A DNA stretch of 64,000 nt from Acidimicrobiaceae bacterium (GTDB lineage Bacteria; Actinomycetota; Acidimicrobiia; Acidimicrobiales; UBA8592): contig JAHECR010000014.1 of assembly GCA_024641655.1 (NCBI GenBank), positions 1 to 64,000 of the forward strand. The letters are read 5' to 3'. Below the pieces are notes generated by a model. It was not told the origin of the DNA. It saw only the letters and a list, made by a program, of their open reading frames with translations, and searched no databases. Positions 1 to 64,000 of this stretch are shown here, in pieces (within the stretch, counting starts at the first letter, position 1; each line of letters starts with the position of its first letter). Both the position numbers and the translations under genes were made by a program.

Positions 1-315
1 GCTGTTCGTGAGGCGCAGTCGCAGCGTCCGTTGTGGCATCGCCGGGCCGCGTGCCGTGGCATGAATCCGAGCGTGTTCGCGCCGGAGCGTGGCGCGAACT
101 TCGCGACGTCTAGGGCGGTGTGTGGGGGCTGCCCGGTGCGTGGCGAGTGTTTGGAGGCGGGGGCGGGCGAACAAGGCGTGTGGGGCGGTTTGACGGTGTC
201 TCGTGCGCAGGCAGGTACGGCGGGCTGTGTGAGCGGGGCTCGGCTTGGTCGTATCGCCGCGCTTCAAGGTGTAGCCCGGCGACATTCGCCGACCACTCCA
301 GAGAGGTGCGCTTGA
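1..315 (+). CDS. WhiB-family iron-sulfur transcriptional regulator, 5' truncated by the window edge
   Basis: The reading frame is open from base 1, so the true start lies outside the window. The visible part shows the WhiB signature: one Cys in AACRG, then CGGCPVRGEC (CxxCx5C), giving the four Cys ligands of a 4Fe-4S cluster, followed by the GVWGG turn. WhiB proteins are redox- or NO-sensing actinobacterial regulators that usually bind sigma-A. After GVWGG the protein lacks the usual Arg-rich DNA-binding tail, and the C-terminus is of unrecognised type, so it may be a divergent or element-borne WhiB. Its stop overlaps the TTG start of the PilZ gene, suggesting translational coupling. The family call is firm; the target is unknown. 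Confidence 0.8.
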   Translation, partial: AVREAQSQRPLWHRRAACRGMNPSVFAPERGANFATSRAVCGGCPVRGECLEAGAGEQGVWGGLTVSRAQAGTAGCVSGARLGRIAALQGVARRHSPTTPERCA

Positions 316-683
316 CTCCGCTCAGGGATGGCCGATGGGTGGCGGTGGCCGAGGAGAGCTCCGAGGATCGCCGGGTGCGCGATCGTGTTGCGCTCGGGCT
401 GTCCGCGGCCATCGCCGTGACTCTCGCGACGAATCTCGCTGCGCTAACCGGGGTCCTTAGTGACGTCTCGATCGGTGGGGCGAGGATCGCCCTCGATGCG
501 CCCCCCGACCGCATCGAACTCGACTTGCCTGCCACATTGTGGCTCGGCTCCGTTTCGGTGGCCGTGACGATCCGCCACATCGACGTCAGCCGGCCATGGG
601 AACCGAGCTGCGGTGTCCGCTTCGTCGATGACCCGGCGCCAGTTGCGGCCTTCCTGACGGCGGTAGCCTCCGCTCGACGATGA
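312..683 (+). CDS. PilZ-domain protein (putative c-di-GMP receptor)
   Basis: A 123-residue protein consisting of one PilZ domain. It shows the RxxxR motif (RVRDR, about residues 21-25) and, about 30 residues later, the D-x-S-x-x-G motif (DVSIGG), the two elements that bind cyclic di-GMP, followed by a beta strand ending GVRFVD. I chose the TTG at 312 because it overlaps the WhiB stop (TTGA) and has a purine-rich GAGAGGTG just upstream; an upstream start would run through the WhiB gene. The pairing suggests co-expression of a redox regulator and a second-messenger effector. No output domain is attached, so the partner is unknown. Confidence 0.7.
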   Translation: MTPLRDGRWVAVAEESSEDRRVRDRVALGLSAAIAVTLATNLAALTGVLSDVSIGGARIALDAPPDRIELDLPATLWLGSVSVAVTIRHIDVSRPWEPSCGVRFVDDPAPVAAFLTAVASARR

Positions 684-780
684 CGGGTGTCAGGGTTCCG
701 TACCTCGGGGCGGACGGGTCACCAGTGGCCTAGAGCCCGAGTGCTTCCAGCGCTTCCGTGCTTGCCCGCGCGGAGCGTGT

Positions 781-818
781 CGGTGGTCCCGGCTGCTGCC
801 CTGTGGTCGGGACCACCG
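781..818. terminator. Inverted repeat downstream of the PilZ gene, possible terminator
   Basis: Perfect 11-base arms (781-791 CGGTGGTCCCG and 808-818 CGGGACCACCG) flank a 16-base loop about 100 bases after the PilZ stop. There is no T-run after it, so it is a hairpin of uncertain role, possibly a GC-rich terminator for the WhiB-PilZ pair. Confidence 0.35.
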
Positions 819-905
819 TGGAGGTCACAGAGCTGACCCCGCCACGTTTGTTGGGGTTCGACCAGTGCGTCCGGTCGGTCACACCCCGTCGGTGATGATG
901 GTTGC

Positions 906-1073
906 GTGGAGGGTGAGCGTGAGGACGCTGAGGACGAGCGCAGGTCGCAGTTGATGGCCGACGCACTCAAGTTCGCCAGCTTCGGGCGGTCTGGTCACAC
1001 GTTGGTCACAGAATTTCCGAATACTGGCCAAGATCGGGACCAGGGGACTGCCCCCGACGAGCCCGATAAATAG
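906..1073 (+). pseudogene. Short open tail next to the tRNA fragment, possible integrase 3' remnant
   Basis: From a GTG at 906 to a TAG at 1071-1073 there is an open frame of 55 residues, rich in Glu, Arg and Asp and then ending in a polar tail (ALKFASFGRSGHTLVT, about residues 20-35). It sits 50 bases before a tRNA 3' fragment, where integrative elements normally place the end of their integrase gene. I see no catalytic Arg, His or Tyr motif, so calling it an integrase tail is only a positional guess. Apart from this, 684-1261 holds the hairpin at 781-818 and the tRNA fragment and nothing else I can support. Confidence 0.2.
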
Positions 1074-1125
1074 GCTCTGACCTGCTATTTTGTGGATCAA
1101 CCAGCATTGCCGGTCAGGTGCTTGG

Positions 1126-1174
1126 AAGGACTCATAATCCCTTGGTCGTGGGTTCGATCCCCACCAGGCCCACC
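1126..1174 (+). pseudogene. tRNA-Met(CAU) 3'-half fragment, candidate attachment-site scar
   Basis: The 3' half of a tRNA is clear: anticodon loop CTCATAA (1131-1137, anticodon CAT), 5-base variable loop, T-stem GTGGG (1148-1152) with T-loop TTCGATC and CCCAC (1160-1164), acceptor strand CAGGCCC (1165-1171), discriminator A and CC. The 5' half is absent: no GGGCCTG acceptor strand or D-arm lies about 72 bases upstream, and the anticodon stem has one mismatch (A1127/C1141). Integrases commonly recombine at this part of tRNA genes, leaving such a 3' fragment at one element boundary. It cannot fold as a working tRNA. Confidence 0.65.
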
Positions 1175-1261
1175 CATCGTGACCTGCGTTCGTGCACTCG
1201 ACGAGTCTGGGTGAGTTCGCCCAGATCGGGATGGGACGCGCTGGCAGCCGCGCGAGTCGCG

Positions 1262-2113
1262 CTACGCGCGGTGGAAGCGGGGTAGGACTTCTTCGCCGAA
1301 GCGCTTGATGTCTCCGACGCGGTCGCTCCCGGTCCAGGGGACGACGAGGACGCGGTCGACGCCTGCGTCGCGGCACCGCTCGAGCGTGTCGATGTCGTTT
1401 CCGCCGATACGGAATGCGGTGACGATCGTCCGTCCTTCCCGGCCGGCGTCTTCGCGCAGGTGCTGAAGTGTCGCGATGTTGCCGGGCAGCGTTTCGAGGG
1501 TCTGGGCCATTGGGAGCCAGCCATCGCCCAACGTCGCGGCGCGTCGGATGGCTGCCGGCGAGTCGCCGCCGATGTGCATGGGCGGCCAGGGCTTCTGAAC
1601 GGGTTTGGGCTCGAAACCAACGGGGGCGAAGTCGAAGAACTGCCCATGGTGTTCGATCGTCTCCTCGGTGAAAAGGCGCTGGAGAATGCGGATCGACTCG
1701 TCGACGCGGCGGCCTCGGGTCTCGAACGGCAGTTGCATCGCGTCCCATTCCTCGGACAGCCAGCTTGCACCGATGCCGAACTCGACCCGTCCGCCCGTCA
1801 ACAGTTCGGCGGTGGTGATCGATCGTGCGGTGATGAATGGATGTCGTAGCCCGATGTTGAAGACGTTGGTGCCGAAACGAATCCTGTCGGTCTGCGCGGC
1901 AAGGTAGGCCATCTGCATGAATGGATCCCAGGCTGGTGTGTGAGCAGCGATCGGTGGTTCACCCTCGTGCGGGCTTCCCGGTTTGCCCGTCATCGTGACG
2001 GGCATGATGAGATGCTCGGGGAGCCAGACGGACTCGAACCCGGCCTGGTCAGCGGCGATGGTGAGGTCGGACCACCATCGCGGGCCGACCTGGAGGTGGA
2101 TGCCGATCTTCAT
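1262..2113 (-). CDS. LLM-class F420-dependent (luciferase-like) oxidoreductase
   Basis: A 283-residue TIM-barrel enzyme of the bacterial luciferase-like family, which in actinobacteria mostly uses reduced F420. Visible signatures are the N-terminal strand MKIGIHLQVG, the barrel segment GLRHPFITARSITTAELLTG with GRVEFGIGASW after it, and the late IGGDSPAAIRRAATLGDGW segment. The ATG at 2113 has AGGAG nine bases upstream. It is the last gene of the minus-strand run beginning at 5098, 38 bases after the LeuD-like gene, and so probably shares that pathway. The substrate is unknown; FMN rather than F420 use cannot be excluded. Confidence 0.8.
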   Translation of the reverse strand: MKIGIHLQVGPRWWSDLTIAADQAGFESVWLPEHLIMPVTMTGKPGSPHEGEPPIAAHTPAWDPFMQMAYLAAQTDRIRFGTNVFNIGLRHPFITARSITTAELLTGGRVEFGIGASWLSEEWDAMQLPFETRGRRVDESIRILQRLFTEETIEHHGQFFDFAPVGFEPKPVQKPWPPMHIGGDSPAAIRRAATLGDGWLPMAQTLETLPGNIATLQHLREDAGREGRTIVTAFRIGGNDIDTLERCRDAGVDRVLVVPWTGSDRVGDIKRFGEEVLPRFHRA

Positions 2114-2151
2114 GATGGGGGCTCCTCGCTTTGCTGTGCCTTGGTGCTTGT

Positions 2152-2793
2152 TCAGTGGCGCTCGGGCGTGATGCGGATTTCGTGGACCCAGGGTCGCGCG
2201 CTTCGGTCGTGCGTCTCGAAGTCGAGGATCTGCGGGCGGGCATCGAGTGTCAGCTCGAGCTCGTCCTTGCCGGCCAGGAGCAGGTCGCGTGCGAATGGTG
2301 CGATCGCGAAGTCGAGGCGTCGACCATCGGGGGCCAGGATCGTCTTCTCGAGGAGGTCGACAGTCACGGTGCTGTGGGTCGGGTCGGCTTCGATGGACGC
2401 CGCCAGGCGATCGACGAGTACGTGGTCGACGACGGCGGGCAGGACGCCGTTGCGGACGCAGTTCGATCGGAAGATCTCGCCGAAAGAGGGCGCGACGACG
2501 CACCGTATGCCGAATTGGACGAGCGACCAGACGGCGGCCTCACGCGACGACCCGCAGCCGAAATTGCGGCCGGCGACGAGGACGACGGCGTGTCGGAACG
2601 GCTCCATGTTCAGCACGAAGTCCCGTGTCTCTTCCCGGGTTCCCGGCCGGTACCGCCAGTTCGCGAAGAGCTTCTCGCCGTAGCCGTCGCGGGTCACCGA
2701 CTGGGTCTCGCGGGAGGGGATGATGGCATCGGTGTCGACGTTGTCGCGGCGCATCGGAGCAGCGACACCGGTCAGGGTCGTGAACGGCTGCAT
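2152..2793 (-). CDS. Aconitase-family hydro-lyase small subunit (LeuD-like)
   Basis: A 213-residue swivel-domain subunit. It carries the LeuD hallmarks DNVDTDAIIPSR near residue 17 and GRNFGCGSSREAAVWSL near residue 75. It pairs with the large subunit upstream; its ATG shares one base with the LeuC-like stop (TGATG), so translation is coupled and the two should form a complex. In leucine synthesis LeuCD isomerises 2-isopropylmalate. Here the partner genes are an isocitrate-lyase-type enzyme and an F420-type oxidoreductase, not leuA or leuB, so a related hydratase acting on another dicarboxylate (for example dimethylmaleate) is an alternative. Family is certain, substrate is not. Confidence 0.85.
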   Translation of the reverse strand: MQPFTTLTGVAAPMRRDNVDTDAIIPSRETQSVTRDGYGEKLFANWRYRPGTREETRDFVLNMEPFRHAVVLVAGRNFGCGSSREAAVWSLVQFGIRCVVAPSFGEIFRSNCVRNGVLPAVVDHVLVDRLAASIEADPTHSTVTVDLLEKTILAPDGRRLDFAIAPFARDLLLAGKDELELTLDARPQILDFETHDRSARPWVHEIRITPERH

Positions 2794-4199
2794 CACGAAC
2801 CGTCGATGTCTCGCGGATCGGCGACGACGCCCGCGATCGCCGACGCGGCGACGGTGAGCGGGCTGGCGAGGTGGGTTCGGACCCCCGGGCCTTGCCGGTT
2901 CTCGAAGTTGCGGTTGGTGGAGGAGATGACACGCGTTGCGGTGCCGAAGCTGTCGCCTCCGTTGTAGAAGCACAGCGAGCATCCGGACTCGCGCCATTCG
3001 AACCCGGCGGCCAGGAACACCTCGTGGAGCCCTTCGGCCTCCGCGGCACGTTTCACCGGGGTCGACCCGGGCACGCAGATCGCCTGCACGCCGGCCGAAA
3101 CCTGGTGCCCGCGCAACAGCTGCGCTGCGATGCGGAGGTCCGACAGCCGGCTGTTGGTGCAGCTGCCGATGAAGGCGGCGTCGATGGGCACGCCGGCGAT
3201 CGGCGTGCCCGGTTTGAGGCCGGCGTAGTCGAGCGCCTTCTGCGCGCTGGCGCGTCCGGCTTCGTCGAAGACCGACGGGTCGGGCACGCTGCCGGAGACG
3301 GCGATGACGTGCTCTGGGCTGGTTCCCCACGTGACCTGGGGTTCGAGTGCGTCGACCGCCAGTTCGATCTCGAACGCGAACTCGGCGTCGGGGTCGCTGC
3401 GAAGTCCGCTCCAGTGTTCGACGGCGGTTTGCCAGACCGCTCCCGAGGGCGCCATGGGACGTCCTCGGAGGTAGTCGAAGGTCACCTGGTCGGGTGCCAC
3501 GATGCCAGTCCAGGCGCCGAACTCGACGGCGAGGTTGCACAGGGTCATGCGGGCCTCGGCATCGAGCTGCTCGATGGCGGAGCCCGTGAACTCGACCGCC
3601 GCGTTGCGTCCGCCAGCGGCTCCATACCCGCCGATCAGGGCCAAGATCATGTCCTTCGCGGTCACCGCTGGGCCGAGCGTGCCTTCGAGGCGGGCACGAG
3701 CGACCGTCGGGCGCGGCAACCGCAAGGCCTGCGTGGCGAGCGCGTGCTCGCCCTGGGTGATGCCGATGCCCCACGCGAGCACGCCGAGGCCGCCGAGCGT
3801 GCAGGTGTGACTGTCCCCGCACACGAGGGTGGTGCCCGGAAGCGCGTACCCCTGCTCGGCTGCGACGACGTGGGCGATGCCTTGGCGCTCATCGGTGATC
3901 TCGATGACCTCGATCCCGGCCCGGGCTGCGTAATCGCGGAACACCCCGATGAACTCACTGCCCCCAGGGAACAGGGTCAGATCGCCGCGCCCGGGAAAGG
4001 TATCGATGATGTGATCGAAGACCGCGAGTACCAGATCGGGCCGCGCCACGTCTCGGCCGGCGTCGAGCACGCCCTGCAGCATCCGTCCGCCGGATCGTTC
4101 ATGGATTGCGATGCGGTCGAGGTACAGCAAGGACTGCTCGCCGTCATCGGCGACGACGTGTTCGTCCCAGATCTTGTCGACGATGGTCCGGCCCGTCAC
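2793..4199 (-). CDS. Aconitase-family hydro-lyase large subunit (LeuC-like, divergent)
   Basis: A 468-residue catalytic subunit with the three 4Fe-4S cysteine sites expected: GSCTNSRLSDL near residue 340 and the CSLC pair near residue 400. The region after the cysteines reads CSLCFYNGGDSF, whereas isopropylmalate isomerases that I know have a CSMCLAMNxD pattern there; this loop lies near the active site, so the change hints at a different substrate. STNRNFENRQG is conserved. The start is GTG at 4199, overlapping the upstream lyase stop by four bases (GTGA). Members of this family include LeuC, homoaconitase and dimethylmaleate hydratase. Confidence 0.85.
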   Translation of the reverse strand: MTGRTIVDKIWDEHVVADDGEQSLLYLDRIAIHERSGGRMLQGVLDAGRDVARPDLVLAVFDHIIDTFPGRGDLTLFPGGSEFIGVFRDYAARAGIEVIEITDERQGIAHVVAAEQGYALPGTTLVCGDSHTCTLGGLGVLAWGIGITQGEHALATQALRLPRPTVARARLEGTLGPAVTAKDMILALIGGYGAAGGRNAAVEFTGSAIEQLDAEARMTLCNLAVEFGAWTGIVAPDQVTFDYLRGRPMAPSGAVWQTAVEHWSGLRSDPDAEFAFEIELAVDALEPQVTWGTSPEHVIAVSGSVPDPSVFDEAGRASAQKALDYAGLKPGTPIAGVPIDAAFIGSCTNSRLSDLRIAAQLLRGHQVSAGVQAICVPGSTPVKRAAEAEGLHEVFLAAGFEWRESGCSLCFYNGGDSFGTATRVISSTNRNFENRQGPGVRTHLASPLTVAASAIAGVVADPRDIDGS

Positions 4200-5098
4200 G
4201 TCCCGGCGTCCTCGCCGGTGTCGCGCAGCCCTGACAAGTAGCGGGCTTCGAGCTCGCGCAGCTCAGCCGAGCCGACGAGGCGTTGGGATACGCCGAAGCC
4301 ACAGAGGAGCTCTTCGTACCCGGTGATGCCGCCGGCTTCCTTGACGCGGTCGAGTACGGTCGTCATGGCCTGGATCGATGCCTGCATCAGCGTCGATGGC
4401 AGGCTCACGCGGGCGACCCCGATCTCCTGGAGCTTGTCGAAGGTCATGTCCTGCGGCGACTTGCCGCCCTCGACCAGGTTGATGCCCACCGGACCATCGA
4501 TACCGCGCACGGCGGCGCGGATCACCTCTTCGGAATCGACACCCTCGACGAAGATCAAGGTGGCGCCCGCCTCCAGGAACGCGTTGCCCCTGCGGATGAC
4601 CTCGTCGATCCCGTCGACGCCGAGCGCGTCGGTACGCGCGTTGATGACGAAGTCGGAGTCGGCACGCGCGTCGGCTGCCGCTGCGATCCGGGTCACCGCT
4701 TCGTCGTACGGAGCGAGCACCTTCCCGTCGAGGTGTCCGCAGCGCTTGGGCATGACCTGGTCCTCGATGTTGACCCCGGCAACCCCGGCCTCCTCGAATG
4801 CGCGCACCGCGAGGTACGCGTTCACGGCGTTGCCGAAGCCGGTATCGGCATCGCCCATGACAGGGATGTCCAGGCGACGGGCGATGAGGCCAGACAAGGC
4901 CACCATCTCGCCCATCGATGCGATGCTGTAGTCCGGTACCCCGAGGTGCGCGACGATCAGGTTCGCGCCCGACACCTGCGCCGCGGCGAACCCCGCATCC
5001 TCGACGAGCCGGCCGCTGACGACGTCGAAGACGCCTGGCATCACCAGCAGCTCCGGGCCTTCGATCAGCTCTCGGAGCCTCCCGGCCTTTGCACCCAC
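4196..5098 (-). CDS. Isocitrate lyase/PEP mutase-family lyase (2-methylisocitrate or 2,3-dimethylmalate lyase-like)
   Basis: A 300-residue TIM barrel of the ICL/PEPM superfamily. Key features are GDADTGFGN near residue 83, the E-D pair in NIEDQVMPKRCGH with the catalytic-loop KRCGH near residue 115, and INARTDAL near residue 150. These enzymes cleave C-C bonds of 2-hydroxydicarboxylates to give a 2-oxo acid plus a carboxylate. Start GTG at 5098 follows GAGGAGG six bases upstream. It is the first gene of the operon with the LeuCD-like pair, a hydratase-plus-lyase layout like dimethylmaleate hydratase plus dimethylmalate lyase of nicotinate fermentation. 2-Methylisocitrate lyase is the main alternative. 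Confidence 0.8.
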   Translation of the reverse strand: MGAKAGRLRELIEGPELLVMPGVFDVVSGRLVEDAGFAAAQVSGANLIVAHLGVPDYSIASMGEMVALSGLIARRLDIPVMGDADTGFGNAVNAYLAVRAFEEAGVAGVNIEDQVMPKRCGHLDGKVLAPYDEAVTRIAAAADARADSDFVINARTDALGVDGIDEVIRRGNAFLEAGATLIFVEGVDSEEVIRAAVRGIDGPVGINLVEGGKSPQDMTFDKLQEIGVARVSLPSTLMQASIQAMTTVLDRVKEAGGITGYEELLCGFGVSQRLVGSAELRELEARYLSGLRDTGEDAGT

Positions 5099-5182
5099 GT
5101 GCGCCTCCTCGATGGCGATGCCCGCCTAGGCTAGTAGGGCGCGGGAGCGTCGGCGGCACCCGGGACCTCAGGAGAGCGCAGA

Positions 5183-6124
5183 ATGGCGAACGACATCCCA
5201 CTCATCGATCTCCGGCCCTTCATCGGCGGTACGGTAGATGCGCGAGCCGCCGTCGGAGCCGCGGTCGACGACGCCCTGACACGGTTCGGTTTCATGGTCA
5301 TCGCGAACCACACGGCGAACGAACAGGTGCTCGCCTGTGCCGCCGCAACCGGCCGAGCCTTCTTCGACCTCGACGAGGCCGCGAAACTGGCGGTGCGCAC
5401 CCCGGCCGATGGCGTCCCCCGCGGCTACCTCCCATTCGGGCTCGTGTCGCTCGCGAACACCTACGGAGGCGACGCTCCTGCCGACATCAAAGAGAGCTAC
5501 GCGGTGGGCCCCGAGCGACTCGGTGAGAACCGCTGGCCCCCGGCCCTGCCCGGCCTTCGCGAGGACTTGAACGCGTGTTACGACGAGCTCGACCGCGTCG
5601 CTGCCGTGCTCCTCGAGGTGTTCGCCGTCGCCCTGAAGCTCCCCGACGACTGGTTCCATGACAAGTTCACGGGCCACAACAGCACCCTGCGGGTGTTCAA
5701 CTACCCCGCCCAGCTCAGCGAGGCCCTGCCGGGCCAGCTCCGCGCAGGCGCCCACACCGACTATGGGGCATTCACGGTCCTGCTCGTCGAGAACGAAGCC
5801 CCCGGCGGTTTGCAGGTACAGACCTCGAGCGGGGGATGGGAAGACATCGACGCTCCATCAGGCTCGCTGGTCGTGAACGTCGGTGATCTCCTGATGATGT
5901 GGACGAACGATCGCTGGCTCTCCAACGTGCACCGGGTCCTCAACCCGCCCGCGGGGTTGGTCGACGGGCGGCGTCAGAGCATCGCGTTCTTCGCCAACCC
6001 ACGCCAGGAAGTCCTCATCGAGTGCATCGAGAGTTGCACCGGACCCGACCGGCCGCGGCTGCATCCACCCGTTACCGCAGGCGAGCACCGCATGTCCAAG
6101 GTACGAGCCTCGGCGCCGAAGTGA
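5183..6124 (+). CDS. Fe(II)/2-oxoglutarate-dependent dioxygenase (isopenicillin N synthase-like fold)
   Basis: A 313-residue double-stranded beta-helix oxygenase. The iron triad is H191-x-D193 (GAHTDYGAFT) and H250 (NVHRVL); the 2-oxoglutarate-binding R-x-S is R264/S266. An N-terminal DIOX-type region starts with IPLIDLRPF. The ATG at 5183 follows AGGAGAGCGC. It is divergent from the lyase operon across 84 bases and heads a plus-strand run in which the next two genes overlap by four bases each, so it likely hydroxylates or desaturates a substrate of that pathway. Substrate unknown. Confidence 0.85.
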   Translation: MANDIPLIDLRPFIGGTVDARAAVGAAVDDALTRFGFMVIANHTANEQVLACAAATGRAFFDLDEAAKLAVRTPADGVPRGYLPFGLVSLANTYGGDAPADIKESYAVGPERLGENRWPPALPGLREDLNACYDELDRVAAVLLEVFAVALKLPDDWFHDKFTGHNSTLRVFNYPAQLSEALPGQLRAGAHTDYGAFTVLLVENEAPGGLQVQTSSGGWEDIDAPSGSLVVNVGDLLMMWTNDRWLSNVHRVLNPPAGLVDGRRQSIAFFANPRQEVLIECIESCTGPDRPRLHPPVTAGEHRMSKVRASAPK

Positions 6125-6660
6125 GCTCCAACGCAGAGCCCGCAGCGGCGACGAGTGCCTCGCGTACCTACACGTGGCCCGAGCCCGACGAGGCACAGGC
6201 TGCGCTCCGCGGGCTGGCGAGCCTCGAGGCCATTCGCGACGGACTCGCTCCGGGCGCGCCGATCATGTACACGCTTGGCTGGACCGTCACTGCAGCAGAG
6301 CGAGGCCGGGTCGAGCTGTGCCTGGAGCCGCAGCGTTTCCATCTGAACCCGCACCGCGTTCACGGCGGGGTGATCGCCACGTTGCTCGACAGCGCCACAG
6401 CGTGCGCCGTCATCAGCACGCTGAGCGACAACGAGACCTCGACCACCCTCGAGCTCAAGACCAACTTCCTGCGGGCCGTCAGCCTCGAACTCGATGCCGT
6501 GCGCTGCATCGGCACGGTCGTCCACCGCGGCAGCCGGGTCGCAGTCTCGGAAGCCACGCTTCTCGACCCTGCCGGCAAGCCGCTGGCACGCGCCAGCGCC
6601 ACCTCGCTGATCATGGGCCGCAACCCTGAGCCCGACGCCCACAACGAGGCCGACTCGTGA
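6121..6660 (+). CDS. PaaI-type hotdog thioesterase
   Basis: A 179-residue single hotdog domain. The motif HGGVIATLLDSATA (about residue 80) is the helix and active-site segment of PaaI/4HBT thioesterases, which hydrolyse acyl- or aryl-CoA esters. GTG at 6121 overlaps the oxygenase stop (GTGA). About 40 residues precede the fold, ending in TWPEPDEAQAALRGL. It lies between an oxygenase and an SDR in one coupled operon, consistent with releasing a CoA intermediate. The acyl specificity cannot be read from sequence. Confidence 0.8.
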   Translation: MSSNAEPAAATSASRTYTWPEPDEAQAALRGLASLEAIRDGLAPGAPIMYTLGWTVTAAERGRVELCLEPQRFHLNPHRVHGGVIATLLDSATACAVISTLSDNETSTTLELKTNFLRAVSLELDAVRCIGTVVHRGSRVAVSEATLLDPAGKPLARASATSLIMGRNPEPDAHNEADS

Positions 6661-7403
6661 CCGCCGACCACGAACCCCCGCTCCGGGGGCGGCGGCTCCT
6701 CATCACCGGGGCGGCATCAGGTATCGGGGCGGCGACAGCTCGGCGGGCCATATCGATGGGCGCTGTGGTCGCGCTCGTCGATCGCGACGCCGACGGGCTT
6801 CGCTCGGTCGCCGGTGAGTGCAGCGCTCCATGGTTCCAGCTGGACGTCAGGGATGCTGATCGGGTCGCGATCGTCATCGACGCGGCGGCTGACGCGCTCG
6901 GCGGACTCGATGGCGTCGTCAATGCCGCTGGCGTCTCGACGATCGCGCCATTCGAAGAAACGAACCTGGACCTGCTGCAGTTCGCTCTCGACGTGAACCT
7001 GATTGGCCCGATGCTCGTGTGCCAAGCGGCGCTCCCCCATCTGCGCAACGGCACGGACGCCACGATCGTGACGGTGTCGTCGGCGGCGGCGCTGCAACCG
7101 CTCGCGAACCGTGCGGCTTACGCCGCGTCGAAGAGCGCCGTGTTGGCGATGAGCAAGGTCATGGCGGTGGAGTTCGCGCCCGACATCCGGGTCAACGTCG
7201 TGACCCCAGGAGCTATCGACACGCCAATGGTGCGCAACTCGTTCTCGGGCGACGCACTCGACCGGGTCACCGCTCGCTACGCACTGGGCCGGCTCGGAAC
7301 CGCGGAGGAGGTCGCAGCAGCGATCATCTTTCTCAGCTCCACCGAGTCGAGCTACATGACCGGTGCCACCCTGAGCATCGACGGTGGCCGAACATTCTAC
7401 TGA
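6657..7403 (+). CDS. Short-chain dehydrogenase/reductase
   Basis: A 248-residue classical SDR. The NAD(P)-binding TGAASGIG motif is near residue 18, NAAG near 85, the catalytic Ser in VSSAAAL near 140 and the YAASK pair near 153. An Asp after strand 2 (LVDRDADG) favours NAD(H). The C-terminus ends with the common IDGGRTFY. Start GTG at 6657 overlaps the thioesterase stop. It is the third gene in the coupled run and would oxidise or reduce a hydroxyl/ketone of the shared substrate. Confidence 0.85.
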   Translation: MTADHEPPLRGRRLLITGAASGIGAATARRAISMGAVVALVDRDADGLRSVAGECSAPWFQLDVRDADRVAIVIDAAADALGGLDGVVNAAGVSTIAPFEETNLDLLQFALDVNLIGPMLVCQAALPHLRNGTDATIVTVSSAAALQPLANRAAYAASKSAVLAMSKVMAVEFAPDIRVNVVTPGAIDTPMVRNSFSGDALDRVTARYALGRLGTAEEVAAAIIFLSSTESSYMTGATLSIDGGRTFY

Positions 7404-7444
7404 CGCCACCCGGCCGGCCGGGTGGCGTGCAGTAGGGTTCTCGT

Positions 7445-7912
7445 ATGGCTCTGGAAGTCACCGATGAGGCGCGACGGCAGATCGGAACCGTGGTCGAGCG
7501 GCTCACGAGTGACCCGGTCTCGGCCCGACACGTCCGCGAGTACCTCGTGGGCACCGACGACCGTCACGTCAGCTACGACTTCGCTCTCGGCGAAGGGCTC
7601 CCCGTGCCGCCCCTGTTCTTCTCCGCGGCGATTCGCGAGATCGTCTACGAGCGCGACCTCGAGTCCGATGGCCAATACCGCACGTTCGGAGTCACCGGTA
7701 TCACGGGTAGCACCCTCGAGGGCGGCACCGACTACACCATGCACGCGCCGGTCCACATCGGCGATGTCCTCACCATGGAGCGGACCCTCTTGTCCATCGA
7801 TGAGAAATCCGGGCGCAGCGGCGATCTGGCGATCGTCACCTCCCACTCGACCTTCACCAACCAGACCGGGGTCCTCGTGGCCGACTTCACCCACACCCAG
7901 ATCTTCCGGTGA
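7445..7912 (+). CDS. MaoC-like N-terminal (FAS1-like dehydratase) hotdog protein
   Basis: A 155-residue hotdog of the MaoC dehydratase N-terminal type (VPPLFFSAAI, then GSTLEGGTDYTMHAPVHIGDVL), a half that lacks the hydratase catalytic motif. Such halves pair with a separate catalytic MaoC half to make a heterodimeric enoyl-CoA hydratase with an enlarged pocket, as in actinobacterial steroid enzymes. The next gene supplies that half and starts within the stop codon (GTGA). The start ATG is 42 bases after the SDR. Likely subunit of a two-gene hydratase acting on a bulky acyl-CoA. Confidence 0.75.
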   Translation: MALEVTDEARRQIGTVVERLTSDPVSARHVREYLVGTDDRHVSYDFALGEGLPVPPLFFSAAIREIVYERDLESDGQYRTFGVTGITGSTLEGGTDYTMHAPVHIGDVLTMERTLLSIDEKSGRSGDLAIVTSHSTFTNQTGVLVADFTHTQIFR

Positions 7913-8349
7913 GCGACTGGCCCGTCCCCGCGTCGGTCCGGTCGATCGCCGACGTCGCTGTCGGCGACCTCTTGCCGCAACTCAGCGTGACGGTCACCGA
8001 GGTCACGAACTTCATGTTCGGGGCAGCATTCTGGGCGGCGCACCGCCTCCACTACGACGTTGACCTCGCCCGCACCGAGGGATTCGAGTCACCACTGGTG
8101 TCTGGCGCGCTGATGTCGGGCTACGCGTCGCGGCTGCTCGTCGAATGGGCCGGCCACCCCCACGCCGTCCGTCGCGTGACCTCACGCAACTTGTCCAGCG
8201 CCTTCGTCGGAGACACGCTCGACATCGCCGGCAGCGTCACCGCGATCGACCCCAGCGGTCGGGTCGACTGCACCTTGACCCTCGCGAGCGGCGATCGGCG
8301 CTTCATGGCGTGCGACGCTCAGCTCCAACTCCGAACCGACCGCGCCTGA
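7909..8349 (+). CDS. MaoC-like catalytic hydratase subunit
   Basis: A 146-residue hotdog with the hydratase-2 segment AAHRLHYDVDLARTEGF near residue 43, supplying the Asp and His expected for (R)-specific enoyl-CoA hydration, and the PLVSGALMSGYASRLL helix. It begins GTG at 7909, overlapping the upstream half by four bases. Together the two should form a heteromeric hydratase. The canonical HxD catalytic pair reads HYD here, as expected. Direction (hydration or dehydration) depends on pathway. Confidence 0.75.
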   Translation: MSDWPVPASVRSIADVAVGDLLPQLSVTVTEVTNFMFGAAFWAAHRLHYDVDLARTEGFESPLVSGALMSGYASRLLVEWAGHPHAVRRVTSRNLSSAFVGDTLDIAGSVTAIDPSGRVDCTLTLASGDRRFMACDAQLQLRTDRA

Positions 8350-8445
8350 CCTCCGTCGACTGCGATCTGCTCGATTCGGATGCTCATGGGACAGGACCAT
8401 CGCTAGTATTCGACCGAGCGGCGACACCTGCCGCACGAGGTCGCC

Positions 8446-8772
8446 ATGATTCACGAGCTGCGGATATATACCCCCACTGACGACAACATGGGGGCCCTCC
8501 TGCGTCGGTTCCGGGACCACACGCTTCGCCTGTTCGACAAGCACGACATTGTCAGCGTCGGCTACTGGCTCAACTCCATCGGGGGCCGCAGCGACGAACT
8601 CTGGTACATGCTCGCGTTCGATGATTTCGCCCAACGTGAACAGGCCTGGGCCGGGTTCCTCGCCGACCCCGAATGGCTGGAGGTCCGGCGCGTGACCGAA
8701 GCAGACGGCCCGCTTGTGCACCACATCGAGAACCGCATCCTTTCACCGACCTCGTTCTCCCCGCTGCGGTGA
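8446..8772 (+). CDS. NIPSNAP-family dimeric alpha/beta barrel protein
   Basis: A 108-residue ferredoxin-like barrel. The opening MIHELRIYTP and the tail of a long central helix with GYW (VSVGYWLNSIGG) and DELWYMLAFDDFAQREQAW match NIPSNAP proteins. Members occur in catabolic clusters and their role is poorly known. ATG at 8446 follows ACGAGGTCGCC. The 96-base gap after the MaoC gene means it could be a separate unit or part of the same run. Confidence 0.7.
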   Translation: MIHELRIYTPTDDNMGALLRRFRDHTLRLFDKHDIVSVGYWLNSIGGRSDELWYMLAFDDFAQREQAWAGFLADPEWLEVRRVTEADGPLVHHIENRILSPTSFSPLR

Positions 8773-8845
8773 GATCCACGCGCCAAGGCCTTCTCCGCAC
8801 TGTGGGGAGCAGCCCCAGTCGGGAGATCCGGGCCCGGGACGCGTC

Positions 8846-9664
8846 GTGAGGCAACCGTTGGTCGACATCGGGCTCTTCCACCGGCTCGGGATCGCAGTCC
8901 GCGGCGAAGGGGAGGAACCCGCGCGCTGGTTCGAGGAGGTCCTGGGCGCGGAGATCGCGCGGTCGCACCGCGAGCCGGGCGACACCCACTGGTCGACCGT
9001 GCTGCGGATCGGTGGCACGCAGATCGCAGTGTTCGCTGCCTCGGAGACCGACACCGATGGCGTCATCGGTCGCTTCGTCGACCGTTACGGCGCCGGGTTG
9101 CACTCCTTGGCGTGGAGGGTCGACGACCTCCAAGCCGCCGAGGAGGCAGTGCGCTCGAGGGGGCTCACGGTCACCGGCGTCAACCGGGCGGCCCGACACT
9201 GGTTCCTCCACCCCCGCGAGACGCACGGCATCCTCATCGAGCTCACGGACCAGGGGGTGGGTCAGGGTCGATCCGCTGCGCCGACGGGCGGACCGCCACT
9301 CGACGTTGCATGGATGACCGCAACCGTGGCCGACATCGACGAACCTCGTGCGTTGTTCGAGGAGCTGTTCGGAGCGGCCGAGGTCGACGGTTTGCCCAAA
9401 GGCGACCCTGCAGTCGAGGAGACCGCGGACCTGCGGATCGGCGATGTCGTCATACGTCTGGTGGCACCCAGGTCGGCCCAGAGCCGCTATCACCGCCCCG
9501 ACGGCCGCAGCGGGCTGGCGTCGGTCACGTTGCTGGTGGATTCGCTGGGCGACGTGCCGCTGCCCGTCATCGAAGTCAACGGGGATCGGGCATGGTCTGA
9601 TCCCGCACACACTCTCGGGTTGGCACTGGAGTGGACGACCGTGTCGCCCGGATGGCCCAACTAG
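8846..9664 (+). CDS. Two-domain VOC (glyoxalase/bleomycin resistance) protein
   Basis: A 272-residue protein with two vicinal-oxygen-chelate modules, the first beginning LFHRLGIAVRGEGEEPARWF and the second VAWMTATVADIDEPRALFEELF. VOC enzymes hold a divalent metal and include ring-cleaving dioxygenases, epimerases and glyoxalases. Conserved H in LHSLAWRVDD and E in GILIELTD fit metal ligands of module one; module two has fewer ligands and may be structural. I chose GTG at 8846; TTG at 8858 is also possible. It closes the plus-strand catabolic run. Confidence 0.65.
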   Translation: MRQPLVDIGLFHRLGIAVRGEGEEPARWFEEVLGAEIARSHREPGDTHWSTVLRIGGTQIAVFAASETDTDGVIGRFVDRYGAGLHSLAWRVDDLQAAEEAVRSRGLTVTGVNRAARHWFLHPRETHGILIELTDQGVGQGRSAAPTGGPPLDVAWMTATVADIDEPRALFEELFGAAEVDGLPKGDPAVEETADLRIGDVVIRLVAPRSAQSRYHRPDGRSGLASVTLLVDSLGDVPLPVIEVNGDRAWSDPAHTLGLALEWTTVSPGWPN

Positions 9665-9726
9665 CACGGTCATGCTTGCGCACGAACACGCACGTACCGG
9701 CCGGCACAGATGCGAGCGACTCCCGG

Positions 9727-11277
9727 TCACTGCCAGAAGCGCGCCCTCAGTTCCGACTTGAGGATCTTGTTCGCACCGCTGATTGGGAGCGGTTCGGGCC
9801 GGATCTCGACCGATCGGGGGATCTTGTAGCCGGCGATCAGCGTTCGGCAGTGGGCCCGCAGCGCCTCGGCCCCGACCGACGTTCCGGCCTTCGGCACAAC
9901 TACGGCGTGGACCGCTTCGCCCCACTGGTCGTCGGGGATGCCGAACACCGCACACTGCTGGACGTCGGGGTGCCGGTACAGCGCGTTCTCGACCTCGACC
10001 GAGTACACGTTCTCGCCACCGGAAACGATCATGTCCTTGAGTCGATCGACGACGTACAGATATCCGTCGTCGTCGAGGTAGCCCGCGTCACCGGTGTGCA
10101 TCCACCCGCCCCGCAGGACGTCGGCCGTGAGCTCGGGCTGGCGCCAGTACCCGCGCATGACCATCGGCCCGCGCACCGTCACCTCACCGATCTCACCTGG
10201 GCCGAGCTCGCGGTCGTCAGGGTCGACGATGCGCACCTCGGCGGTGAGCACCGCCCGACCGGCTGAGCCGAGCCGACCGGAGCGAGGGCCGTCGAGGACA
10301 TGGTCGTCGGCGCCGAGGATCGTGGCCACAGGCGAGAGCTCGGTCTGACCATACGACTGGGCGAACCGTGCGCCGGGGAGCGCCTGCATCAGCCGTACGA
10401 GCGTGTCCTCAGGCATCGGGGCTGCGCCGTAGGTGATCAACGACAGCGATGGCAACGCGTCGTGACGGTCGTCGAGCCGGTCGACGATCTGTCGCGCCAT
10501 GGTGGGGACAAACGTCGCAACCGTGCATCGCTCGCGGGCGATCGTGTCCAGTACCTCGTCGGCATCGAAGCGGGCGAGCAACACGTGGACACCGCCGACG
10601 ATCGTGGTCGAAATGACCCTGGCCCCGGCGGCCACATGGAACAGCGGGCCGCAGTGGAGGTGGACCGTGTCGCGGTCGAGCCCGGTCTCGGCGATCACGT
10701 TCATCGAGTTGGCCTCGAGGTTGCGGTGGCTGAGCATCACGCCCTTGGGAGCACCGGTGGTTCCGCCCGTGTAGTACAGGTACGCGAGGTCGTCTCCCTC
10801 GCTTCCCGCGTCCTCGATCGGGGGGTTCTCGGCGATCAGCTCGTCGGACGTCGGCCACGGGTGGACGGGCAACTCGTCGAGGATCACGGCGCCCTGCAAC
10901 GAGGAGACATCGCGCACCAGTGATGCCGCGGCATCGGTGGCGGCACGATCGACGAGCAGCAGCGAGGGTTCGGCATCGGCCAGAACGGCCTGCAGCTCGG
11001 GCGGCGCGAGCCGGGTGTTGATCGGCGTGACGACGGCCCCGCACCAGAGCGTGGCGAACTGCGCTTCGATGTGGCGATGGCTGTTGGCCGCGAGGATGGC
11101 CACTCGTGTGCCGGGTTGCACACCCCGTTGGTGCAGCCCGCCCGCCAGACGAGCCACCCGCGTGGCGAGGGTGTCCCAGTCCAGTCGGACGTCGCCGTCG
11201 ACGACGGCGAGTGCCGCTCCCCGCATGCGCTTGGCCCGGCTCAGCGCGAATGTCAGTCCCACGGCGGGCACCCGCAT
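9727..11277 (-). CDS. AMP-forming acyl-CoA synthetase (ANL superfamily)
   Basis: A 516-residue adenylate-forming ligase that converts a carboxylic acid, ATP and CoA to acyl-CoA. Motifs: the phosphate-binding loop YYTGGTTGAPKG near residue 160, YGQTELSP near 290, HTGDAGYLDDDGYLYVVDR near 385, and the C-terminal domain GYKIPRSVE with the catalytic Lys in GANKILKSEL. Its ATG at 11277 lies inside the 3' end of a small upstream gene, so translation is probably coupled. It is convergent with the VOC gene. It could activate the acid feeding the nearby hydratase/thioesterase steps. Confidence 0.85.
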   Translation of the reverse strand: MRVPAVGLTFALSRAKRMRGAALAVVDGDVRLDWDTLATRVARLAGGLHQRGVQPGTRVAILAANSHRHIEAQFATLWCGAVVTPINTRLAPPELQAVLADAEPSLLLVDRAATDAAASLVRDVSSLQGAVILDELPVHPWPTSDELIAENPPIEDAGSEGDDLAYLYYTGGTTGAPKGVMLSHRNLEANSMNVIAETGLDRDTVHLHCGPLFHVAAGARVISTTIVGGVHVLLARFDADEVLDTIARERCTVATFVPTMARQIVDRLDDRHDALPSLSLITYGAAPMPEDTLVRLMQALPGARFAQSYGQTELSPVATILGADDHVLDGPRSGRLGSAGRAVLTAEVRIVDPDDRELGPGEIGEVTVRGPMVMRGYWRQPELTADVLRGGWMHTGDAGYLDDDGYLYVVDRLKDMIVSGGENVYSVEVENALYRHPDVQQCAVFGIPDDQWGEAVHAVVVPKAGTSVGAEALRAHCRTLIAGYKIPRSVEIRPEPLPISGANKILKSELRARFWQ

Positions 11278-11369
11278 ACGTGGAGATCGGCGACCACTTC
11301 TTTGATGTCGTCGCGCAACGCCGGTTCGTCGTGGTCGAAATGAGTCTCGTGGCCGTTCGTCGCGGTCAT
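11253..11369 (-). CDS. 38-residue cysteine-containing small protein upstream of the acyl-CoA ligase
   Basis: Begins MTATNGHETHFDHDEPALRD, continues with an acidic helix, and ends VCGCPPWD. AGGAGG stands exactly six bases before the ATG at 11367-11369, one of the best ribosome sites in the window. The last 25 bases overlap the ligase start in another frame, the usual layout of a coupled operon. The C-terminal CxC followed by PPW could bind metal or be a modification site. I do not recognise the family. It is not a mycofactocin precursor, since the C-terminal GVY-type ending is absent. Too short for standard gene finders. Confidence 0.6.
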   Translation of the reverse strand: MTATNGHETHFDHDEPALRDDIKEVVADLHVCGCPPWD

Positions 11370-11845
11370 CTGGTTCCTCCTGGTCCGCTGATGTCGAGTT
11401 CACCAACGATGGCGCCTTCGGGGCACTCTCGTGCGCCGCGGGGAAGACCTCGCTATCGATCAGCGCATCGCTCAGCGAGTGTGCGGTCGATGGCCGTTCG
11501 GTGCTCTTCGAAGGCTGCGCCGGTTGAGCGCCTTCTGTGCATCTGCTGAGCGCGGCTCGTCCTGCGGATCGAATCGAACCTCGGCCTGTTCTGGCGCATC
11601 GGTTTCGTGCCTTGCGGTTTCCAAGAGCCCAACATAGACCGCAGCACGGACAACGAGCGGACACCTGTCACGGCATCGTGGACCAGCGCGTTCACGAGGG
11701 ACCTCGATGTCGAAGGCGCCAAGTTGCTCAAAGGTCTCGAGGCGCGATGCGGGCAGAGTGACGTCGGTCAGTACGCAGAGTCCGCCGACTCCGCGCCCTC
11801 GGCCTCCCTAAGGAACCTCGCGACACCAGACGCGCGCCTGGCGCG
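11370..11845. other. 476-base stretch without a recognisable gene
   Basis: Lies between the small protein's ribosome site and the cytochrome remnant. Short frames exist on both strands but have biased, low-complexity composition and no good ribosome site. It should contain the promoter for the minus-strand ligase operon; I could not find a convincing -35/-10 pair. Confidence 0.4.
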
Positions 11846-12232
11846 ATGCGGTCCTGCTCGTCGCGTTCCCGCTCTACCGGATACGCGAACCGAGCCTGCG
11901 GGACCGACGCCGAGGCGGCGAGGCAGCACGAGTACGTCACTCTCGCTGGCGAGCTCTTCTCCAGCCACTACGCCTCGTGCCACGGCGCCGGTGGCACCGG
12001 CGGGACGGCACCCACGCTGAACTCCAAGCAGTTCCTCAGCGACATCAGCGACGACCAGGCCGGGCTGATCATTTCCGGCGGGGTGTCGGGCACGTGCATG
12101 TCCGCCTGGAACATCGACTTCGGTGGGTCGCTCACGGGCGAGCAGGTTCGCCAGATCGTGACGTTCCTGTGCCAGCTGGAGCCGTCGGCCCCCAGCGTCC
12201 CCGACTGGCGCCGCGGCGCGAAAGCGAGCTAG
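11846..12232 (+). pseudogene. Cytochrome c-like domain with a broken haem motif, probable remnant
   Basis: From about residue 33 the 128-residue frame matches a class I cytochrome c domain: LAGELFSSHYASCHGAGG, then LNSKQFLSD, SGGVSGTCMSAW and LTGEQVRQIVTFL with a PSVPDW tail as seen in respiratory complex cytochromes. The CxxCH haem-attachment site reads YASCH, so the first cysteine is a tyrosine (TAC) and haem could be held by one thioether at most. There is no signal peptide or membrane anchor, and the N-terminal 30 residues are unrelated Arg/Ser-rich sequence. Most likely a decayed fragment; a single-thioether cytochrome is the less likely alternative. Confidence 0.55.
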
Positions 12233-12473
12233 CCCGACCACCGCAACGGCCCTCGCGGTCGTCCCAGGTCCGGCGGGCGCCGGGGGTGCGTCACCGCTGC
12301 GAACCGGTGGGCCGGCCTGGATCGCAGCGCTGCGGTCGACGTGTGCGTCGCCGGGCCAGTCGTGAGAGTGCGACCGCGGCGCTGAACCCGAGTTCCCGAC
12401 ACGAGCGGAATATCGGATTGCTAGGGCCATTGGCCACTGGTGGACGTCGCTCCGATTCGGTTTGGGTGGAGCC

Positions 12474-13187
12474 ATGAGTGCGTTGTTGGAGGCAATCGCG
12501 GTCGAAAAGCAGTACCGCACCGGCGCGGAGGTGGTGCATGCCCTCCGCTCGATCGACCTGGGGGTGCAGGAGGGCGAGTTCGTCGCGGTCATGGGGCCAT
12601 CGGGAAGCGGCAAGACGACGCTGCTCAACTGCCTGTCGGGACTCGACAGCATCGACGGTGGAGAGGTGCGTCTCGACGGGCGGGCGCTCCACGGCATGAG
12701 CGACGCAGAGCGCACCAGGGATCGAGCGAGCTCGATGGGGTTCATCTTCCAGGCGTTCAACCTGATTCCGGTGTTCACGTCAGCGGAGAACGTGGAACTG
12801 CCCCTCCTGCTCGCCGGGACGCCGCCCGCTGAGGCCCGAGCACGCGCGACCGAGACGCTCACCCGCGTCGGTCTCGGGCACCGCATCAACCACCGGCCCA
12901 ATGAGCTCTCGGGAGGCGAGCAGCAGCGCGTGACCGTCGCCAGGGCACTGGCAGGACGTCCTCGGCTCGTGTGGGCCGACGAGCCGACCGGCGCCCTCGA
13001 CTCCGAGACCGCGGACCAGGTGATGTCGTTGCTGCACGAGCTCAACGACGACGGCCTCACGCTCATCCTGGTGACCCATGACGAGGGGATCGGTGCGAAC
13101 GCCGGCCGGTTGATCCGGATGGTCGATGGGCAGATCGTGAGCGACACCGCCGGCGCGTCGGCGGCCGCTCGTTCGTCGGGACCCTGA
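12474..13187 (+). CDS. MacB/LolD-type ABC transporter ATPase
   Basis: A 237-residue ATPase: Walker A GPSGSGKTT near residue 43, signature LSGGEQQR near 146, Walker B LVWADEPTGALD near 165 and switch VTHD. The GALD ending of Walker B and the SMGFIFQAFNLIPVFTSAENV Q-loop are typical of the LolD/MacB/FtsE group, which power FtsX-fold permeases. ATG at 12474 has GGGTGGA upstream. It is two bases from the permease gene. Confidence 0.9.
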   Translation: MSALLEAIAVEKQYRTGAEVVHALRSIDLGVQEGEFVAVMGPSGSGKTTLLNCLSGLDSIDGGEVRLDGRALHGMSDAERTRDRASSMGFIFQAFNLIPVFTSAENVELPLLLAGTPPAEARARATETLTRVGLGHRINHRPNELSGGEQQRVTVARALAGRPRLVWADEPTGALDSETADQVMSLLHELNDDGLTLILVTHDEGIGANAGRLIRMVDGQIVSDTAGASAAARSSGP

Positions 13188-13189
13188 CC

Positions 13190-16036
13190 ATGGGCGTGCT
13201 CGTCGTCGTCGTGGTGCTGTCGCTTCCGGCGCTGTTCGTGTTCGCGTTCCGGCCGGTACAGCGACGGCTGGCGCTGCGTTATCCGGCCCGCCGCCCGATC
13301 GAGGCGGCGCTGGTCGTGCTCGGAACACTGCTGGGCACATCGATCATCACCGGGTCGCTCATCGTCGGTGACACGATCGATCGATCCATCACGGCGTCGG
13401 CCTACGAACAGCTCGGCCCGATCGACGAGCTCATCACGGTGTCCGGCCTCCCAGAGGGCCAGGCCATCGCGGCGCGCCTTGCCGGGTTCACGTCACCTGA
13501 CATCGACGGCGTCACGAGTTTCGTCAGCTTGCCGGTCGCGGTCCAAGGTGGCGCAACCGCGCCACGGGCCCAGCTGCTGGTGTTCGATTTCGAGCAGGTC
13601 GCCGACTTCGGCGGTGATCCCTCCCTCACCGGCGTGTCGGGCGACACCCCCGGACCTGGGCAAGCGGTGATCACCGACGACCTGGCGAGGCGAGCCCAGC
13701 TCGCACCCGGCGACACGCTGACGGCGTTCGTCTACGGCCAGGAGCTGACCCTCGAAGTGGCGCGGGTCACCGCCCGGAAGGGCGTCGCCGGGTTCTGGCC
13801 CATCGATGGTCGCCAGCAGTCCTACAACGTGCTCGTCGGACCCGGAAGCGCCGCCGAGCTCCTCGACGCGTTCGGCTCGGTGCCCCCCGACATGGCCGAA
13901 CCCCCGTCAGTGCAGATCGCGTTCTCGAACGTCGGTGACGTCGAGGGTGGCGCCGCCCGCACCGCTGCCGCGCTCGCGGCCATCGACGGCGCGCTCGATG
14001 GCTCCGATGTAGTCGCTCGACCCGTCAAACGTGACCTCTTGTCGGTCGCCAAGGACGCGGCATCGGGCCTCACCCAGCTGTACTTCACCATGGGCATGTT
14101 CGCCGTCGCCGCGGGCGTGTTGCTGGTGGTCAACATCTTCGTGATGCTCGCCGACGAGCGCCGCAGCGAACTCGGGATGCTGCGAGCCGTCGGGCTCCGA
14201 CGGCTGCCGCTTATCGGTGCCTTCACCGCCGAAGGTTGGCTGTACTCGCTGGTGGCCGGGGTCATCGGTTCGCTGCTGGGTATCGGGTTCGGCTGGGTGA
14301 TCTCCTGGCGGGCCGATCAGATCCTCACGTCCAACACTGATCAGAATTCGCTGGCCTTGACGTTTTCGTTCGACTGGGCGACCGTCGTCGCCGGCTTCGC
14401 CATTGGCTTCGCGATTTCGATGGCGACGATCATCGCCACGAGTGTGCGGACCAGCCGCACCAATATCATCGCCGCGATCCGCGACCTCCCCACCCAACGC
14501 CTCCGCCACGTCCGTCGCCGCTGGCGCTGGCTCGGGCTCGGGCTCGCGGCGCTCGGGGTGTATTGGACGGTGCAGGCGGCCGCAGATGCAGAGCCCTATG
14601 GGGTCGCCATTGGCCCGATGCTCATCATGGTCGGTGTGGGCCCGCTTGTGGGCCGACTCATCGGCGTCCGGCAGGCCACCGCCGTCATCGCGGTCGCCAC
14701 GCTCGTGTGGGGGACGGTCTTCATTCCCGTGCTCGGTTCGCTCGACATCGACATCGCCATCCCGGTGTTCCTGGTCCAGGGCCTGAGCATGGCCGCCGCC
14801 GGCGTCGCGCTGGTCACGATCTACCAGGGCGTGATCGGCCGCTGGCTGTCGCGTGGCGCCCGCAGCCCGATGTCGATGCGTCTCGGCATGGCGTACCCGA
14901 TCGCCCGTCGCTGGCGCACCGCCATGACACTGGCCATGTTCGCCATCGTCATTCTCACCCTCACCTACCTGTCGGTCATCTCGTTCATGTTCCAGAACCA
15001 GGTCGACGACATCGCCGCCGACATGTCCGGCGGCTTCGGGGTCGTCGTCACCTCGAACCCGACGAACCCCCTCACCGCCGAGCAGCTCGCCGGGCTCGAC
15101 GGCGTAGGCGCCGTAGCCCCGCTCGCCTACGGGTTCGCGGACTTCGAGGTCGGCGGCGAGGCCCCCCAGGCGTGGCCGATCACCGCGTTCGGTCCGGAGC
15201 TCGTCGCTGCTCCACCCAGGCTGCAGGACCGGGGGAGCTACCCCACCGACATCGACGCCTGGGAAGCCGTGCGCACCAACCCCGATCTGGTCATCGTCGA
15301 CGACTTCTTCCTCGCCTCCGCCGGAGGACCGCCGACAGGCACCCCGAAGCCGGGCGACACGTTCGTCATCCGGGACCTGCTGAGTGGGCGCAGCCGCACC
15401 ATCGAGGTCGCCGCGCTCGCCGAGGACGACTTCCTGTTCAACGGCGCGTTCTACGGCATCGCCGGGTTCGCCGACCTCACCGCCGGCCGGGCCGTGCCCT
15501 CGAGGTTCTTCGTCGAGCCTGTCGGCGATCCCACTTCGGTGGCAGCCACTATCCGCGCCAACTTCCTCGCCAACGGGGCCGACGCCGACGCGGTCATCGA
15601 CACGATCGACAATGCGTTGGCGCAGCAGACGGGCTTTTTCACCCTCATGCAGCAATTCGTGGGTGTGGGACTTCTGGTCGGCATTGCCGGCATCGGCGTG
15701 ATCATGGTGCGCGCCGTACGCGAGCGCCGCAGGGTCGTGGGCGTACTCCGGTCCATCGGCTTCCAGCCCGGGGCGGTCGGTCGGGCGTTCTTGGTCGAAG
15801 CCACGTTCATCGCCGCTGAGGGGACCCTGCTCGGCGTGCTCGTCGCACTGATCGGCTCCTATGGCCTCGTGCTCAGCGGCGCCGGCTTCGCCGAAGGCAT
15901 GCAGTGGGCCGTGCCGTGGACGAACATCAGCTTCGTCGCTGCGCTGGCGATCGTCGCGTCGGCGGCTGCCGCGCTCTGGCCGGCGCGCCGTGCCACCCGA
16001 ATCGAACCGGCTGAGGCGCTGCGCATCACCGATTGA
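13190..16036 (+). CDS. FtsX/MacB-fold ABC permease, duplicated form
   Basis: A 948-residue permease. Signal-anchor helices lie near residues 2-22 and 40-60. A first extracytoplasmic MacB-type domain follows to about 280, then an FtsX three-helix module with RRSELGMLRAVGL near 325, extra helices around 450-560, a second periplasmic domain about 600-800 and a final FtsX module with RRRVVGVLRSIGF near 850. Such duplicated permeases work with one LolD-type ATPase, here the adjacent gene, in export or envelope remodelling. Convergent with the DUF2889 gene, overlapping it by 11 bases at the 3' ends. Confidence 0.85.
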   Translation: MGVLVVVVVLSLPALFVFAFRPVQRRLALRYPARRPIEAALVVLGTLLGTSIITGSLIVGDTIDRSITASAYEQLGPIDELITVSGLPEGQAIAARLAGFTSPDIDGVTSFVSLPVAVQGGATAPRAQLLVFDFEQVADFGGDPSLTGVSGDTPGPGQAVITDDLARRAQLAPGDTLTAFVYGQELTLEVARVTARKGVAGFWPIDGRQQSYNVLVGPGSAAELLDAFGSVPPDMAEPPSVQIAFSNVGDVEGGAARTAAALAAIDGALDGSDVVARPVKRDLLSVAKDAASGLTQLYFTMGMFAVAAGVLLVVNIFVMLADERRSELGMLRAVGLRRLPLIGAFTAEGWLYSLVAGVIGSLLGIGFGWVISWRADQILTSNTDQNSLALTFSFDWATVVAGFAIGFAISMATIIATSVRTSRTNIIAAIRDLPTQRLRHVRRRWRWLGLGLAALGVYWTVQAAADAEPYGVAIGPMLIMVGVGPLVGRLIGVRQATAVIAVATLVWGTVFIPVLGSLDIDIAIPVFLVQGLSMAAAGVALVTIYQGVIGRWLSRGARSPMSMRLGMAYPIARRWRTAMTLAMFAIVILTLTYLSVISFMFQNQVDDIAADMSGGFGVVVTSNPTNPLTAEQLAGLDGVGAVAPLAYGFADFEVGGEAPQAWPITAFGPELVAAPPRLQDRGSYPTDIDAWEAVRTNPDLVIVDDFFLASAGGPPTGTPKPGDTFVIRDLLSGRSRTIEVAALAEDDFLFNGAFYGIAGFADLTAGRAVPSRFFVEPVGDPTSVAATIRANFLANGADADAVIDTIDNALAQQTGFFTLMQQFVGVGLLVGIAGIGVIMVRAVRERRRVVGVLRSIGFQPGAVGRAFLVEATFIAAEGTLLGVLVALIGSYGLVLSGAGFAEGMQWAVPWTNISFVAALAIVASAAAALWPARRATRIEPAEALRITD

Positions 16037-17051
16037 GCCGACCTGCCAGGTGGGGGATGCCGACGAGGTTCGAGAGCAGGTCGCTGAGATGGGTGCATCC
16101 GTGCACGCCCGGCACCCGTTCACCGATCGCGGACACGGCGTCGGTGCAGGTCACCCCGACCATGCGCGTGACCTCCGCGGTCGCCAACGAGCAGTCGGGG
16201 AAGGGCAGCACCCGGGCGATCGCCTCGAGGTCCTCGATCACCAGCGTCTCGGGGTGCACGCGGCCGGTGAGTGTGTACTCGTGGATGATCACCTCGTAAC
16301 CATCGCTCCTCACGCACGAGTCGCGATGGTGCGCGTCGATCGCCAGTCCGTCGGTGTCGCGGATGAGATCGATGCGGCGCATGCGGCGCATCTGCAGCGG
16401 AAGCATCTGGTCCATCTGGTGGTAGGCCATGGCATCGGCCGTCGCGAGCGGGAGGGCCCTGGGGTAGAAGTAGGCGGACGCAGGCCTGCCCGACTTCACC
16501 TCGGCAATGGCCCATCCGTCCTCCTTCCAGCCGGTGCACACGTTCAGCTGCCGGAGCGCAGCGTCGGAAGGCTCCTGCGCGTAGGGGGGAGGCGGTGTGC
16601 CGTCGGGTCGGTCGGCGAGACGCGCCACCCCCACCAGCGACGTCGACGGCAGGTCCATGACGTGCATGCCCTGGAGGGTGCCGACCCACTCGGGTGCCGC
16701 GGCGAGTGCCTGGCGGCGGTACCCGCGGCCCACCGAGATACCCACGAGGGCGGCCGGGGCGGGACCGGGCGTCATGGTGACAGCACGCAGCACACGCTCG
16801 GCATCGATCTCGGCCACCATCGAGGTTGCGCCGGCCACCAGAGGGCCGTGGTCGGTGGTGATCAGGTCGCGGCCCGCGGCACGCACGGTCACCGCCGGGA
16901 GACCCGGTGCGGCCGGTCCCTCGGTCTGCTGCATCGTCGTCTGGATGTGACCGGTTCGACGGATCGAGCCGATCACGCGCTCGGGGGTTCCTGCCACGGG
17001 GTTGCGCGGGATCTCGCCGCGGATGAGGTCTCCCGGAAGCACTTCGAGCAT
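16026..17051 (-). CDS. DUF2889-containing protein
   Basis: A 341-residue protein. The C-terminal half, with HEYTLTGRVHPETLVIEDL, FPDCSLATAEVTRMVG and the ending RVPGVHGCTHLSDLL, is a DUF2889 domain; two conserved Cys and His residues here could bind metal, but the function is unknown. DUF2889 genes often sit in catabolic clusters of actinobacteria. The ATG at 17051 has GAGGTG upstream; the N-terminal 150 residues also look like a related half. Divergent from the SDR gene at 17276. Confidence 0.65.
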   Translation of the reverse strand: MLEVLPGDLIRGEIPRNPVAGTPERVIGSIRRTGHIQTTMQQTEGPAAPGLPAVTVRAAGRDLITTDHGPLVAGATSMVAEIDAERVLRAVTMTPGPAPAALVGISVGRGYRRQALAAAPEWVGTLQGMHVMDLPSTSLVGVARLADRPDGTPPPPYAQEPSDAALRQLNVCTGWKEDGWAIAEVKSGRPASAYFYPRALPLATADAMAYHQMDQMLPLQMRRMRRIDLIRDTDGLAIDAHHRDSCVRSDGYEVIIHEYTLTGRVHPETLVIEDLEAIARVLPFPDCSLATAEVTRMVGVTCTDAVSAIGERVPGVHGCTHLSDLLSNLVGIPHLAGRLNR

Positions 17052-17275
17052 GAACGGCACCTCGTCATGGCTGGCTGGCTGGGCACGATCGTCGTCCAGA
17101 CGGGTCGCGCGCGTCGCTGAGCGTAACCGGTGGTCGCCTCGGCCGAGGTCGCTCCGTCCGAGGGGTCGGCGTGCCGCGGTCCGACGGCTCCCGGGCACGT
17201 GGGCCCGGACACGGCCTGCTGTGGGTCCGGTACTGTCTGGCTCGTGGGGCACGGACCAGTGTCTCGGATCGGGGG

Positions 17276-18088
17276 ATGACGATGGATCTCGGGTTGCACG
17301 GGAAGTCGGTCGCGGTGACCGGTGGTGGTCGCGGCATCGGCCGCGCGACCGTCTTGGCCCTCGCACGTGAGGGCGCGAACGTCGCCTACTGCTCGCGAAG
17401 TCTCGAGCAACTGCGCCTCGTCGAGAAGGAGGTGACCGAGGAGGGTGGCCGGTGCCTCCCGATCCAGATCGACCTCGCCGAGGCGGGCGCGGCAGACGAC
17501 TTCATTGCCGACACCGTCGACGCCTTCGGAGCTCTCGACGTGTTGGTCGCCAACCACGGCTTCCACCAGATCAAGGACTTCGAGGAGCTCACCGACGACG
17601 ACTGGTATCGCACGTTCGAGATCAACTTCTTCTCGGCGATGCGGGTGTGTCGTGCTGCGATCCCACACATGAAGGCCAAACGGCGGGGCCACATCGTCGT
17701 CGTGTCGGCGGGGTCCATCTACAAGCCGTCCATCGGCGTCGATGAGCATCCGCACTACACGGCATCGAAGGCTGCGATCGCCAACTTCGCGAAGTTCCTG
17801 TCGAAGCGGTACGGGCCCGACAACATCATCGTGAACTCGGTCCTGCCCGGCTACGGCATGTCCGAGGAGCGGATCAACATCTGGGCTGACGAGGCCCGCT
17901 CCAGGAACCAGACCCCCGAGGAGCACTTCGTCGAGTTGGCCAACGACATCGGGTACCTGCCGGCGCTGCATCGCCCGGGGCACGCCGATGAGCTGGCACG
18001 GGTCATCACCTTCCTGGTGTCGGGCGCCAACACCTACATGAGTGGGGTGGACGTGCAGATCGACGGGGGAGGCCTCGACATCGGCTGA
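17276..18088 (+). CDS. Short-chain dehydrogenase/reductase
   Basis: A 270-residue SDR with TGGGRGIG near residue 15, ANHG near 92, the catalytic Ser in VVSAGSIY and Y-x-x-x-K in HYTASKAA, with a larger-than-usual loop (NIWADEARSRNQTPEEHFVE) around 200-220 that may shape the substrate pocket. Serine after strand 2 (CSRSLEQ) favours NADP(H). ATG at 17276 is preceded by GGGGG; ATG at 17282 is an equally placed alternative. Convergent with the SDR at 18098. Confidence 0.85.
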   Translation: MTMDLGLHGKSVAVTGGGRGIGRATVLALAREGANVAYCSRSLEQLRLVEKEVTEEGGRCLPIQIDLAEAGAADDFIADTVDAFGALDVLVANHGFHQIKDFEELTDDDWYRTFEINFFSAMRVCRAAIPHMKAKRRGHIVVVSAGSIYKPSIGVDEHPHYTASKAAIANFAKFLSKRYGPDNIIVNSVLPGYGMSEERINIWADEARSRNQTPEEHFVELANDIGYLPALHRPGHADELARVITFLVSGANTYMSGVDVQIDGGGLDIG

Positions 18089-18097
18089 CGTCGTCGG

Positions 18098-18862
18098 TCA
18101 CATGCCTGCGATGGCGTTGCCGTTGATGCTGAACCCGCCATCCGCGGTGACGAGCGAGCCAGTGACGAACGCCGCCTCGTCGGAGGCGAGCCAGGTGGCG
18201 CAGTACGCGATGTCGTCGGGAACGCCGAGGCGGGTGAGGTGTCCCGGCCCGACACCGACGCCGGTGTCGCCCCGGTGGGCGATGACCCGACCGACGATGA
18301 TCGTGTTGACCCGGATGTTGTGCGGCGCGTTCTCGACCGCCAGCGTCCGGGTGATGCTGTTGATCCCGCCCTTCGCGGCGCTGTAGGCGGCAAAGCCGGA
18401 GAGACCCACCACCGATTGGCCCGAGGAGATGTTGACGACGCTGCCACCGCCGGCGGCCATCAGGTGGGGCAAGCCGTACTTGCAGGCCCAGAAGACGTTT
18501 CCGGTGAGCGTCCCGACCAGCACCTTGTTCCACTCTTCGGTGGTGTAGTCCGTGAGCGGCTTCACCTGGGTGCTGACGACGTCGGTGGGGGCAGCGTTGT
18601 TGATCAATACGTCGAGCTTGCCGAACCGCTCGGCCACCGCGTCCATGACCGAGTGCACGCTCTCCTCGTTGGTGACATCGAGTGGGAAGAACTCGGCTTC
18701 ACCGCCGCCGGCGCGGATGCCGGCGACGACCTTCTCGCCGCGGTCGACGGTGCGACCGGTCACTGCGACCTTGGCGCCCTCGCGGGCGAACATCTCCGCG
18801 GTCGTGCGTCCGATTCCGCGGGTCGAGCCGCTGACGATCGCCACTTTGCCTTCGAGCCTCAT
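18098..18862 (-). CDS. Short-chain dehydrogenase/reductase
   Basis: A 254-residue SDR with SGSTRGIG near residue 12, NNAAPTD near 90, NISSGQS for the catalytic Ser and YSAAK for the Tyr-Lys pair. It begins MRLEGKVAIVSG; the ATG at 18862 follows AAGGAGC. It ends with the family tail TADGGFSINGNAIAGM. It is 44 bases downstream of the DapB-fold dehydrogenase gene and probably co-transcribed with it, so under control of the TetR-type regulator at 20082. Confidence 0.85.
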   Translation of the reverse strand: MRLEGKVAIVSGSTRGIGRTTAEMFAREGAKVAVTGRTVDRGEKVVAGIRAGGGEAEFFPLDVTNEESVHSVMDAVAERFGKLDVLINNAAPTDVVSTQVKPLTDYTTEEWNKVLVGTLTGNVFWACKYGLPHLMAAGGGSVVNISSGQSVVGLSGFAAYSAAKGGINSITRTLAVENAPHNIRVNTIIVGRVIAHRGDTGVGVGPGHLTRLGVPDDIAYCATWLASDEAAFVTGSLVTADGGFSINGNAIAGM

Positions 18863-18906
18863 GGGCTGCTCCTTGCGTTGTCGTGTCCGTTGTTCGTTCC
18901 GGTCGT

Positions 18907-19971
18907 TCAGCCGAGGCGTCCGCGCCCGGTGATGAGCGGGAGGTCGAAGACCGACACCACGCCCGGTGGCGCCGCGTGAACGAGCGGAATGGCGTTGATC
19001 GCGCGCATGGCAACGATCCCGAAGCCCCCGGCGAGGTTGCCGGCGCTCGGGCTGGTGAACTCGAACTCGCACTCGATGTGGGGGTCCCCCTCGATGACGA
19101 CGCGGTAGGCGTCGTCGCCGTGGGGACGGGGCCAGTGTGGGGCAAGGTCGCGACGGGCGCGAGTGACATGCGAGAGCGAGAGGAGATTGCGGCCCTCGGA
19201 CATCGCCGCGACCTCGAAGCGCATGCCCGCGATCGTGCCCTCCTCGATCGTGCGGCCCTGGTAGGGGAACGTTTCCGGCGCCGGGAGCATCTCGTGGCTG
19301 GTGGCGATCTCGTCGATGGCAACGCCGAGCTGGTCGGCGATGAGCAGGAGCACCCCGCTCCAGTTGGACCGCAACCCGTCGGGGTGGACGAGCGGTGTGA
19401 CGGTGTCGAGGGGAAGCCCGAAGCCCACCTGGTCGAAGGCCACGGAGTCGCTCTGGGCCCCCGACTCGTAGATCGCCATCTCGTAGATGCGGATCGCGTC
19501 GATCCGGCGCGCGCACCCGCTCAGCACGACCGGGAGGTAGTCGCTGCAGAACCCCGGGTCGATACCAGTCGAGAACAGGGTGCTGTCACCTTCTCGGCAC
19601 GCAGCCTCGAGCCGCTCGAGCACGTCGGGTCGCGCGGTCGCAGGATTGATCAGCGCTCCGACCGAGGAGGTCACGATGTCGGCGCCGCCGGCGAGGATCC
19701 GGCAGAAATCCTCCAACGTCGCCTTCAAACGACCGTGAGTCGTGGAGAAGTAGCTGACCACGTCGGGTCGGGTCTGGAGCGCCTCGTCCAGATCGGTCGT
19801 GCTGACCACGCCCGTCGGGGGGGCTCCGATCAGTTCGCCGACGTCGCGGCCGGCTTTGGTCAAGTCGTGAACGACGTGGCCCACGAGCTCGGTGTCGGGG
19901 TGCTCGATCAGGCCCCGAAGGGCAACCTCCCCCACGAGCCCGGTGCCGACGTTCACTACGCGTAGCGTCAT
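18907..19971 (-). CDS. DapB-fold NAD(P)-dependent dehydrogenase (2,4-diaminopentanoate/amine dehydrogenase-like)
   Basis: A 354-residue protein with an N-terminal Rossmann fold (NVGTGLVGEVALRGL, residues 6-20) of the dihydrodipicolinate-reductase type, then a catalytic domain with GIDPGFCSDYLP and HPDGLRSNWSG. The group includes 2,4-diaminopentanoate dehydrogenase and many uncharacterised actinobacterial enzymes near lipid or steroid catabolism genes. It is divergent from the TetR gene, with a palindromic operator between them, so it is the likely regulated target. True substrate unknown. Confidence 0.7.
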   Translation of the reverse strand: MTLRVVNVGTGLVGEVALRGLIEHPDTELVGHVVHDLTKAGRDVGELIGAPPTGVVSTTDLDEALQTRPDVVSYFSTTHGRLKATLEDFCRILAGGADIVTSSVGALINPATARPDVLERLEAACREGDSTLFSTGIDPGFCSDYLPVVLSGCARRIDAIRIYEMAIYESGAQSDSVAFDQVGFGLPLDTVTPLVHPDGLRSNWSGVLLLIADQLGVAIDEIATSHEMLPAPETFPYQGRTIEEGTIAGMRFEVAAMSEGRNLLSLSHVTRARRDLAPHWPRPHGDDAYRVVIEGDPHIECEFEFTSPSAGNLAGGFGIVAMRAINAIPLVHAAPPGVVSVFDLPLITGRGRLG

Positions 19972-20043
19972 GTGCTTCCCCTTCGGCCGGGCTGGACTGC
20001 CCTCGAGTTGTGCCTGTCGTCACAGCTTGCCAAGGTCGCGCAG

Positions 20044-20064
20044 TCTGGGGCAAGTTGTCCCAGA
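20044..20064. promoter_or_regulatory. Near-perfect 21-base palindrome, candidate operator of the adjacent TetR-type regulator
   Basis: Arms TCTGGG (20044-20049) and CCCAGA (20059-20064), inner arms CAA (20051-20053) and TTG (20055-20057), a single centre base, and only one mismatched pair (20050/20058). It lies 17 bases before the TetR GTG start and 72 bases before the divergent dehydrogenase start. Size, symmetry and place fit a TetR-dimer operator controlling both directions. Confidence 0.7.
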
Positions 20065-20081
20065 GACGAGAGGAATTGGGC

Positions 20082-20660
20082 GTGACGTCAGCCGGTGAGA
20101 CCGACCCGCGAGTGGAACGAACACGTGCCAAGGTGATCGCAGCGGTGGCCGAACTGGTCGGGAGCGAGGGTGCCGGAGCGGTGACCCACCAGCGCGTGGC
20201 GAAGCAGTCCGGGGTCGGTCGCTCCACCCTGTACCGCCACTGGCCGACCCCGGGTGACCTTCTCTACGAGGCGCTCTCGGAGGTGCACGACACCTTGTTC
20301 CCGGAGCGGTTCGTGGCGCCCGTCGACAGCTGGTTGCGCAAGGCGCTCGAGCACGTCGCGGTCGAGATCGCGCATCCTTCGGCGGTGCAGCTGATCGGAA
20401 CGATCCTCGCCCGCGCCGAAACCGACGTCGGTGCAGCCGCGCTACGTCGGCAACTGGTCGAGCGCAACGTCGAGGCCATCGCCGCCGGGCTGGCCGACGC
20501 CACCGACGCCGGCGCGCTCGACCGAGCGCTCAGCGCGTCTGACGTGTTCGCGCTTGCCGTGGGTCCGCTGTTCGTGCGTGTCGCGCTCGCGCGAGAACCT
20601 GTCGACCCGGATCTGATCGAGCAGATTGTGCGGTCGATCCTCGGCCCCGACCGTAGCTGA
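20082..20660 (+). CDS. TetR-family transcriptional regulator
   Basis: A 192-residue regulator. The N-terminal DNA-binding helix-turn-helix is clear: RTRAKVIAAVAELV, then VTHQRVAKQSGVGRSTLYRHW, the recognition helix ending in YRHW. The rest is an all-helical ligand-binding and dimer domain of no recognisable subclass. I start it at GTG 20082, which keeps the palindrome outside the gene and has GAGAGG upstream; earlier starts would place the operator inside. It is likely a repressor of itself and of the divergent dehydrogenase-SDR pair, released by a pathway metabolite. Confidence 0.85.
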   Translation: MTSAGETDPRVERTRAKVIAAVAELVGSEGAGAVTHQRVAKQSGVGRSTLYRHWPTPGDLLYEALSEVHDTLFPERFVAPVDSWLRKALEHVAVEIAHPSAVQLIGTILARAETDVGAAALRRQLVERNVEAIAAGLADATDAGALDRALSASDVFALAVGPLFVRVALAREPVDPDLIEQIVRSILGPDRS

Positions 20661-20673
20661 GCGGAGCGAACGG

Positions 20674-21615
<942 letters not shown>

Positions 21616-21694
21616 GGGCGTGCTCCTAGCAGCGTCGAGGTGCGCGCCAGCGTAGTGACCGCGCTACCCGCCGTCGCCCCGGACCGTCGACCGA

Positions 21695-22924
21695 TCAGAC
21701 GGCGGGGGTGAACGGCACGTTCGTGTAGCCCCGCACCGTGGTGGTGTGGATCCGCTGCACTGCTGCCTCGTCGATCTCCCACCGCGGGAAGCGCTTCAGC
21801 GTCTCGGTGAGGGCCACCCGACCCTCGAGCCGTGCCAGCGCCCCGCCGATGCAGAAATGCGTTCCGTACCCGAACGCCAGGTGGCGATCGATCTCGCGAC
21901 GCACCTGATAGCGATCGGGGTCGGGGAAGTGGCGCTCGTCGCGATCGGCGCTGGCGTTGAGCAACGCCATCTTCGAGCCGCGAGGCACGACCGTGCCGTG
22001 GAGTTCGACGTCTCGGGCCACCCATCGTCCTTGGATCGGCGATGGCGCCTCGTAGCGCAGCGTCTCTTCCACCGCGTTGGCGATCAGGCCCGGGTCGGCG
22101 AGCAGCAGCTCGCGCTGGTCGGGATGGCGAGCGAGCTCGACGCCTGCGAACCCGAGCAGGCGCACCACCGTCTCCGATCCCGCCGTCGACAGGAGCCGCA
22201 CGAACCCCATGATCTCTTGGTCGGTCAACGTGCGCGAGGCACCGTCGACGTCGTCGAGCTCGGCGTGGACGAGCGCGGAGATCAGGTCCTCCTTGGGGTC
22301 CTGCCGGCGCTGGCGCATCAGGTCCGGAAGCATCGTGAAGATGCCCGAGAGGTCCGTCACGGAACGGTTCTCGCGACGCTCGGCCCCGATCGCGGTCGGG
22401 TCCCGACCCTCTTCGAAATGCATGGACGAGTCGACGGTGGCGCGGAACTCCGAGGCGAGGCCGGGGGGAAACCCGACCAGCGCCAGGATGACCGTCGGGG
22501 GAATGAGACCTGCGTAGTCGACGATGTAATCGAACTGGCCGGCGCCGACCAGTGGGTCGAGGAGCTCGCTGCAGATCTCGGTGATCCGGGTCTCGAGCGC
22601 CTGGATGCGTCGTGGAGTGAAGGCGCGGCTCACGAGCTTTCGGAGCCTGGTGTGCTCGGGCGGATCCATCATGATCATCATCGGGATCCCGGCCGGTTCG
22701 TCGCTGATCATCTCGAGGGTGATGCCGTGGCTCGAAACGAACGTCTCGTGGTCGAGGAGGCCGGCGAGCACGTCGTCGTACCGGCTCAGCGCGTAGAAGC
22801 CCAACTTCTCGTTGTGGTACAGCGGCGCCTCGTCGCGGAGCCGTTTCCAGACGGGGTACGGGTCGGCGTCGATGCCGTAGTCGTAGGGGTCGTAATACAG
22901 CTCGCCTGCCTGGGCTGTGGTCAT
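21695..22924 (-). CDS. Cytochrome P450
   Basis: A 409-residue soluble bacterial P450. The I-helix oxygen-activation motif is STAGSETVVR, the K-helix ExxR is ETLRYE, the C-helix region shows MMIMMDPPEHTRLRKLV and the haem-thiolate loop is FGYGTHFCIGGALARLE with Cys as fifth iron ligand. No ferredoxin or reductase gene is adjacent. ATG at 22924 chosen; an in-frame ATG at 22948 exists. It resembles the P450 at 62553 along its length (PYxVWKRLRDEAP / YHNEKxGFxALSR), so the two are paralogues. Confidence 0.9.
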   Translation of the reverse strand: MTTAQAGELYYDPYDYGIDADPYPVWKRLRDEAPLYHNEKLGFYALSRYDDVLAGLLDHETFVSSHGITLEMISDEPAGIPMMIMMDPPEHTRLRKLVSRAFTPRRIQALETRITEICSELLDPLVGAGQFDYIVDYAGLIPPTVILALVGFPPGLASEFRATVDSSMHFEEGRDPTAIGAERRENRSVTDLSGIFTMLPDLMRQRRQDPKEDLISALVHAELDDVDGASRTLTDQEIMGFVRLLSTAGSETVVRLLGFAGVELARHPDQRELLLADPGLIANAVEETLRYEAPSPIQGRWVARDVELHGTVVPRGSKMALLNASADRDERHFPDPDRYQVRREIDRHLAFGYGTHFCIGGALARLEGRVALTETLKRFPRWEIDEAAVQRIHTTTVRGYTNVPFTPAV

Positions 22925-23043
22925 CTCGTCAGTCTCGCGTGACAGCATCGGGCAGGCGACAGAGCCTTTGGTCCCGATCTGGACGTCCTGCGACCGGGTC
23001 CTGGTCGAGCCGGTACGCGTCGGGACCGATGCCGATCGGGGGC

Positions 23044-24225
23044 TCACATCGAGAAGTGGGCGGCCTTGGCGTCGTGGTCGACGAAGGAATCGAGGTCCTG
23101 GGAGGGCTCCGGCGTCTGCCACTTGAACACGGCGTCGGCGTTCTCGTAGGTGATCTTGCGGAACTCGTCCTCGGGAACGTCGATGAACAAGTCGTCGACG
23201 ATCTTCTGGGTGCCGGGCCAGATGCAGCTCGAGTGGGGGTAGTCGCACTCCCAGAAGATCCGATCGACGCCGACGATGTCCCGGTTGGCGAGCCCGAATT
23301 CCTCATCGATCATGCAGAACCACATGTTGCGCTTGCAGATCTCCGACGGGAGCAGGTCGCTGGGGTCGATCTGGCCGTCCCAGCCCCGGTGGCGCTTGTA
23401 CATGCGGTCGGCCCGCTCGACCGCTGCGGGAACCCAGCCGATACCACCTTCGGAGTAGACGATCTTGATGTCGGGGAACTTCCGACAGACGGGGCCGTAC
23501 ATCATCCCGACGGCGTGGGTCTGGGTGGCCACGAAGCTGATCGCGATGCCGAGCGTCGGGGGTGCTTCGACGGGCTTGAACGGCTGCCATCCGCTCGACT
23601 GGATGTGCATGCAGATTGGGAGCTCCGCCTCCTCGCACAGCGCGAAGAACGGGTCGTAGTGGCCGCTGAAATACGACGGCAGGCCGAGGACGCTCACTTC
23701 CTCGGGGACACACACCGCGCGGACGCCTCGTTCGAGGCAACGCTCGGTCTCCTTCACGGCCGCTTCGACATCCCACAGCTGGATGAGGTTCATGGGGACG
23801 AACATGTCCGGCGCCACCGAGCACCAGTCGAACATGAAGTCGTTCCACGCTCGAACGCACTCCGACGCGAGCTCCTTGTCCTTGAACGACGGGAACAGCG
23901 CGCCGCCGAAGCGTGGAAGGGTGGGAAACGCAACCGAGGCCATGATCCCTTCCCGGGCAAGGTCCTTGGCGCGCTCGACGGGGTCGTAGCAGCCCGGGAT
24001 CATGTCGGTGAAGGACACCGGCTCGGTCTCCCACTCGTCCATCGGCTTGCCGGCGACCGCGTTCAGCCCGGTGGTCGGGTTACGAGTGTCCTCGTACACC
24101 CACACCTCGTGGTCGCCCTCCCGCTCGATGTGCGGCGCCTGGGCGCGGTACTTGGACGCCACCCGGGTCGACCAGCAATCGGCTGGCTCGATGATGTGGT
24201 CATCGACGCTGAAGAGCTTTCGCAT
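23044..24225 (-). CDS. Amidohydrolase-2 family metal-dependent hydrolase or decarboxylase
   Basis: A 393-residue TIM barrel. It opens with FSVDDHIIEPAD in place of the usual HxH, an arrangement seen in a large actinobacterial clade of amidohydrolase_2 proteins; other likely metal or catalytic sites are His in CMHIQSSG and Asp in ECDYPHSSCIWP. Family members include ACMS-type decarboxylases and lactone hydrolases. It stands head to head with a homologue at 24425. ATG at 24225 follows a G-run. Confidence 0.8.
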   Translation of the reverse strand: MRKLFSVDDHIIEPADCWSTRVASKYRAQAPHIEREGDHEVWVYEDTRNPTTGLNAVAGKPMDEWETEPVSFTDMIPGCYDPVERAKDLAREGIMASVAFPTLPRFGGALFPSFKDKELASECVRAWNDFMFDWCSVAPDMFVPMNLIQLWDVEAAVKETERCLERGVRAVCVPEEVSVLGLPSYFSGHYDPFFALCEEAELPICMHIQSSGWQPFKPVEAPPTLGIAISFVATQTHAVGMMYGPVCRKFPDIKIVYSEGGIGWVPAAVERADRMYKRHRGWDGQIDPSDLLPSEICKRNMWFCMIDEEFGLANRDIVGVDRIFWECDYPHSSCIWPGTQKIVDDLFIDVPEDEFRKITYENADAVFKWQTPEPSQDLDSFVDHDAKAAHFSM

Positions 24226-24424
24226 GGGACCCCCCGATCCTATGTACCGCACGTGAGGTGGGCGGCAGCCGTGTGGGTGACCTTACCGCGTGCGGCCCAC
24301 GTCGTCGCAGGCTGCGGCCGACACACTCTCGGATCGCGCAGGTCAGGGCCCGATGACGCTGACACCTGTTACGGTCGACCGACAAAGAACGCCTTCACCT
24401 CGGGGTCGAACCTTGGCCGAGAAC

Positions 24425-25618
24425 GTGTCTACGTTGCTCCCGGATCCGGAGCCACGACCTGCTCGATATCGCGTGATCTCGGTGGACGATCACCTCATCG
24501 AGCCGCCCGACCTGTTCGAAGGACGCATGCCTTCTGCGCTGTCGGAACGGGCGCCGAGGGTCGTCGAAGACGACACGGGCCAGGAGATGTGGTCCTACGA
24601 AGGGGGCCTCTACCCCAACATCGGCCTCAACGCAGTCGTTGGCCGGCCGGTCGACGAGTGGACGATGGAACCGGCGCGTTTCGACCAGATGCGACGTGGC
24701 TGCTGGGACATCGACGCTCGCATCGCCGACATGGACCTCGCGGGCATCTGGGGTTCGTTGTGCTTCCCGTCGTTGCTGGCAGGGTTCGCCGGAACGGTGT
24801 TCGCTCGAAGTAGTGACCCGGCGCTCGGTCTGGCCTGTGTGCGCGCCTGGAACGACTGGCACCACGAGGTCTGGGCCGGCCGCTACCCGGACCGCATCAT
24901 CGCGTTGCAGATCACGTGGCTGTCGGACCCGCAGATCGCTGCGGCCGAAGTCCGCCGCAACGCCGAGCGCGGCTTCAAAGCGCTCAGCTTCGCCGAGAAT
25001 CCCGCCAATCTGGGCCTCCCGTCGGTACACACCGACCACTGGGATCCACTTCTTGCCGCATGCGAGGAAACCGAGACCGTCGTGTGTCTCCACACTGGCT
25101 CGGCGGCGTGGTCGGCAGCCCAGTCGCCCGGCGCACCGCTGGAGTTGGCCACCACGCTGTTCCCGGTGAACGCGGTCGCGGCCACCGCCGACTGGCTCTG
25201 GGCGCGTATCCCTCTGCGGTTCCCGAAGCTGCGGATCGCCTTGTCGGAAGGAGGCATCGGCTGGGTGCCGATGCTGCTCGACCGCCTCGACTACGTCGCC
25301 GACCATTCCGGACGCGGGGGCACTGCCTGGCCCTCGACCGACCTGCGACCGAGCGAGGCCGTGCAGCGCAACTTCTGGTTCTGCACCATCGATGACCCTT
25401 CGATGCTCGAGCTCCGTCACCGGATCGGGATCGACCACATCATGGTGGAGTCCGACTATCCGCACGCGGACTCGACCTGGCCCGACACCCAGGGGCTCAT
25501 CGACACCCGACTCGGCGCGCTGCCCGAAGACGAGATCGGCAAGCTCACGTGGCAGAACGCTGCCCGCCTGTTCCGCCACCCGGTGCCGCACGACGCACCC
25601 GGCGAGGTCGGCGTCTGA
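24425..25618 (+). CDS. Amidohydrolase-2 family metal-dependent hydrolase or decarboxylase
   Basis: A 397-residue homologue of the divergent neighbour, with VDDHLIEPPDLFEGR near residue 17, CLHTGSAAW near 220, EGGIGWVP near 280 and VESDYPHADSTWP near 340. I chose GTG at 24425 (start VSTLLPDPEPRP) on family resemblance; ATG 24353 and TTG 24413 are also in frame. It is 15 bases from the deacylase-like gene downstream and co-transcribed with it. Substrate unknown. Confidence 0.8.
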   Translation: MSTLLPDPEPRPARYRVISVDDHLIEPPDLFEGRMPSALSERAPRVVEDDTGQEMWSYEGGLYPNIGLNAVVGRPVDEWTMEPARFDQMRRGCWDIDARIADMDLAGIWGSLCFPSLLAGFAGTVFARSSDPALGLACVRAWNDWHHEVWAGRYPDRIIALQITWLSDPQIAAAEVRRNAERGFKALSFAENPANLGLPSVHTDHWDPLLAACEETETVVCLHTGSAAWSAAQSPGAPLELATTLFPVNAVAATADWLWARIPLRFPKLRIALSEGGIGWVPMLLDRLDYVADHSGRGGTAWPSTDLRPSEAVQRNFWFCTIDDPSMLELRHRIGIDHIMVESDYPHADSTWPDTQGLIDTRLGALPEDEIGKLTWQNAARLFRHPVPHDAPGEVGV

Positions 25619-25633
25619 TCGAAGGGAGCGCCG

Positions 25634-27376
25634 GTGATCGATCTGCTCATACGAAACGGCACCGTCATCGACGGGACGGGCGCGCCGCGCTGGCGCGCCG
25701 ACATCGGGGTACGGGGCGGCGTGATCGTCTCGGTCGGGCCGACCGACGAGCCGGCGACGCGCGTGGTCGACGCCGATGGGCTGGTGGTGGCCCCGGGGTT
25801 CGTGGACCTGCACACCCACTACGACGCGCAGCTGTTCTGGGACCCCACCGCCAGTCCGTCGCCGCTGCACGGGGTGACGACCGTGTTCGGGGGCAACTGC
25901 GGGTTCTCGCTGGCCCCCGCCGAAGGCCATGCCGACTACCTCATGCGCATGATGGCCCGAGTCGAGGGCATGCCGCTCGAAGCGCTCGAGGCCGGTCTGA
26001 GCTGGGACTGGGCCTCCTTCGGAGACTGGCTCGACCGCCTCGATGGCCACACCGCAGTCAATGCGGGGTTCCTCGTCGGGCACTCTGCGTTGCGTCGCGT
26101 GGTCATGGGGGAAGGCGGTGCCGCCGAGGCGTCGCCGGTTCAGATCGCCGAGATGCAGCGCCTCCTGGCCGGCGCCCTGGCGGCCGGCGCACTCGGGTTC
26201 TCGACGTCTACGGCGCCGACACACAACGACGCCGAGGGCGCGCCGGTGCCGTCACGGTTCGCGTCGACCGACGAGCTGATCGCTCTTGCCGGCGTGCTCG
26301 CGTCGCATCGCGGCACCACGGTCGAGCTCATTCTGGCCGGCTGCCTGAGTACCTTCAGCGACGCCGAGATCGATCTGATCACGTCGGTCTCCCTCGCTGC
26401 GCGACGGCCGGTCAACTGGAACGTGCTCGGTGTCAACCCTGCCGACCCGGCACGGCACGAGCATCAACTCGCCGCTTCCGACGCCGTGGCCGCGCGCGGG
26501 GGGCGCCTCGTCGCGCTGACCCTGCCCCACTCGAGCGGTATCCGACTGTCGTTTCTCACCGGGTTCGTGCTCGACGGCCTACCCGGCTGGCGCCCGGTCA
26601 TGGGATTGCCGCCCGACGACCGGATGGTCGCGCTCGCCGATCCGGTGATCCGGGCGCAGCTGGCCGCAGGTGCCCGCTCGCCTGAAGCCGGCGTGCTCGC
26701 CGGACTGGCGCGGTGGGAACACGTGCAGTTCGCCGAGGTCTTCGCTCCGAGCTTGCGGCATCTCACCGGGCGAGCCGTCGGCGAGGTCGCGGCGGAGGCG
26801 GGGAAGGACCCCTTCGACCTCCTGCTCGACGTCGTCGTCGCCGACGGGTTGCGCACGGGCCTCAAGCCTGGCGGGGCCGTCGTCCCGGCTCCGCCAACGG
26901 AGACCGAACTGGCGGTCCGTCGCGACGTGTGGACCGACCCACGGACCGCGATCGGTGGATCCGACGCCGGCGCGCACCTCGACATGATGTGTGGCGCGGT
27001 GTATTCGACGGCGTTGCTGGCACAGGTGCGCGAGACGGGTGTGCTCACGTTGGAGGAAGCGGTGCACGAACTCAGCGATGTGCCGGCCCGGCTCTACGGA
27101 CTGAAAGGGCGCGGGACCATCGCCGCCGGTCGTGCAGCAGACCTGGTCTTGTTCGATCCCGACACGGTCGGGTTCGGCTCCGAGCACACTCGGGCGGATC
27201 TGCCCGGCGGCGCCAGCCGGCTCTATGCCGAGGCGACGGGGGTCGATCGGGTCCTCGTCAACGGCGTCGAGATCGTGGCCGAGGGCTCGTTCACCGGAGC
27301 GGTACCCGGGACGCTGCTTCGCTCGGGCACCGATACCGAGACGGTGCCGGTGCCGGGGACACCGAGCGTCGTCTGA
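25634..27376 (+). CDS. N-acyl-D-amino-acid deacylase-like amidohydrolase
   Basis: A 580-residue amidohydrolase_3 protein with the small N- and C-terminal beta sandwich (LLIRNGTVIDGTG; RAADLVLFDPDTV). The metal site shows H60-T-H62 in HTHYDAQ, Cys89 in GGNCGFS and the late Asp in GGSDAGAHLD. D-aminoacylases release the acyl group from N-acyl-D-amino acids, but many members of this clade act on other cyclic or linear amides. GTG at 25634 has GAAGGGAG upstream. In the same run as the amidohydrolase gene. Confidence 0.75.
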   Translation: MIDLLIRNGTVIDGTGAPRWRADIGVRGGVIVSVGPTDEPATRVVDADGLVVAPGFVDLHTHYDAQLFWDPTASPSPLHGVTTVFGGNCGFSLAPAEGHADYLMRMMARVEGMPLEALEAGLSWDWASFGDWLDRLDGHTAVNAGFLVGHSALRRVVMGEGGAAEASPVQIAEMQRLLAGALAAGALGFSTSTAPTHNDAEGAPVPSRFASTDELIALAGVLASHRGTTVELILAGCLSTFSDAEIDLITSVSLAARRPVNWNVLGVNPADPARHEHQLAASDAVAARGGRLVALTLPHSSGIRLSFLTGFVLDGLPGWRPVMGLPPDDRMVALADPVIRAQLAAGARSPEAGVLAGLARWEHVQFAEVFAPSLRHLTGRAVGEVAAEAGKDPFDLLLDVVVADGLRTGLKPGGAVVPAPPTETELAVRRDVWTDPRTAIGGSDAGAHLDMMCGAVYSTALLAQVRETGVLTLEEAVHELSDVPARLYGLKGRGTIAAGRAADLVLFDPDTVGFGSEHTRADLPGGASRLYAEATGVDRVLVNGVEIVAEGSFTGAVPGTLLRSGTDTETVPVPGTPSVV

Positions 27377-27440
27377 GACTCGCAGCGCCCTGCAGCGTTC
27401 GAGGTCGCCTGCCCGTGGGGCTCGATGGCGGGCCAGCCGT

Positions 27441-28265
27441 TCAGGCGGTCCAGTACGGAGCGGTCGTCGCAAACGCCGCACGGGCGTACTCGGCGATCGG
27501 GAGTTTCCGCAGATCGGAGGCGAGAACCTCCACGCTCACGATCCCCTTCCAGCCCCGATCGTGCAGTCTCGACGCGAAACCGCGCAGGTCGAACTCGCCG
27601 TCGCCCGGCCAGGCCCGGCGATTGGTGGTTTCCTCCATGTAGTCGTCCGACAGCGCAGGGAGCGCATCGTTGAACTGGACGATCGACAGGTGGTCGAGCG
27701 GGACCGTCTCGAGCATCTCGAGCGTGCTCGTGCCTCGGAAGAAGTGGTAGGTGTCGGCAAGAATCGTGACGGTGTCGGCGCCGAGCGCGTCCACGAAGGA
27801 GTCTGCCGTGGCCACGTTGTCGGCGGCGCCGCCGAGGCCGAACTCGAGAGCAATGGTTGCGCCGGTGGTCGCAGCGCATCGGGCCAGGCGATCGAGGGAC
27901 TCGTCATTGCGCTTGGTCCAGAACATGGCCAGGACATAGTCGGCGCCCAGCGCCTCCACCGCGGGTGCCACCGCTCGTGCCTGCGCCATGGTGTCGTCGT
28001 CGTCACGGGAGATCCGCAGCGACAAGATGTCGGTGCAGCGGAGCCCATGGGTTGCCACCAGCCGCGCAGCAGCGACGGGGTCGCCGGCGAGCTGCGACAA
28101 CGACAGCGACACGGCACCGAATCCCGCGTCGCTGACGGCGCCGAGGTACTGGTCGAGGTCGGCGAGGGTGTGAACCTCGAAACCTGCTCCCGGGGCGAGG
28201 CCGACGATGGTCTCGGGGGGTGCCGGCGCCGAAGGGTTCTGCGAAGTCGGTCGATGCGTGCTCAT
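27441..28265 (-). CDS. Sugar phosphate isomerase/epimerase-like TIM barrel
   Basis: A 274-residue AP-endonuclease-2-type barrel. Metal ligands expected for this family appear as Glu in ALEFGLGG, Asp and His in ILADTYHFFRG and Asp in IVQFNDAL, with a final Glu in VSVEVLAS. Such enzymes epimerise or isomerise ketoses and some act as dehydratases. Start ATG at 28265, after a proline-rich N-terminus without clear function. Convergent with the deacylase-like gene. Confidence 0.75.
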   Translation of the reverse strand: MSTHRPTSQNPSAPAPPETIVGLAPGAGFEVHTLADLDQYLGAVSDAGFGAVSLSLSQLAGDPVAAARLVATHGLRCTDILSLRISRDDDDTMAQARAVAPAVEALGADYVLAMFWTKRNDESLDRLARCAATTGATIALEFGLGGAADNVATADSFVDALGADTVTILADTYHFFRGTSTLEMLETVPLDHLSIVQFNDALPALSDDYMEETTNRRAWPGDGEFDLRGFASRLHDRGWKGIVSVEVLASDLRKLPIAEYARAAFATTAPYWTA

Positions 28266-28434
28266 CGTGGTACCCCCAAGGGTGCGTGCCCAGTGTGTGG
28301 CGTCGCCCGGGCCGGGCTCGAGCATCCGGCGTGGATCACCCTAAGTCACCGCGGCCAGGACCGCGAGCCGAACCCGCGGCGTCGCCGAGGAGGACCCACG
28401 GTGCCGGGCGCGTGCCCGGCAGCTGGCGATGCAT

Positions 28435-29700
28435 CTAAGCCACCGGTGCCGGAGTGGCTGTGTTCGGGGGCAGCACCTCATCGACCGGGTGGGCGTCGCG
28501 CAGATCGGTCGGCACCGTCTCGCCGACGGGCGGCCGTCCGTCGGCGACGTTTTCGAGCGCATCGAGGAGCGCCCGTCGGGCGTGGATGATCGCGACATCG
28601 CTGCTGGACAGGTGCTCTTTCGTACGGTCCACGATGGGACCCATGCTGATCTGGGTCACCGTGTCCTCCTGCAGCAGGTTTCCGGTGAAGCCGCTGAAGT
28701 GGCCGGCCTTCATGGCCGCGCGGTTCTGGCCCCAGTTGTCGGCGCGTCCACCGGTGAAGCCGCCGAAATTGCCCACGTCGAAGGGTCGGTCACCGATGAG
28801 GGCCCGCTGCGACACCGGGACGGTCTGGTAGGTGCCGTCGGTGATCTCGGTGTCGAGGCTCCAGAACCCGAAGAACAACACGTGGTTGTGGTCGTCCACG
28901 GGTGACACGATGAAGATCACGCCGTCGGTCGTCGTGCCCGGGTTTCCGGGCACGAGACTCACGAACGGCATGACCCACCTGGTCGTCCGCTTGTAGAGGC
29001 TGCCGTCGGGTAACGAGCGCAGGCCGATGGCATCGATTCCGTAGTCGGTGTGGTCGACCTCGTAGCGCGGGGCCAGTACCTGCAGCGTCTGGCCGATGGT
29101 GTTCCGGTCGTTCGTCGATGCGGTTGCGGCGATGTAGGACTTGTGGAGCGTGCCGATGTGGGCGGTGTCGAGCGTTGCCTCGACTCCCTGGAGCCAGTTG
29201 CATGCGCACTCCGTCGCGGTGACCCACACGTTGTTCTGCGGCAGGACGGTGAATGGCAGGTGGGGGAACGGCGGTGCTTCGTCATCGCCGAGGTACACCC
29301 AGATCAGGCCCCCGGCATCGACCACGGGGTAGCTGCGAGACGCAATCTTGGCCGCGAAGGCCTCCGCGTTGGGCTGGTGGGTCGGTGCGTCGACGACCTG
29401 TCCGCTTGCGTCGATGCGCCAGCCGTGGAAGATGCAGGTCAGCGCGCAGTCCTCGTTGCGGGCGAGGACCAGCGACGCGTTGCGATGGGGGCAACGCTCA
29501 TCGAGCAAGCCCACGGTTCCGCTCGAGTCGCGGAAGGCCACGTAGTCGGTGCCGAGCAGGCGGACCCGACGGGGGGCGTCGTCGGGTTGCAGCTGGAAGG
29601 ACAGGCAGGCCGGGATCCAGCTGTACTGCCGCATCATGGCGCCCATCGGCGCATCGCCCTCGATCCGCGTCAGCAACTCGTTCTGCTCATGGGTCAACAT
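28435..29700 (-). CDS. Rieske-type non-haem iron oxygenase, large subunit
   Basis: A 421-residue aromatic-ring or demethylase-type oxygenase. The Rieske cluster ligands are CPHR near residue 81 and CIFHGW near 100; the mononuclear iron site is DTAHIGTLH near 180 in the VanA/phthalate-oxygenase pattern, with an Asp expected near EDTVTQIS. A single-component alpha subunit of this kind needs a separate reductase, and none is adjacent. ATG at 29700 follows GGGGGAAG. Confidence 0.85.
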   Translation of the reverse strand: MLTHEQNELLTRIEGDAPMGAMMRQYSWIPACLSFQLQPDDAPRRVRLLGTDYVAFRDSSGTVGLLDERCPHRNASLVLARNEDCALTCIFHGWRIDASGQVVDAPTHQPNAEAFAAKIASRSYPVVDAGGLIWVYLGDDEAPPFPHLPFTVLPQNNVWVTATECACNWLQGVEATLDTAHIGTLHKSYIAATASTNDRNTIGQTLQVLAPRYEVDHTDYGIDAIGLRSLPDGSLYKRTTRWVMPFVSLVPGNPGTTTDGVIFIVSPVDDHNHVLFFGFWSLDTEITDGTYQTVPVSQRALIGDRPFDVGNFGGFTGGRADNWGQNRAAMKAGHFSGFTGNLLQEDTVTQISMGPIVDRTKEHLSSSDVAIIHARRALLDALENVADGRPPVGETVPTDLRDAHPVDEVLPPNTATPAPVA

Positions 29701-29884
29701 CGACTTCCCCCGTTCGTGCCGTCCGAGGCAAAGACTAGGCGCGCGCACGTGTCGCCGCCCGGGCGCGCGTGCCCGGTATCAAGGTCGTGGTAGCGACGTG
29801 TCGGGGTACTCGCTTTTCGGGATGTTGACAGATCGGGGAAAGCAAGCGCACGCTTGCGCAGAACCGACAAGGGGGATTCCATCA

Positions 29885-30538
29885 ATGGATGACAAGAAAT
29901 GGGAGAAGTTCGCTGCGCTCGGGGGCGTCGCGTTCGTGGTGCTCAACATCGCCGGATCGATCGCGCAGGGGGCGCCGCCGGCGTCGGGCGACACGAACGA
30001 CGAGGTGCTTGCCTGGTTCGTCGACAAGGAGTCGGGCATCAAGCTCATGGGGTTCCTCGGCGCGTTGTCGATCATCGGTCTCCTCTGGTGGTTCGGTTCG
30101 CTCTGGCGGCGCATGGCCGCAGCCGAGGGTGGGAACCATCGCCTCTCGGTCGTGGCGTTGGTGGGCCTGGGCGGATCCGGCGTGCTCTTCGCGACGTCGA
30201 CCGCGCTGCTGTCTGCGGTTGCCATCCAGGTCGACGAGATCGGCGCCGACCAGGCGAGGTTCCTCTTCGTGTTCTCGATGACGCTCCTGGCGATGGCCGG
30301 AGCTTTTCTCGTCGCCCACCTCGGCGCGGTGAACGCCCTCGCCCTGCGGAGCAGTCTGCTGCCCAAATGGGTCTCGGCGGTCGGTTTGCTGAGCGCCGCG
30401 CTCTTCCTGGTGTCCACGCTCGGAGCCACGACCGACACCGATGCGGTGATGTTCTTCGGCTTCATCGGCTTCCTGGTCTGGGCCGTCTGGATCCTCGCGG
30501 TCAGCGCGCACTTGTGGCGTACCGCCGGCGCGACCTGA
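29885..30538 (+). CDS. Multi-pass membrane protein of unknown function
   Basis: A 217-residue protein with about six hydrophobic helices, beginning FAALGGVAFVVLNIAG (residues 9-24), then LMGFLGALSIIGLLWWFG and later helices to the C-terminus. A loop between helices one and two (QGAPPASGDTNDEVLAWF) resembles the extracellular loop of small DUF-type membrane proteins of actinobacteria. No catalytic motif seen. ATG at 29885 follows AAGGGGGATT. Convergent with another membrane protein. Confidence 0.6.
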   Translation: MDDKKWEKFAALGGVAFVVLNIAGSIAQGAPPASGDTNDEVLAWFVDKESGIKLMGFLGALSIIGLLWWFGSLWRRMAAAEGGNHRLSVVALVGLGGSGVLFATSTALLSAVAIQVDEIGADQARFLFVFSMTLLAMAGAFLVAHLGAVNALALRSSLLPKWVSAVGLLSAALFLVSTLGATTDTDAVMFFGFIGFLVWAVWILAVSAHLWRTAGAT

Positions 30539-30569
30539 TCGCCCGGTCGGCGATCACCACCGCGGAGCG

Positions 30570-30608
30570 CGCGTCGACGGCGCCTGGCCGGTGCCAGGGC
30601 GCGACGCG
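30570..30608. terminator. Hairpin between convergent membrane-protein genes
   Basis: Outer arms CGCGTC (30570-30575) and GACGCG (30603-30608), inner arms CCTGGC (30583-30588) and GCCAGG (30593-30598) with a four-base loop CGGT. No T-run on either side, but the convergent setting suits a bidirectional terminator. Confidence 0.5.
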
Positions 30609-30611
30609 TGT

Positions 30612-31526
30612 TCAGTCAGGGCGCGATGCGTCCTCGGCGACGCGCGCCTCGCGGGTGATGAGCGCATGGGCGGCGATCGCGAGGGCGAAGATGACGAGCC
30701 AGACCGGCGTGAGGGTCGGTTTGGAGGCATTCGGGATGCGCCAGGTGACCCAATCGCGTTTGTAGAGCTGTTCGTGGGTGAGGTCCTGGACGAAGTTGAC
30801 CGCCCCGTACGCCCCCAGCAGCGAGAGGTAGCCCCGGGTCAACCGACGCATGGTTGGAGAACCGAGCTGGACGCGCGAGAGCCAGATCGCCGCGATCAAC
30901 AGCAGCGCGCCGTTGAACCCGTGGTGGTCACCGAGGTGGACCGCGGGGTTGATCTCTCCGTCGGATCCGGTGATCTCCCGAGCGGTGATGAAGCCCACCT
31001 CGGGAAGATTCACCCCCGCCACGGCGAAGATCCATGGCAGCGAGAAGAAGATGACCAACGCGCTGAGACCGATCCGGACGGGGTCGAACGGCTGGCGCGG
31101 CGCGGCGTCGAAACCGCTTCGCCGGCTCGCTGCGACGGTGAGCACCACCGCCCCGGCGACGCCCAACGCGGGAACGACGTTGACGAGCCGGGCGTCGAGG
31201 TCGCCGTCATCGACGACTCCGGGCCACGCCATCACCGCACAGGCGGCAATGGTTGGTGCACCCAGCCACCACCACCGGGGGCCCAGCGCATCCATCGCAA
31301 TGAGCGCGGTGGCGACAGCGAACATGGCGATGGGGAAGTTGGTCTCCACCAGGACTCGCGATGCCCCGCCGGCCGGGCCGTCGCGGCTGACGTGGTAGAG
31401 CTCGCTGGGATCGATGCGGGTGTAGGTGACGAAGATGGCGGCGACGAAGACCACCCAGAGCGCCCAGAGCGCCGCCGACTCACCTTGTGGCGTCGCCGGT
31501 CGCCGTCGAATCGACGCAGTGCTCAT
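30612..31526 (-). CDS. Multi-pass membrane protein of unknown function
   Basis: A 304-residue protein with about eight hydrophobic helices (ALWALWVVFVAAIFVTY near residue 20, then others; LVIFALAIAAHALIT near the end). Conserved-looking polar sites include HLGDHHGFNGALLL and DLTHEQLYKRDW in the loops. ATG at 31526 has an excellent GGAGGAGG. I do not recognise the family. The 233 bases upstream to the VOC gene hold no gene. Confidence 0.6.
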   Translation of the reverse strand: MSTASIRRRPATPQGESAALWALWVVFVAAIFVTYTRIDPSELYHVSRDGPAGGASRVLVETNFPIAMFAVATALIAMDALGPRWWWLGAPTIAACAVMAWPGVVDDGDLDARLVNVVPALGVAGAVVLTVAASRRSGFDAAPRQPFDPVRIGLSALVIFFSLPWIFAVAGVNLPEVGFITAREITGSDGEINPAVHLGDHHGFNGALLLIAAIWLSRVQLGSPTMRRLTRGYLSLLGAYGAVNFVQDLTHEQLYKRDWVTWRIPNASKPTLTPVWLVIFALAIAAHALITREARVAEDASRPD

Positions 31527-31759
31527 GTCGCCTCCTCCCCATCGCGGGCCATCGAGCCTGTCATGGTCCGACGGGTGAGTTCTTTTCGACAGAGGCTGAG
31601 GTCCCAACACCAAGCCACCCGCAGGTGTGTCCTGCTGGATCGCGGAGGGGCGCTCCGATCCCGCCGAGACGGCGACGTCGCCTCCATCGACGCCCGCGGC
31701 CGCTCGAACCCGTCTCTCCTGCATGGCCGGTGATCGGTCTGCCGGGCTGTCGCTGCTGG

Positions 31760-32125
31760 TTACGCCAGGACGAGGCAGAAGGGGTGTCCGGCCGGGTCGA
31801 GGAAGACCCGCCAATCATCGGGTTCGGGCTGGAAGTCGGCCTTTCGGGCTCCGATCGCCAGCACGGCGTGTTCGCCTTGGTCGAGGTCGTTGACATCGAA
31901 GTCGAGGTGGAGTTGCTGGGGAGTCCCCGATGGCCAGCCGGGGGGCTGGTGGTCGCGCGCGCGCTGGAAGCCGATGTCGGATCCGTCGGGTGTGGCCAAG
32001 CGGACCCAGTCCCCGTGGGTGTTGTTCTGCTGGATCTCACCACCCACGATCTGCTGGTAGAACTCCGCGAGCGCGCGGGGCTCCGGGCAGTCGATGGCGA
32101 CCAGCGCGAACGTCGCAATGGGCAT
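31760..32125 (-). CDS. Single-domain VOC (glyoxalase-like) protein
   Basis: A 121-residue VOC half-barrel (ATFALVAIDCPEPRALAEFYQ, then QLHLDFDVNDLDQGEHAVL and FLDPAGHPFCLVL). This subtype with IDCPEPxxLAxFY is widespread and mostly uncharacterised; His in LHLDF and the Glu or Cys in the final strand are possible ligands. It would act as a homodimer. Divergent from the membrane protein at 32297. Confidence 0.75.
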   Translation of the reverse strand: MPIATFALVAIDCPEPRALAEFYQQIVGGEIQQNNTHGDWVRLATPDGSDIGFQRARDHQPPGWPSGTPQQLHLDFDVNDLDQGEHAVLAIGARKADFQPEPDDWRVFLDPAGHPFCLVLA

Positions 32126-32296
32126 GGTTGCAGCGTAATCGGCGCGACCGATGCCGGCTGGGCCGTTGGGTCGCCGCCGGTGTGACCCCGTCTCGATCGA
32201 CCAGGTCGTTGCGCACTGGTGGACGCCGAGTGGTCGAAACGTCGCATTCGGTCGGTTTGACTCAAGCCACCGTGGCCCGGCGCCGATGGAACAGCC

Positions 32297-33439
32297 ATGG
32301 CTACCGTCGAGAGCGTCCGTGCCGCGTCCGCCTTGGAGCCGAAGCAGCGGTCGCTCATCAGCCCGTGGATGGACTTCTGGCTGCTGGGCGGGGCGAGCAT
32401 CGCCTTCTGCATGTTGTTCGCGATCGCCGAACCCCTGCGGGGTATCGCGCCCAGCTTCGAGGCGATGTTGTTGGAGATCGGCGCCGCCAGCTTCCTTCTC
32501 TCGTTCGTCGTGAACTTCCCTCACTTCATCGCTTCCTACCGGCTCGCGTACACCCGTGAACCCGGCTTCGTGACCAACCACCGCTTGGAGCTCGTGGCGG
32601 TACCGGTAGCCCTCGCGTCGACCGGGGTGATCGGCATCGTGACGGCCGTCTCCGACACCGACGTCGCGTTCTTGGGGTCGATGGGTCTGCTCGCCGCCAT
32701 GGCGGTCGCCATGTTCGTCACCGTCGGCTGGCACTACGTCAAGCAGATCTACGGCTGCGTGCGGGTTGCGGCGAGCTTCGACAAGTACTCGATGCCGAGC
32801 TGGCAGATGTCGGTCCTCCGGTATGGCCTGTTCCCGCTGTGGATTCGGGCCCTGATCGTCGTGGGCGATGCGACTCGCCAGTTCGAGAACCTCGACTACG
32901 AATGGTTGTCCTCGCCCCAGTTGCTGCGCGACGTTGCCAACGTGGGCGTGGCCGTCGGCGCGGTCGCCATCATCGGTGCGTTCTTGGGGAACCACCGGCT
33001 GACCGGCCAGACCCCGTCGATGCGGATGATCGTTCCCATCCTGGCGATCTACGTGTGGTGGGTCCCGGCGGCACGGCTTGGCTTCCCGCTGCCTCTGGTG
33101 CCGTTCTTCCACTCGCTGCAGTATCTGCCCTTTGTCGCCAAAGTCGAGCACAGCAAGGCCGTCGATGACAACAACGCCGGTGGCCCGGTCACCGGTCGAT
33201 CGTCGGAACCGGTCTACCGGGTGCTCGGGGTCTACACGCTCCTGGTCGCAGTGGGCTTCCTCGCGTTCTGGCTGGTGCCGTCGATCGTTGACGCGATTGT
33301 CGACTCCAAGGCTCGCTCGGGGGTGTTCGCGGTCACGATTGCCGTCGCCATCTTCATCAACGTGCATCACTTCTTCATCGATCACGTGATCTGGCGGATG
33401 CGTGACGACGCGAAGATGCGGGACCTGCTCCTTCGTTAG
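32297..33439 (+). CDS. Polytopic membrane protein with conserved histidine motifs, unknown function
   Basis: A 380-residue protein with eight to nine hydrophobic segments. Histidines cluster near membrane edges in four places: NFPHFIASYRLAY near residue 75, GWHYVKQIYG near 150, FFHSLQYLPFV near 275 and NVHHFFIDHVIWRMR near 360. The spacing recalls membrane metalloenzymes such as hydroxylases or desaturases, but the canonical HxxxH and HxxHH boxes are not all present, so a metal role is only a proposal. ATG at 32297. I do not recognise the family by name. Confidence 0.65.
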   Translation: MATVESVRAASALEPKQRSLISPWMDFWLLGGASIAFCMLFAIAEPLRGIAPSFEAMLLEIGAASFLLSFVVNFPHFIASYRLAYTREPGFVTNHRLELVAVPVALASTGVIGIVTAVSDTDVAFLGSMGLLAAMAVAMFVTVGWHYVKQIYGCVRVAASFDKYSMPSWQMSVLRYGLFPLWIRALIVVGDATRQFENLDYEWLSSPQLLRDVANVGVAVGAVAIIGAFLGNHRLTGQTPSMRMIVPILAIYVWWVPAARLGFPLPLVPFFHSLQYLPFVAKVEHSKAVDDNNAGGPVTGRSSEPVYRVLGVYTLLVAVGFLAFWLVPSIVDAIVDSKARSGVFAVTIAVAIFINVHHFFIDHVIWRMRDDAKMRDLLLR

Positions 33440-33445
33440 TGCCCT

Positions 33446-33474
33446 GACCGGCAACCTTCGCAGCGTCGCCGGTC
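33446..33474. terminator. Hairpin between convergent genes
   Basis: GACCGGC (33446-33452) and GCCGGTC (33468-33474) are perfect 7-base arms around a 15-base loop, just after the membrane-protein stop and before the convergent lipoprotein gene. No T-run, so modest support. Confidence 0.35.
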
Positions 33475-33516
33475 GGTGATCTCCTCGGGCCGAGTCGCCG
33501 GGGTGCTCGACGGGGA

Positions 33517-34317
33517 TCAGTACATTGCGAACACCTGCGTCACGTAGACGTAGCCGTTGAGCTGGACGATGCCGATGCCGATGTGGGTGAAGCTCGCGTT
33601 GGTCATGTTGGCGTAGTGCCCCGGACTCGCCTCGAGCGCTGCTTGGGCTGCACTCATCGACACGTTGTACGCGATGTTCTCGCCCCAGGCCTTCCACCCG
33701 GCCGGGATCTGGGCACCGACGTTGGGGTTGTGTTGGAAGCTCGTGGGAAGGGTCGCGCTCCAGTTGCGTGCCACCTGGGTGACGGTGGAGTGCACGGCCA
33801 ATGCGGGCAGGCCGGCGTTGGCGCGGACCTGGTTGACGGCCGCGACCATCTGCGCCTCGAGCGCGGCTGAGCCCGCGACTGGCGTAGCGGTCGGTTTGGG
33901 CGTCGGAGGAGCCGGCGTGGCGGTTGGTTTCGTCGTCGCCGGGACGGGCGTGGCGGTCGGTTTCGGTGTCGGCGGGAACGACGTCGCCGTCGGCACGGTG
34001 GTTGGAATCGGTGTGCTGGTCGGAGGCGCCGTCGGTTCGGGCGCTGCGGTCGCCTCGACCGCGGCGGTGGGCCTGAGGCCGACTTCGGTTCCTGGTGTGG
34101 TGACGACGGTCGGCGCGGCGACGGTCGTCGCATCGAGCAGCGCGAGCTCGGCGGCCGGTCGCGTGGAGCTGTCGTCCGCGCTCAGACGTGTCTGCGCGTC
34201 TGGCGCGTCCTTGGGCCCGCATCCGACCAACGCGATCCACGACAACGTCAATGCCGCCAGCAGGGGCAGTGCGCGTCGGGTGGTGCGTTGCGGTGGTCCG
34301 GGCATCGCCCGACCCAT
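33517..34317 (-). CDS. CAP/SCP-domain lipoprotein with Thr/Pro-rich linker
   Basis: A 266-residue exported lipoprotein. An N-terminal helix ending in ALVGC is a lipobox, so it should be anchored to the outer face of the membrane. Residues about 85-150 are a low-complexity linker with repeated PTPKPTATP units. The C-terminal CAP domain shows MVAAVNQVRANAGLPAL, HNPNVG, WGENIAYN and HYANMTNASFTHIGIGI, matching the His/Glu-containing CAP fold. Start ATG at 34317; ATG 34305 also possible. Role in the cell envelope is unknown. Confidence 0.85.
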   Translation of the reverse strand: MGRAMPGPPQRTTRRALPLLAALTLSWIALVGCGPKDAPDAQTRLSADDSSTRPAAELALLDATTVAAPTVVTTPGTEVGLRPTAAVEATAAPEPTAPPTSTPIPTTVPTATSFPPTPKPTATPVPATTKPTATPAPPTPKPTATPVAGSAALEAQMVAAVNQVRANAGLPALAVHSTVTQVARNWSATLPTSFQHNPNVGAQIPAGWKAWGENIAYNVSMSAAQAALEASPGHYANMTNASFTHIGIGIVQLNGYVYVTQVFAMY

Positions 34318-34439
34318 CGCCAGTTCGCGCCGCTTCCTTCACCGTCGCGGCAACGATCGGGCCGCTCGTCCCGGGCCGATCGACCATGAGCAGATCGACC
34401 CAGCCGCGCCGATACGACCCGGTTTCCCCCAGCTGGTTG

Positions 34440-36083
34440 TCAGTCGTGGGTGAGCTGACGGGCGTGGCGGAGCCTGGTGACCGACCCCGGATCGACGATG
34501 ACGCCTTGGGCTGTTGCCCAGTCGGGCAGGTCGTGCAGATAGCCGCCATGGTCGAGGAGCCAATAGTGGTCGAGCTTCGACAGGAACGCTCGGTCGTGCG
34601 ACACCGCGACGATGGTGCCATCGAAGCCGTCGAGTGCGGTCTCGAGCGCACCGGCGGAGTCGAAGTCGAGGTTGTCGGTGGGTTCGTCGAGGAGCAACAG
34701 GTTGGCGCCGTCTAGCTCGAGCACGAGGATCTCCAACCTGGCCTTCTGTCCGCCCGACAGCGTCTGGTAGGTCTGGTCGGCGTTGCCGGCGAGGCCGTAG
34801 CGGGCCAGCGCTTTCATCGCCGCATGGCGATTTCCCGTGCGTGCTTCGACCGGCTCGATGGTGTCGCGGCCCACGAAGTCCGGTCGCTGGTTCATCTGCG
34901 TGAACAGTCCCGCGGTTACCCGGGCACCCAGGCGGACGACCCCGCGGTGGGCGATGTCGTGCCCGGCGAGCAGACGGAGGAGATGGGTCTTTCCGGAGCC
35001 GTTCGGTCCCACGAGCCCGATCCGTTCACCGTGATGGACCTCCGCCGAGAATGCGAAGGCCAGGTCGGTCAGCTCGAGATGATCGATCGCGAGCACCCGT
35101 CGCCCCGAGTCGGCACCCCGAAGGCCCACGACCACGTTCTGCTCGGGTGCCGGCGGTGGAGGGGGTCCGGCCGCGATGAAGCGCTCCCACCGGGACTCTG
35201 CGGCCGCCGCCTTGGGTGCCATCGAGTCGCTGACCTTGGCGCGTTCCTTCATGATCTTGAAGAACTGGAACAATCGGCGCTCCTCGGCCTGCCACTGGGT
35301 GAGCGCGTCGCCGAGCTGACGCTGTCGGGCTCGACGCGCCTCGCCGTAGCTGGCGTAGGGGGCACCGTGAACCCATGCGCCGTTGGCTTCCAACGTGACG
35401 ATCTGCGTTGCGGTGTCGGCGAGGAGCTGCCGGTCGTGCGACACCATCAGCACCGTCTTTCGGGTGGTGGCGATCTGCGCCTCGAGCCATTGTTTGGCCG
35501 GAATGTCGAGGAAGTTGTCGGGCTCGTCGAGGAGCAGCACCTCGGCGTCGGACTCGAACAGGAGCGCCAGGACCACCTGTTTGCGCTCGCCGCCGCTGAG
35601 TTGGGCGGCGGGAGCGTCGACGAGTTCGTCGAGGCCGCGGCGCACGACCCGGCGCAGGACCGAGTCCCACACGGCTTCCACGGCGTAGCCGTCGACATCG
35701 CCCCAGGTCCCGATGGCCTCGGCATAGCGGATCGAGGCGTCCCGGTCGCCTCCGGCGGCGTGGGCTTCGGCCGATGCGAGTGCGAGTCCAGCATCGCGAA
35801 CGCGCGCTGGAGCGCAGCTCAACAGCAGCGAACGCACGGTCATCGGTTCGGCTCCGATCCCCACATCCTGGCGCATGAACGCAACCGAACGTCCCGCTGC
35901 CACGGTGCCGTCGCTCTGCTGCAGGTCACCGGCGATGATCTGCAGCAGGGTCGTCTTGCCGACCCCGTTGTTTCCCACGAGCGCAGCCTTGGCTCCCGGG
36001 CTGACCGTGAAGGAGACGTCTTGGAACAGTGGCGCTCCACCCGGGTGTGCATACGCAAGATCGGCGACCGCGATGTGCGACAC
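34440..36083 (-). CDS. ABC-F family ATPase (ribosome-associated type)
   Basis: A 547-residue soluble protein with two nucleotide-binding domains and no membrane part. First domain: Walker A GNNGVGKTT, signature LSGGERKQ, Walker B LLLDEPDNFLD. Second: Walker A GPNGSGKTH, signature LSGGQKARLE, Walker B LLLDEPTDNLD. Between them an Arg/Glu/Gln-rich helical linker (about residues 240-290) is the P-site tRNA interaction motif region. ABC-F proteins rescue or protect ribosomes; some confer antibiotic resistance. GTG start at 36083. Divergent from the ABC exporter pair. Confidence 0.85.
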   Translation of the reverse strand: MSHIAVADLAYAHPGGAPLFQDVSFTVSPGAKAALVGNNGVGKTTLLQIIAGDLQQSDGTVAAGRSVAFMRQDVGIGAEPMTVRSLLLSCAPARVRDAGLALASAEAHAAGGDRDASIRYAEAIGTWGDVDGYAVEAVWDSVLRRVVRRGLDELVDAPAAQLSGGERKQVVLALLFESDAEVLLLDEPDNFLDIPAKQWLEAQIATTRKTVLMVSHDRQLLADTATQIVTLEANGAWVHGAPYASYGEARRARQRQLGDALTQWQAEERRLFQFFKIMKERAKVSDSMAPKAAAAESRWERFIAAGPPPPPAPEQNVVVGLRGADSGRRVLAIDHLELTDLAFAFSAEVHHGERIGLVGPNGSGKTHLLRLLAGHDIAHRGVVRLGARVTAGLFTQMNQRPDFVGRDTIEPVEARTGNRHAAMKALARYGLAGNADQTYQTLSGGQKARLEILVLELDGANLLLLDEPTDNLDFDSAGALETALDGFDGTIVAVSHDRAFLSKLDHYWLLDHGGYLHDLPDWATAQGVIVDPGSVTRLRHARQLTHD

Positions 36084-36237
36084 GGCTCAGCTCGCCTGCC
36101 GCGAGTGGGCGGCTCTGTCGAAGTCCATCGTGAGGACGCTACCGGCCGACGTCGCGGTGCCAGCCACGTGCCTGACACCGTGGCTCGTCGGGGGGACGGA
36201 GAGGCGGGCGGGATTAGGCGAACGCACCGGCGGGGCG

Positions 36238-38031
36238 ATGAGTAGCGTCGAGGGAATGGTCGGGAGTCACTGGGGCTTCGTAGCATCACTTATCCGGCCG
36301 CACCGTCGTGCGTTCGCCGGCTATGGCGTGATCTTGGCCGTGGCCACTGCGTTGCCCATTCTGGGAACGTTGGTGATCGCCCGCTTCGTCGACGAGATCG
36401 TGAAGGGGGCGGGCGTGAGCGCGGTGGCGCCTCTCGGCCTCGGGTACGCGGCAATCGGGCTGGCGACCGCGGTGATCGGCGTCCTCGTTACGTGGCGATC
36501 CACCGAGCTCGCCTGGCGCATCACCAACGGCCTGCGTCACGAGCTGGCGAGCCACGTGCTGCACGCCGACCTCGCGTTCCACCGTGATCGCACGCCGGGC
36601 GAGCTGCTGACTCGATGCGATGCGGACGTCACCGCGCTCACGACCTTCCTCGCATCGGTCGTGGCGCGCATCGTCGGGATCGCGTTGTTGGCCGTCGCGA
36701 GTGTGATCGTCTTGACGTTCGCCGAGCCCACGCTCGCCCCGGTCCTCGGCATCGGGTACGCCCTCTTGGGCTGGACCATGTGGCGGGTACGGGACCTGTC
36801 AGCGGAGGCGGTGCTCGCCGAGCGGGCGATCGATGCCGAGATGAACTCGATCGCCGAGCAGTACCTGGCCGGGGCCGAGGACGTCGCGGCGCTGGGTTCG
36901 GGAGCGCATGGCCTACGACGTTTCTCCGAACCCGCTGCCCGTCTTGTCGACGCCGCCGGCGAACGGGTTCGCTACGAGATGCGAGTCCAGAGCTCGCTCA
37001 AGGGCGTCGTTGCCCTGGTAATGATCGCCGTCATCGCTGCCGGTGGCCTCGGGTTGCGAAGGGGCTGGGTCGATGTCGCCGGGATCGTGCTCGCGTTCCG
37101 GATGGCGCAGATCGTGCGGGCTCCTGTCGAACACCTGACCTGGCGCCTCCAGGAGGCCCAGGGTGTGGCCGGCGCCGCGCGCCGGATCGTTCAGCTCGTC
37201 GAAGAACGGCGCGCGGTGGAGTCCGGATCAGCCGTGCTTCCCGACGGACCACTCGATCTCGCCTTCGAGCACGCGAGCCTCGTGTACGACGACGCCCACG
37301 ATGGTGCGGCTGCGCTTCATGGGCTCGACCTTGACCTGTCTCCGGGTCGAGTCGTCGGTCTGGTGGGTCGCTCCGGGTCCGGGAAGACGACCATTGCTCG
37401 CTTGGTCCTGCGCCTCGTCACCGCCACCGGGGGACACGTCCGTGTCGGTGGGGTCGACGTGGCCGGACTCGACGATGCGCGGTTCCGTGACCGGGTGGTG
37501 GCCATTCCCCAGGACGTGCAGCTGTTTCCCGGGACGGTCCGCGACAACGTCACCCTGTTCGCCGTCGTCGACGACGCGCTGGTGCGGGCCGCGCTCGGGG
37601 ATGCCGGGCTCGGGCGTTGGCTCGAGGACCTGCCCGCGGGGCTCGACACGATCCTCTCCGCCGACGGGCGTCCGGGTGCCGCTGCGTCGGCAGCAGACCA
37701 CGGGGGGCTCTCGGCTGGGCAGGCACAACTTCTGGCGATCGCTCGTGCCCTGCTCGCCGAGCCCGACCTGGTCGTCCTCGACGAAGCCACGTCGCGGGTG
37801 GATCCGGCGACGCAGGCTGCGATCTCGGAGGGTCTGGCGCGGCTCGTGCGTGGACGGACAGCGATCATCATCGCCCATCGGCTCGAGACGCTCGAGATCT
37901 GCGACGACATCGCGGTGCTTGCCGACGGGAGGCTTGTCGAGTTCGGGAACCGAGCGGAGCTCGCGGCCGACCCGGGTTCTCGGTATGCCGCCCTGCGTGC
38001 CGTCGGTGCCGAGGCCGAGGAGCTCGCATGA
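36238..38031 (+). CDS. ABC exporter half-transporter, consensus-Walker subunit
   Basis: A 597-residue half-exporter: six-helix transmembrane domain (about residues 20-310) then an ATPase with Walker A GRSGSGKTT, Q-loop VAIPQDVQLF, Walker B LVVLDEATSRVD with the catalytic Glu, and the switch His in IIIAHRLET. Its signature motif is LSAGQ rather than LSGGQ. Start ATG 36238; ATG 36256 with GAGGGA upstream is an alternative. It overlaps the next half-transporter by four bases (ATGA), so they should form a heterodimer. Substrate unknown. Confidence 0.85.
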   Translation: MSSVEGMVGSHWGFVASLIRPHRRAFAGYGVILAVATALPILGTLVIARFVDEIVKGAGVSAVAPLGLGYAAIGLATAVIGVLVTWRSTELAWRITNGLRHELASHVLHADLAFHRDRTPGELLTRCDADVTALTTFLASVVARIVGIALLAVASVIVLTFAEPTLAPVLGIGYALLGWTMWRVRDLSAEAVLAERAIDAEMNSIAEQYLAGAEDVAALGSGAHGLRRFSEPAARLVDAAGERVRYEMRVQSSLKGVVALVMIAVIAAGGLGLRRGWVDVAGIVLAFRMAQIVRAPVEHLTWRLQEAQGVAGAARRIVQLVEERRAVESGSAVLPDGPLDLAFEHASLVYDDAHDGAAALHGLDLDLSPGRVVGLVGRSGSGKTTIARLVLRLVTATGGHVRVGGVDVAGLDDARFRDRVVAIPQDVQLFPGTVRDNVTLFAVVDDALVRAALGDAGLGRWLEDLPAGLDTILSADGRPGAAASAADHGGLSAGQAQLLAIARALLAEPDLVVLDEATSRVDPATQAAISEGLARLVRGRTAIIIAHRLETLEICDDIAVLADGRLVEFGNRAELAADPGSRYAALRAVGAEAEELA

Positions 38032-39722
38032 GCGTTTCGCGCGCCCGCCGTGGCCTCATGCGCGGGGAGCGCCGGATGGCGTCGGTGGCGACGTTCCGGG
38101 GGAAGCAGTACTGGCTCGGCACGGCCGGCTGGACCGCCTACTTCGCGTCGCCGGTGGTCCCCGGTTGGCTGATCGGCAAGATCTTCGACGAGTACCAGCA
38201 CCGTGGTGCCAGCGGGCGTGTGGTCGTCCTGGTCGGCGCGCTCGCCGTCGTCGAGTTCGGGCTCATCTTCGCCATCGCCGTGGTGCATCGCACCTACATC
38301 CGTGGCGCGGAGTCAGCGAAGGCGCTGATGCGCGCCAATGTCATCGATGCCCAACTCGCAAGTGGTGGGACCCGCGCCGGGTCGCGCAACGTGGCGGTGG
38401 GGGACGTCCTGGTGCGCCTGCGCGACGACCCGTTCGACATGCTGTTCCTCATCGACAACTGGGCCGATCTGTTGGGATCGGTCCTGTACGGCTCGGCAGC
38501 CGCGTACTTCCTCGTGAAGATCGACCCGTGGGCGGCCGTCGCGGGCATCGCACCGCTGTTGGCGTTGGGCTTCGCCAACCGGTTCGTCGCCCACCTCGCG
38601 CGGCGTTACCGGGTACGGGCGCGTGCTGCCGCGAGCGAGGTGAGCGGGTTCCTGGCGGCCGCGTTCGAAGCGTCGCTCACGGTCAAGGTCTCCGGCGCGC
38701 AGCCCAACGTGCTGCGGCGACTCGATGAACTCAACGAGCGCCGTGGTCGCGCGGCGATCGCTGACGGCGTGTGGAACGAGGTCACCTGGACAGCGAACAC
38801 CACGATGGCCGATGTGTTCATCGGCGTGGCGCTCGTAGTGGCGGCCCGGGGGCCGCTCACCGCCGGTGACGTCACCCTGTTCTTCTCCTATCTGGTGGCG
38901 ATGACCTGGTTGCCGATGCGCCTCGGTGGGCTCGTGGCGGGCCGCCGACGCTATGAGGTCTCGGCCGAGCGCATGGATGCGCTCGTTGCGCGTGCCGACG
39001 ACGAGTCCGATCCGCTCGTCGGCTTCCGGCCCTTGCCGGTGCTCGGCGGACCGGTGGTCCCTCCGCCCACGTCGCCGCAGCGGGTGCCGCTCGAGCGGCT
39101 CGAGATCCGGGGCCTGACCGTCGAGAGCCGGGGCCTGCGCGACGTCGACCTCGACGTGGCGCGCGGCGAGCTCGTGGTGGTCACCGGCCCGGTGGGTGCG
39201 GGCAAGTCGTCGTTGCTGCGGGCGATCGTCGGCCTCGTCGACATCGACGCCGGCACGGTCCGATGGAACGGAAGCGTGATCGCCGACCGGGCGGCGTTCT
39301 TCGTTCCCCCGCAGTGCGCCTATGTGGCCCAGGTCCCGCGACTGTTCGCCGAGCCGCTCGGCGACAACCTCCGACTCGGGCACCCCATCTCGGAGCGCGA
39401 CGTGCTCACCGCGATCGCGACGGCTGCTTTCGACGAGGATCTTGCTGACCTCCCCGAGGGTCTGGCGACGCTCGTCGGGGCCCGCGGTGTGCGCCTGAGC
39501 GGTGGACAGGTCCAGCGGGCGGCTGGGGCCCGCGCCATCGCCCATCGCCCCGAGCTGTTGGTGCTCGACGACCTCACGAGCGCGCTCGACGTCACCACGG
39601 AGATGCAGCTCTGGGACCGGTTGGCTTCAGCGGGCTTCACGGTGCTCACCGCATCGAATCGACCGGCCGCGCTCGATCGAGCCCATCACGTGCTGGAGCT
39701 GAGGCCGACGCCGCGGCGGTAG
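38028..39722 (+). CDS. ABC exporter half-transporter, degenerate-Walker subunit
   Basis: A 564-residue partner of the previous gene. Its transmembrane domain has weak resemblance to standard ABC_membrane. The ATPase has Walker A GPVGAGKSS and a canonical LSGGQVQRAAGARA signature, but Walker B is LLVLDDLTSALD, with Asp where the catalytic Glu should be, and the switch His is lost (TASNRPAAL). This subunit's Walker site plus the partner's LSAGQ makes the non-hydrolysing degenerate site of a heterodimeric exporter such as TM287/288. Translation is coupled to the first subunit. Confidence 0.85.
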   Translation: MSVSRARRGLMRGERRMASVATFRGKQYWLGTAGWTAYFASPVVPGWLIGKIFDEYQHRGASGRVVVLVGALAVVEFGLIFAIAVVHRTYIRGAESAKALMRANVIDAQLASGGTRAGSRNVAVGDVLVRLRDDPFDMLFLIDNWADLLGSVLYGSAAAYFLVKIDPWAAVAGIAPLLALGFANRFVAHLARRYRVRARAAASEVSGFLAAAFEASLTVKVSGAQPNVLRRLDELNERRGRAAIADGVWNEVTWTANTTMADVFIGVALVVAARGPLTAGDVTLFFSYLVAMTWLPMRLGGLVAGRRRYEVSAERMDALVARADDESDPLVGFRPLPVLGGPVVPPPTSPQRVPLERLEIRGLTVESRGLRDVDLDVARGELVVVTGPVGAGKSSLLRAIVGLVDIDAGTVRWNGSVIADRAAFFVPPQCAYVAQVPRLFAEPLGDNLRLGHPISERDVLTAIATAAFDEDLADLPEGLATLVGARGVRLSGGQVQRAAGARAIAHRPELLVLDDLTSALDVTTEMQLWDRLASAGFTVLTASNRPAALDRAHHVLELRPTPRR

Positions 39723-39728
39723 TCGCTT

Positions 39729-40172
39729 TCAGTCGCGGGTCATCTGGAAGCGGCCACCGGAGTCTCGCCCGCCCACCCGGTCGAGGTCGATGACCACGGC
39801 GAAGCCGGTCCGGTCGGGGTCGTGGCCCTGCTCGATCTCGTGGATGCCCTCGTACACGCGGTCGCGCTCGGCGGGATCGGTGACGAGGCGCGCTCGCCCA
39901 CCGAATCGGTAGATCCGTCCGTTCACCATGTCGGTGTACGCGAGCTCGATCTTGGGGTGGGTGGGGATGGTGGCGACGAGTTCGCTGTCGGGGTTGCGGG
40001 CCCACAGTGCGAGCTGGTCGTCGCCGAACGCATGGACGCTGCCGTAGAACCCCATGTGGGGATCGCCGTTGCGGTCAACATATGCGGCCACCACTGCGAG
40101 CCGGTCGGTCATGGCGCTTGCGAGGTGCGACTTCAGTTCGTCGCCGAGTTCGATCATCGCGTTTGTGCTCAC
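39729..40172 (-). CDS. Pyridoxamine 5'-phosphate oxidase-fold (PPOX) protein
   Basis: A 147-residue split-barrel protein of the PNPOx-like group (RLAVVAAYVDRNGDPHMGFYGSVHAF, then LALWARNP and PKIELAYTD). Actinobacterial members bind FMN or F420 and reduce or detoxify varied substrates. GTG at 40172 is used; ATG at 40157 is a second possible start. Convergent with the ABC exporter, six bases apart. Confidence 0.75.
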   Translation of the reverse strand: MSTNAMIELGDELKSHLASAMTDRLAVVAAYVDRNGDPHMGFYGSVHAFGDDQLALWARNPDSELVATIPTHPKIELAYTDMVNGRIYRFGGRARLVTDPAERDRVYEGIHEIEQGHDPDRTGFAVVIDLDRVGGRDSGGRFQMTRD

Positions 40173-40514
40173 TTTCGGCGGGCCCGTCGGCGCCGTTTTC
40201 TGTGTGATGTGTACCACGATGGCGGACCACCTGCTGGCGTACGGCTCGGCCCGAGACGGAAGTCGCCCGTTGCGGGCCTTCCATTGCGGCGGACAATCTG
40301 CGCACAATCAACCAACGGCTCATGCGTGCCCGGTAGCAGCAGCTCAGCGGATGGTGTGCGCAGCGGGTCGTGACCGCTGAGCGACCAGATGAGCACGGTC
40401 AGACGCCTGACGGCGCAGGCAGAGACGAACGCCGGTCGGTTTCCACCGTGCTCGAGCTGCACGGCTCTGCGATGCGACAGCGGAGACGGGTGGCATCGCG
40501 CGGAGGAGGATCCC
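40173..40514. other. 342-base intergenic stretch with an inverted repeat
   Basis: No gene that I can support. It contains GCTCAGCGG (40342-40350) and CCGCTGAGC (40374-40382), perfect 9-base arms 23 bases apart, lacking a T-run. It should hold the promoters of the two divergent flanking genes. Confidence 0.4.
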
Positions 40515-40976
40515 ATGGACCAGCTCGACGAAGCCGCCACTGAGCGGGAGCGATCGGCCAGGCGACGCGACCGGCTCCGGACGCTGATGGATCGGCTGGA
40601 GGTCGCGCTCGCAGAACCCGCGCGTCGTGACCTCCTGCAGTGGCGCGACGACGTCGCCGCCGTCGTCGGCGACCTCCGCGTGGCGCTCGAGGATCATGCG
40701 GCGGAGACCGAGGCGCCCGGCGGCCTGTTCGACGACGTGACCAGGCTCGCCCCACGACTCACCCACCAGGTCGGCCAACTGCGCTCCGAACACCCTGAGC
40801 TGCTCGCCCGGGCAGCGACCTTGCAGGCCGCCGTCACGCAGGATTCATCCGACGAGGTCGTGGCGACGGCGCGATCCCAGGGCATTGCGCTCCTGGGCCA
40901 GCTCGTGCGGCATCGCCACGCCGGATCGGACCTGTTGTACGAGGCCTACTGGGTGGATGTCGCCGTCGGCGACTGA
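40515..40976 (+). CDS. Small helical protein of unknown function
   Basis: A 153-residue protein predicted to be nearly all helix and rich in Glu, Arg, Ala and Leu (ATERERSARRRDRLRTLMDRL, VAAVVGDLRVALEDHAAE), ending LLYEAYWVDVAVGD. The helical-bundle look and late His residues recall hemerythrin-like proteins, but the metal motif HxxxE is not evident, so I do not claim it. ATG at 40515 has GGAGGA six bases upstream. Flanked by a PPOX gene and a small protein, each apparently its own unit. Confidence 0.6.
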   Translation: MDQLDEAATERERSARRRDRLRTLMDRLEVALAEPARRDLLQWRDDVAAVVGDLRVALEDHAAETEAPGGLFDDVTRLAPRLTHQVGQLRSEHPELLARAATLQAAVTQDSSDEVVATARSQGIALLGQLVRHRHAGSDLLYEAYWVDVAVGD

Positions 40977-40996
40977 CTCCGGCCCGCGAAACGTCG

Positions 40997-41251
40997 TCAG
41001 TTCGTAGCGGGTACGAGCAGGGAATGGACCTCGACGACTCGAGGCAGTTGCACTGCCACGATGTCGAAGTCGTCCCCCATGATCGTCGATCGCGAGTTCG
41101 CGCTCGAGACGTTGACCTCGCCGCTCGGCAGTCGGCGAACTTCTCCGACCCGGAACCACCCCTCGCCCGATTCGGGGTCGCGGTTGACCACGTCGCCGAC
41201 CTCGAGGTCAGCGAGGCGCATCTTCACCAGTTCGATGATCGTTCGTTGCAT
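40997..41251 (-). CDS. 84-residue protein of unknown function
   Basis: A small protein predicted to be mostly beta strand: MRLADLEVGDVVNRDPESG, then GWFRVGEVRRLPSGEVNVS and a strand ending in VVEVHSLL. Hydrophobic-polar alternation looks like an SH3-like small barrel. AGGAG stands eight bases before the ATG at 41251. Not recognised. It is convergent with the helical protein upstream. Confidence 0.55.
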   Translation of the reverse strand: MQRTIIELVKMRLADLEVGDVVNRDPESGEGWFRVGEVRRLPSGEVNVSSANSRSTIMGDDFDIVAVQLPRVVEVHSLLVPATN

Positions 41252-41430
41252 GATCGGGCTCCTCGACGCGTGGGGGGTGTGGGTACGCCGTTCGGTCCGG
41301 ACAACGTCGTCGCCTCGCCGCATGAGCCATCGGTCGGCTTCGCTGCGAGATGAGGCACGACGCTCGCAGACAGACGGGCCGGGACGGGCAGCGGGGGATA
41401 AGGTGCGGGCGAACTCCAAAGGGGGAAGAC

Positions 41431-42243
41431 ATGTCCACAGATGCGTTTCCGGTTCCCGACTATCCCGGACTGCTCCGGCTCGACGGCAAGGGCTACATCG
41501 TCGTCGGCGGCGGTCTGGGCATGGGTCGCCAGACCGCCCACGCGCTGACGGCATGCGGGGCGAAGGTGGCGGTCATCGACATCGATCGTGAGCGCGCCGC
41601 CGCTGTGGCCGGCGAGGTGGGTGGCGTCGCGCTGCAGGCTGACGCCACCCGGCGGGAGGACGTCGAACGTGTGGTGGCCGAGGCCGAGGCCGCCCTGGGA
41701 ACGATCGACGGGCTCGTCGACATCGTCGGGCTCGCCGAATGGTCCAGCGCGCTCGACCTTCCCGACGACATGTGGGAGCGGCAGTTCGACATGTGTCTGC
41801 GGCACGCCTACCTGTTCGGTCAGACCGTGGGCCGCCGGCTGGCTGCCAAAGGCGGCGGCACCATGGTGTTCGTCGCCTCGGTGAGCGGCATCGACAGCGC
41901 TCCCAACCATGGTGCCTACGGGGCTGCCAAGGCCGGACTCATGTCGTGGGTCCGCACGTTGGCCGTCGAGCTCGGCCCCGACGGCGTGCGGGTCAACGCG
42001 GTGGCGCCGGGGTCCATCCACACCCCGCGCCTGTATGGCCTCGACGGTGGCAACGACCCCGACAAGCAGGCGGCGTCGGCTGCGACCGCACCATTGCAGC
42101 GCATGGGTGAGCCGCACGACATCGCCGGCGCGGCGCTGTTCTTGTCGACGCCGTTGTCGAGCTACGTCACGGGCCGGACCATCGTGGTCGACGGGGGCGT
42201 CGATGCGCTCTTCCCCTACATGGGGATCACCCCGCGCGGGTGA
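41431..42243 (+). CDS. Short-chain dehydrogenase/reductase
   Basis: A 270-residue SDR. The cofactor motif is VGGGLGMGRQ (variant of TGxxxGIG), followed by VIDIDRE whose Asp indicates NAD(H); the active site shows VASVSG and YGAAKAG, and the tail is the standard VDGGVDAL. ATG at 41431 has GGGGGAAGAC upstream. The PHA synthase gene follows 79 bases later on the same strand, so it may be in the same unit. Substrate not predictable. Confidence 0.8.
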   Translation: MSTDAFPVPDYPGLLRLDGKGYIVVGGGLGMGRQTAHALTACGAKVAVIDIDRERAAAVAGEVGGVALQADATRREDVERVVAEAEAALGTIDGLVDIVGLAEWSSALDLPDDMWERQFDMCLRHAYLFGQTVGRRLAAKGGGTMVFVASVSGIDSAPNHGAYGAAKAGLMSWVRTLAVELGPDGVRVNAVAPGSIHTPRLYGLDGGNDPDKQAASAATAPLQRMGEPHDIAGAALFLSTPLSSYVTGRTIVVDGGVDALFPYMGITPRG

Positions 42244-42322
42244 CGGGGTGCGCCGGTTCGCTCGATGCACGCGAGCCGGTGACCTCGTGACGCAGCTGTG
42301 ACCGGAGCCCTAGGCTGAACGC

Positions 42323-44053
42323 GTGTCCTCTGACAAGCGCGTCCTCTCCGACCTTCCGATCCTGCCGATCGACCAGTCCCCCTGGAGCGACGTCTCCCAT
42401 CGACTCGTCGAGTCCGCCGATCCCATGGGGTTCCTGCGGGTGCTCGCCGAGGCGGGGACCAAGGCTGCCCGCAACCCGCGTGAGGTCGGAGCGGCATCGT
42501 GGAAGTTCCTCTCACGCGCCGCGCAGGTCGGTCCGGTCGCCGTCGCCAAGCGGCTCGGACTCGACACCCCCGACGTCAAGGAGGTGTCCAGGTCGGACAG
42601 GCGCTTCGACGATCCGACCTGGGAGGAGAACCTCCTCTACTACATGCTCCAGCAGCTGTACCTCCTGCACGGCGACCTCATCACCGACTTGGTCCAAGCT
42701 GCGGAATTGGAGCCTGCGCGTCAGCGCAAGGCCGATTTCGCGGCGCAACTTCTGGTCAACGCGCTGGCGCCGACGAACACGTTGATCGGCAACCCGAAGG
42801 CGCTGAAGCGAGCCGTGGAGACGCGTGGCGAGAGCGTGGTCCGTGGCGCTCGCAATTTCCTCGACGACCTCTTCAACAACCAGGGCCGCCCGCGTCAGGT
42901 GGACGCTGCGGGGTTCGAGGTCGGGGTGAACATGGCGGTGACGCCGGGCAAGGTGGTCTACCGCAGCGACCTGATCGAGCTCATCCAGTACGAGCCGCAG
43001 ACCGAACAGGTGCACGAGACGCCCCTGTTGTTCTGCCCCCCGTGGATCAACAAGTACTACATCATGGACCTGGCGCCCGGGCGCAGCCTGATCGAGTGGG
43101 CCGTGCAGCACGGCCACACCTGTTTTGCGATCAGCTACCGAAACCCCGACGAGTCCATGGCGGAGACCAGTTTCGAGGACTACCTGTTCGGCGGGCCGCT
43201 CGATGCCGCCCGGGTGGTGTGCGAGATCACGGGGGCCGACTCGGTCAACACGGTGAGCGTGTGCCTCGGCGGCACCCTCACGGCGATGGCCATGGCCCAA
43301 GAGGTCAACGCCGGCACGAGCGTCATCAACACGGCCACCTTCATCAACACCCACACCGACTTCGAGCTGTCGGGGTCTCTCGGCGCGTTCACCGATGAGG
43401 CAGCGGTGAGCTCGATGGAGAAGCGGATGACCAAGAAGGGCTACCTCGAGGGCTCCGAGATGGCGGGTACGTTCGATTCGCTGCGCGCCAACGATCTCAT
43501 CTTCCAGTACGTCGTGAACAACTGGCTCCTGGGGCAGGATCCACCTGCGTTCGACCTTCTGGCGTGGAACGCTGACTCGACCCGCATGCCGGCCCGTATG
43601 CACACCAGTTATCTGCGGAGCTGCTACATCGACAACGAGTTCTCGCAGGGCAAGCTGAAGGTCGACGGCCGACGCCTCAAGCCGTCGAGGGTCGAAAAGG
43701 ACACCTTCGTCCTCAGCGCGGTCGACGATCACATCGTCCCCTGGCAGTCTGCCTACCGCACGACCCGGGTTCTCGGCGGCGACAGCACCTTCGTGCTGAG
43801 CACCGCCGGCCACATCGCCGGCATCGTCAATCCGCCGAGCCCCAAGGCGAAGTACTGGACCAATCCGGAGCTGCCCGCCGACCCTGCGGACTGGATCGAC
43901 CATGCCGAGCTCCACGAGAGCACCTGGTGGGAGGCGTGGACGGCGTGGGTCGCCGAACGCGCCGGCGCCATGCGCGCCCCACGTGTAGTCGGTTCGAACA
44001 TCCATCCACCGCTGTGTGATGCGCCGGGCGAGTACGTGCGCGCGCGGGCCTGA
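42323..44053 (+). CDS. phaC: Polyhydroxyalkanoate synthase
   Basis: A 576-residue PhaC. The alpha/beta-hydrolase lipase-box-like site reads VSVCLGGT with catalytic Cys314 (the usual Gly two residues before it is Ser), catalytic Asp468 in SAVDDHIVPW and His497 in TAGHIAGIVNPP. The length fits a stand-alone class I type, and no PhaE or PhaR subunit gene is adjacent. It polymerises 3-hydroxyacyl-CoA into storage granules. GTG start at 42323. It converges with the regulator-dehydrogenase pair, and a small phasin gene is 1.5 kb away, making a PHA locus. Confidence 0.85.
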   Translation: MSSDKRVLSDLPILPIDQSPWSDVSHRLVESADPMGFLRVLAEAGTKAARNPREVGAASWKFLSRAAQVGPVAVAKRLGLDTPDVKEVSRSDRRFDDPTWEENLLYYMLQQLYLLHGDLITDLVQAAELEPARQRKADFAAQLLVNALAPTNTLIGNPKALKRAVETRGESVVRGARNFLDDLFNNQGRPRQVDAAGFEVGVNMAVTPGKVVYRSDLIELIQYEPQTEQVHETPLLFCPPWINKYYIMDLAPGRSLIEWAVQHGHTCFAISYRNPDESMAETSFEDYLFGGPLDAARVVCEITGADSVNTVSVCLGGTLTAMAMAQEVNAGTSVINTATFINTHTDFELSGSLGAFTDEAAVSSMEKRMTKKGYLEGSEMAGTFDSLRANDLIFQYVVNNWLLGQDPPAFDLLAWNADSTRMPARMHTSYLRSCYIDNEFSQGKLKVDGRRLKPSRVEKDTFVLSAVDDHIVPWQSAYRTTRVLGGDSTFVLSTAGHIAGIVNPPSPKAKYWTNPELPADPADWIDHAELHESTWWEAWTAWVAERAGAMRAPRVVGSNIHPPLCDAPGEYVRARA

Positions 44054-44087
44054 TCCCCAGCTGGTCTGACCCTCCGGGCAGGTCCGC

Positions 44088-44456
44088 TCAGGCGGTCTCG
44101 GCGGACTCCGACACGAATCCGCGCAACACCATCAACAACGCTGCCTTCTGCTCGCTCGACAGCCTCGAGTCGGCACGAATGGCGGCCTCGGTATCATCGC
44201 CGGGGACGTCGACGGAGTCGCCGAGGCCGGCGGCCTGGGCCAGCAGCGCTTGCGCCGAGAGGTTCAGGGCGTCGGCGAGGCTGCGGATCACGCGCACCGA
44301 GGGGCGGTGCACCCCCCGCTCGATCTGGCTGAGATACGGGTTCGAGATGTTGGTGAGCTCGGACAGTTGACGCAGGCTGAGTTGGGCCAGCTTGCGCTGC
44401 GTGCGCAGATACTCGCCGAACGCCTGTGCGGCGGGCGTGCGGGTCGACGGTGTCAT
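44088..44456 (-). CDS. XRE-family helix-turn-helix regulator
   Basis: A 122-residue protein whose first 70 residues are a Cro/C1-type HTH: FGEYLRTQRKLAQLSLRQLSE, then TNISNPYLSQIERG and PSVRVIRSLADALNLS. The rest is a short acidic and Leu-rich tail. Its ATG shares a base with the 3-hydroxybutyryl-CoA dehydrogenase stop (TGATG), so they are translated together. Close to PHA genes, it is a candidate for controlling PHA turnover or the phasin promoter; that link is inference. Confidence 0.85.
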   Translation of the reverse strand: MTPSTRTPAAQAFGEYLRTQRKLAQLSLRQLSELTNISNPYLSQIERGVHRPSVRVIRSLADALNLSAQALLAQAAGLGDSVDVPGDDTEAAIRADSRLSSEQKAALLMVLRGFVSESAETA

Positions 44457-45310
44457 CAGTCGTAGGTGTAGAACCCGATTTTGGTCTTGCGGCCCAGGTG
44501 CCCCGCGGCGACCATGCGCTTGAGTAGGGGCGGTGCTGCGTAGTTCCGCTCGTGGTACTCGGCATGCATGACGTCAGCCACGGCCTTGATGGTGTCGAGA
44601 CCGATGAGGTCGCACAACTCGAGTGGCCCCATCGGATGGGCACAGCCGGCCCGCATGCCGAGGTCGATGTCATCGCGGGTGACCATGCCGCGATCGAGCA
44701 TGGCGATCGCGCTCAGCAGGTATGGCACCAGCAGGCGGTTCACCACGAACCCGGCACGGTCTCGGGTGTGGATGATCTGCTTGCCGAGGCCCTCGACGGC
44801 GAATTCGTCGGCGAGCGCGATGGTTTCGTTGCTGGTGGTGAGGCAGCTGATGACCTCCACGAGCGGCTGGACGGTGGCCGGATTGAAGAAGTGCAGGCCG
44901 AGGACCTTGTCGGGCCGCTTCGTGGTCACCGCAAGATCGATGATCGGGATCGACGACGTATTGGTGGCGAGCAGCGATTCCTCAGGCAGGATCTTGTCGA
45001 GGAGCGTGAACACCTCGGCCTTTGCCGTGTACTCCTCGATGATGGCCTCGATGACGATGTCGCAGTGCTCCATGGCATTGAGGTCCGAGCTCACGATCAG
45101 TCGCGCTTCGGCCGATTCGCGCTGTTCGTCGGTGATCTTGCCGCGGCTGTGGGCCCGCTCGATCGACCCGAGCATCCGGGCGCGACCCGCGTCCGCGTAC
45201 TCCGGGCTCGACTCCACGACGACGGTGTGGAACCCACCCATGAGGGCGACCTCTGCAATACCCGAACCCATGGTTCCTGCTCCCAGGACCCCGACGGTTT
45301 CGATCTTCAT
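44456..45310 (-). CDS. 3-hydroxybutyryl-CoA dehydrogenase
   Basis: A 284-residue enzyme, length typical. The NAD-binding site is VGVLGAGTMGSGIAEVA; conserved catalytic features are HFFNP, with the His essential for the reaction, and the C-terminal domain DRAGFVVNRLLVPYLL, AGCAHPMGPLELCDLIGLD. It converts (S)-3-hydroxybutyryl-CoA and acetoacetyl-CoA using NAD(P). In a PHA locus it may feed or drain C4 units. ATG at 45310 follows TTGGAG. Confidence 0.9.
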   Translation of the reverse strand: MKIETVGVLGAGTMGSGIAEVALMGGFHTVVVESSPEYADAGRARMLGSIERAHSRGKITDEQRESAEARLIVSSDLNAMEHCDIVIEAIIEEYTAKAEVFTLLDKILPEESLLATNTSSIPIIDLAVTTKRPDKVLGLHFFNPATVQPLVEVISCLTTSNETIALADEFAVEGLGKQIIHTRDRAGFVVNRLLVPYLLSAIAMLDRGMVTRDDIDLGMRAGCAHPMGPLELCDLIGLDTIKAVADVMHAEYHERNYAAPPLLKRMVAAGHLGRKTKIGFYTYD

Positions 45311-45509
45311 GTGGGTGTGCTCCAATATTGTGGGACGGCCGGCATGCATCGCCACCGGTCGGTCGAACCGGGCGGCCTCACCCTATACCAAGACCGTGCG
45401 TGGCATACCAAGCGAGACAGGTGCCCAAAACTGCATCGGCACCCGTCGAGCGGACTTGAAACCCGGGGGACTCAAGCGCTCGGCGGGTGCCGAGACGAGC
45501 CGGAACGGC

Positions 45510-45818
45510 TCAGGCCTTTGCGGCCTTGGGCTCGACCTTGGCGACGGCGGGTGCCATGGCCTTGATCAGCGACAGAGCGAAGTCGCGCTGCGCGTCGAGC
45601 ATTTTCTGAGCGAACTCGAAGCCGCCTTCGACGGTGTCGGTGGGGGAGGGGAGGTTGTCGAGACCCGGGATGGAGGGGGCATTGAAGTTGGCCGGGGTGA
45701 TGGACTCGATGGCCTCGGCCCAGTTGCGCACGCCGTCGACGATGGCGTTGCTGCCCATCGCGTAGGCGTTGAGGATCTGCTCCTGTGCGGTCTTGCCGAG
45801 CTCGGTGGCGGTTGCCAT
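45510..45818 (-). CDS. Short phasin-like protein (PHA granule-associated)
   Basis: A 102-residue amphipathic helical protein rich in Ala, ending in Ala/Lys (KVEPKAAKA), with EGGFEFAQKMLDAQRDFALSLIKAM near residue 65 as in phasins, which coat PHA granules. It opens MATATELGKTAQEQILNAYA. AAGGAGAA is seven bases upstream of the ATG. Shorter than many phasins, but the context with PhaC supports the role. The 5' region carries a hairpin and repeated ATGTCAAG-type elements, consistent with regulated, strong expression. Confidence 0.7.
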   Translation of the reverse strand: MATATELGKTAQEQILNAYAMGSNAIVDGVRNWAEAIESITPANFNAPSIPGLDNLPSPTDTVEGGFEFAQKMLDAQRDFALSLIKAMAPAVAKVEPKAAKA

Positions 45819-45839
45819 GGTGTTGTTCTCCTTTTGGCA

Positions 45840-45857
45840 GCCGGGCGTGTTCCCGGC
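45840..45857. repeat. Perfect 6-base-pair hairpin in the phasin 5' leader
   Basis: GCCGGG and CCCGGC arms surround a six-base loop, 22 bases before the phasin ATG and next to its ribosome site. It may stabilise the mRNA or control access to the ribosome site. Confidence 0.45.
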
Positions 45858-45904
45858 ATGTCACAAGCAATGCTAAGTATGTCAAGCTTGCTGCTCATGT
45901 CAAG
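45858..45904 (-). promoter_or_regulatory. Repeated TTGACAT elements, candidate phasin promoter and operator
   Basis: Read on the minus strand, CTTGACAT occurs at 45897-45904 and 45879-45886 and a spaced form CTTGTGACAT at 45858-45867, at intervals near two helical turns. TTGACA matches a -35 box. A weak TACTTA-like -10 would follow the first at an 18-base gap. The repeats suggest sites for a phasin repressor, perhaps the XRE protein nearby. Confidence 0.5.
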
Positions 45905-45974
45905 CGGCCTTGGTGCTCTTTCAGGGAAAAGGCACATGACATCGGTCACGGAACGGGCGCTACCTGTGGAGGCG

Positions 45975-46682
45975 CTACCTGTGGAGGAAGGTGCGCAGCT
46001 CGTGCGCGACCACCGCCGGGTGGCTCGTCAAGAGCTCGTGACCGACGTCGGGGAGCAGTCGAAGCGTGGCGAGCGGCACCAAGGAGGCCAGCGCCACGCT
46101 GTTGACAGCAGGCACCACGAGGTCGCGGGCCCCGGACAACACCAGTGTGGGTTGGGGCACGCCGGGAAGGGCGGCCCACCGGCTCGACGTGAGGTACGCG
46201 AACGACTGTCCCGCGACGCCCCGCCACGACCAGTGACCCGATCGGGCGAGTTCGTGCCCGTGCACGACCAGCGACAGTGGGTGCCCCGGCACTGCTCCGA
46301 GACCCGCGGAGCCCGACACCATCGCGAGTCGATCGACGAGGCTTCGATGCCGCAGCGCGAGCTCGAGCGCGAGCGACGCGCCCCACGAGTAGCCGACCGC
46401 AGCGACGCGTTCGATCCCCCGGTCGTGCAGTCGCGACGCCACCGCATCGGCAGTGTCGGCCAGCGTCCAACCGATCGGGGTGGTCGGAGCGTCGCCCACC
46501 CCCGGTGGGTCGACGACGAGCGTCGTGAAGTCCTCGAGGCGTGAGCGCACGTCGTGCCACAGCGTCGCGGCGCACCCCAGGCCGCCGAACAGGACGATTG
46601 CGGGGCCTTCGCCGCGCTCGTCGATGCGGACTGCGCCGCCCCGCGCCCGCGTCGAAGGGAGCGGGCTCATGGCGATAGGCAC
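45975..46682 (-). CDS. Alpha/beta-hydrolase fold protein
   Basis: A 235-residue hydrolase. The nucleophile elbow is GYSWGAS (GxSxG) near residue 100; the acid is Asp in LSGARDLVVP and the His in LLPDVGHELL. The oxyanion-type HG segment reads LFGGLGC. No lid domain of note, so esterase, lipase-like or lactonase activity is possible. GTG at 46682 used, but ATG at 46670 is equally likely. It starts a minus-strand run; the peroxiredoxin ends 23 bases upstream of it. Confidence 0.75.
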   Translation of the reverse strand: MPIAMSPLPSTRARGGAVRIDERGEGPAIVLFGGLGCAATLWHDVRSRLEDFTTLVVDPPGVGDAPTTPIGWTLADTADAVASRLHDRGIERVAAVGYSWGASLALELALRHRSLVDRLAMVSGSAGLGAVPGHPLSLVVHGHELARSGHWSWRGVAGQSFAYLTSSRWAALPGVPQPTLVLSGARDLVVPAVNSVALASLVPLATLRLLPDVGHELLTSHPAVVAHELRTFLHR

Positions 46683-46704
46683 GGTCGCAACGCTCGGGTG
46701 ACGA

Positions 46705-47169
46705 TCAGGAGCGCGCCGCGATGTCGGCCAGGACGACCGCTGCGTGTTCGGAGAGGTCGGTTCCGGCGAGGTCGTAGGCAGCCGCGATGTTCCCGTCCGG
46801 GTCGATCAGGTAGCTGATGCGACGCGGGAAATCGGGGTACTGCTCGTCAGGCCCCTTTTGTGCTTCGTACGCTTCGCCGATCGTGTGGTCGGGGTCGCTG
46901 ATCAACAGGTAGGGAAACGCTTGCGCGTCGGCGAACGCCTTCTGGTCGGCGACGCTGTCGAACGACGCGCCGATGATGACGGCGTTGGCCGCCTCGAAGT
47001 CTGGGGCTCGATCACGGAACCCGCCTCCTTCGATCGTTCAACCGGGAGTGGACGCCTTCGGGTACCACCAGAACGCAACCCACTTCCCGGCGAAGTCGTC
47101 GAGTCGTACGGTGTTGCCATCCTGGTCCGGTGCCGAGAACTCGGGTGCCTTCTTACCAAGCTGCAGCAT
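46705..47169 (-). CDS. Bcp/PrxQ-type peroxiredoxin with in-frame TGA at the peroxidatic cysteine, probable selenoprotein
   Basis: Two open blocks are joined in the same frame by one TGA codon at 47038-47040. The first reads MLQLGKKAPEFSAPDQDGNT and ends FWWYPKASTPG; TGA is codon 44; the second starts TIEGGGFRDR and runs to LADIAARS. In thioredoxin-fold Bcp peroxiredoxins this exact place is the peroxidatic Cys in TPGCT; here it would be selenocysteine, TPG-Sec-T. The total of 154 residues fits Bcp. The second Cys of the usual CTKEAC pattern is Gly, so a 1-Sec mechanism using an external thiol is expected. ATG at 47169 lies behind AGGG. It would reduce peroxides. A nonsense mutant or sequencing error (TGC to TGA) is the main alternative. 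Confidence 0.75.
47009..47040 (-). promoter_or_regulatory. SECIS-like hairpin directly after the peroxiredoxin TGA
   Basis: Starting two bases after the TGA, CGATC (47036-47032) pairs with GATCG (47013-47009); inside it GGA (47028-47026) pairs with TCC (47018-47016), leaving a seven-base loop GGCGGGT (47025-47019) whose first bases are G. Bacterial SECIS elements lie in the coding sequence just after UGA, with a small upper stem and a G at the head of the loop; this fits that plan. Support is from pairing only. Confidence 0.55.
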
Positions 47170-47207
47170 GCCCGTACCCTACTGGTTCGTCGGGTCGGGC
47201 GCCCTGC

Positions 47208-48623
47208 TCAACGGGGGAGCCGGTGGTAGTGACGGTCGGCCAGTGCACCCGAGGCGTCTCGGAGCAGCTCGTTGTCACGCTGGATGCCCGCATAGAGAAC
47301 CCGCAGCGCGTCCGCGGTGTCGACCCGGCCGGCGGCGTTGGCGCGCGCGACGGCGCGGCGACCCTCCTCCACGCTGGCCGGACGATCGCCGAGCAGCACC
47401 TCGAGCTCGGCGAGCTCGTCGGCCGCGTACACCGCACCGAGTCGCTGGGCAGAGGCCAGGTATTTGATGACCCGGGCCAGGCCTTTGATGCGCTGGCTCG
47501 CGAACCCGTCGGTGATCCGTGGCGTGATGACATGACGCATCTGACCGAGGACCACGTCGTACAGCGTGTCGAGCTCTGTCGGCGCCGGTGGTTCCGCGAC
47601 GCGGGGGGATTCGAAGTCGAGCCCCATCACATCGGCCAGCGCTTCGGCGCACAGACGTCGATGGAGCTGTCCGAAGATGAGCCCGGCCCCCGGGTCGCCA
47701 CCCTCGCCGGGGCGGTTGCCGCGATCGGCAGCCGACTGCCCGTGGCTCATGACGCGGATCTTGGCCTCGCCCAGCACCCGGTAGTACCGAACCCGGTCGT
47801 AGTCGAGTCGATGCCCCGAGAGCTTCTCGTATTCGGCGAGGCGGGCGTCGAGATCGGTGAACGGCTCCTGCACCGCACGAAGGGTCAGCCACGCGATGTC
47901 GTCCATGGGGTCGCCGAAATGCGCCAACTCCCAATCGACGACGGCGGTCACCCGGCCATCGGCGTACATGAAGTTGCCCGGTCCGGTGTCACCTTGGACC
48001 AGCACGGTCGGCCCGTCGTAGTCGGGCACGTTCGCTCGCAGCCAGGTGAGGGCGAGGGCCACGATCGGGTCCGGTTCGCCGCCACGGAACGCGATGATCG
48101 CCTCCATCTCGTCGATCTGGGCCACGGCGAGATCGGGGACCGAACGGGTCGGGTCGAGGCCGGCCACGCCGGGTACGTCGATGCCGAGCGCAACGGGGTC
48201 GAGGCGGTGGAGCGCCGCGAGGTGGGTGATGAAGTCCTTGGCCGTCGACTCGGCCTCGTCGGGATCGGTGATGTGGGAGAACCAGTTGCGGCCGTAGACG
48301 CGGGTCGCGAGCATCGCCTGGCGTGTCGGGTGCATCGCCAGGAACTGCGCGACCGGCACCGGCGTGTCGCGCAGCGCGCGGTACACCTCGGCCTCGCGGC
48401 GCACGGTCCACGGGTCGCCGACCGCTGCGGGATCGCCCTGATCCCAGCGCAAGAAAAGCGCTCGAGTCGTGCCCACATCGTGCACGTCGACGAACCAGGC
48501 CTCCTTGCGCCCGCCGCCGGCTTGGCGGTCGGCGTAGGTCACCGTCGCACCAGTAACCTCCTCGATCCACGCTCGCATGTCGTCCGGGAGTCGGATCGTG
48601 GTGTCGGCGCTGGGTGCGCTCAT
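47208..48623 (-). CDS. Aminoglycoside phosphotransferase-family kinase-like protein
   Basis: A 471-residue APH-fold protein. The catalytic loop is LVQGDTGPGNFMYADGRVTA (Brenner motif HGD with Gln for His) near residue 227 and the Mg-binding segment is VVDWELAHFGDP near 245. The C-terminal 150 residues form an extra helical domain. These proteins phosphorylate small molecules or act on acyl-CoA pathway partners; the acyl-CoA dehydrogenase-like fusion seen in FadE-type homologues is absent. Antibiotic inactivation should not be assumed. ATG at 48623. Confidence 0.75.
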   Translation of the reverse strand: MSAPSADTTIRLPDDMRAWIEEVTGATVTYADRQAGGGRKEAWFVDVHDVGTTRALFLRWDQGDPAAVGDPWTVRREAEVYRALRDTPVPVAQFLAMHPTRQAMLATRVYGRNWFSHITDPDEAESTAKDFITHLAALHRLDPVALGIDVPGVAGLDPTRSVPDLAVAQIDEMEAIIAFRGGEPDPIVALALTWLRANVPDYDGPTVLVQGDTGPGNFMYADGRVTAVVDWELAHFGDPMDDIAWLTLRAVQEPFTDLDARLAEYEKLSGHRLDYDRVRYYRVLGEAKIRVMSHGQSAADRGNRPGEGGDPGAGLIFGQLHRRLCAEALADVMGLDFESPRVAEPPAPTELDTLYDVVLGQMRHVITPRITDGFASQRIKGLARVIKYLASAQRLGAVYAADELAELEVLLGDRPASVEEGRRAVARANAAGRVDTADALRVLYAGIQRDNELLRDASGALADRHYHRLPR

Positions 48624-48772
48624 GGTTCCCCCTCGGGACGTCAGCAGGTGCCAGGCTTGCGCTCCGCGGGTGCCTCGGAGGCGGCCGCAACCCTAGTCGA
48701 GCCGAGCAATGCCGGTCGGTGGCCGCAGGACTAGCGTGGCGATCACGAAGCAGGTCGTGGCGGAGGTGACGC

Positions 48773-49192
48773 GTGGAACCAGACCGAGCCGAGCAACTGA
48801 GCGTCGAGGACGAGCTCGCGATCGAGCGGGTGATCGCGCTCTACACCCATGTGGTCGACGGCCGCCTGTGGGATCGACTCAGCGAGGTCTTCACCGCTGA
48901 CGCGGTCTTCGACGCCTCCAGCCATGGTGCGACCCCCGCGGTCGGTGTCGCCAAGATCCGCGGAAGGTGGGAACGCACGCCACCGCAAAGACACCACTTC
49001 AGCGTCGACACCGTCGCTCGCGCCGACGGACCCGGCGGCGCGATCGTGCACACCAAGTCGTTGAGCTTGCTCTTCGACGGGTCGGTCAGCGCCGGGGTCT
49101 ACCGTGACCGCTTCGTGCGCACCGACGCAGGTTGGCGCATCGCTGTGCGTGAGGCGCTCACCGGTGATGCCGCTCCGACGATGGAGCCCTGA
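48773..49192 (+). CDS. SnoaL-like nuclear-transport-factor-2 fold protein
   Basis: A 139-residue cone-shaped fold (QLSVEDELAIERVIALYTHVVDG, then FTADAVFDASSHG, RHHFSVDTVARADG and DGWRIAVREALT-like ending). SnoaL-type members are isomerases, cyclases, hydratases or ring hydroxylase partners. GTG at 48773 behind GGAGGTGAC. Divergent from the phosphotransferase-like gene. Confidence 0.75.
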   Translation: MEPDRAEQLSVEDELAIERVIALYTHVVDGRLWDRLSEVFTADAVFDASSHGATPAVGVAKIRGRWERTPPQRHHFSVDTVARADGPGGAIVHTKSLSLLFDGSVSAGVYRDRFVRTDAGWRIAVREALTGDAAPTMEP

Positions 49193-49288
49193 AGACGGCG
49201 AGGGTGTCGCTGGCCTCGGGAGGCGCCGCTGCTGGCACCAGTAGTAGGATCCGACCGCACCCGGGGGATCACATCAGGAGGAACCATC

Positions 49289-49411
49289 ATGGCCGACGCC
49301 GGGCGTCCCGCACCGCCCGACCTGCGCGAGGTGAGTCGGGATGGCGACGGTGAGAATCAAGTCCGGGAGCGAACACACCAGGCCAGTGTGCGTCGATACC
49401 GGCGGGAATAG
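49289..49411 (+). CDS. Possible 40-residue basic small protein
   Basis: ATG at 49289 follows AGGAGG eight bases upstream and the frame runs to TAG at 49411. It starts MADAGRPAPPDLREV and ends in an Arg-rich tail RRYRRE. The ribosome site is excellent, but the protein is unrecognised and the codons look ordinary; it could be the truncated start of a lost gene. Confidence 0.35.
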   Translation: MADAGRPAPPDLREVSRDGDGENQVRERTHQASVRRYRRE

Positions 49412-49468
49412 TCCATCGAACCGTTCGCTCGGCGAACCTCCACCTTCACACCACCAAGAGAGGACCCC

Positions 49469-50218
49469 ATGCAGGTCAACGGCTTCCATCTCGCCTTCTT
49501 GGACATTCCCAAGGAGCTCACGCAGGAGTACAACCGTTGGTACGACCTCGACCACCTGCCCGAGCACGTCGCGAAGGACGACGTGCTCATGGGCCGTCGG
49601 TACGTCGCCCCGATCCATCTCCACGACCTCCCGCTGAACGTCGAGTCACCCTTCGCCGGTGGTCACGCGCCCTACCTCACCATCTACTCTTTCGGCGGCC
49701 CGCTCGACATGGAGAGCGACGAAGCCCGCCAAGGCTGGCGGACGCTCGACAACGGCATCGTCCGTCAGGGGCGGTACTGGCAGGCCGGCCGTGGCGTCGG
49801 CGGCGGTCGCTTCCGACTGGCAAAGGGAACCGCACGACCTGATTGTCACGTCCAGGAGCGAGCCGTCCCGTACCTCCACCACAAAGGGCTGATCGTCGCC
49901 CTGGGCAAGGCGCCCACTCCTGAGCAGCGCGACGGCGCGATCGCCTGGTGGGACGACACCCATCTGCCCGACCTCTTCGCCGTCCCGGGCGTCCTGGCCG
50001 CCCTGCGCGGTGACCCCGTCGACACCTCCGACGACCGCCTCGTCCACGTCATCTTGTGCGACCGTCCGCCGCTGGAGGTGATGGGCAACATCGGCGATGC
50101 GCTGCGCTACGCGGAGGCAGTCGGTCGCTACCCGGCCCACAAGGGGGCATACGAATCGCTCGCGTTCTTGCCCTATGACACGATCGTGCCGCTCGAGTAC
50201 GACTTCGAGATTCCCTAG
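49469..50218 (+). CDS. Dimeric alpha/beta barrel (EthD/DUF-type) tandem protein
   Basis: A 249-residue protein made of two ferredoxin-like halves: EYNRWYDLDHLPEHV near residue 20 and AIAWWDDTHLPDLFAVPG near 160. The repeated W-D-x-x-HLP-D/E pattern is typical of EthD and related barrels in catabolic clusters. ATG at 49469 behind AGAGGACCCC. Followed on the same strand by an F420-type oxidoreductase. Function unknown. Confidence 0.65.
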   Translation: MQVNGFHLAFLDIPKELTQEYNRWYDLDHLPEHVAKDDVLMGRRYVAPIHLHDLPLNVESPFAGGHAPYLTIYSFGGPLDMESDEARQGWRTLDNGIVRQGRYWQAGRGVGGGRFRLAKGTARPDCHVQERAVPYLHHKGLIVALGKAPTPEQRDGAIAWWDDTHLPDLFAVPGVLAALRGDPVDTSDDRLVHVILCDRPPLEVMGNIGDALRYAEAVGRYPAHKGAYESLAFLPYDTIVPLEYDFEIP

Positions 50219-50285
50219 CGCCCGCTTCCGGCGCGAGCCTCGAACGTCGACTCGGAACCCGTCGAACACAGACTGAGGACCAACG

Positions 50286-51173
50286 TTGCAGTTCATCTAC
50301 CAGTACCCAGACACCCACGGGACCGACAGCGACATGCTCGACTGCGGCGACCCCGCCGACGTGGCTGTTGCCGCCGAGAAGGCCGGATTCGGTGGGTTCG
50401 CATTCACCGAGCACCCGGCTCCGGGAGTCACCTGGCTCGAGGCCGGCGGGCACCAGTCGCTCGATCCGCTCGTCGCGCTTGCGCACGTTGCCGCGGTCAC
50501 GACCCGGATCCGGCTGCTGACCTACCTGACCGTTGTGCCCTACCGCAACCCCATGCTGCTCGCGAAGGCTGCCGCCACCGTCGACAAGCTCTCGAAGGGT
50601 CGCCTGATCCTGGGCGTCGGTACCGGTTACCTGAAGGGCGAATTCCGCGCCCTGGGTGTCGATTTCGACGAGCGCAACGCGCTGTTCGACGAGGCACTCG
50701 ATGTGCTGCCACTGCACTGGTCCGGCGAACCGTTCAGCTACCAGGGACGGCACTTCTCGGCCCGGGACAACATCGGTCGTCCCACGCCGGTGCAGAACCC
50801 CATTCCCATCTGGATCGGCGGGAACGCGGCGGTGACACGCCGCCGCGTCGCCGAGCGAGCGCAGGGCTGGATGCCTCTCGGCGGGACAGGTGCGCTGTTG
50901 ACCACGACTCGCACTCCGGCGGTCGCGGCCACCCTCGAGGATCTCGGGGTCCATATCGCCGAGGTCAAGGCAATGGCCGGCGAACGCGCCGATGCGCTCG
51001 ACTTCGCGCTCGCCTTGCACGTGAACGACCCGACCGCCGACATCGAGCAGACCCGTGACCGGATCGGGCACATGGCCGATGTCGGACTCACGTGGGTGAT
51101 CATGCCGCCGCCCAAGCTGCCCCCGACGCAGACCCTCGAATGGATCGAGGCCACCGGCGAGCTCTACGTCTGA
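50286..51173 (+). CDS. LLM-class F420-dependent (luciferase-like) oxidoreductase
   Basis: A 295-residue barrel: GGFAFTEHPAPG near residue 36, RIRLLTYLTVVPYRNPMLLAK near 80, GRLILGVGTGYLKGEFRALG near 110 and IPIWIGGNAAVTRRRVAER near 175. Family enzymes take F420H2 or FMNH2. TTG at 50286 is preceded by GAGGACC. Probably in one unit with the barrel protein 67 bases upstream. Confidence 0.8.
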   Translation: MQFIYQYPDTHGTDSDMLDCGDPADVAVAAEKAGFGGFAFTEHPAPGVTWLEAGGHQSLDPLVALAHVAAVTTRIRLLTYLTVVPYRNPMLLAKAAATVDKLSKGRLILGVGTGYLKGEFRALGVDFDERNALFDEALDVLPLHWSGEPFSYQGRHFSARDNIGRPTPVQNPIPIWIGGNAAVTRRRVAERAQGWMPLGGTGALLTTTRTPAVAATLEDLGVHIAEVKAMAGERADALDFALALHVNDPTADIEQTRDRIGHMADVGLTWVIMPPPKLPPTQTLEWIEATGELYV

Positions 51174-51200
51174 GCCCAGCTGTTGGTCTCGTTCGGGCGG

Positions 51201-52112
51201 TCAGATGCCGTAGGCGAGGGCCAGGCCCGGTCGGTGCCAGGTCGCTCGAACCAGTCGCCCGGTCAGCGAGCACGTGATGAAGGCGGTGGTGAGATCCTCG
51301 CCACCGAAACAGATGTTGGTCACGGCCCCGTCACGGAGTGACTCGGGAAGGGTGTGGAGGGTCCACGTCCCGTCCTCGGCGATCTCGCTCACCCCGGCGT
51401 CGACGAGCGTCCCGACGCACACTGCTCCAGCGGAGTCGATCGCGAGCGAGTCGAGCTCGTGATTGCCCGGGAGGCCCGCGAGGAGCGCGAATTCGTCGAC
51501 GGCACCGTTGAACACAAGCGCCCGGATCGTGTACCCGGGCGTGGCGACGATCTCGCCCGGAGCGCTGATGTGGCGGCGCTGGACCTGACGAGTGTGGGTC
51601 TCGGCCCAGTAGAGAACCTTGCCGTCGGGTGACAGTCCCACCCCGTTCGGGAACGGGCAGCGTCGCACGACCCTTTGAATCGACGACCCGTCGGGCGCGG
51701 CATGGAAGATCCCGCCGTTGTGGAGGAAGTCCGTGAAGTAGAAGTGCCCGGTGTCATCGAACACGAGGTCGTTGGGTGCCTGCAGCGCAACGCCGTCGCA
51801 CTCGGCATAGATCGTCTCGAAGGCCCCGGTCGTCGGGTCGACGCGTTGTATGCGGCCACCGGTGTACTCGCCGGCGTCGATGCCGCCGTTGTTGCACACG
51901 TAGATCGCGCCGTCGGGCCCCACCGCCGCGCCGTTGGGGCCACCACCGAGCGCGGCGACCGTTTCGACGGACCCGTCCGGGTCGATTCGCGTGAGGCGAC
52001 CGCCGGTCATCTCGACGACGATGACCGAGCCGTCGCTCATGGCCACCGGCCCTTCGGGGAATTCGAGACCCTCGGCCACGACCTCGACCTCGGTCAGCTC
52101 TTTCAGCTCCAT
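51201..52112 (-). CDS. SMP-30/gluconolactonase-family beta-propeller
   Basis: A 303-residue six-bladed propeller. Metal-site residues appear as Glu in LEFPEGPVAM near residue 18, Asn in CNNGGID and QAPNDLVFD near 120, and Asp in NHELDSLAIDSAG. Such proteins hydrolyse lactones or sugar acids. ATG at 52112 has GGAGGAA upstream. Convergent with the F420-type enzyme. Confidence 0.8.
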   Translation of the reverse strand: MELKELTEVEVVAEGLEFPEGPVAMSDGSVIVVEMTGGRLTRIDPDGSVETVAALGGGPNGAAVGPDGAIYVCNNGGIDAGEYTGGRIQRVDPTTGAFETIYAECDGVALQAPNDLVFDDTGHFYFTDFLHNGGIFHAAPDGSSIQRVVRRCPFPNGVGLSPDGKVLYWAETHTRQVQRRHISAPGEIVATPGYTIRALVFNGAVDEFALLAGLPGNHELDSLAIDSAGAVCVGTLVDAGVSEIAEDGTWTLHTLPESLRDGAVTNICFGGEDLTTAFITCSLTGRLVRATWHRPGLALAYGI

Positions 52113-52308
52113 GCATTTCCTCCACGTGCATCTGCCGGCCCGTGGGCCCGACCCGTCGTTGCGGGCCGAATCTAGTGCCCTCCGACCCGCACCCTCGAGA
52201 ACTCGCCGATGAGCCTTGGTGCCCGGCATCAACCATCTGCGGCGCGGGCTCGGCTGAGTATCGGCCGCGCCGGTAGGGTTCCGCGGCAGACCGAACGAAG
52301 GAGTCGCT

Positions 52309-53448
52309 GTGCCCGGACTGTTGCCCGATGTCGATCCCGATGGACTGCTCGAGTATTCGGTGGTGTACACCGATCGAGCGGTCAACCACATGTCGCAGTC
52401 GTTCCGGACCGTGATGACCGACATCTCGGCCACGTTGCGATCGGTGTACAACGCCTCAGCCGTTGCCATCGTGCCCGGGAGCGGCACCTTCGGCATGGAA
52501 GCCGTCGCGCGGCAGTTCGTGACGGGGAGGCACGCCGTGGTGATCCGCAACGGCTGGTTCAGCTATCGCTGGACCCAGATCTTCGACACGGGCTCGATCC
52601 CGGAGTCACACACGGCGTGCATGGCCCGTCCGGTTGCCGACTCCCCCCGGGCTCCCTTTGCTCCGCCCCCCATCGACGAGGTCGTGGCCACGATTCACGA
52701 GCAACGGCCTGCGGTCGTATGCGCGCCACATGTCGAGACCTCCTCGGGGATGATCCTCCCCGACGGCTACCTCCGGGGGGTCGGCCAGGCTGCCCGGGAC
52801 GTCGATGCGTTGTTCGTGCTCGACTGCATCGCTTCGGGAACCGTCTGGGTCGACATGGTGGACTGCGATGTCGATGTGCTCATCAGCGCGCCCCAGAAGG
52901 GCTGGAGCGGTCCACCCTGTGGCGCGCTCGTGATGCTCGGCCCCCGCGCCGAGGAACGTCTCGCCCGCACGACGAGCACGAGCTTCGCGTGTGATCTGAG
53001 GAAGTGGCGCGACATCATGGCTGCCTACGAAGGCGGGTCCCACGCGTACCACGCGACTCTGCCCACCGACGCGCTGCGCACGTTCCGTGACGTCATGGAC
53101 GAGACCGTGGCGTTCGGCCTCGCCGAAGTGAAGGCTGCGCAACAGGAGCTCGGCGCCCGGGTCCGCACGTTGCTCGCTGGGCATGGTTACCCCAGTGTTG
53201 CCGCAGCCGGGTTCGGCGCCCCGGGGGTCGTGGTCTCCTACACCGACGATCCGGCCATCAAGAATGGCGGCCGCTTCGGTGCGCTCGGGTTGCAGGTTGC
53301 AGGTGGCGTGCCGCTGCAGATCGGTGAACCTGCGGACTTCTCCACCTTCCGCATCGGGCTGTTCGGTCTCGACAAGCTCGGCGACATCGATCGGACCGTG
53401 GCCACGCTCGCCGGGGCCCTCGACGCGATCGACGCCAGCGGGGAATGA
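52309..53448 (+). CDS. Class V aminotransferase (serine-glyoxylate aminotransferase-like)
   Basis: A 379-residue PLP enzyme. The PLP lysine is in SAPQKGWSGPP near residue 201; the aspartate in VLDCIASG near 178 and His in HVETSSGM near 147 fit the cofactor pocket; GSGTFGMEAVAR near 60 is the phosphate cradle. Members act on serine, alanine, glyoxylate or 2-aminoethylphosphonate. GTG at 52309 behind GAAGGAG. Confidence 0.8.
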   Translation: MPGLLPDVDPDGLLEYSVVYTDRAVNHMSQSFRTVMTDISATLRSVYNASAVAIVPGSGTFGMEAVARQFVTGRHAVVIRNGWFSYRWTQIFDTGSIPESHTACMARPVADSPRAPFAPPPIDEVVATIHEQRPAVVCAPHVETSSGMILPDGYLRGVGQAARDVDALFVLDCIASGTVWVDMVDCDVDVLISAPQKGWSGPPCGALVMLGPRAEERLARTTSTSFACDLRKWRDIMAAYEGGSHAYHATLPTDALRTFRDVMDETVAFGLAEVKAAQQELGARVRTLLAGHGYPSVAAAGFGAPGVVVSYTDDPAIKNGGRFGALGLQVAGGVPLQIGEPADFSTFRIGLFGLDKLGDIDRTVATLAGALDAIDASGE

Positions 53449-53451
53449 CCG

Positions 53452-53928
53452 TCAGGCGAGGCCGAGGATCTCGAGGACGGCGGCGACCCGACGGCCGTGG
53501 AGGCTCTCCTCTCGACCGTTGAGGCGCAAGAGTCGCTGAACCTCTGGGTCGTCTTCGTTGTCAGCCCACTTCTGGTAGCCCTCGTCGCCGCTGGCTTCAC
53601 CGGCGATGAGCACCCGGAAGAAGTCGGCGTCGAGCACCTCTGGAGCGCGTGCGGGTTTGGGGGTGCGCATCGCGTCGGTCGGCTCGAAGGGCTCCCCGAG
53701 CTTGTGCGCGATTGCGCGCGCGAGCCGGCGTGCGTGTCCGGCCTCCTCCACCGCGTTCCGGAGCAGGAGCTGGGTGGCCCGCGGGTCGTCGACTGCGTCG
53801 GCGATCGCTGCGTAGAAGCCCTCGCCGCCGAGTTCGATGGTGTACAGGCTGCACATTGCGTCGACGGTCAGAGCGTCGAGAGCGCTGATCTGGCCGAACG
53901 TGTAGGTCGAGGTGGGGGAGTAGGTCAT
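53452..53928 (-). CDS. Ferritin-like (rubrerythrin-fold) protein
   Basis: A 158-residue four-helix bundle with carboxylate and His ligands: Glu in YTIELGGEGFY near residue 32, EEAGHARR near 62, and EASGDEGYQ and EESLHGRR near 145. The spacing matches a diiron site of ferritin-like superfamily proteins. Role in iron handling or oxidative stress is possible but unproven. It is four bases downstream of the nitroreductase gene, so probably co-transcribed. Converges with the aminotransferase. Confidence 0.7.
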   Translation of the reverse strand: MTYSPTSTYTFGQISALDALTVDAMCSLYTIELGGEGFYAAIADAVDDPRATQLLLRNAVEEAGHARRLARAIAHKLGEPFEPTDAMRTPKPARAPEVLDADFFRVLIAGEASGDEGYQKWADNEDDPEVQRLLRLNGREESLHGRRVAAVLEILGLA

Positions 53929-53932
53929 GGAG

Positions 53933-54583
53933 TCACCACCGGTCCCAGTGGATGACCTGGTCGACGGGCTTGGTCTTGATCGGCCGGAAGTCGGTGCCTT
54001 TGGTGTAGGCCACGGGGAACAGGCCCGCCTGGGTGTAGCGGTCGTAGGGAATGCCGAGCACGTCCGCAGTCTCCTCCTCGCCGCCCTCGCGCGACAGGTT
54101 CATCGTGACCCATGCCGATCCCAGCCCGCGCGCCCGGAGTGCCAGCATGAGGTTCCAGACTGCAGGAAGCAGCGACCCCCAGAACCCGGCCTGGGCACCC
54201 ACCGCGGCACCGTCGATGCGGCCAGGCGCGCACGGGACCATGATCACCGGCACATGCTGGAAGTTGTCGGCGAGGAACACGGCCGACTCGCGTCGTCGAA
54301 CCGCCTGTGCTTGTTCCTTCGGATCGTCGTAGGTGCCGATGGGCATGACGCGGTACGAGACGTCGAACTGCTTGCGGTAGATGTCGGCGAGCGCGGCTTT
54401 GGTCGCTGGGTTCTCGACGAACACCCACTGCCAGCCCTGCGAGTTCGCTCCCGATGGTGTCTGCATGGCAATGCGAACGCACTCCTCGATGACCGAACGC
54501 TCCACGGGCCGCTCGAGGTCGAGTCGTTTGCGGACGGTGCGGGTGGTGGTGAGGAGTTCGTCGAGGCCGAGGTCGAGGGTCAT
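53933..54583 (-). CDS. Nitroreductase-family flavoenzyme
   Basis: A 216-residue FMN enzyme: TRTVRKRLDLERPVERSVIEE, then QTPSGANSQGWQWVFV near residue 42, the FMN-binding GSLLPAVWNLMLALRARGLGSA near 135 and the late GIPYDRYTQAGLFPVAY. These enzymes reduce nitro groups, quinones or F420-type substrates with NAD(P)H. ATG at 54583. It lies just downstream of a decayed PhoX-like gene, which probably once shared a promoter. Confidence 0.8.
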   Translation of the reverse strand: MTLDLGLDELLTTTRTVRKRLDLERPVERSVIEECVRIAMQTPSGANSQGWQWVFVENPATKAALADIYRKQFDVSYRVMPIGTYDDPKEQAQAVRRRESAVFLADNFQHVPVIMVPCAPGRIDGAAVGAQAGFWGSLLPAVWNLMLALRARGLGSAWVTMNLSREGGEEETADVLGIPYDRYTQAGLFPVAYTKGTDFRPIKTKPVDQVIHWDRW

Positions 54584-54649
54584 GGCCAGATCCTGCCAGA
54601 TGCCGGTCCGGAGTGTCGCGTTGGGGCTGGGCCCCGACGCGAGCAGCCG

Positions 54650-55255
54650 CGGCGACGAGCAGCACCTTCTCGATGACCTCGGCGTCCTCGGGCCGCTGGT
54701 AGCTGGTGCCCCGGCGGCGGTGCCGGCCGACGGTGCGGTCGCGGGGTCGATGGGCCGATCCATTTGGCGTGGCCGACGCCTTCGCCGCGGGTGGTGTCGC
54801 CGTTCACGGCGAGGGTGTAGAGCTTGCCCTCGGAGAGGTCGCCACAGCGCTTGGGGACGAACTTGTAGATACCGCCGCCGCAGCCCCGGGTCTGCCCGCG
54901 GGCCTCATCGACGACGAAGATCTCGCCCTTGGGCCCCATCGCGATGCCTTCGTGGGCCAGCGGGGCGTTCGACCACCAAGCCTGCCATCGGATCGCTCTT
55001 GTCGGGGTGAGTTCGAAGAGGCGTTCGCCGGCGCTCTCCTCGGCGAACAGGACGGTGGCCCACGGCGTCCAGACGATGCCGTCGAGTGCCGTCCAGCTCG
55101 GGTCCTGGGCGATGATCCCGGCTTCGCAGGTCTTGAAGTCGACCACCGACACCGCTCCGCCTCGGGGGTAGAGGCTGTCGCCGGGTGAGGTGAAATCGCC
55201 AGGAAGGCCCTGGTGACCAGCGCGGCAATGCTGGGTGAACAGTGACCTGTGGCGC
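54650..55255 (-). pseudogene. Decayed PhoX/DUF839-type phosphatase gene fragment
   Basis: The segment with FTSPGDSLYPRGGAV, then DPSWTALDGIVWTPWATVLF, MGPKGEIFVVDE, GGGIYKFVPK and GEGVGHAKWIGP is the middle of a DUF839/PhoX-type protein. The expected sequel IDPATAPSAGTAAG appears at about 54705-54755 in a second frame, and SYQRPEDAEVIEKVL at 54661-54705 in a third, so at least two frameshifts have occurred. The N-terminal half is missing, cut off where the next gene ends at 55267. A dead gene unless these are sequencing errors. Confidence 0.75.
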
Positions 55256-55266
55256 AGGACCGTCGC

Positions 55267-56118
55267 TCAGCCGAGCCGCTGTTTCACCGAGGCGATGAAA
55301 TCGAGGTGCGCTTCGGTCGAGTCGAGCCCCAGGCCCATGGTCACCACCGACGCGTGGGTCCCTCCGGCTTCGGTCCAGGCGTCGATGACGCCGGCGACCT
55401 CGTCCGGGGAGTCGGCGCGCACGGCGAGCTCGTGGCCGAAACCCTCGGCGGTTCCGGCGGCCGCGGTCAATTCGTCGATGCGGGCCTTCGCTGCGGTGAC
55501 TCGGTTCAGGCTGCCGGCATAGATGAAGCCGTCGCCGACGCGCGCGGCGCGGCGGAAGGCAGGCTCGGACCAACCGCCGAACCAGAGCGGGATCGGGCGG
55601 TTCGGCCGCGGCAAGATGTTGGCGCGTTCGATACGGTGATGGCGCCCGGAGAACGAGACCAACGGCTCGGTCCACAACCGTCTGAGCACGTCGACCTGCT
55701 CGTCGAGACGAGCGCCGCGGGTGGCGAAATCGGTGCCGAGCGAGTCGTACTCGACGTAGTTCCAGCCGGTTCCGAGCCCGAGTCGCAGCCGCCCTCCCGA
55801 GAGCAGGTCCAGGTCGGCACACTGGCGGGCGACGAGCGCTGCCTGCCGTTGGGGCAGGATCAGCACGCCGGTCACCAGTTCGATGCGGGCGGTGAGCGCC
55901 GCGAGGTGCGCGAACGCGATGAGCGGGTCGTGGAACGGGTCGTGCTCGGTGTAGGGGCCGGTGAGCGGCGGCGTGCGATCGGCGTGTTCGGCGCCGAGCA
56001 CGTGGTCGTACATGAGGAGGTGGTCGAAGCCGAGTTGTTCGGTGGCGATCCCGATCCGCCGGAGCGACTCCGGATCACCGCGAAGCTCGATCTGGGGATA
56101 GACGACGCCGACTCTCAT
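55267..56118 (-). CDS. LLM-class F420-dependent (luciferase-like) oxidoreductase
   Basis: A 283-residue barrel: MRVGVVYPQIELRGDPESLR at the start, FAHLAALTARIELVTGVLIL near residue 70, GGRLRLGLGTGWNYVEYDSLG near 105 and IPLWFGGWSEPAFRRAAR near 172. Related in layout to the oxidoreductases at 1262, 50286 and 60124. ATG at 56118 follows GGAGG. Substrate unknown. Confidence 0.8.
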   Translation of the reverse strand: MRVGVVYPQIELRGDPESLRRIGIATEQLGFDHLLMYDHVLGAEHADRTPPLTGPYTEHDPFHDPLIAFAHLAALTARIELVTGVLILPQRQAALVARQCADLDLLSGGRLRLGLGTGWNYVEYDSLGTDFATRGARLDEQVDVLRRLWTEPLVSFSGRHHRIERANILPRPNRPIPLWFGGWSEPAFRRAARVGDGFIYAGSLNRVTAAKARIDELTAAAGTAEGFGHELAVRADSPDEVAGVIDAWTEAGGTHASVVTMGLGLDSTEAHLDFIASVKQRLG

Positions 56119-56345
56119 GGGGCCTCCGTGCTGAGATTCGAGGGAAAGGAGAAGAGGAAGGGGGACATCGCAAGGACTCGCTCGTCCAGACTGCCACGCG
56201 GGGCTCGAGCAGACCACGGGCGGCGGTCCGTCCAACGAGGTGACACCTGTCGCCCTGATGAAAATGTTGCCCCGGGTGCATCCAAGCGGGCCCTCCCCGC
56301 CGGAGAACGGGGCATAACCCAACCCCCGATCCAAGAAGGCATGCC

Positions 56346-56912
56346 ATGCGTACCCGCACGATCAAAGTCCTAAGCCCGTTCCTCGCACTCGCGTTGATCC
56401 TCGCGGCCTGCGGTGACGACGACGATTCGAGCGCCCCAGCCTCGGAGACCCCGACCGCGACCGACTCGGTTACACCCGACGCGATGGAGCCCGGCACGAT
56501 CGTCGATGTGGCAGTGGCTGCTGGGAGCTTCCAGACCCTGGTGAATGCGGTCCAGGCCGCCGGCCTGGTCGACGAACTGAGTGGTCCTGGGCCGTTCACG
56601 GTCTTCGCCCCGAGCGATGCGGCCTTCGCCGAGGCCCTCGTCGCCCTCGACATGACGGCCGAAGAACTCCTCGCCGACACCGAGCTGCTCACCGCCGTCT
56701 TGACCTATCACGTCGTTTCCGGTGAGGTGCTCAGCGGCGAGGTAGTCACCCTCGACGGACAGTCGGTCGCCACCCTCAACGGCGCCGAGGTCACCATCAC
56801 CGTGGACGGCGACACCGTGATGGTCAATGACGCCACCGTGACTGCGGTCGACGTCTTGGCCAGCAATGGGGTGATCCACGTGATCGACACCGTGCTCCTG
56901 CCCCCCGCGTGA
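56346..56912 (+). CDS. Fasciclin (FAS1)-domain lipoprotein
   Basis: A 188-residue exported protein. Signal peptide ends in ILAACG, a lipobox, then a short acidic/Thr linker, then one FAS1 domain (residues about 52-188) with the H1 motif [13 protein letters not shown] and the H2 motif [13 protein letters not shown], and YHVVSGEV between. FAS1 proteins mediate adhesion. ATG at 56346. Two strong hairpins follow the stop. Confidence 0.9.
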
Positions 56913-56923
56913 GCACTGCGCCC

Positions 56924-56966
56924 TGGGCCGATGCCGCCCGCCGCCCCTCCCGGTGGCATCGGCCCA
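56924..56966. terminator. 12-base-pair hairpin after the fasciclin gene
   Basis: TGGGCCGATGCC (56924-56935) and GGCATCGGCCCA (56955-56966) are perfect arms around a 19-base C-rich loop, starting 12 bases after the stop. No T-run follows, but the arms are long. Confidence 0.7.
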
Positions 56967-56974
56967 GCGATAGC

Positions 56975-57022
56975 GCACTTGACGAGCCAGCATTCCGTCC
57001 TGGCTCGTCAAGTGCCGTTTTC
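56975..57022. terminator. Strong 16-base-pair terminator
   Basis: GCACTTGACGAGCCAG (56975-56990) and CTGGCTCGTCAAGTGC (57000-57015) pair perfectly around a nine-base loop, followed by CGTTTTCTCC. A standard factor-independent terminator reading rightward, a second stop after the fasciclin gene. Confidence 0.85.
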
Positions 57023-57069
57023 TCCCCGTGCGGGATGATCGGCCCCCGGGCGGCCACTACGGTGGGTCG

Positions 57070-57462
57070 ATGAGAACGCGCTGGGTAACCCGAGACATCG
57101 AGGCCCCCGCCCGGATCGTGTGGGATCTCCTGGTCGATCCCGAGGCATGGCCGAACTGGGGTCCGATCGTTTGCGGCGCCGACCTTCGCTCCGAACGTCT
57201 TCACGTCGGCGCCCGGGGCAGCGTGCGGACCGTTCTCGGCGTCAGGGTGCCCTTCGAGATCACCACCTGTCGTGATCAGGAGCAGTGGGCCTGGCGGGTC
57301 GCCGGCATTCGGGCGACCGACCACAGTCTCGTCGAGCTGGGCCCGGGTCGATGCCGTGCCGGTATCGGTGTCGCTTGGCCTGCTGCGCCCTACTTGGTGC
57401 TCTGCCGGGTTGCGCTCGCCCGCCTCGAGAGGCTCGCGCTGTCGAGGCAGGTCGTGGCATGA
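57070..57462 (+). CDS. SRPBCC-fold (polyketide cyclase/START-like) protein
   Basis: A 130-residue helix-grip protein: RDIEAPARIVWDLLVDPEAWPNWGP at the start, a typical SRPBCC opening, then GVRVPFEITTCRDQEQWAWRVAGI. It binds a hydrophobic ligand. Shorter than many (about 140-150). ATG at 57070; it overlaps the next gene by four bases (ATGA). Confidence 0.75.
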   Translation: MRTRWVTRDIEAPARIVWDLLVDPEAWPNWGPIVCGADLRSERLHVGARGSVRTVLGVRVPFEITTCRDQEQWAWRVAGIRATDHSLVELGPGRCRAGIGVAWPAAPYLVLCRVALARLERLALSRQVVA

Positions 57463-58943
57463 AGGTCGCTGTCGTCGGCGCAACCGGTTACGTGGGTGGC
57501 CGCCTGGTGCCCGAGCTGCTCGCTGCGGGTCACGAGGTCAGGTGCCTGGCGCGGAACCCGGCCCGTCTCGACGGGGTCGAGTGGCGGCTGAAGGTCGACG
57601 TGGTTGCCGCGGACGTGCTCGACCGGGCGTCGATGGTCGCGGCGCTCGAGGGGATCGAGGCCGTCTACTACCTCGTCCATGCAATGGGCCACTCCGGGGA
57701 TTTCGAACGAACGGACCGTCTCGGAGCGGTCAACACCCGAACCGCGGCCGAACAGGCCGGGGTGTCTCGCATCATCTATCTCGGCGGTCTCGGAGAAGAC
57801 GACGTCGAGCGACTCTCGACTCATCTCGCGAGCCGCCACGAGGTGGGCAGACTCCTGGCGGGCGGCACGGTCTCGGTCACCGAACTGCGTGCAGCGGTCA
57901 TCATCGGGTCCGGCAGCGCCTCCTTCGAGATGCTCCGTCACCTCGATGAGGTGCTTCCGGCGATGATCTGCCCCCGGTGGGTGACCAGGACCCGATGCCA
58001 GCCAATCGCGGTGGCGGACGTGCTGTTCTACCTCGTCGCAGTCCTCGACCATCCCGAGACTTCCGGCGAGGTGCTCGAGATCGGTGGCCCCGACGTCCTG
58101 ACCTATCGCGAAATGATGGACCGGTACGCGGCGATCGCCGGTCTGCGGCGACGCCTCATCATCCCGGTCCCGCTTCTGACGCCGCGCCTCTCCTCCCATT
58201 GGGTGAACCTCGTCACCCCGCTGCCGTACGGGCTGGCCCGTCCGCTGGTCGACAGCCTGATCAACGACGTCGTCGTCGCCCCCGCACGTGACATCCGCAG
58301 GCTCGTCGATCACGAGCCCTACACGCTCGACGAAGCAATCGAGCGGGCGCTCGCAGTCGTCGGCGACCTCAACATCAAGACGAGCTGGATGGACAGCGCG
58401 CCCGCGTCGACGCCGGCGTCGCCCATGCCCCAGGACCCGCATTGGGCCGGCGGGACCATCTACGAAGACCACCAGGAGATCGTCTCCGACGCAGACCCTG
58501 CGGCGTTGTTCGCCGTGGTGTCCGGGGTCGGCGCCGCGCGCGGGTGGTACGTCGCTCGGCCGCTGTGGGCCTTGCGGGGCTGGCTCGACAAAGTCATCGG
58601 TGGTGTCGGGATGCGGCGCGGTCGGCGCCACCCTGACGAGCTTCGCATCGGGGACGCGCTGGATTTCTTCCGGGTCGAGGCCTACGAGCCGCCCCATCTC
58701 CTGCGCCTGCGGGCGGAAATGAAGGTGCCCGGTGATGCCTGGCTCGAATGGCGGATCTCCTCCGACGCGGCGGGACACACGCAACTCCACCAGCTGGCTC
58801 GGTTTCATCCGCGCGGGGTGTCGGGTCGCGCGTACTGGTGGGCGCTGCTGCCGGTCCACAAGGTCATCTGGAAGAAGTTGGCGGAGCGTCTCGTGGTAAC
58901 CGCGGAAGGAAGACGACCGGCGACGCCGGGCAGCCGCGCCTGA
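57459..58943 (+). CDS. NmrA-like NAD(P)-binding protein fused to a DUF2867 domain
   Basis: A 494-residue fusion. The first 300 residues are an atypical-SDR Rossmann domain (KVAVVGATGYVGGRLVPELL, then AVYYLVHAMG and IIYLGGLGE), and the last 150 are a DUF2867 SRPBCC-like domain (GWYVARPLWALRGWLDKVIGG, ALDFFRVEAYEPP). The fusion is known in actinobacteria with no assigned role; an oxidoreductase-plus-ligand-binding arrangement is likely. ATG at 57459, coupled to the SRPBCC gene. Confidence 0.8.
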   Translation: MKVAVVGATGYVGGRLVPELLAAGHEVRCLARNPARLDGVEWRLKVDVVAADVLDRASMVAALEGIEAVYYLVHAMGHSGDFERTDRLGAVNTRTAAEQAGVSRIIYLGGLGEDDVERLSTHLASRHEVGRLLAGGTVSVTELRAAVIIGSGSASFEMLRHLDEVLPAMICPRWVTRTRCQPIAVADVLFYLVAVLDHPETSGEVLEIGGPDVLTYREMMDRYAAIAGLRRRLIIPVPLLTPRLSSHWVNLVTPLPYGLARPLVDSLINDVVVAPARDIRRLVDHEPYTLDEAIERALAVVGDLNIKTSWMDSAPASTPASPMPQDPHWAGGTIYEDHQEIVSDADPAALFAVVSGVGAARGWYVARPLWALRGWLDKVIGGVGMRRGRRHPDELRIGDALDFFRVEAYEPPHLLRLRAEMKVPGDAWLEWRISSDAAGHTQLHQLARFHPRGVSGRAYWWALLPVHKVIWKKLAERLVVTAEGRRPATPGSRA

Positions 58944-59025
58944 CCGCGTCGCGTCGAGCGCCGCGGTCGCGTCAGCGTCGGCGGAGGTGCACACCGCCCT
59001 GCGGCCCTGCGATGATGGTCGATCG

Positions 59026-60078
59026 ATGAAGCGCGTCACCTACATGAGCCGATTCTCGTCGACGCTCTCCGATGCCGATGTGCGGGCGATCGGCGAGCAC
59101 GCCCAGGTGCGCAATGCGCAGGATCAGGTCACCGGCGTCCTCCTGTGCATCGGCAACGCGTTCTTCCAGATCATCGAAGGCGACGACGCGGCCATCGACG
59201 ACCTCTTCGCCCGTGTGCGGCGCGACGCCCGACACACCGACGTGTTCTGCCTCCAAACCGAGCTCCACGTGACCGAGCGCCTCTTTCCTGCATGGTCGAT
59301 GAACACCATCGACCTGACCGAGGCCACTGACGACGTCCTGCGTCCAATCAAGCTGTTGCTCGACCGTCTGGGCGACGCCCACCACGTGATCGGGCGCTAC
59401 ACCCAGCCAGCAGTGTCCCGGATCCTCGCTGCGGGATTGGACCCGCTGCACACGCCGCTGCGGGAGGCGACGCACGTGGTGCTGTTCGCCGACATGGTGG
59501 CGTTCTCCGCCATCAGTGAACGACTCCGGATCGAGGACGTGTCGGAACTCGTCGGCTGCTATCTCGAGATCTGCTCATCGTGTGTGGTCCGTCGAGGGGG
59601 CGAGGTGAACAAGTACCTCGGGGACGGGTTGATGGCCTACTTCGACGCCCAGGGTGCTGACGACGCGATCGCTGCGTGTCTCGATGCCCTGGGCGCGCTC
59701 GCAGCCGAGCGCGATCTCGCCGGACCGCAGAGCCCGCGCGGGCTGCTCCACAGCGGTTTCGGCCTTGCCCGCGGTGTGGTGCTGGAGGGCACGGTTGGTG
59801 CGTCGGTGAAGATGGACTACACGATCATCGGCGAAGCGGTGAACACCGCAGCGCGGCTCGAGGCGCTCACGCGGCGCGTGGGGACCCCTCTGGTGCTCGC
59901 CACCGGGGTCAAGGAGCACAGCGTGGGGCCCTGGGAGTTCCGGCATCTCGGTTCGTTCGAGCTGGGCGCGAGTCGTCAGCGCACCGATGCCTACGGCGTC
60001 CTGGCCCCGCTCACGGCACCGGTCGATCTTCGTGCGGCCGTGCTGGGACCACTGGGAGCCATGACCGCGTCGCGCTGA
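59026..60078 (+). CDS. BLUF-domain adenylate cyclase (photoactivated adenylyl cyclase, bPAC-like)
   Basis: A 350-residue protein of two parts: N-terminal BLUF flavin domain (residues 1-95) and class III cyclase (about 145-335). BLUF essentials are Tyr6, Asn30, Gln48, Trp90 and Met92; FAD binding is expected. In the cyclase, Asp156 (FADMVAF) and Asp200 (YLGDG) are metal ligands, Lys196 and Thr266 select ATP, and Asn273 and Arg277 serve the transition state. Length, order and key-residue numbers agree with Beggiatoa bPAC to within one residue as I recall it. It should make cAMP in blue light. ATG at 59026. Confidence 0.9.
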   Translation: MKRVTYMSRFSSTLSDADVRAIGEHAQVRNAQDQVTGVLLCIGNAFFQIIEGDDAAIDDLFARVRRDARHTDVFCLQTELHVTERLFPAWSMNTIDLTEATDDVLRPIKLLLDRLGDAHHVIGRYTQPAVSRILAAGLDPLHTPLREATHVVLFADMVAFSAISERLRIEDVSELVGCYLEICSSCVVRRGGEVNKYLGDGLMAYFDAQGADDAIAACLDALGALAAERDLAGPQSPRGLLHSGFGLARGVVLEGTVGASVKMDYTIIGEAVNTAARLEALTRRVGTPLVLATGVKEHSVGPWEFRHLGSFELGASRQRTDAYGVLAPLTAPVDLRAAVLGPLGAMTASR

Positions 60079-60123
60079 GCCTCACGCTCGTGGGTGTGCG
60101 AGCTCGGTGAGGTCTCGGTCGGA

Positions 60124-61041
60124 CTAATCGCGTGCGAGGGGTGCGACCTCGCGAGCGAAGGCCTCGATCTGGTCGACGAACTCGTCGACGGAACGGGCAA
60201 CGAGACGGGGCTGGACGTGGGTGACCCCCATGTCGACGAGCCCACGAATCTGCGCGGCGATCGCCTCGGGCGACCCGCTCGCCGCGAACGCCGGGACGTC
60301 CCACGTCGGGGTGCCGACGTAGCTGGCGCCGAGACCGCCGACAACGGTGAACGGGAGATGTGAACGTCCCGCCTCGTCCCGGAGCCGGTGGACGTCGGCG
60401 ATCGCGGCCGCCATCCCCTGCTCCGGGGGTCCCTGGGGTAGCCAGCCATCGCCCGCACGCGCCGCGCGCCGCAGCGCGGGAAGCGTCGACCCGCCGACCC
60501 AGATCGGTGGGCCGCCGGTCTGAGCCGGTCGAGGAGCGATGCCGTACCCGGTGACGCCGAACTCATCGGCGAACGCGGCCCGGATCACGGGGAGGGCGTC
60601 ATCGAGCAGCCGACCACGACGGTCGAACGGGACGCCCAACAGGTCGAACTCGGCTTCGACGTGGCCGACGCCGACGCCGAGGATGACCCTGCCTCCGGAG
60701 ATGGCGTCGAGTGTGCAGAACGCCTTGGCCGTGAGCGCCGGGTGCCGGTAGGGCACCACGAGGACGGTGGCGCCGAGGTGGATCCGGCTGGTGATGCCTG
60801 CGAGCCAACCCAGGGTGGCCACCGTGTCGTACCAGACGGTGCTCATCGCCTGAGCCCGCTCCTGGGGGATGGCGACGTGGTCGCAGACGGTGATGAAGTC
60901 CCAGCCCGCGTCGTCGGCGGCGTTCGCGATCCGGGCCAGCTCGAGTGGGCCGCACCCGGCCTCCCACGACTGCGCCATCAGGGTCGACTGCGCTTGGATG
61001 GGCAGCTGCATCCCGAACTTCACCGATTGTCTCTCGTTCAT
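60124..61041 (-). CDS. LLM-class F420-dependent (luciferase-like) oxidoreductase
   Basis: A 305-residue barrel: VKFGMQLPIQAQ near the start, GWDFITVCDHVAIP near residue 46, RIHLGATVLVVPYRHPALTAKA near 86, GGRVILGVGVGHVEAEFDLLG near 115 and PPIWVGGSTLPALRRAAR near 178. Fourth enzyme of this family in the window. ATG at 61041 with GGGGGACG upstream. Convergent with the BLUF cyclase. Confidence 0.8.
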   Translation of the reverse strand: MNERQSVKFGMQLPIQAQSTLMAQSWEAGCGPLELARIANAADDAGWDFITVCDHVAIPQERAQAMSTVWYDTVATLGWLAGITSRIHLGATVLVVPYRHPALTAKAFCTLDAISGGRVILGVGVGHVEAEFDLLGVPFDRRGRLLDDALPVIRAAFADEFGVTGYGIAPRPAQTGGPPIWVGGSTLPALRRAARAGDGWLPQGPPEQGMAAAIADVHRLRDEAGRSHLPFTVVGGLGASYVGTPTWDVPAFAASGSPEAIAAQIRGLVDMGVTHVQPRLVARSVDEFVDQIEAFAREVAPLARD

Positions 61042-61131
61042 GCGTCGTCCCCCTGGCCGGCTGCGCGACCGACACTAGATCGGTCATCACCCGGGCGCCC
61101 CGGGCACCGTCGTTGCGATTCCCGGGACGGC

Positions 61132-62415
61132 TCAGGTCGACGTCGGCGCGTGCGTCGAGGGCGGCAGGATCACCGTCGCGCGTGCGTCGCGGATGTCGTA
61201 ACGCCGAAACGAAGGCCACAGCGCCCCGAGGGCGAGGATGCCGGCGACGCATGCGAAGCCTCCGAACGCGATCGAGAAGTCCGTCGAGGTGACCTCGCCC
61301 AGCAGACCGGCCTCCGCGTCGCCCAGCGATGGCCCCGCCGCCCAGACGGCCATTCCGATGCCCATGATCCGCCCCATCATCGCCGGGGGCGTGCCGGTTT
61401 GGAGGATCGACATGCGGAAGATGCCGCTGATCGAGTCGCCAACGCCCGCGATGGCGAGCACCACCATGCTGAGCCAGAACGGCCCGGTGAAGGCGAACAT
61501 GGCGATGGCCACCCCCCACATGCACACCGTCCAGATGACCCCGAGTCCGTGGCGGTGGATCCGACCGGTCCATCCGCTGAACAGACCGGCGAGCAACATC
61601 CCCATCGGCACGGCCGAGTAGAGGAACCCGAGGGCAATCTCGTTGTCGTCGTAGCGGGCTGCGACGACCGCAGGGAGCAGGGCCGACGGGTAGCCGAAGA
61701 TCATGGCGATGAAGTCGGCGAGGAACGACGCCTGGAGAGGCTTGCGGCTGCGGAGGAAGCCGATGCCCTCGCGGACCGCCGTGAGCGGCCGCAGGTTACT
61801 GGCCTCGGGCTGGGGGAGCGCACCGGCGCGAAGGATGAGCAGTAGACCGACCAGGTAACTCGCTGCGTCGATGAAATAGGTCCACTGGACCCCGGCGCTC
61901 GCGATGAGCGCGCCGGCAAGGGCGGGTCCCCCGACGAACGCCACCTGGAAGCCAACCTGGTTCAGGGCCGCGGCGGCGGGGATGAGCTCGGCCCTGACGA
62001 GAAGGGGGACGATGGCCATGCGGGCCGGGCTGCCGAGTGCCATCGAGGTGGCGATGAAGGTCGCGACGACGAAGATCGGCCAGACCGGTGGGTTCTCGAC
62101 CAGGGCGTTGACCCACAACAGCGCGGCACCGACGGCGCCCGCCAGCGCCGACCCGATGAGGATTCGCTCGCGGGGCAGCTTGTCGGCGAGCACACCTCCG
62201 TAGAGCGACAAGAGCAGGTACGGGAGCCCGACGCAGAGGCCGAGCAGTCCGGTCTGGGCCTTCGAGTCCGTGAGGTCGAAGACCTGCCAGGCCATCGCGA
62301 CGGCGGTCAGGCGTGAGCCGACCGCGGAGATCGTGTTGGCCAACCAGAGATCACGAAGGGTCGGCGACTCCTGCAGCGGTCGAAGGTCGATCGTGTGATC
62401 GCGGAGGCGAGCCAT
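61132..62415 (-). CDS. Major facilitator superfamily transporter
   Basis: A 427-residue membrane protein with about twelve helices. The LxxxYGGVLADKLPRERIL loop near residue 70 is the MFS motif A (GxLaDrxGRr) region. Overall it belongs to the MFS_3/enterobactin-exporter-like group, commonly drug or siderophore exporters. ATG at 62415. Substrate unknown. It is 90 bases downstream of the F420-type enzyme start. Confidence 0.85.
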   Translation of the reverse strand: MARLRDHTIDLRPLQESPTLRDLWLANTISAVGSRLTAVAMAWQVFDLTDSKAQTGLLGLCVGLPYLLLSLYGGVLADKLPRERILIGSALAGAVGAALLWVNALVENPPVWPIFVVATFIATSMALGSPARMAIVPLLVRAELIPAAAALNQVGFQVAFVGGPALAGALIASAGVQWTYFIDAASYLVGLLLILRAGALPQPEASNLRPLTAVREGIGFLRSRKPLQASFLADFIAMIFGYPSALLPAVVAARYDDNEIALGFLYSAVPMGMLLAGLFSGWTGRIHRHGLGVIWTVCMWGVAIAMFAFTGPFWLSMVVLAIAGVGDSISGIFRMSILQTGTPPAMMGRIMGIGMAVWAAGPSLGDAEAGLLGEVTSTDFSIAFGGFACVAGILALGALWPSFRRYDIRDARATVILPPSTHAPTST

Positions 62416-62552
62416 CGTGAAGCACCGGTCGAGCCACCCGCGCCGGGAGGCGCCGGTGCTCGTGGGCGGTCACGCTAGCACCCGGAACCTCATCGCTCCG
62501 GCTGTTGATCGCGCCGCTCGCACGAGGAGCGATCGGATGCAGGTCGCGTCCG

Positions 62553-63749
62553 TCAGGCTGCCGACACCGGGACGCTGGCCGGGCCGGCGACGTTGGACAT
62601 CTGGACGTAGCTGACGTTGTCGAGATCGACCTGCAGGCCAGGCCACCGGGTGTAGAGCTGCTCGAAGGCGATCCTGCTCTCGAGCTTGGCCAGATGGGCA
62701 CCGAGGCAGTAGTGGACGCCGTGGCCCAGGCCCAACGCGACGGGCTGGGGGCGGTCGATGTCGAAACGGTCGGGATCGGGGTAGACGTCGGGGTCACGGT
62801 TGGCGGCGCCGGTGATGAGCAGCACCGGTTGGTTGGCCGGGATGGTGACACCGTTCCACTCGCTGTCGACGAGCGAGTATCGGCCTTGGTATTGCGACGG
62901 CGCCTTGTACCGGAGTACCTCTTCGACAGCCCCACCGAGCTTGGACCAGTCGCCGGTGAGCTGGGCCAACTCGTCGGGATTGTCGGCGAAGGTGACCGCC
63001 CCGTTGCCGACCAGCTTCGTGACGGTCTCGCTTCCGGCAGCCGCGATGAGTCCTGCGAACCCGGCGATCTCCTCGTCGGTCAGCGCTTCGGTGGTGCCGT
63101 CTTCGCGTTCGACCGCCGTGGCCGCGAGGTCGCTGATCAGGTCGTCGGCGGGGTGGCGTCGCTTCTCGGCCACGAGTTCCATGATGAATGCGCTCGACGC
63201 CATTGCCGCTGCGATCCCCTCCGCCGTGGGGAAGGGGTTCCCGGGCTCGCGCTCGAGCACCTTGTCGGTCCAGTGCCGGTACTGCTGGCGGTCAGGCTTG
63301 GGAATGCCCAACAGCGTGCTGATGACCTCGACCGGGAACGGACCGGCGAAGTCGGTCACGACGTCGAAGCTGTCGCGATCCATGAGGGGATCGAGCCACT
63401 CGTCCATGACGTCTCGGATGATCTCCTCGATCCCGGCAATGCGCCGGGGGGTGAACGACCGGGCCACCAGCTTGCGCATCCGGTCGTGCTCGGGCGGATC
63501 CATCACGATCATCGAACGGATGCTCGTGGCGACGGCCTGGTAGTCGTCGCTGGTGAGCTGGTCGATCGTGAGCCCGTGTGTCGAGCTGAACGTTTGGTGG
63601 TCCCGGTGCGCCGCCAGGACGTCGGCGTGGCGGGACAAGGCCCAGAAACCGATCTTCTCGTTGTGGTACGTGGGCGACTCGTCGCGAAGCCAGCGGTACA
63701 CGGCGTACGGGTCCTCGAAGAACTCGCGCGAGAAGGGATCGAATTCCAT
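62553..63749 (-). CDS. Cytochrome P450
   Basis: A 398-residue P450: PPEHDRMRKLVARSFTP near residue 85, I-helix IAAAGSETVTKL, K-helix EEVLRYKAP and haem loop LGHGVHYCLGAHLAKLE with the Cys ligand. ATG at 63749 behind AGGAGAGCCC. It is a paralogue of the P450 at 21695 and, like it, has no adjacent redox partner. Head to head with the partial dehydrogenase at 63878. Confidence 0.9.
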   Translation of the reverse strand: MEFDPFSREFFEDPYAVYRWLRDESPTYHNEKIGFWALSRHADVLAAHRDHQTFSSTHGLTIDQLTSDDYQAVATSIRSMIVMDPPEHDRMRKLVARSFTPRRIAGIEEIIRDVMDEWLDPLMDRDSFDVVTDFAGPFPVEVISTLLGIPKPDRQQYRHWTDKVLEREPGNPFPTAEGIAAAMASSAFIMELVAEKRRHPADDLISDLAATAVEREDGTTEALTDEEIAGFAGLIAAAGSETVTKLVGNGAVTFADNPDELAQLTGDWSKLGGAVEEVLRYKAPSQYQGRYSLVDSEWNGVTIPANQPVLLITGAANRDPDVYPDPDRFDIDRPQPVALGLGHGVHYCLGAHLAKLESRIAFEQLYTRWPGLQVDLDNVSYVQMSNVAGPASVPVSAA

Positions 63750-63877
63750 GGGCTCTCCTCTGTTCAGGCGACCAGAACCTAGCAGGACCGGCCCGGTGCG
63801 GACTGACGCCTGCGCACCGACGTGGCCCACGGGATCGCCCCGGGGTACGACGAAGCGAAGCCTGGCATACTCCGCAG

Positions 63878-64000
63878 ATGGATGTGGGTTTCATCGGACT
63901 CGGGAACATGGGCCGGCAGATCGTCGATGCCCAACTGGCCGCGGGGCTGAACGTCACGTTGTGGGCCCGTCGGCCGGGATCGTTGGAGCCGTACGCGGAC
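63878..64000 (+). CDS. NAD-binding dehydrogenase of the 3-hydroxyisobutyrate type, 3' truncated by the window edge
   Basis: Only the first 41 residues are present: MDVGFIGLGNMGRQIVDAQ, then a helix and WARRPGSLEPYAD. The GFIGLGNMG motif with Arg in WARRP (NADP-favouring) is the hallmark of beta-hydroxyacid dehydrogenases such as HIBADH or tartronate semialdehyde reductase. ATG at 63878. Confidence 0.8.
   Translation, partial: MDVGFIGLGNMGRQIVDAQLAAGLNVTLWARRPGSLEPYAD

Follow-up and report, generated by a model that had tools for sequence, protein, structure and literature searches.

The peroxiredoxin gene and its relatives

The stretch of DNA analysed, called the window throughout, comprises 64,000 nucleotides of contig JAHECR010000014.1 from an Acidimicrobiaceae bacterium. 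Its minus strand carries a peroxiredoxin gene of the Bcp/PrxQ type with an in-frame TGA at the active site. The features concerned are:

46705..47169, minus strand: gene for a 154-residue peroxiredoxin of the Bcp/PrxQ type, position 44 being a probable selenocysteine (Sec, U)
47038..47040 (47040-47038), minus strand: in-frame TGA, codon 44, in the peroxidatic Cys column, P37-x3-T41-x2-U44
47004..47022, minus strand: probable bacterial SECIS, stem GGGUUC/GAGCCC and 7-nt apical loop CGUGAUC, the loop lying 21 nt past the UGA
47009..47036, minus strand: hairpin proposed earlier, as interpreted here, with outer arms CGATC/GATCG; less conserved and set aside

The frame, its coordinates, the TGA at codon 44 and the length of 154 residues are all as described in the first-pass annotation. 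The TGA stands in the context STPG-TGA-T, which gives T41-P-G-U44 together with P37. The TxxU / PxxxTxxU motif, as defined in the available parts of PMC9312934 and PMC13188914, is present in the gene with TGA at the peroxidatic Cys. A second TGA (46707-46705, minus strand) is the gene's own stop. Upstream lies a gene for an APH phosphotransferase-family protein (47208-48623, minus strand), and downstream one for an alpha/beta hydrolase (45975-46682, minus strand). When these two and one plus-strand frame were compared by tblastn with 31 loci, that of the window among them and most with about 1.5 kb of flank, they matched only their own locus, with the sole exception of one weak hydrolase match in L073.

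The Pfam family AhpC-TSA matched residues 5-130 of the protein with 113.7 bits against a cut-off of 26. In the PDB, phmmer ranked Bcp/PrxQ proteins highest, and a Cys faces the TGA position in all three PDB alignments shown. An AlphaFold2 model, computed from a 29-row alignment with Cys substituted for Sec, had a mean pLDDT of 97.6; its top Foldseek matches were Bcp/PrxQ structures, and the 1-Cys AhpE was also close. The Pfam score and the Foldseek matches to Bcp thus both place the protein in the AhpC-TSA/Bcp fold. At +5, the site of the resolving Cys in the 2-Cys type of PrxQ/Bcp, the protein has Gly49, and it is not of that type. The resolving Cys had been reported as absent, and this was borne out; the protein in fact contains no Cys at all. 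By sequence comparison, the TGA at codon 44 is real and almost certainly read as Sec, and the product is predicted to be a Sec-containing member of the Bcp/PrxQ-type peroxiredoxins.

A search of genome contigs gave six loci, three with TGA and three with Cys. TGA occurs at the same codon in the genes from Acidimicrobiaceae/Acidimicrobiales MAGs (L020-L022), and Cys is found at the site in three distant genes from Rhizobiales or Rhizobiaceae. A TGA member (E < 1e-44) was present in 19 of 148 sampled genomes of the order, the own genome included, and a survey of 396 genomes from the phylum added seven, which belong to families f99, f102 and f107. A gene of this kind had been expected to be unusual in such an actinobacterium; within the order, it is not rare. 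Close matches in the order without an in-frame stop have Cys (L038 and L047) or Ser (L046) at the site. A match flagged as having one TGA is not in itself proof of Sec, as L052 was flagged yet has Cys at the site, and about a dozen further flagged matches in the order lie outside the rows read.

The resulting clade has 34 rows, with TGA in 30, Cys in three and Ser in one at the peroxidatic column. The 30 TGA genes, including that of the window, were selected because a TGA lies close to the site, and every one of these TGAs falls in a single shared alignment column. The earlier claim that the TGA is not placed at random therefore holds, with TGA in that column in most of the clade. In a tree of 57 rows, from which L023-L025 and L059-L061 were omitted as distant and in which the bootstrap had not settled, this clade (30 Sec; Cys in L038, L047 and L077; Ser in L046) splits from 23 Cys-containing Bcp proteins at 100/96. 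The Cys gene L038 is nested inside a Sec subclade with support 99/82, and therefore Sec has been replaced by Cys at least there. Both L046 and L077 sit on long branches and their placement is unsure. In L046 (G071:C39:13945-14394), the active site reads EPGSRD, with Ser in place of Sec; its genome encodes SelB (284 bits) and has a tRNA-Sec match of only 46.3 bits. This gene is perhaps decaying or repurposed.

Outside cellular genomes, 14 phage records match the peroxiredoxin, all with less than 60% identity. One of these, Microcystis phage MW495066.1 (40604-40990), is annotated as prxU, a selenocysteine-containing peroxiredoxin, and is 36% identical.

The Sec proteins of the clade differ from their Cys relatives at the resolving position, since Cys is found at +5 in 21 of 26 aligned Cys relatives and in one of the 30 Sec proteins. 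No Cys at all is encoded in 22 of these 30. Six Sec proteins (L029, L037, L039, L040, L042 and L068) have a Cys 19 residues past Sec, as does the Cys form L047, and from its position this could possibly be an alternative resolving Cys.

Pro, Thr and Arg residues form the peroxidase pocket of the peroxiredoxin family. These pocket residues are partly described in the available parts of PMC13188914. Pro37, Thr41 and Arg117 are invariant across the 29-row alignment; among the 30 Sec proteins, all have the Thr at -3 and 28 the Pro at -7. This conservation argues against a Sec protein with a regulatory or chaperone role in place of peroxidase activity. Such a role has some precedent in a Deinococcus PrxQ, which the available part of PMC6590489 reports as both peroxidase and chaperone, and we regard it as improbable for the present protein.

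A hairpin conserved downstream of the TGA

The first-pass annotation had drawn a SECIS-like hairpin that begins one base after the TGA, but the likely SECIS in this region is another hairpin. The earlier hairpin (arms 5-9/28-32) was paired in 77.8% of cells, a value matched by 97 of 500 shuffles, and was rejected as the SECIS, although it still stood above its own slid versions (40.0% at most). The hairpin with arms 18-24/32-38 was paired in 92.1% of cells; none of 500 shuffles reached this value, and its slid versions were paired in 58.7% of cells at most. Its covariation score was reached by 1 of 500 shuffles. Two of the five measures are unremarkable: two pairs changed on both sides (37 of 500 shuffles), and the five further pair types are not informative (481 of 500 shuffles). 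These covariation counts use 18 of 23 TGA genes: L031 was left out as identical to L030 in this region, and L039, L040, L042 and L056 because their hairpin is one or two bases off register. All four off-register genes keep both stem and loop.

In the 23 TGA genes, the end of the left arm and the T of the TGA are 24 nt apart and the loop is 5-7 nt long, beginning with CGUGA in all except L035, where it begins with CGUGC. The mean stem in these genes is 6.65 bp, compared with 2.61 bp and a maximum of 4.09 bp in 2000 synonymous resamplings. Stems of at least 6 bp occur in 21 of the 23 genes, compared with at most 8 in the resamplings, and the short stems are those of L037 (4 bp) and L044 (5 bp). 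These stem statistics cover the first 23 TGA genes. The seven found later have stems of 6-7 bp, with the loop CGUGA in six and CGGGA in L068. The Arg52 codon is CGT in 23 of 23 genes, although these genes most often encode Arg by CGC; among the seven later genes it is CGT in six and CGG in L068. Furthermore, pS is 0.478 over the first 12 codons downstream of the TGA, compared with 0.700 before it and 0.709 later. Three relatives that do not encode Sec lack the structure, with the hairpin reduced to 2 bp in both L038 and L047 (Cys) and to 1 bp in L046 (Ser). The fourth, L077 (Cys), has a different, strong stem further downstream. The hairpin 21 nt past the UGA is conserved beyond the needs of the protein.

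The bSECIS model given in section 5 of PMC13188914 allows a loop of 3-9 nt, a stem of 4-16 bp and a spacing of 16-37 nt, with a G in the first two loop positions and an energy of <= -7.5 kcal/mol. The gene in the window agrees in loop (7 nt), stem (6 bp), G (loop start CG) and spacing (21 nt). The energy of the hairpin core is -7.2 kcal/mol, 0.3 short of the limit of -7.5, and becomes -12.2 (42 nt) or -17.0 kcal/mol (50 nt) when flanks are included. This generic test is weak, being passed by 22 of the 30 Sec genes but also by 170 of 1395 TGAs in the window, and for this reason the model was not relied on. Compared with synonymous resampling, the folding energy is unremarkable (z 0.31 for the gene in the window, mean -0.55 over 24 genes), and no Rfam family matched the region of the gene at E values of 1 or below. 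The case for a SECIS is one of conservation across the predicted Sec genes, not of a single fold.

Selenocysteine decoding in the genome and the order

The genome of 3.9 Mb is assembled in 121 contigs, with 92.8% completeness and 5.7% contamination. It contains a tRNA-Sec at C4:213-304 (63.5 bits, cut-off 47), which was also called by ARAGORN with the anticodon tca; the remaining matches to the tRNA-Sec model reach up to 46.9 bits. SelA (321 bits) and SelB (303 bits) are encoded next to each other on contig C50. SelD (371 bits; L019, G000:C113:16858-17781) is itself a TGA gene, with the TGA in GAGUGCK. All four components on which Sec decoding depends, tRNA-Sec, SelA, SelB and SelD, are thus present, and the lack of sel genes that the first-pass annotation named as a refutation is not observed.

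Apart from the gene in the window, four further genes in this genome have a TGA at a plausible Sec codon, namely those for SelD, a formate dehydrogenase alpha subunit (FdhA), a second peroxiredoxin and a Prx-like protein with the motif UPFC. The second Sec peroxiredoxin of the clade (L056, G000:C101:54186-54629) is 51% identical and carries the loop CGUGA in a shifted register. FdhA (L062, G000:C92:7744-9615) has a single TGA, in CNRTUHAPS, and a score of 625 bits, below the model cut-off of 666. The Prx-like AhpC-TSA protein (L059, G000:C89:14900-15304) has its TGA in SLQW-U-PFC and looks like the known Prx-like UxxC kind of selenoprotein. The genes with TGA at expected Sec sites are spread over five contigs, so contamination is unlikely to account for the entire Sec gene set.

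The hairpins of three of these genes have N-G-U in a 5-nt loop in common. In SelD, the hairpin GACGCA-CGUGG-UGCGUC places the loop CGUGG 32 nt past the UGA; the stem with the CGUG loop is 7 bp, and if a further C-G pair is closed the stem grows to 8 bp and the loop shrinks to GUG. The UPFC gene has GCAGCU-CGUGC-AGCUGC with a 6-bp stem, and FdhA has GUCGUC-GGUCU-GGCGAC with the loop GGUCU 18 nt downstream. A CGUG loop on a stem of at least 6 bp at that distance follows 27 of 8695 TGAs in random sequence; for the window the count is 10 of 1395, the peroxiredoxin hairpin included. These chance figures are a guide only, as the other genes were examined after the loop of the peroxiredoxin was known. 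Across the genome, the pattern TGA-N21-CGTGA-N5-C was matched 20 times and the reversed pattern 15 times, and the loop alone is thus not specific.

Among the genomes of the order, a tRNA-Sec of at least 58 bits was found in 18 of the 19 with a Sec gene of the clade and in 69 of the 129 without (Fisher p = 0.0003); this limit was picked after the scores were seen, and three genomes whose matches score 48.8-50.2 bits fall below it. The exception, G119, has a TGA gene and no tRNA-Sec match, but encodes SelB (271 bits). The presence of tRNA-Sec at this level in 87 of the 148 genomes suggests that Sec decoding is common in the order. The Cys form L047 is found in a single-contig genome (G140) with no SelB above the cut-off and a sole tRNA-Sec match of 47.5 bits, and L038, also with Cys, in a genome (G126) that retains tRNA-Sec (69.7 bits). 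The seven TGA genomes outside the order are drafts, 74-94% complete. Three of them have a clear tRNA-Sec (72.6-84.2 bits), two a weak one (47.9 and 45.1 bits) and two no match.

The presence of this machinery bears on the possibility that the UGA is decoded by something besides Sec, through general readthrough or a reassigned code. Such decoding is hard to reconcile with a gene whose own terminator is TGA, and with an in-frame TGA that occupies the active-site Cys column and precedes a hairpin missing from three non-Sec relatives. We consider it very unlikely. Still less credible is a nonsense mutation, by which translation would end at residue 43 and the remainder of the gene would be a relic. 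TGA does work as a stop in this genome, as at the end of the peroxiredoxin gene itself, but 30 of the 34 rows of the clade keep the TGA in the same column with an open frame behind it. Decay in the homologs was likewise looked for, and none was seen downstream of the TGA in the TGA relatives, where pN/pS against the gene in the window is 0.34-0.83, although synonymous sites are nearly saturated. Between L030 and L031, a close pair, pN is 0.008 and pS 0.114 in the region after the TGA. A sequencing or assembly error that turned TGC or TGT into TGA is extremely unlikely, given 29 other genes with TGA at the same codon, all from other assemblies except L056 and three of them in named MAGs.

Proposed mechanism and relation to known peroxiredoxins

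With the machinery present and the RNA conserved, we infer that Sec is inserted via SelB. SelB together with Sec-tRNA-Sec would bind the hairpin, whose loop lies 21 nt past UGA-44, and Sec would be inserted without termination, a reading to which we assign a probability of roughly 0.96. Sec-44 would then lie beside Thr41 and Arg117 in the PxxxTxxU pocket and, by analogy with the family, would be oxidised by peroxide to the selenenic acid. As the protein contains no Cys that could resolve this acid, reduction would depend on an external thiol. This thiol would be either thioredoxin or the mycothiol/mycoredoxin couple, and the choice between the two is a guess; the mycothiol/mycoredoxin couple reportedly reduces AhpE. 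The protein may function as a 1-Sec peroxidase that is recycled by such a thiol.

A wider reading, which we put forward tentatively and consider somewhat doubtful, is that the clade consists of mostly Cys-free 1-Sec PrxQ proteins, with repeated switching between Sec and Cys, a mycothiol-type thiol as partner and a shared NGUNN SECIS loop. A low-molecular thiol such as mycothiol would then resolve the selenenic acid, and the enzyme would work like a selenium glutathione peroxidase on a peroxiredoxin fold. On the RNA side, the loop NGUNN, mostly CGUGN, would be read by SelB across the various selenoprotein genes that the lineage carries.

Annotation that treats every TGA as a stop would cut the gene at residue 43. 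Within the clade, one enzyme occurs in both a Sec and a Cys form, as with L038 among its Sec relatives, and with these forms the contribution of selenium could be tested.

According to the available parts of PMC9312934 and PMC13188914, Prx (COG1225 Bcp or PF00578, TxxU) is an established selenoprotein family. The accessible text of other studies counts 43 Prx selenoprotein genes in the Sargasso Sea (PMC1088965), 91 Prx selenoproteins in 78 organisms (PMC5029168) and one in Symbiobacterium, placed there in Actinobacteria (PMC1794560). By its predicted features the gene in the window belongs to this already known family of Bcp-type TxxU selenoproteins, with which it shares the Bcp-type fold, the peroxidatic Sec, the TxxU motif and a hairpin after the UGA. 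It is less usual in its Acidimicrobiales lineage, in the CGUGA loop and in the lack of any other Cys, which holds for most of the clade's Sec proteins. In the open-licence literature searched, none of the titles listed concerned this clade or the selenoproteins of its lineage, and we found no description of such selenoproteins for the lineage.

PrxU of Eubacterium acidaminophilum, named in the first-pass annotation as the known example, is reportedly also a Sec-containing peroxiredoxin and has this trait in common with the protein described here. As a family model it does not fit, the score against peroxi_PrxU (NCBIfam NF040737) being 53.1 bits compared with a cut-off of 270, and the Bcp-type TxxU family fits instead. 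In both sequence and fold, PrxQ/Bcp of Xanthomonas campestris and BcpB of Mycobacterium tuberculosis are among the closest structures, and they differ in having an active-site Cys, not Sec. AhpE of Mycobacterium tuberculosis, a 1-Cys peroxiredoxin with Cys where the protein in the window has the predicted Sec, is 25-26% identical to it. According to its PDB title AhpE has no resolving Cys, and the structures agree with a TM-score of up to 0.90.
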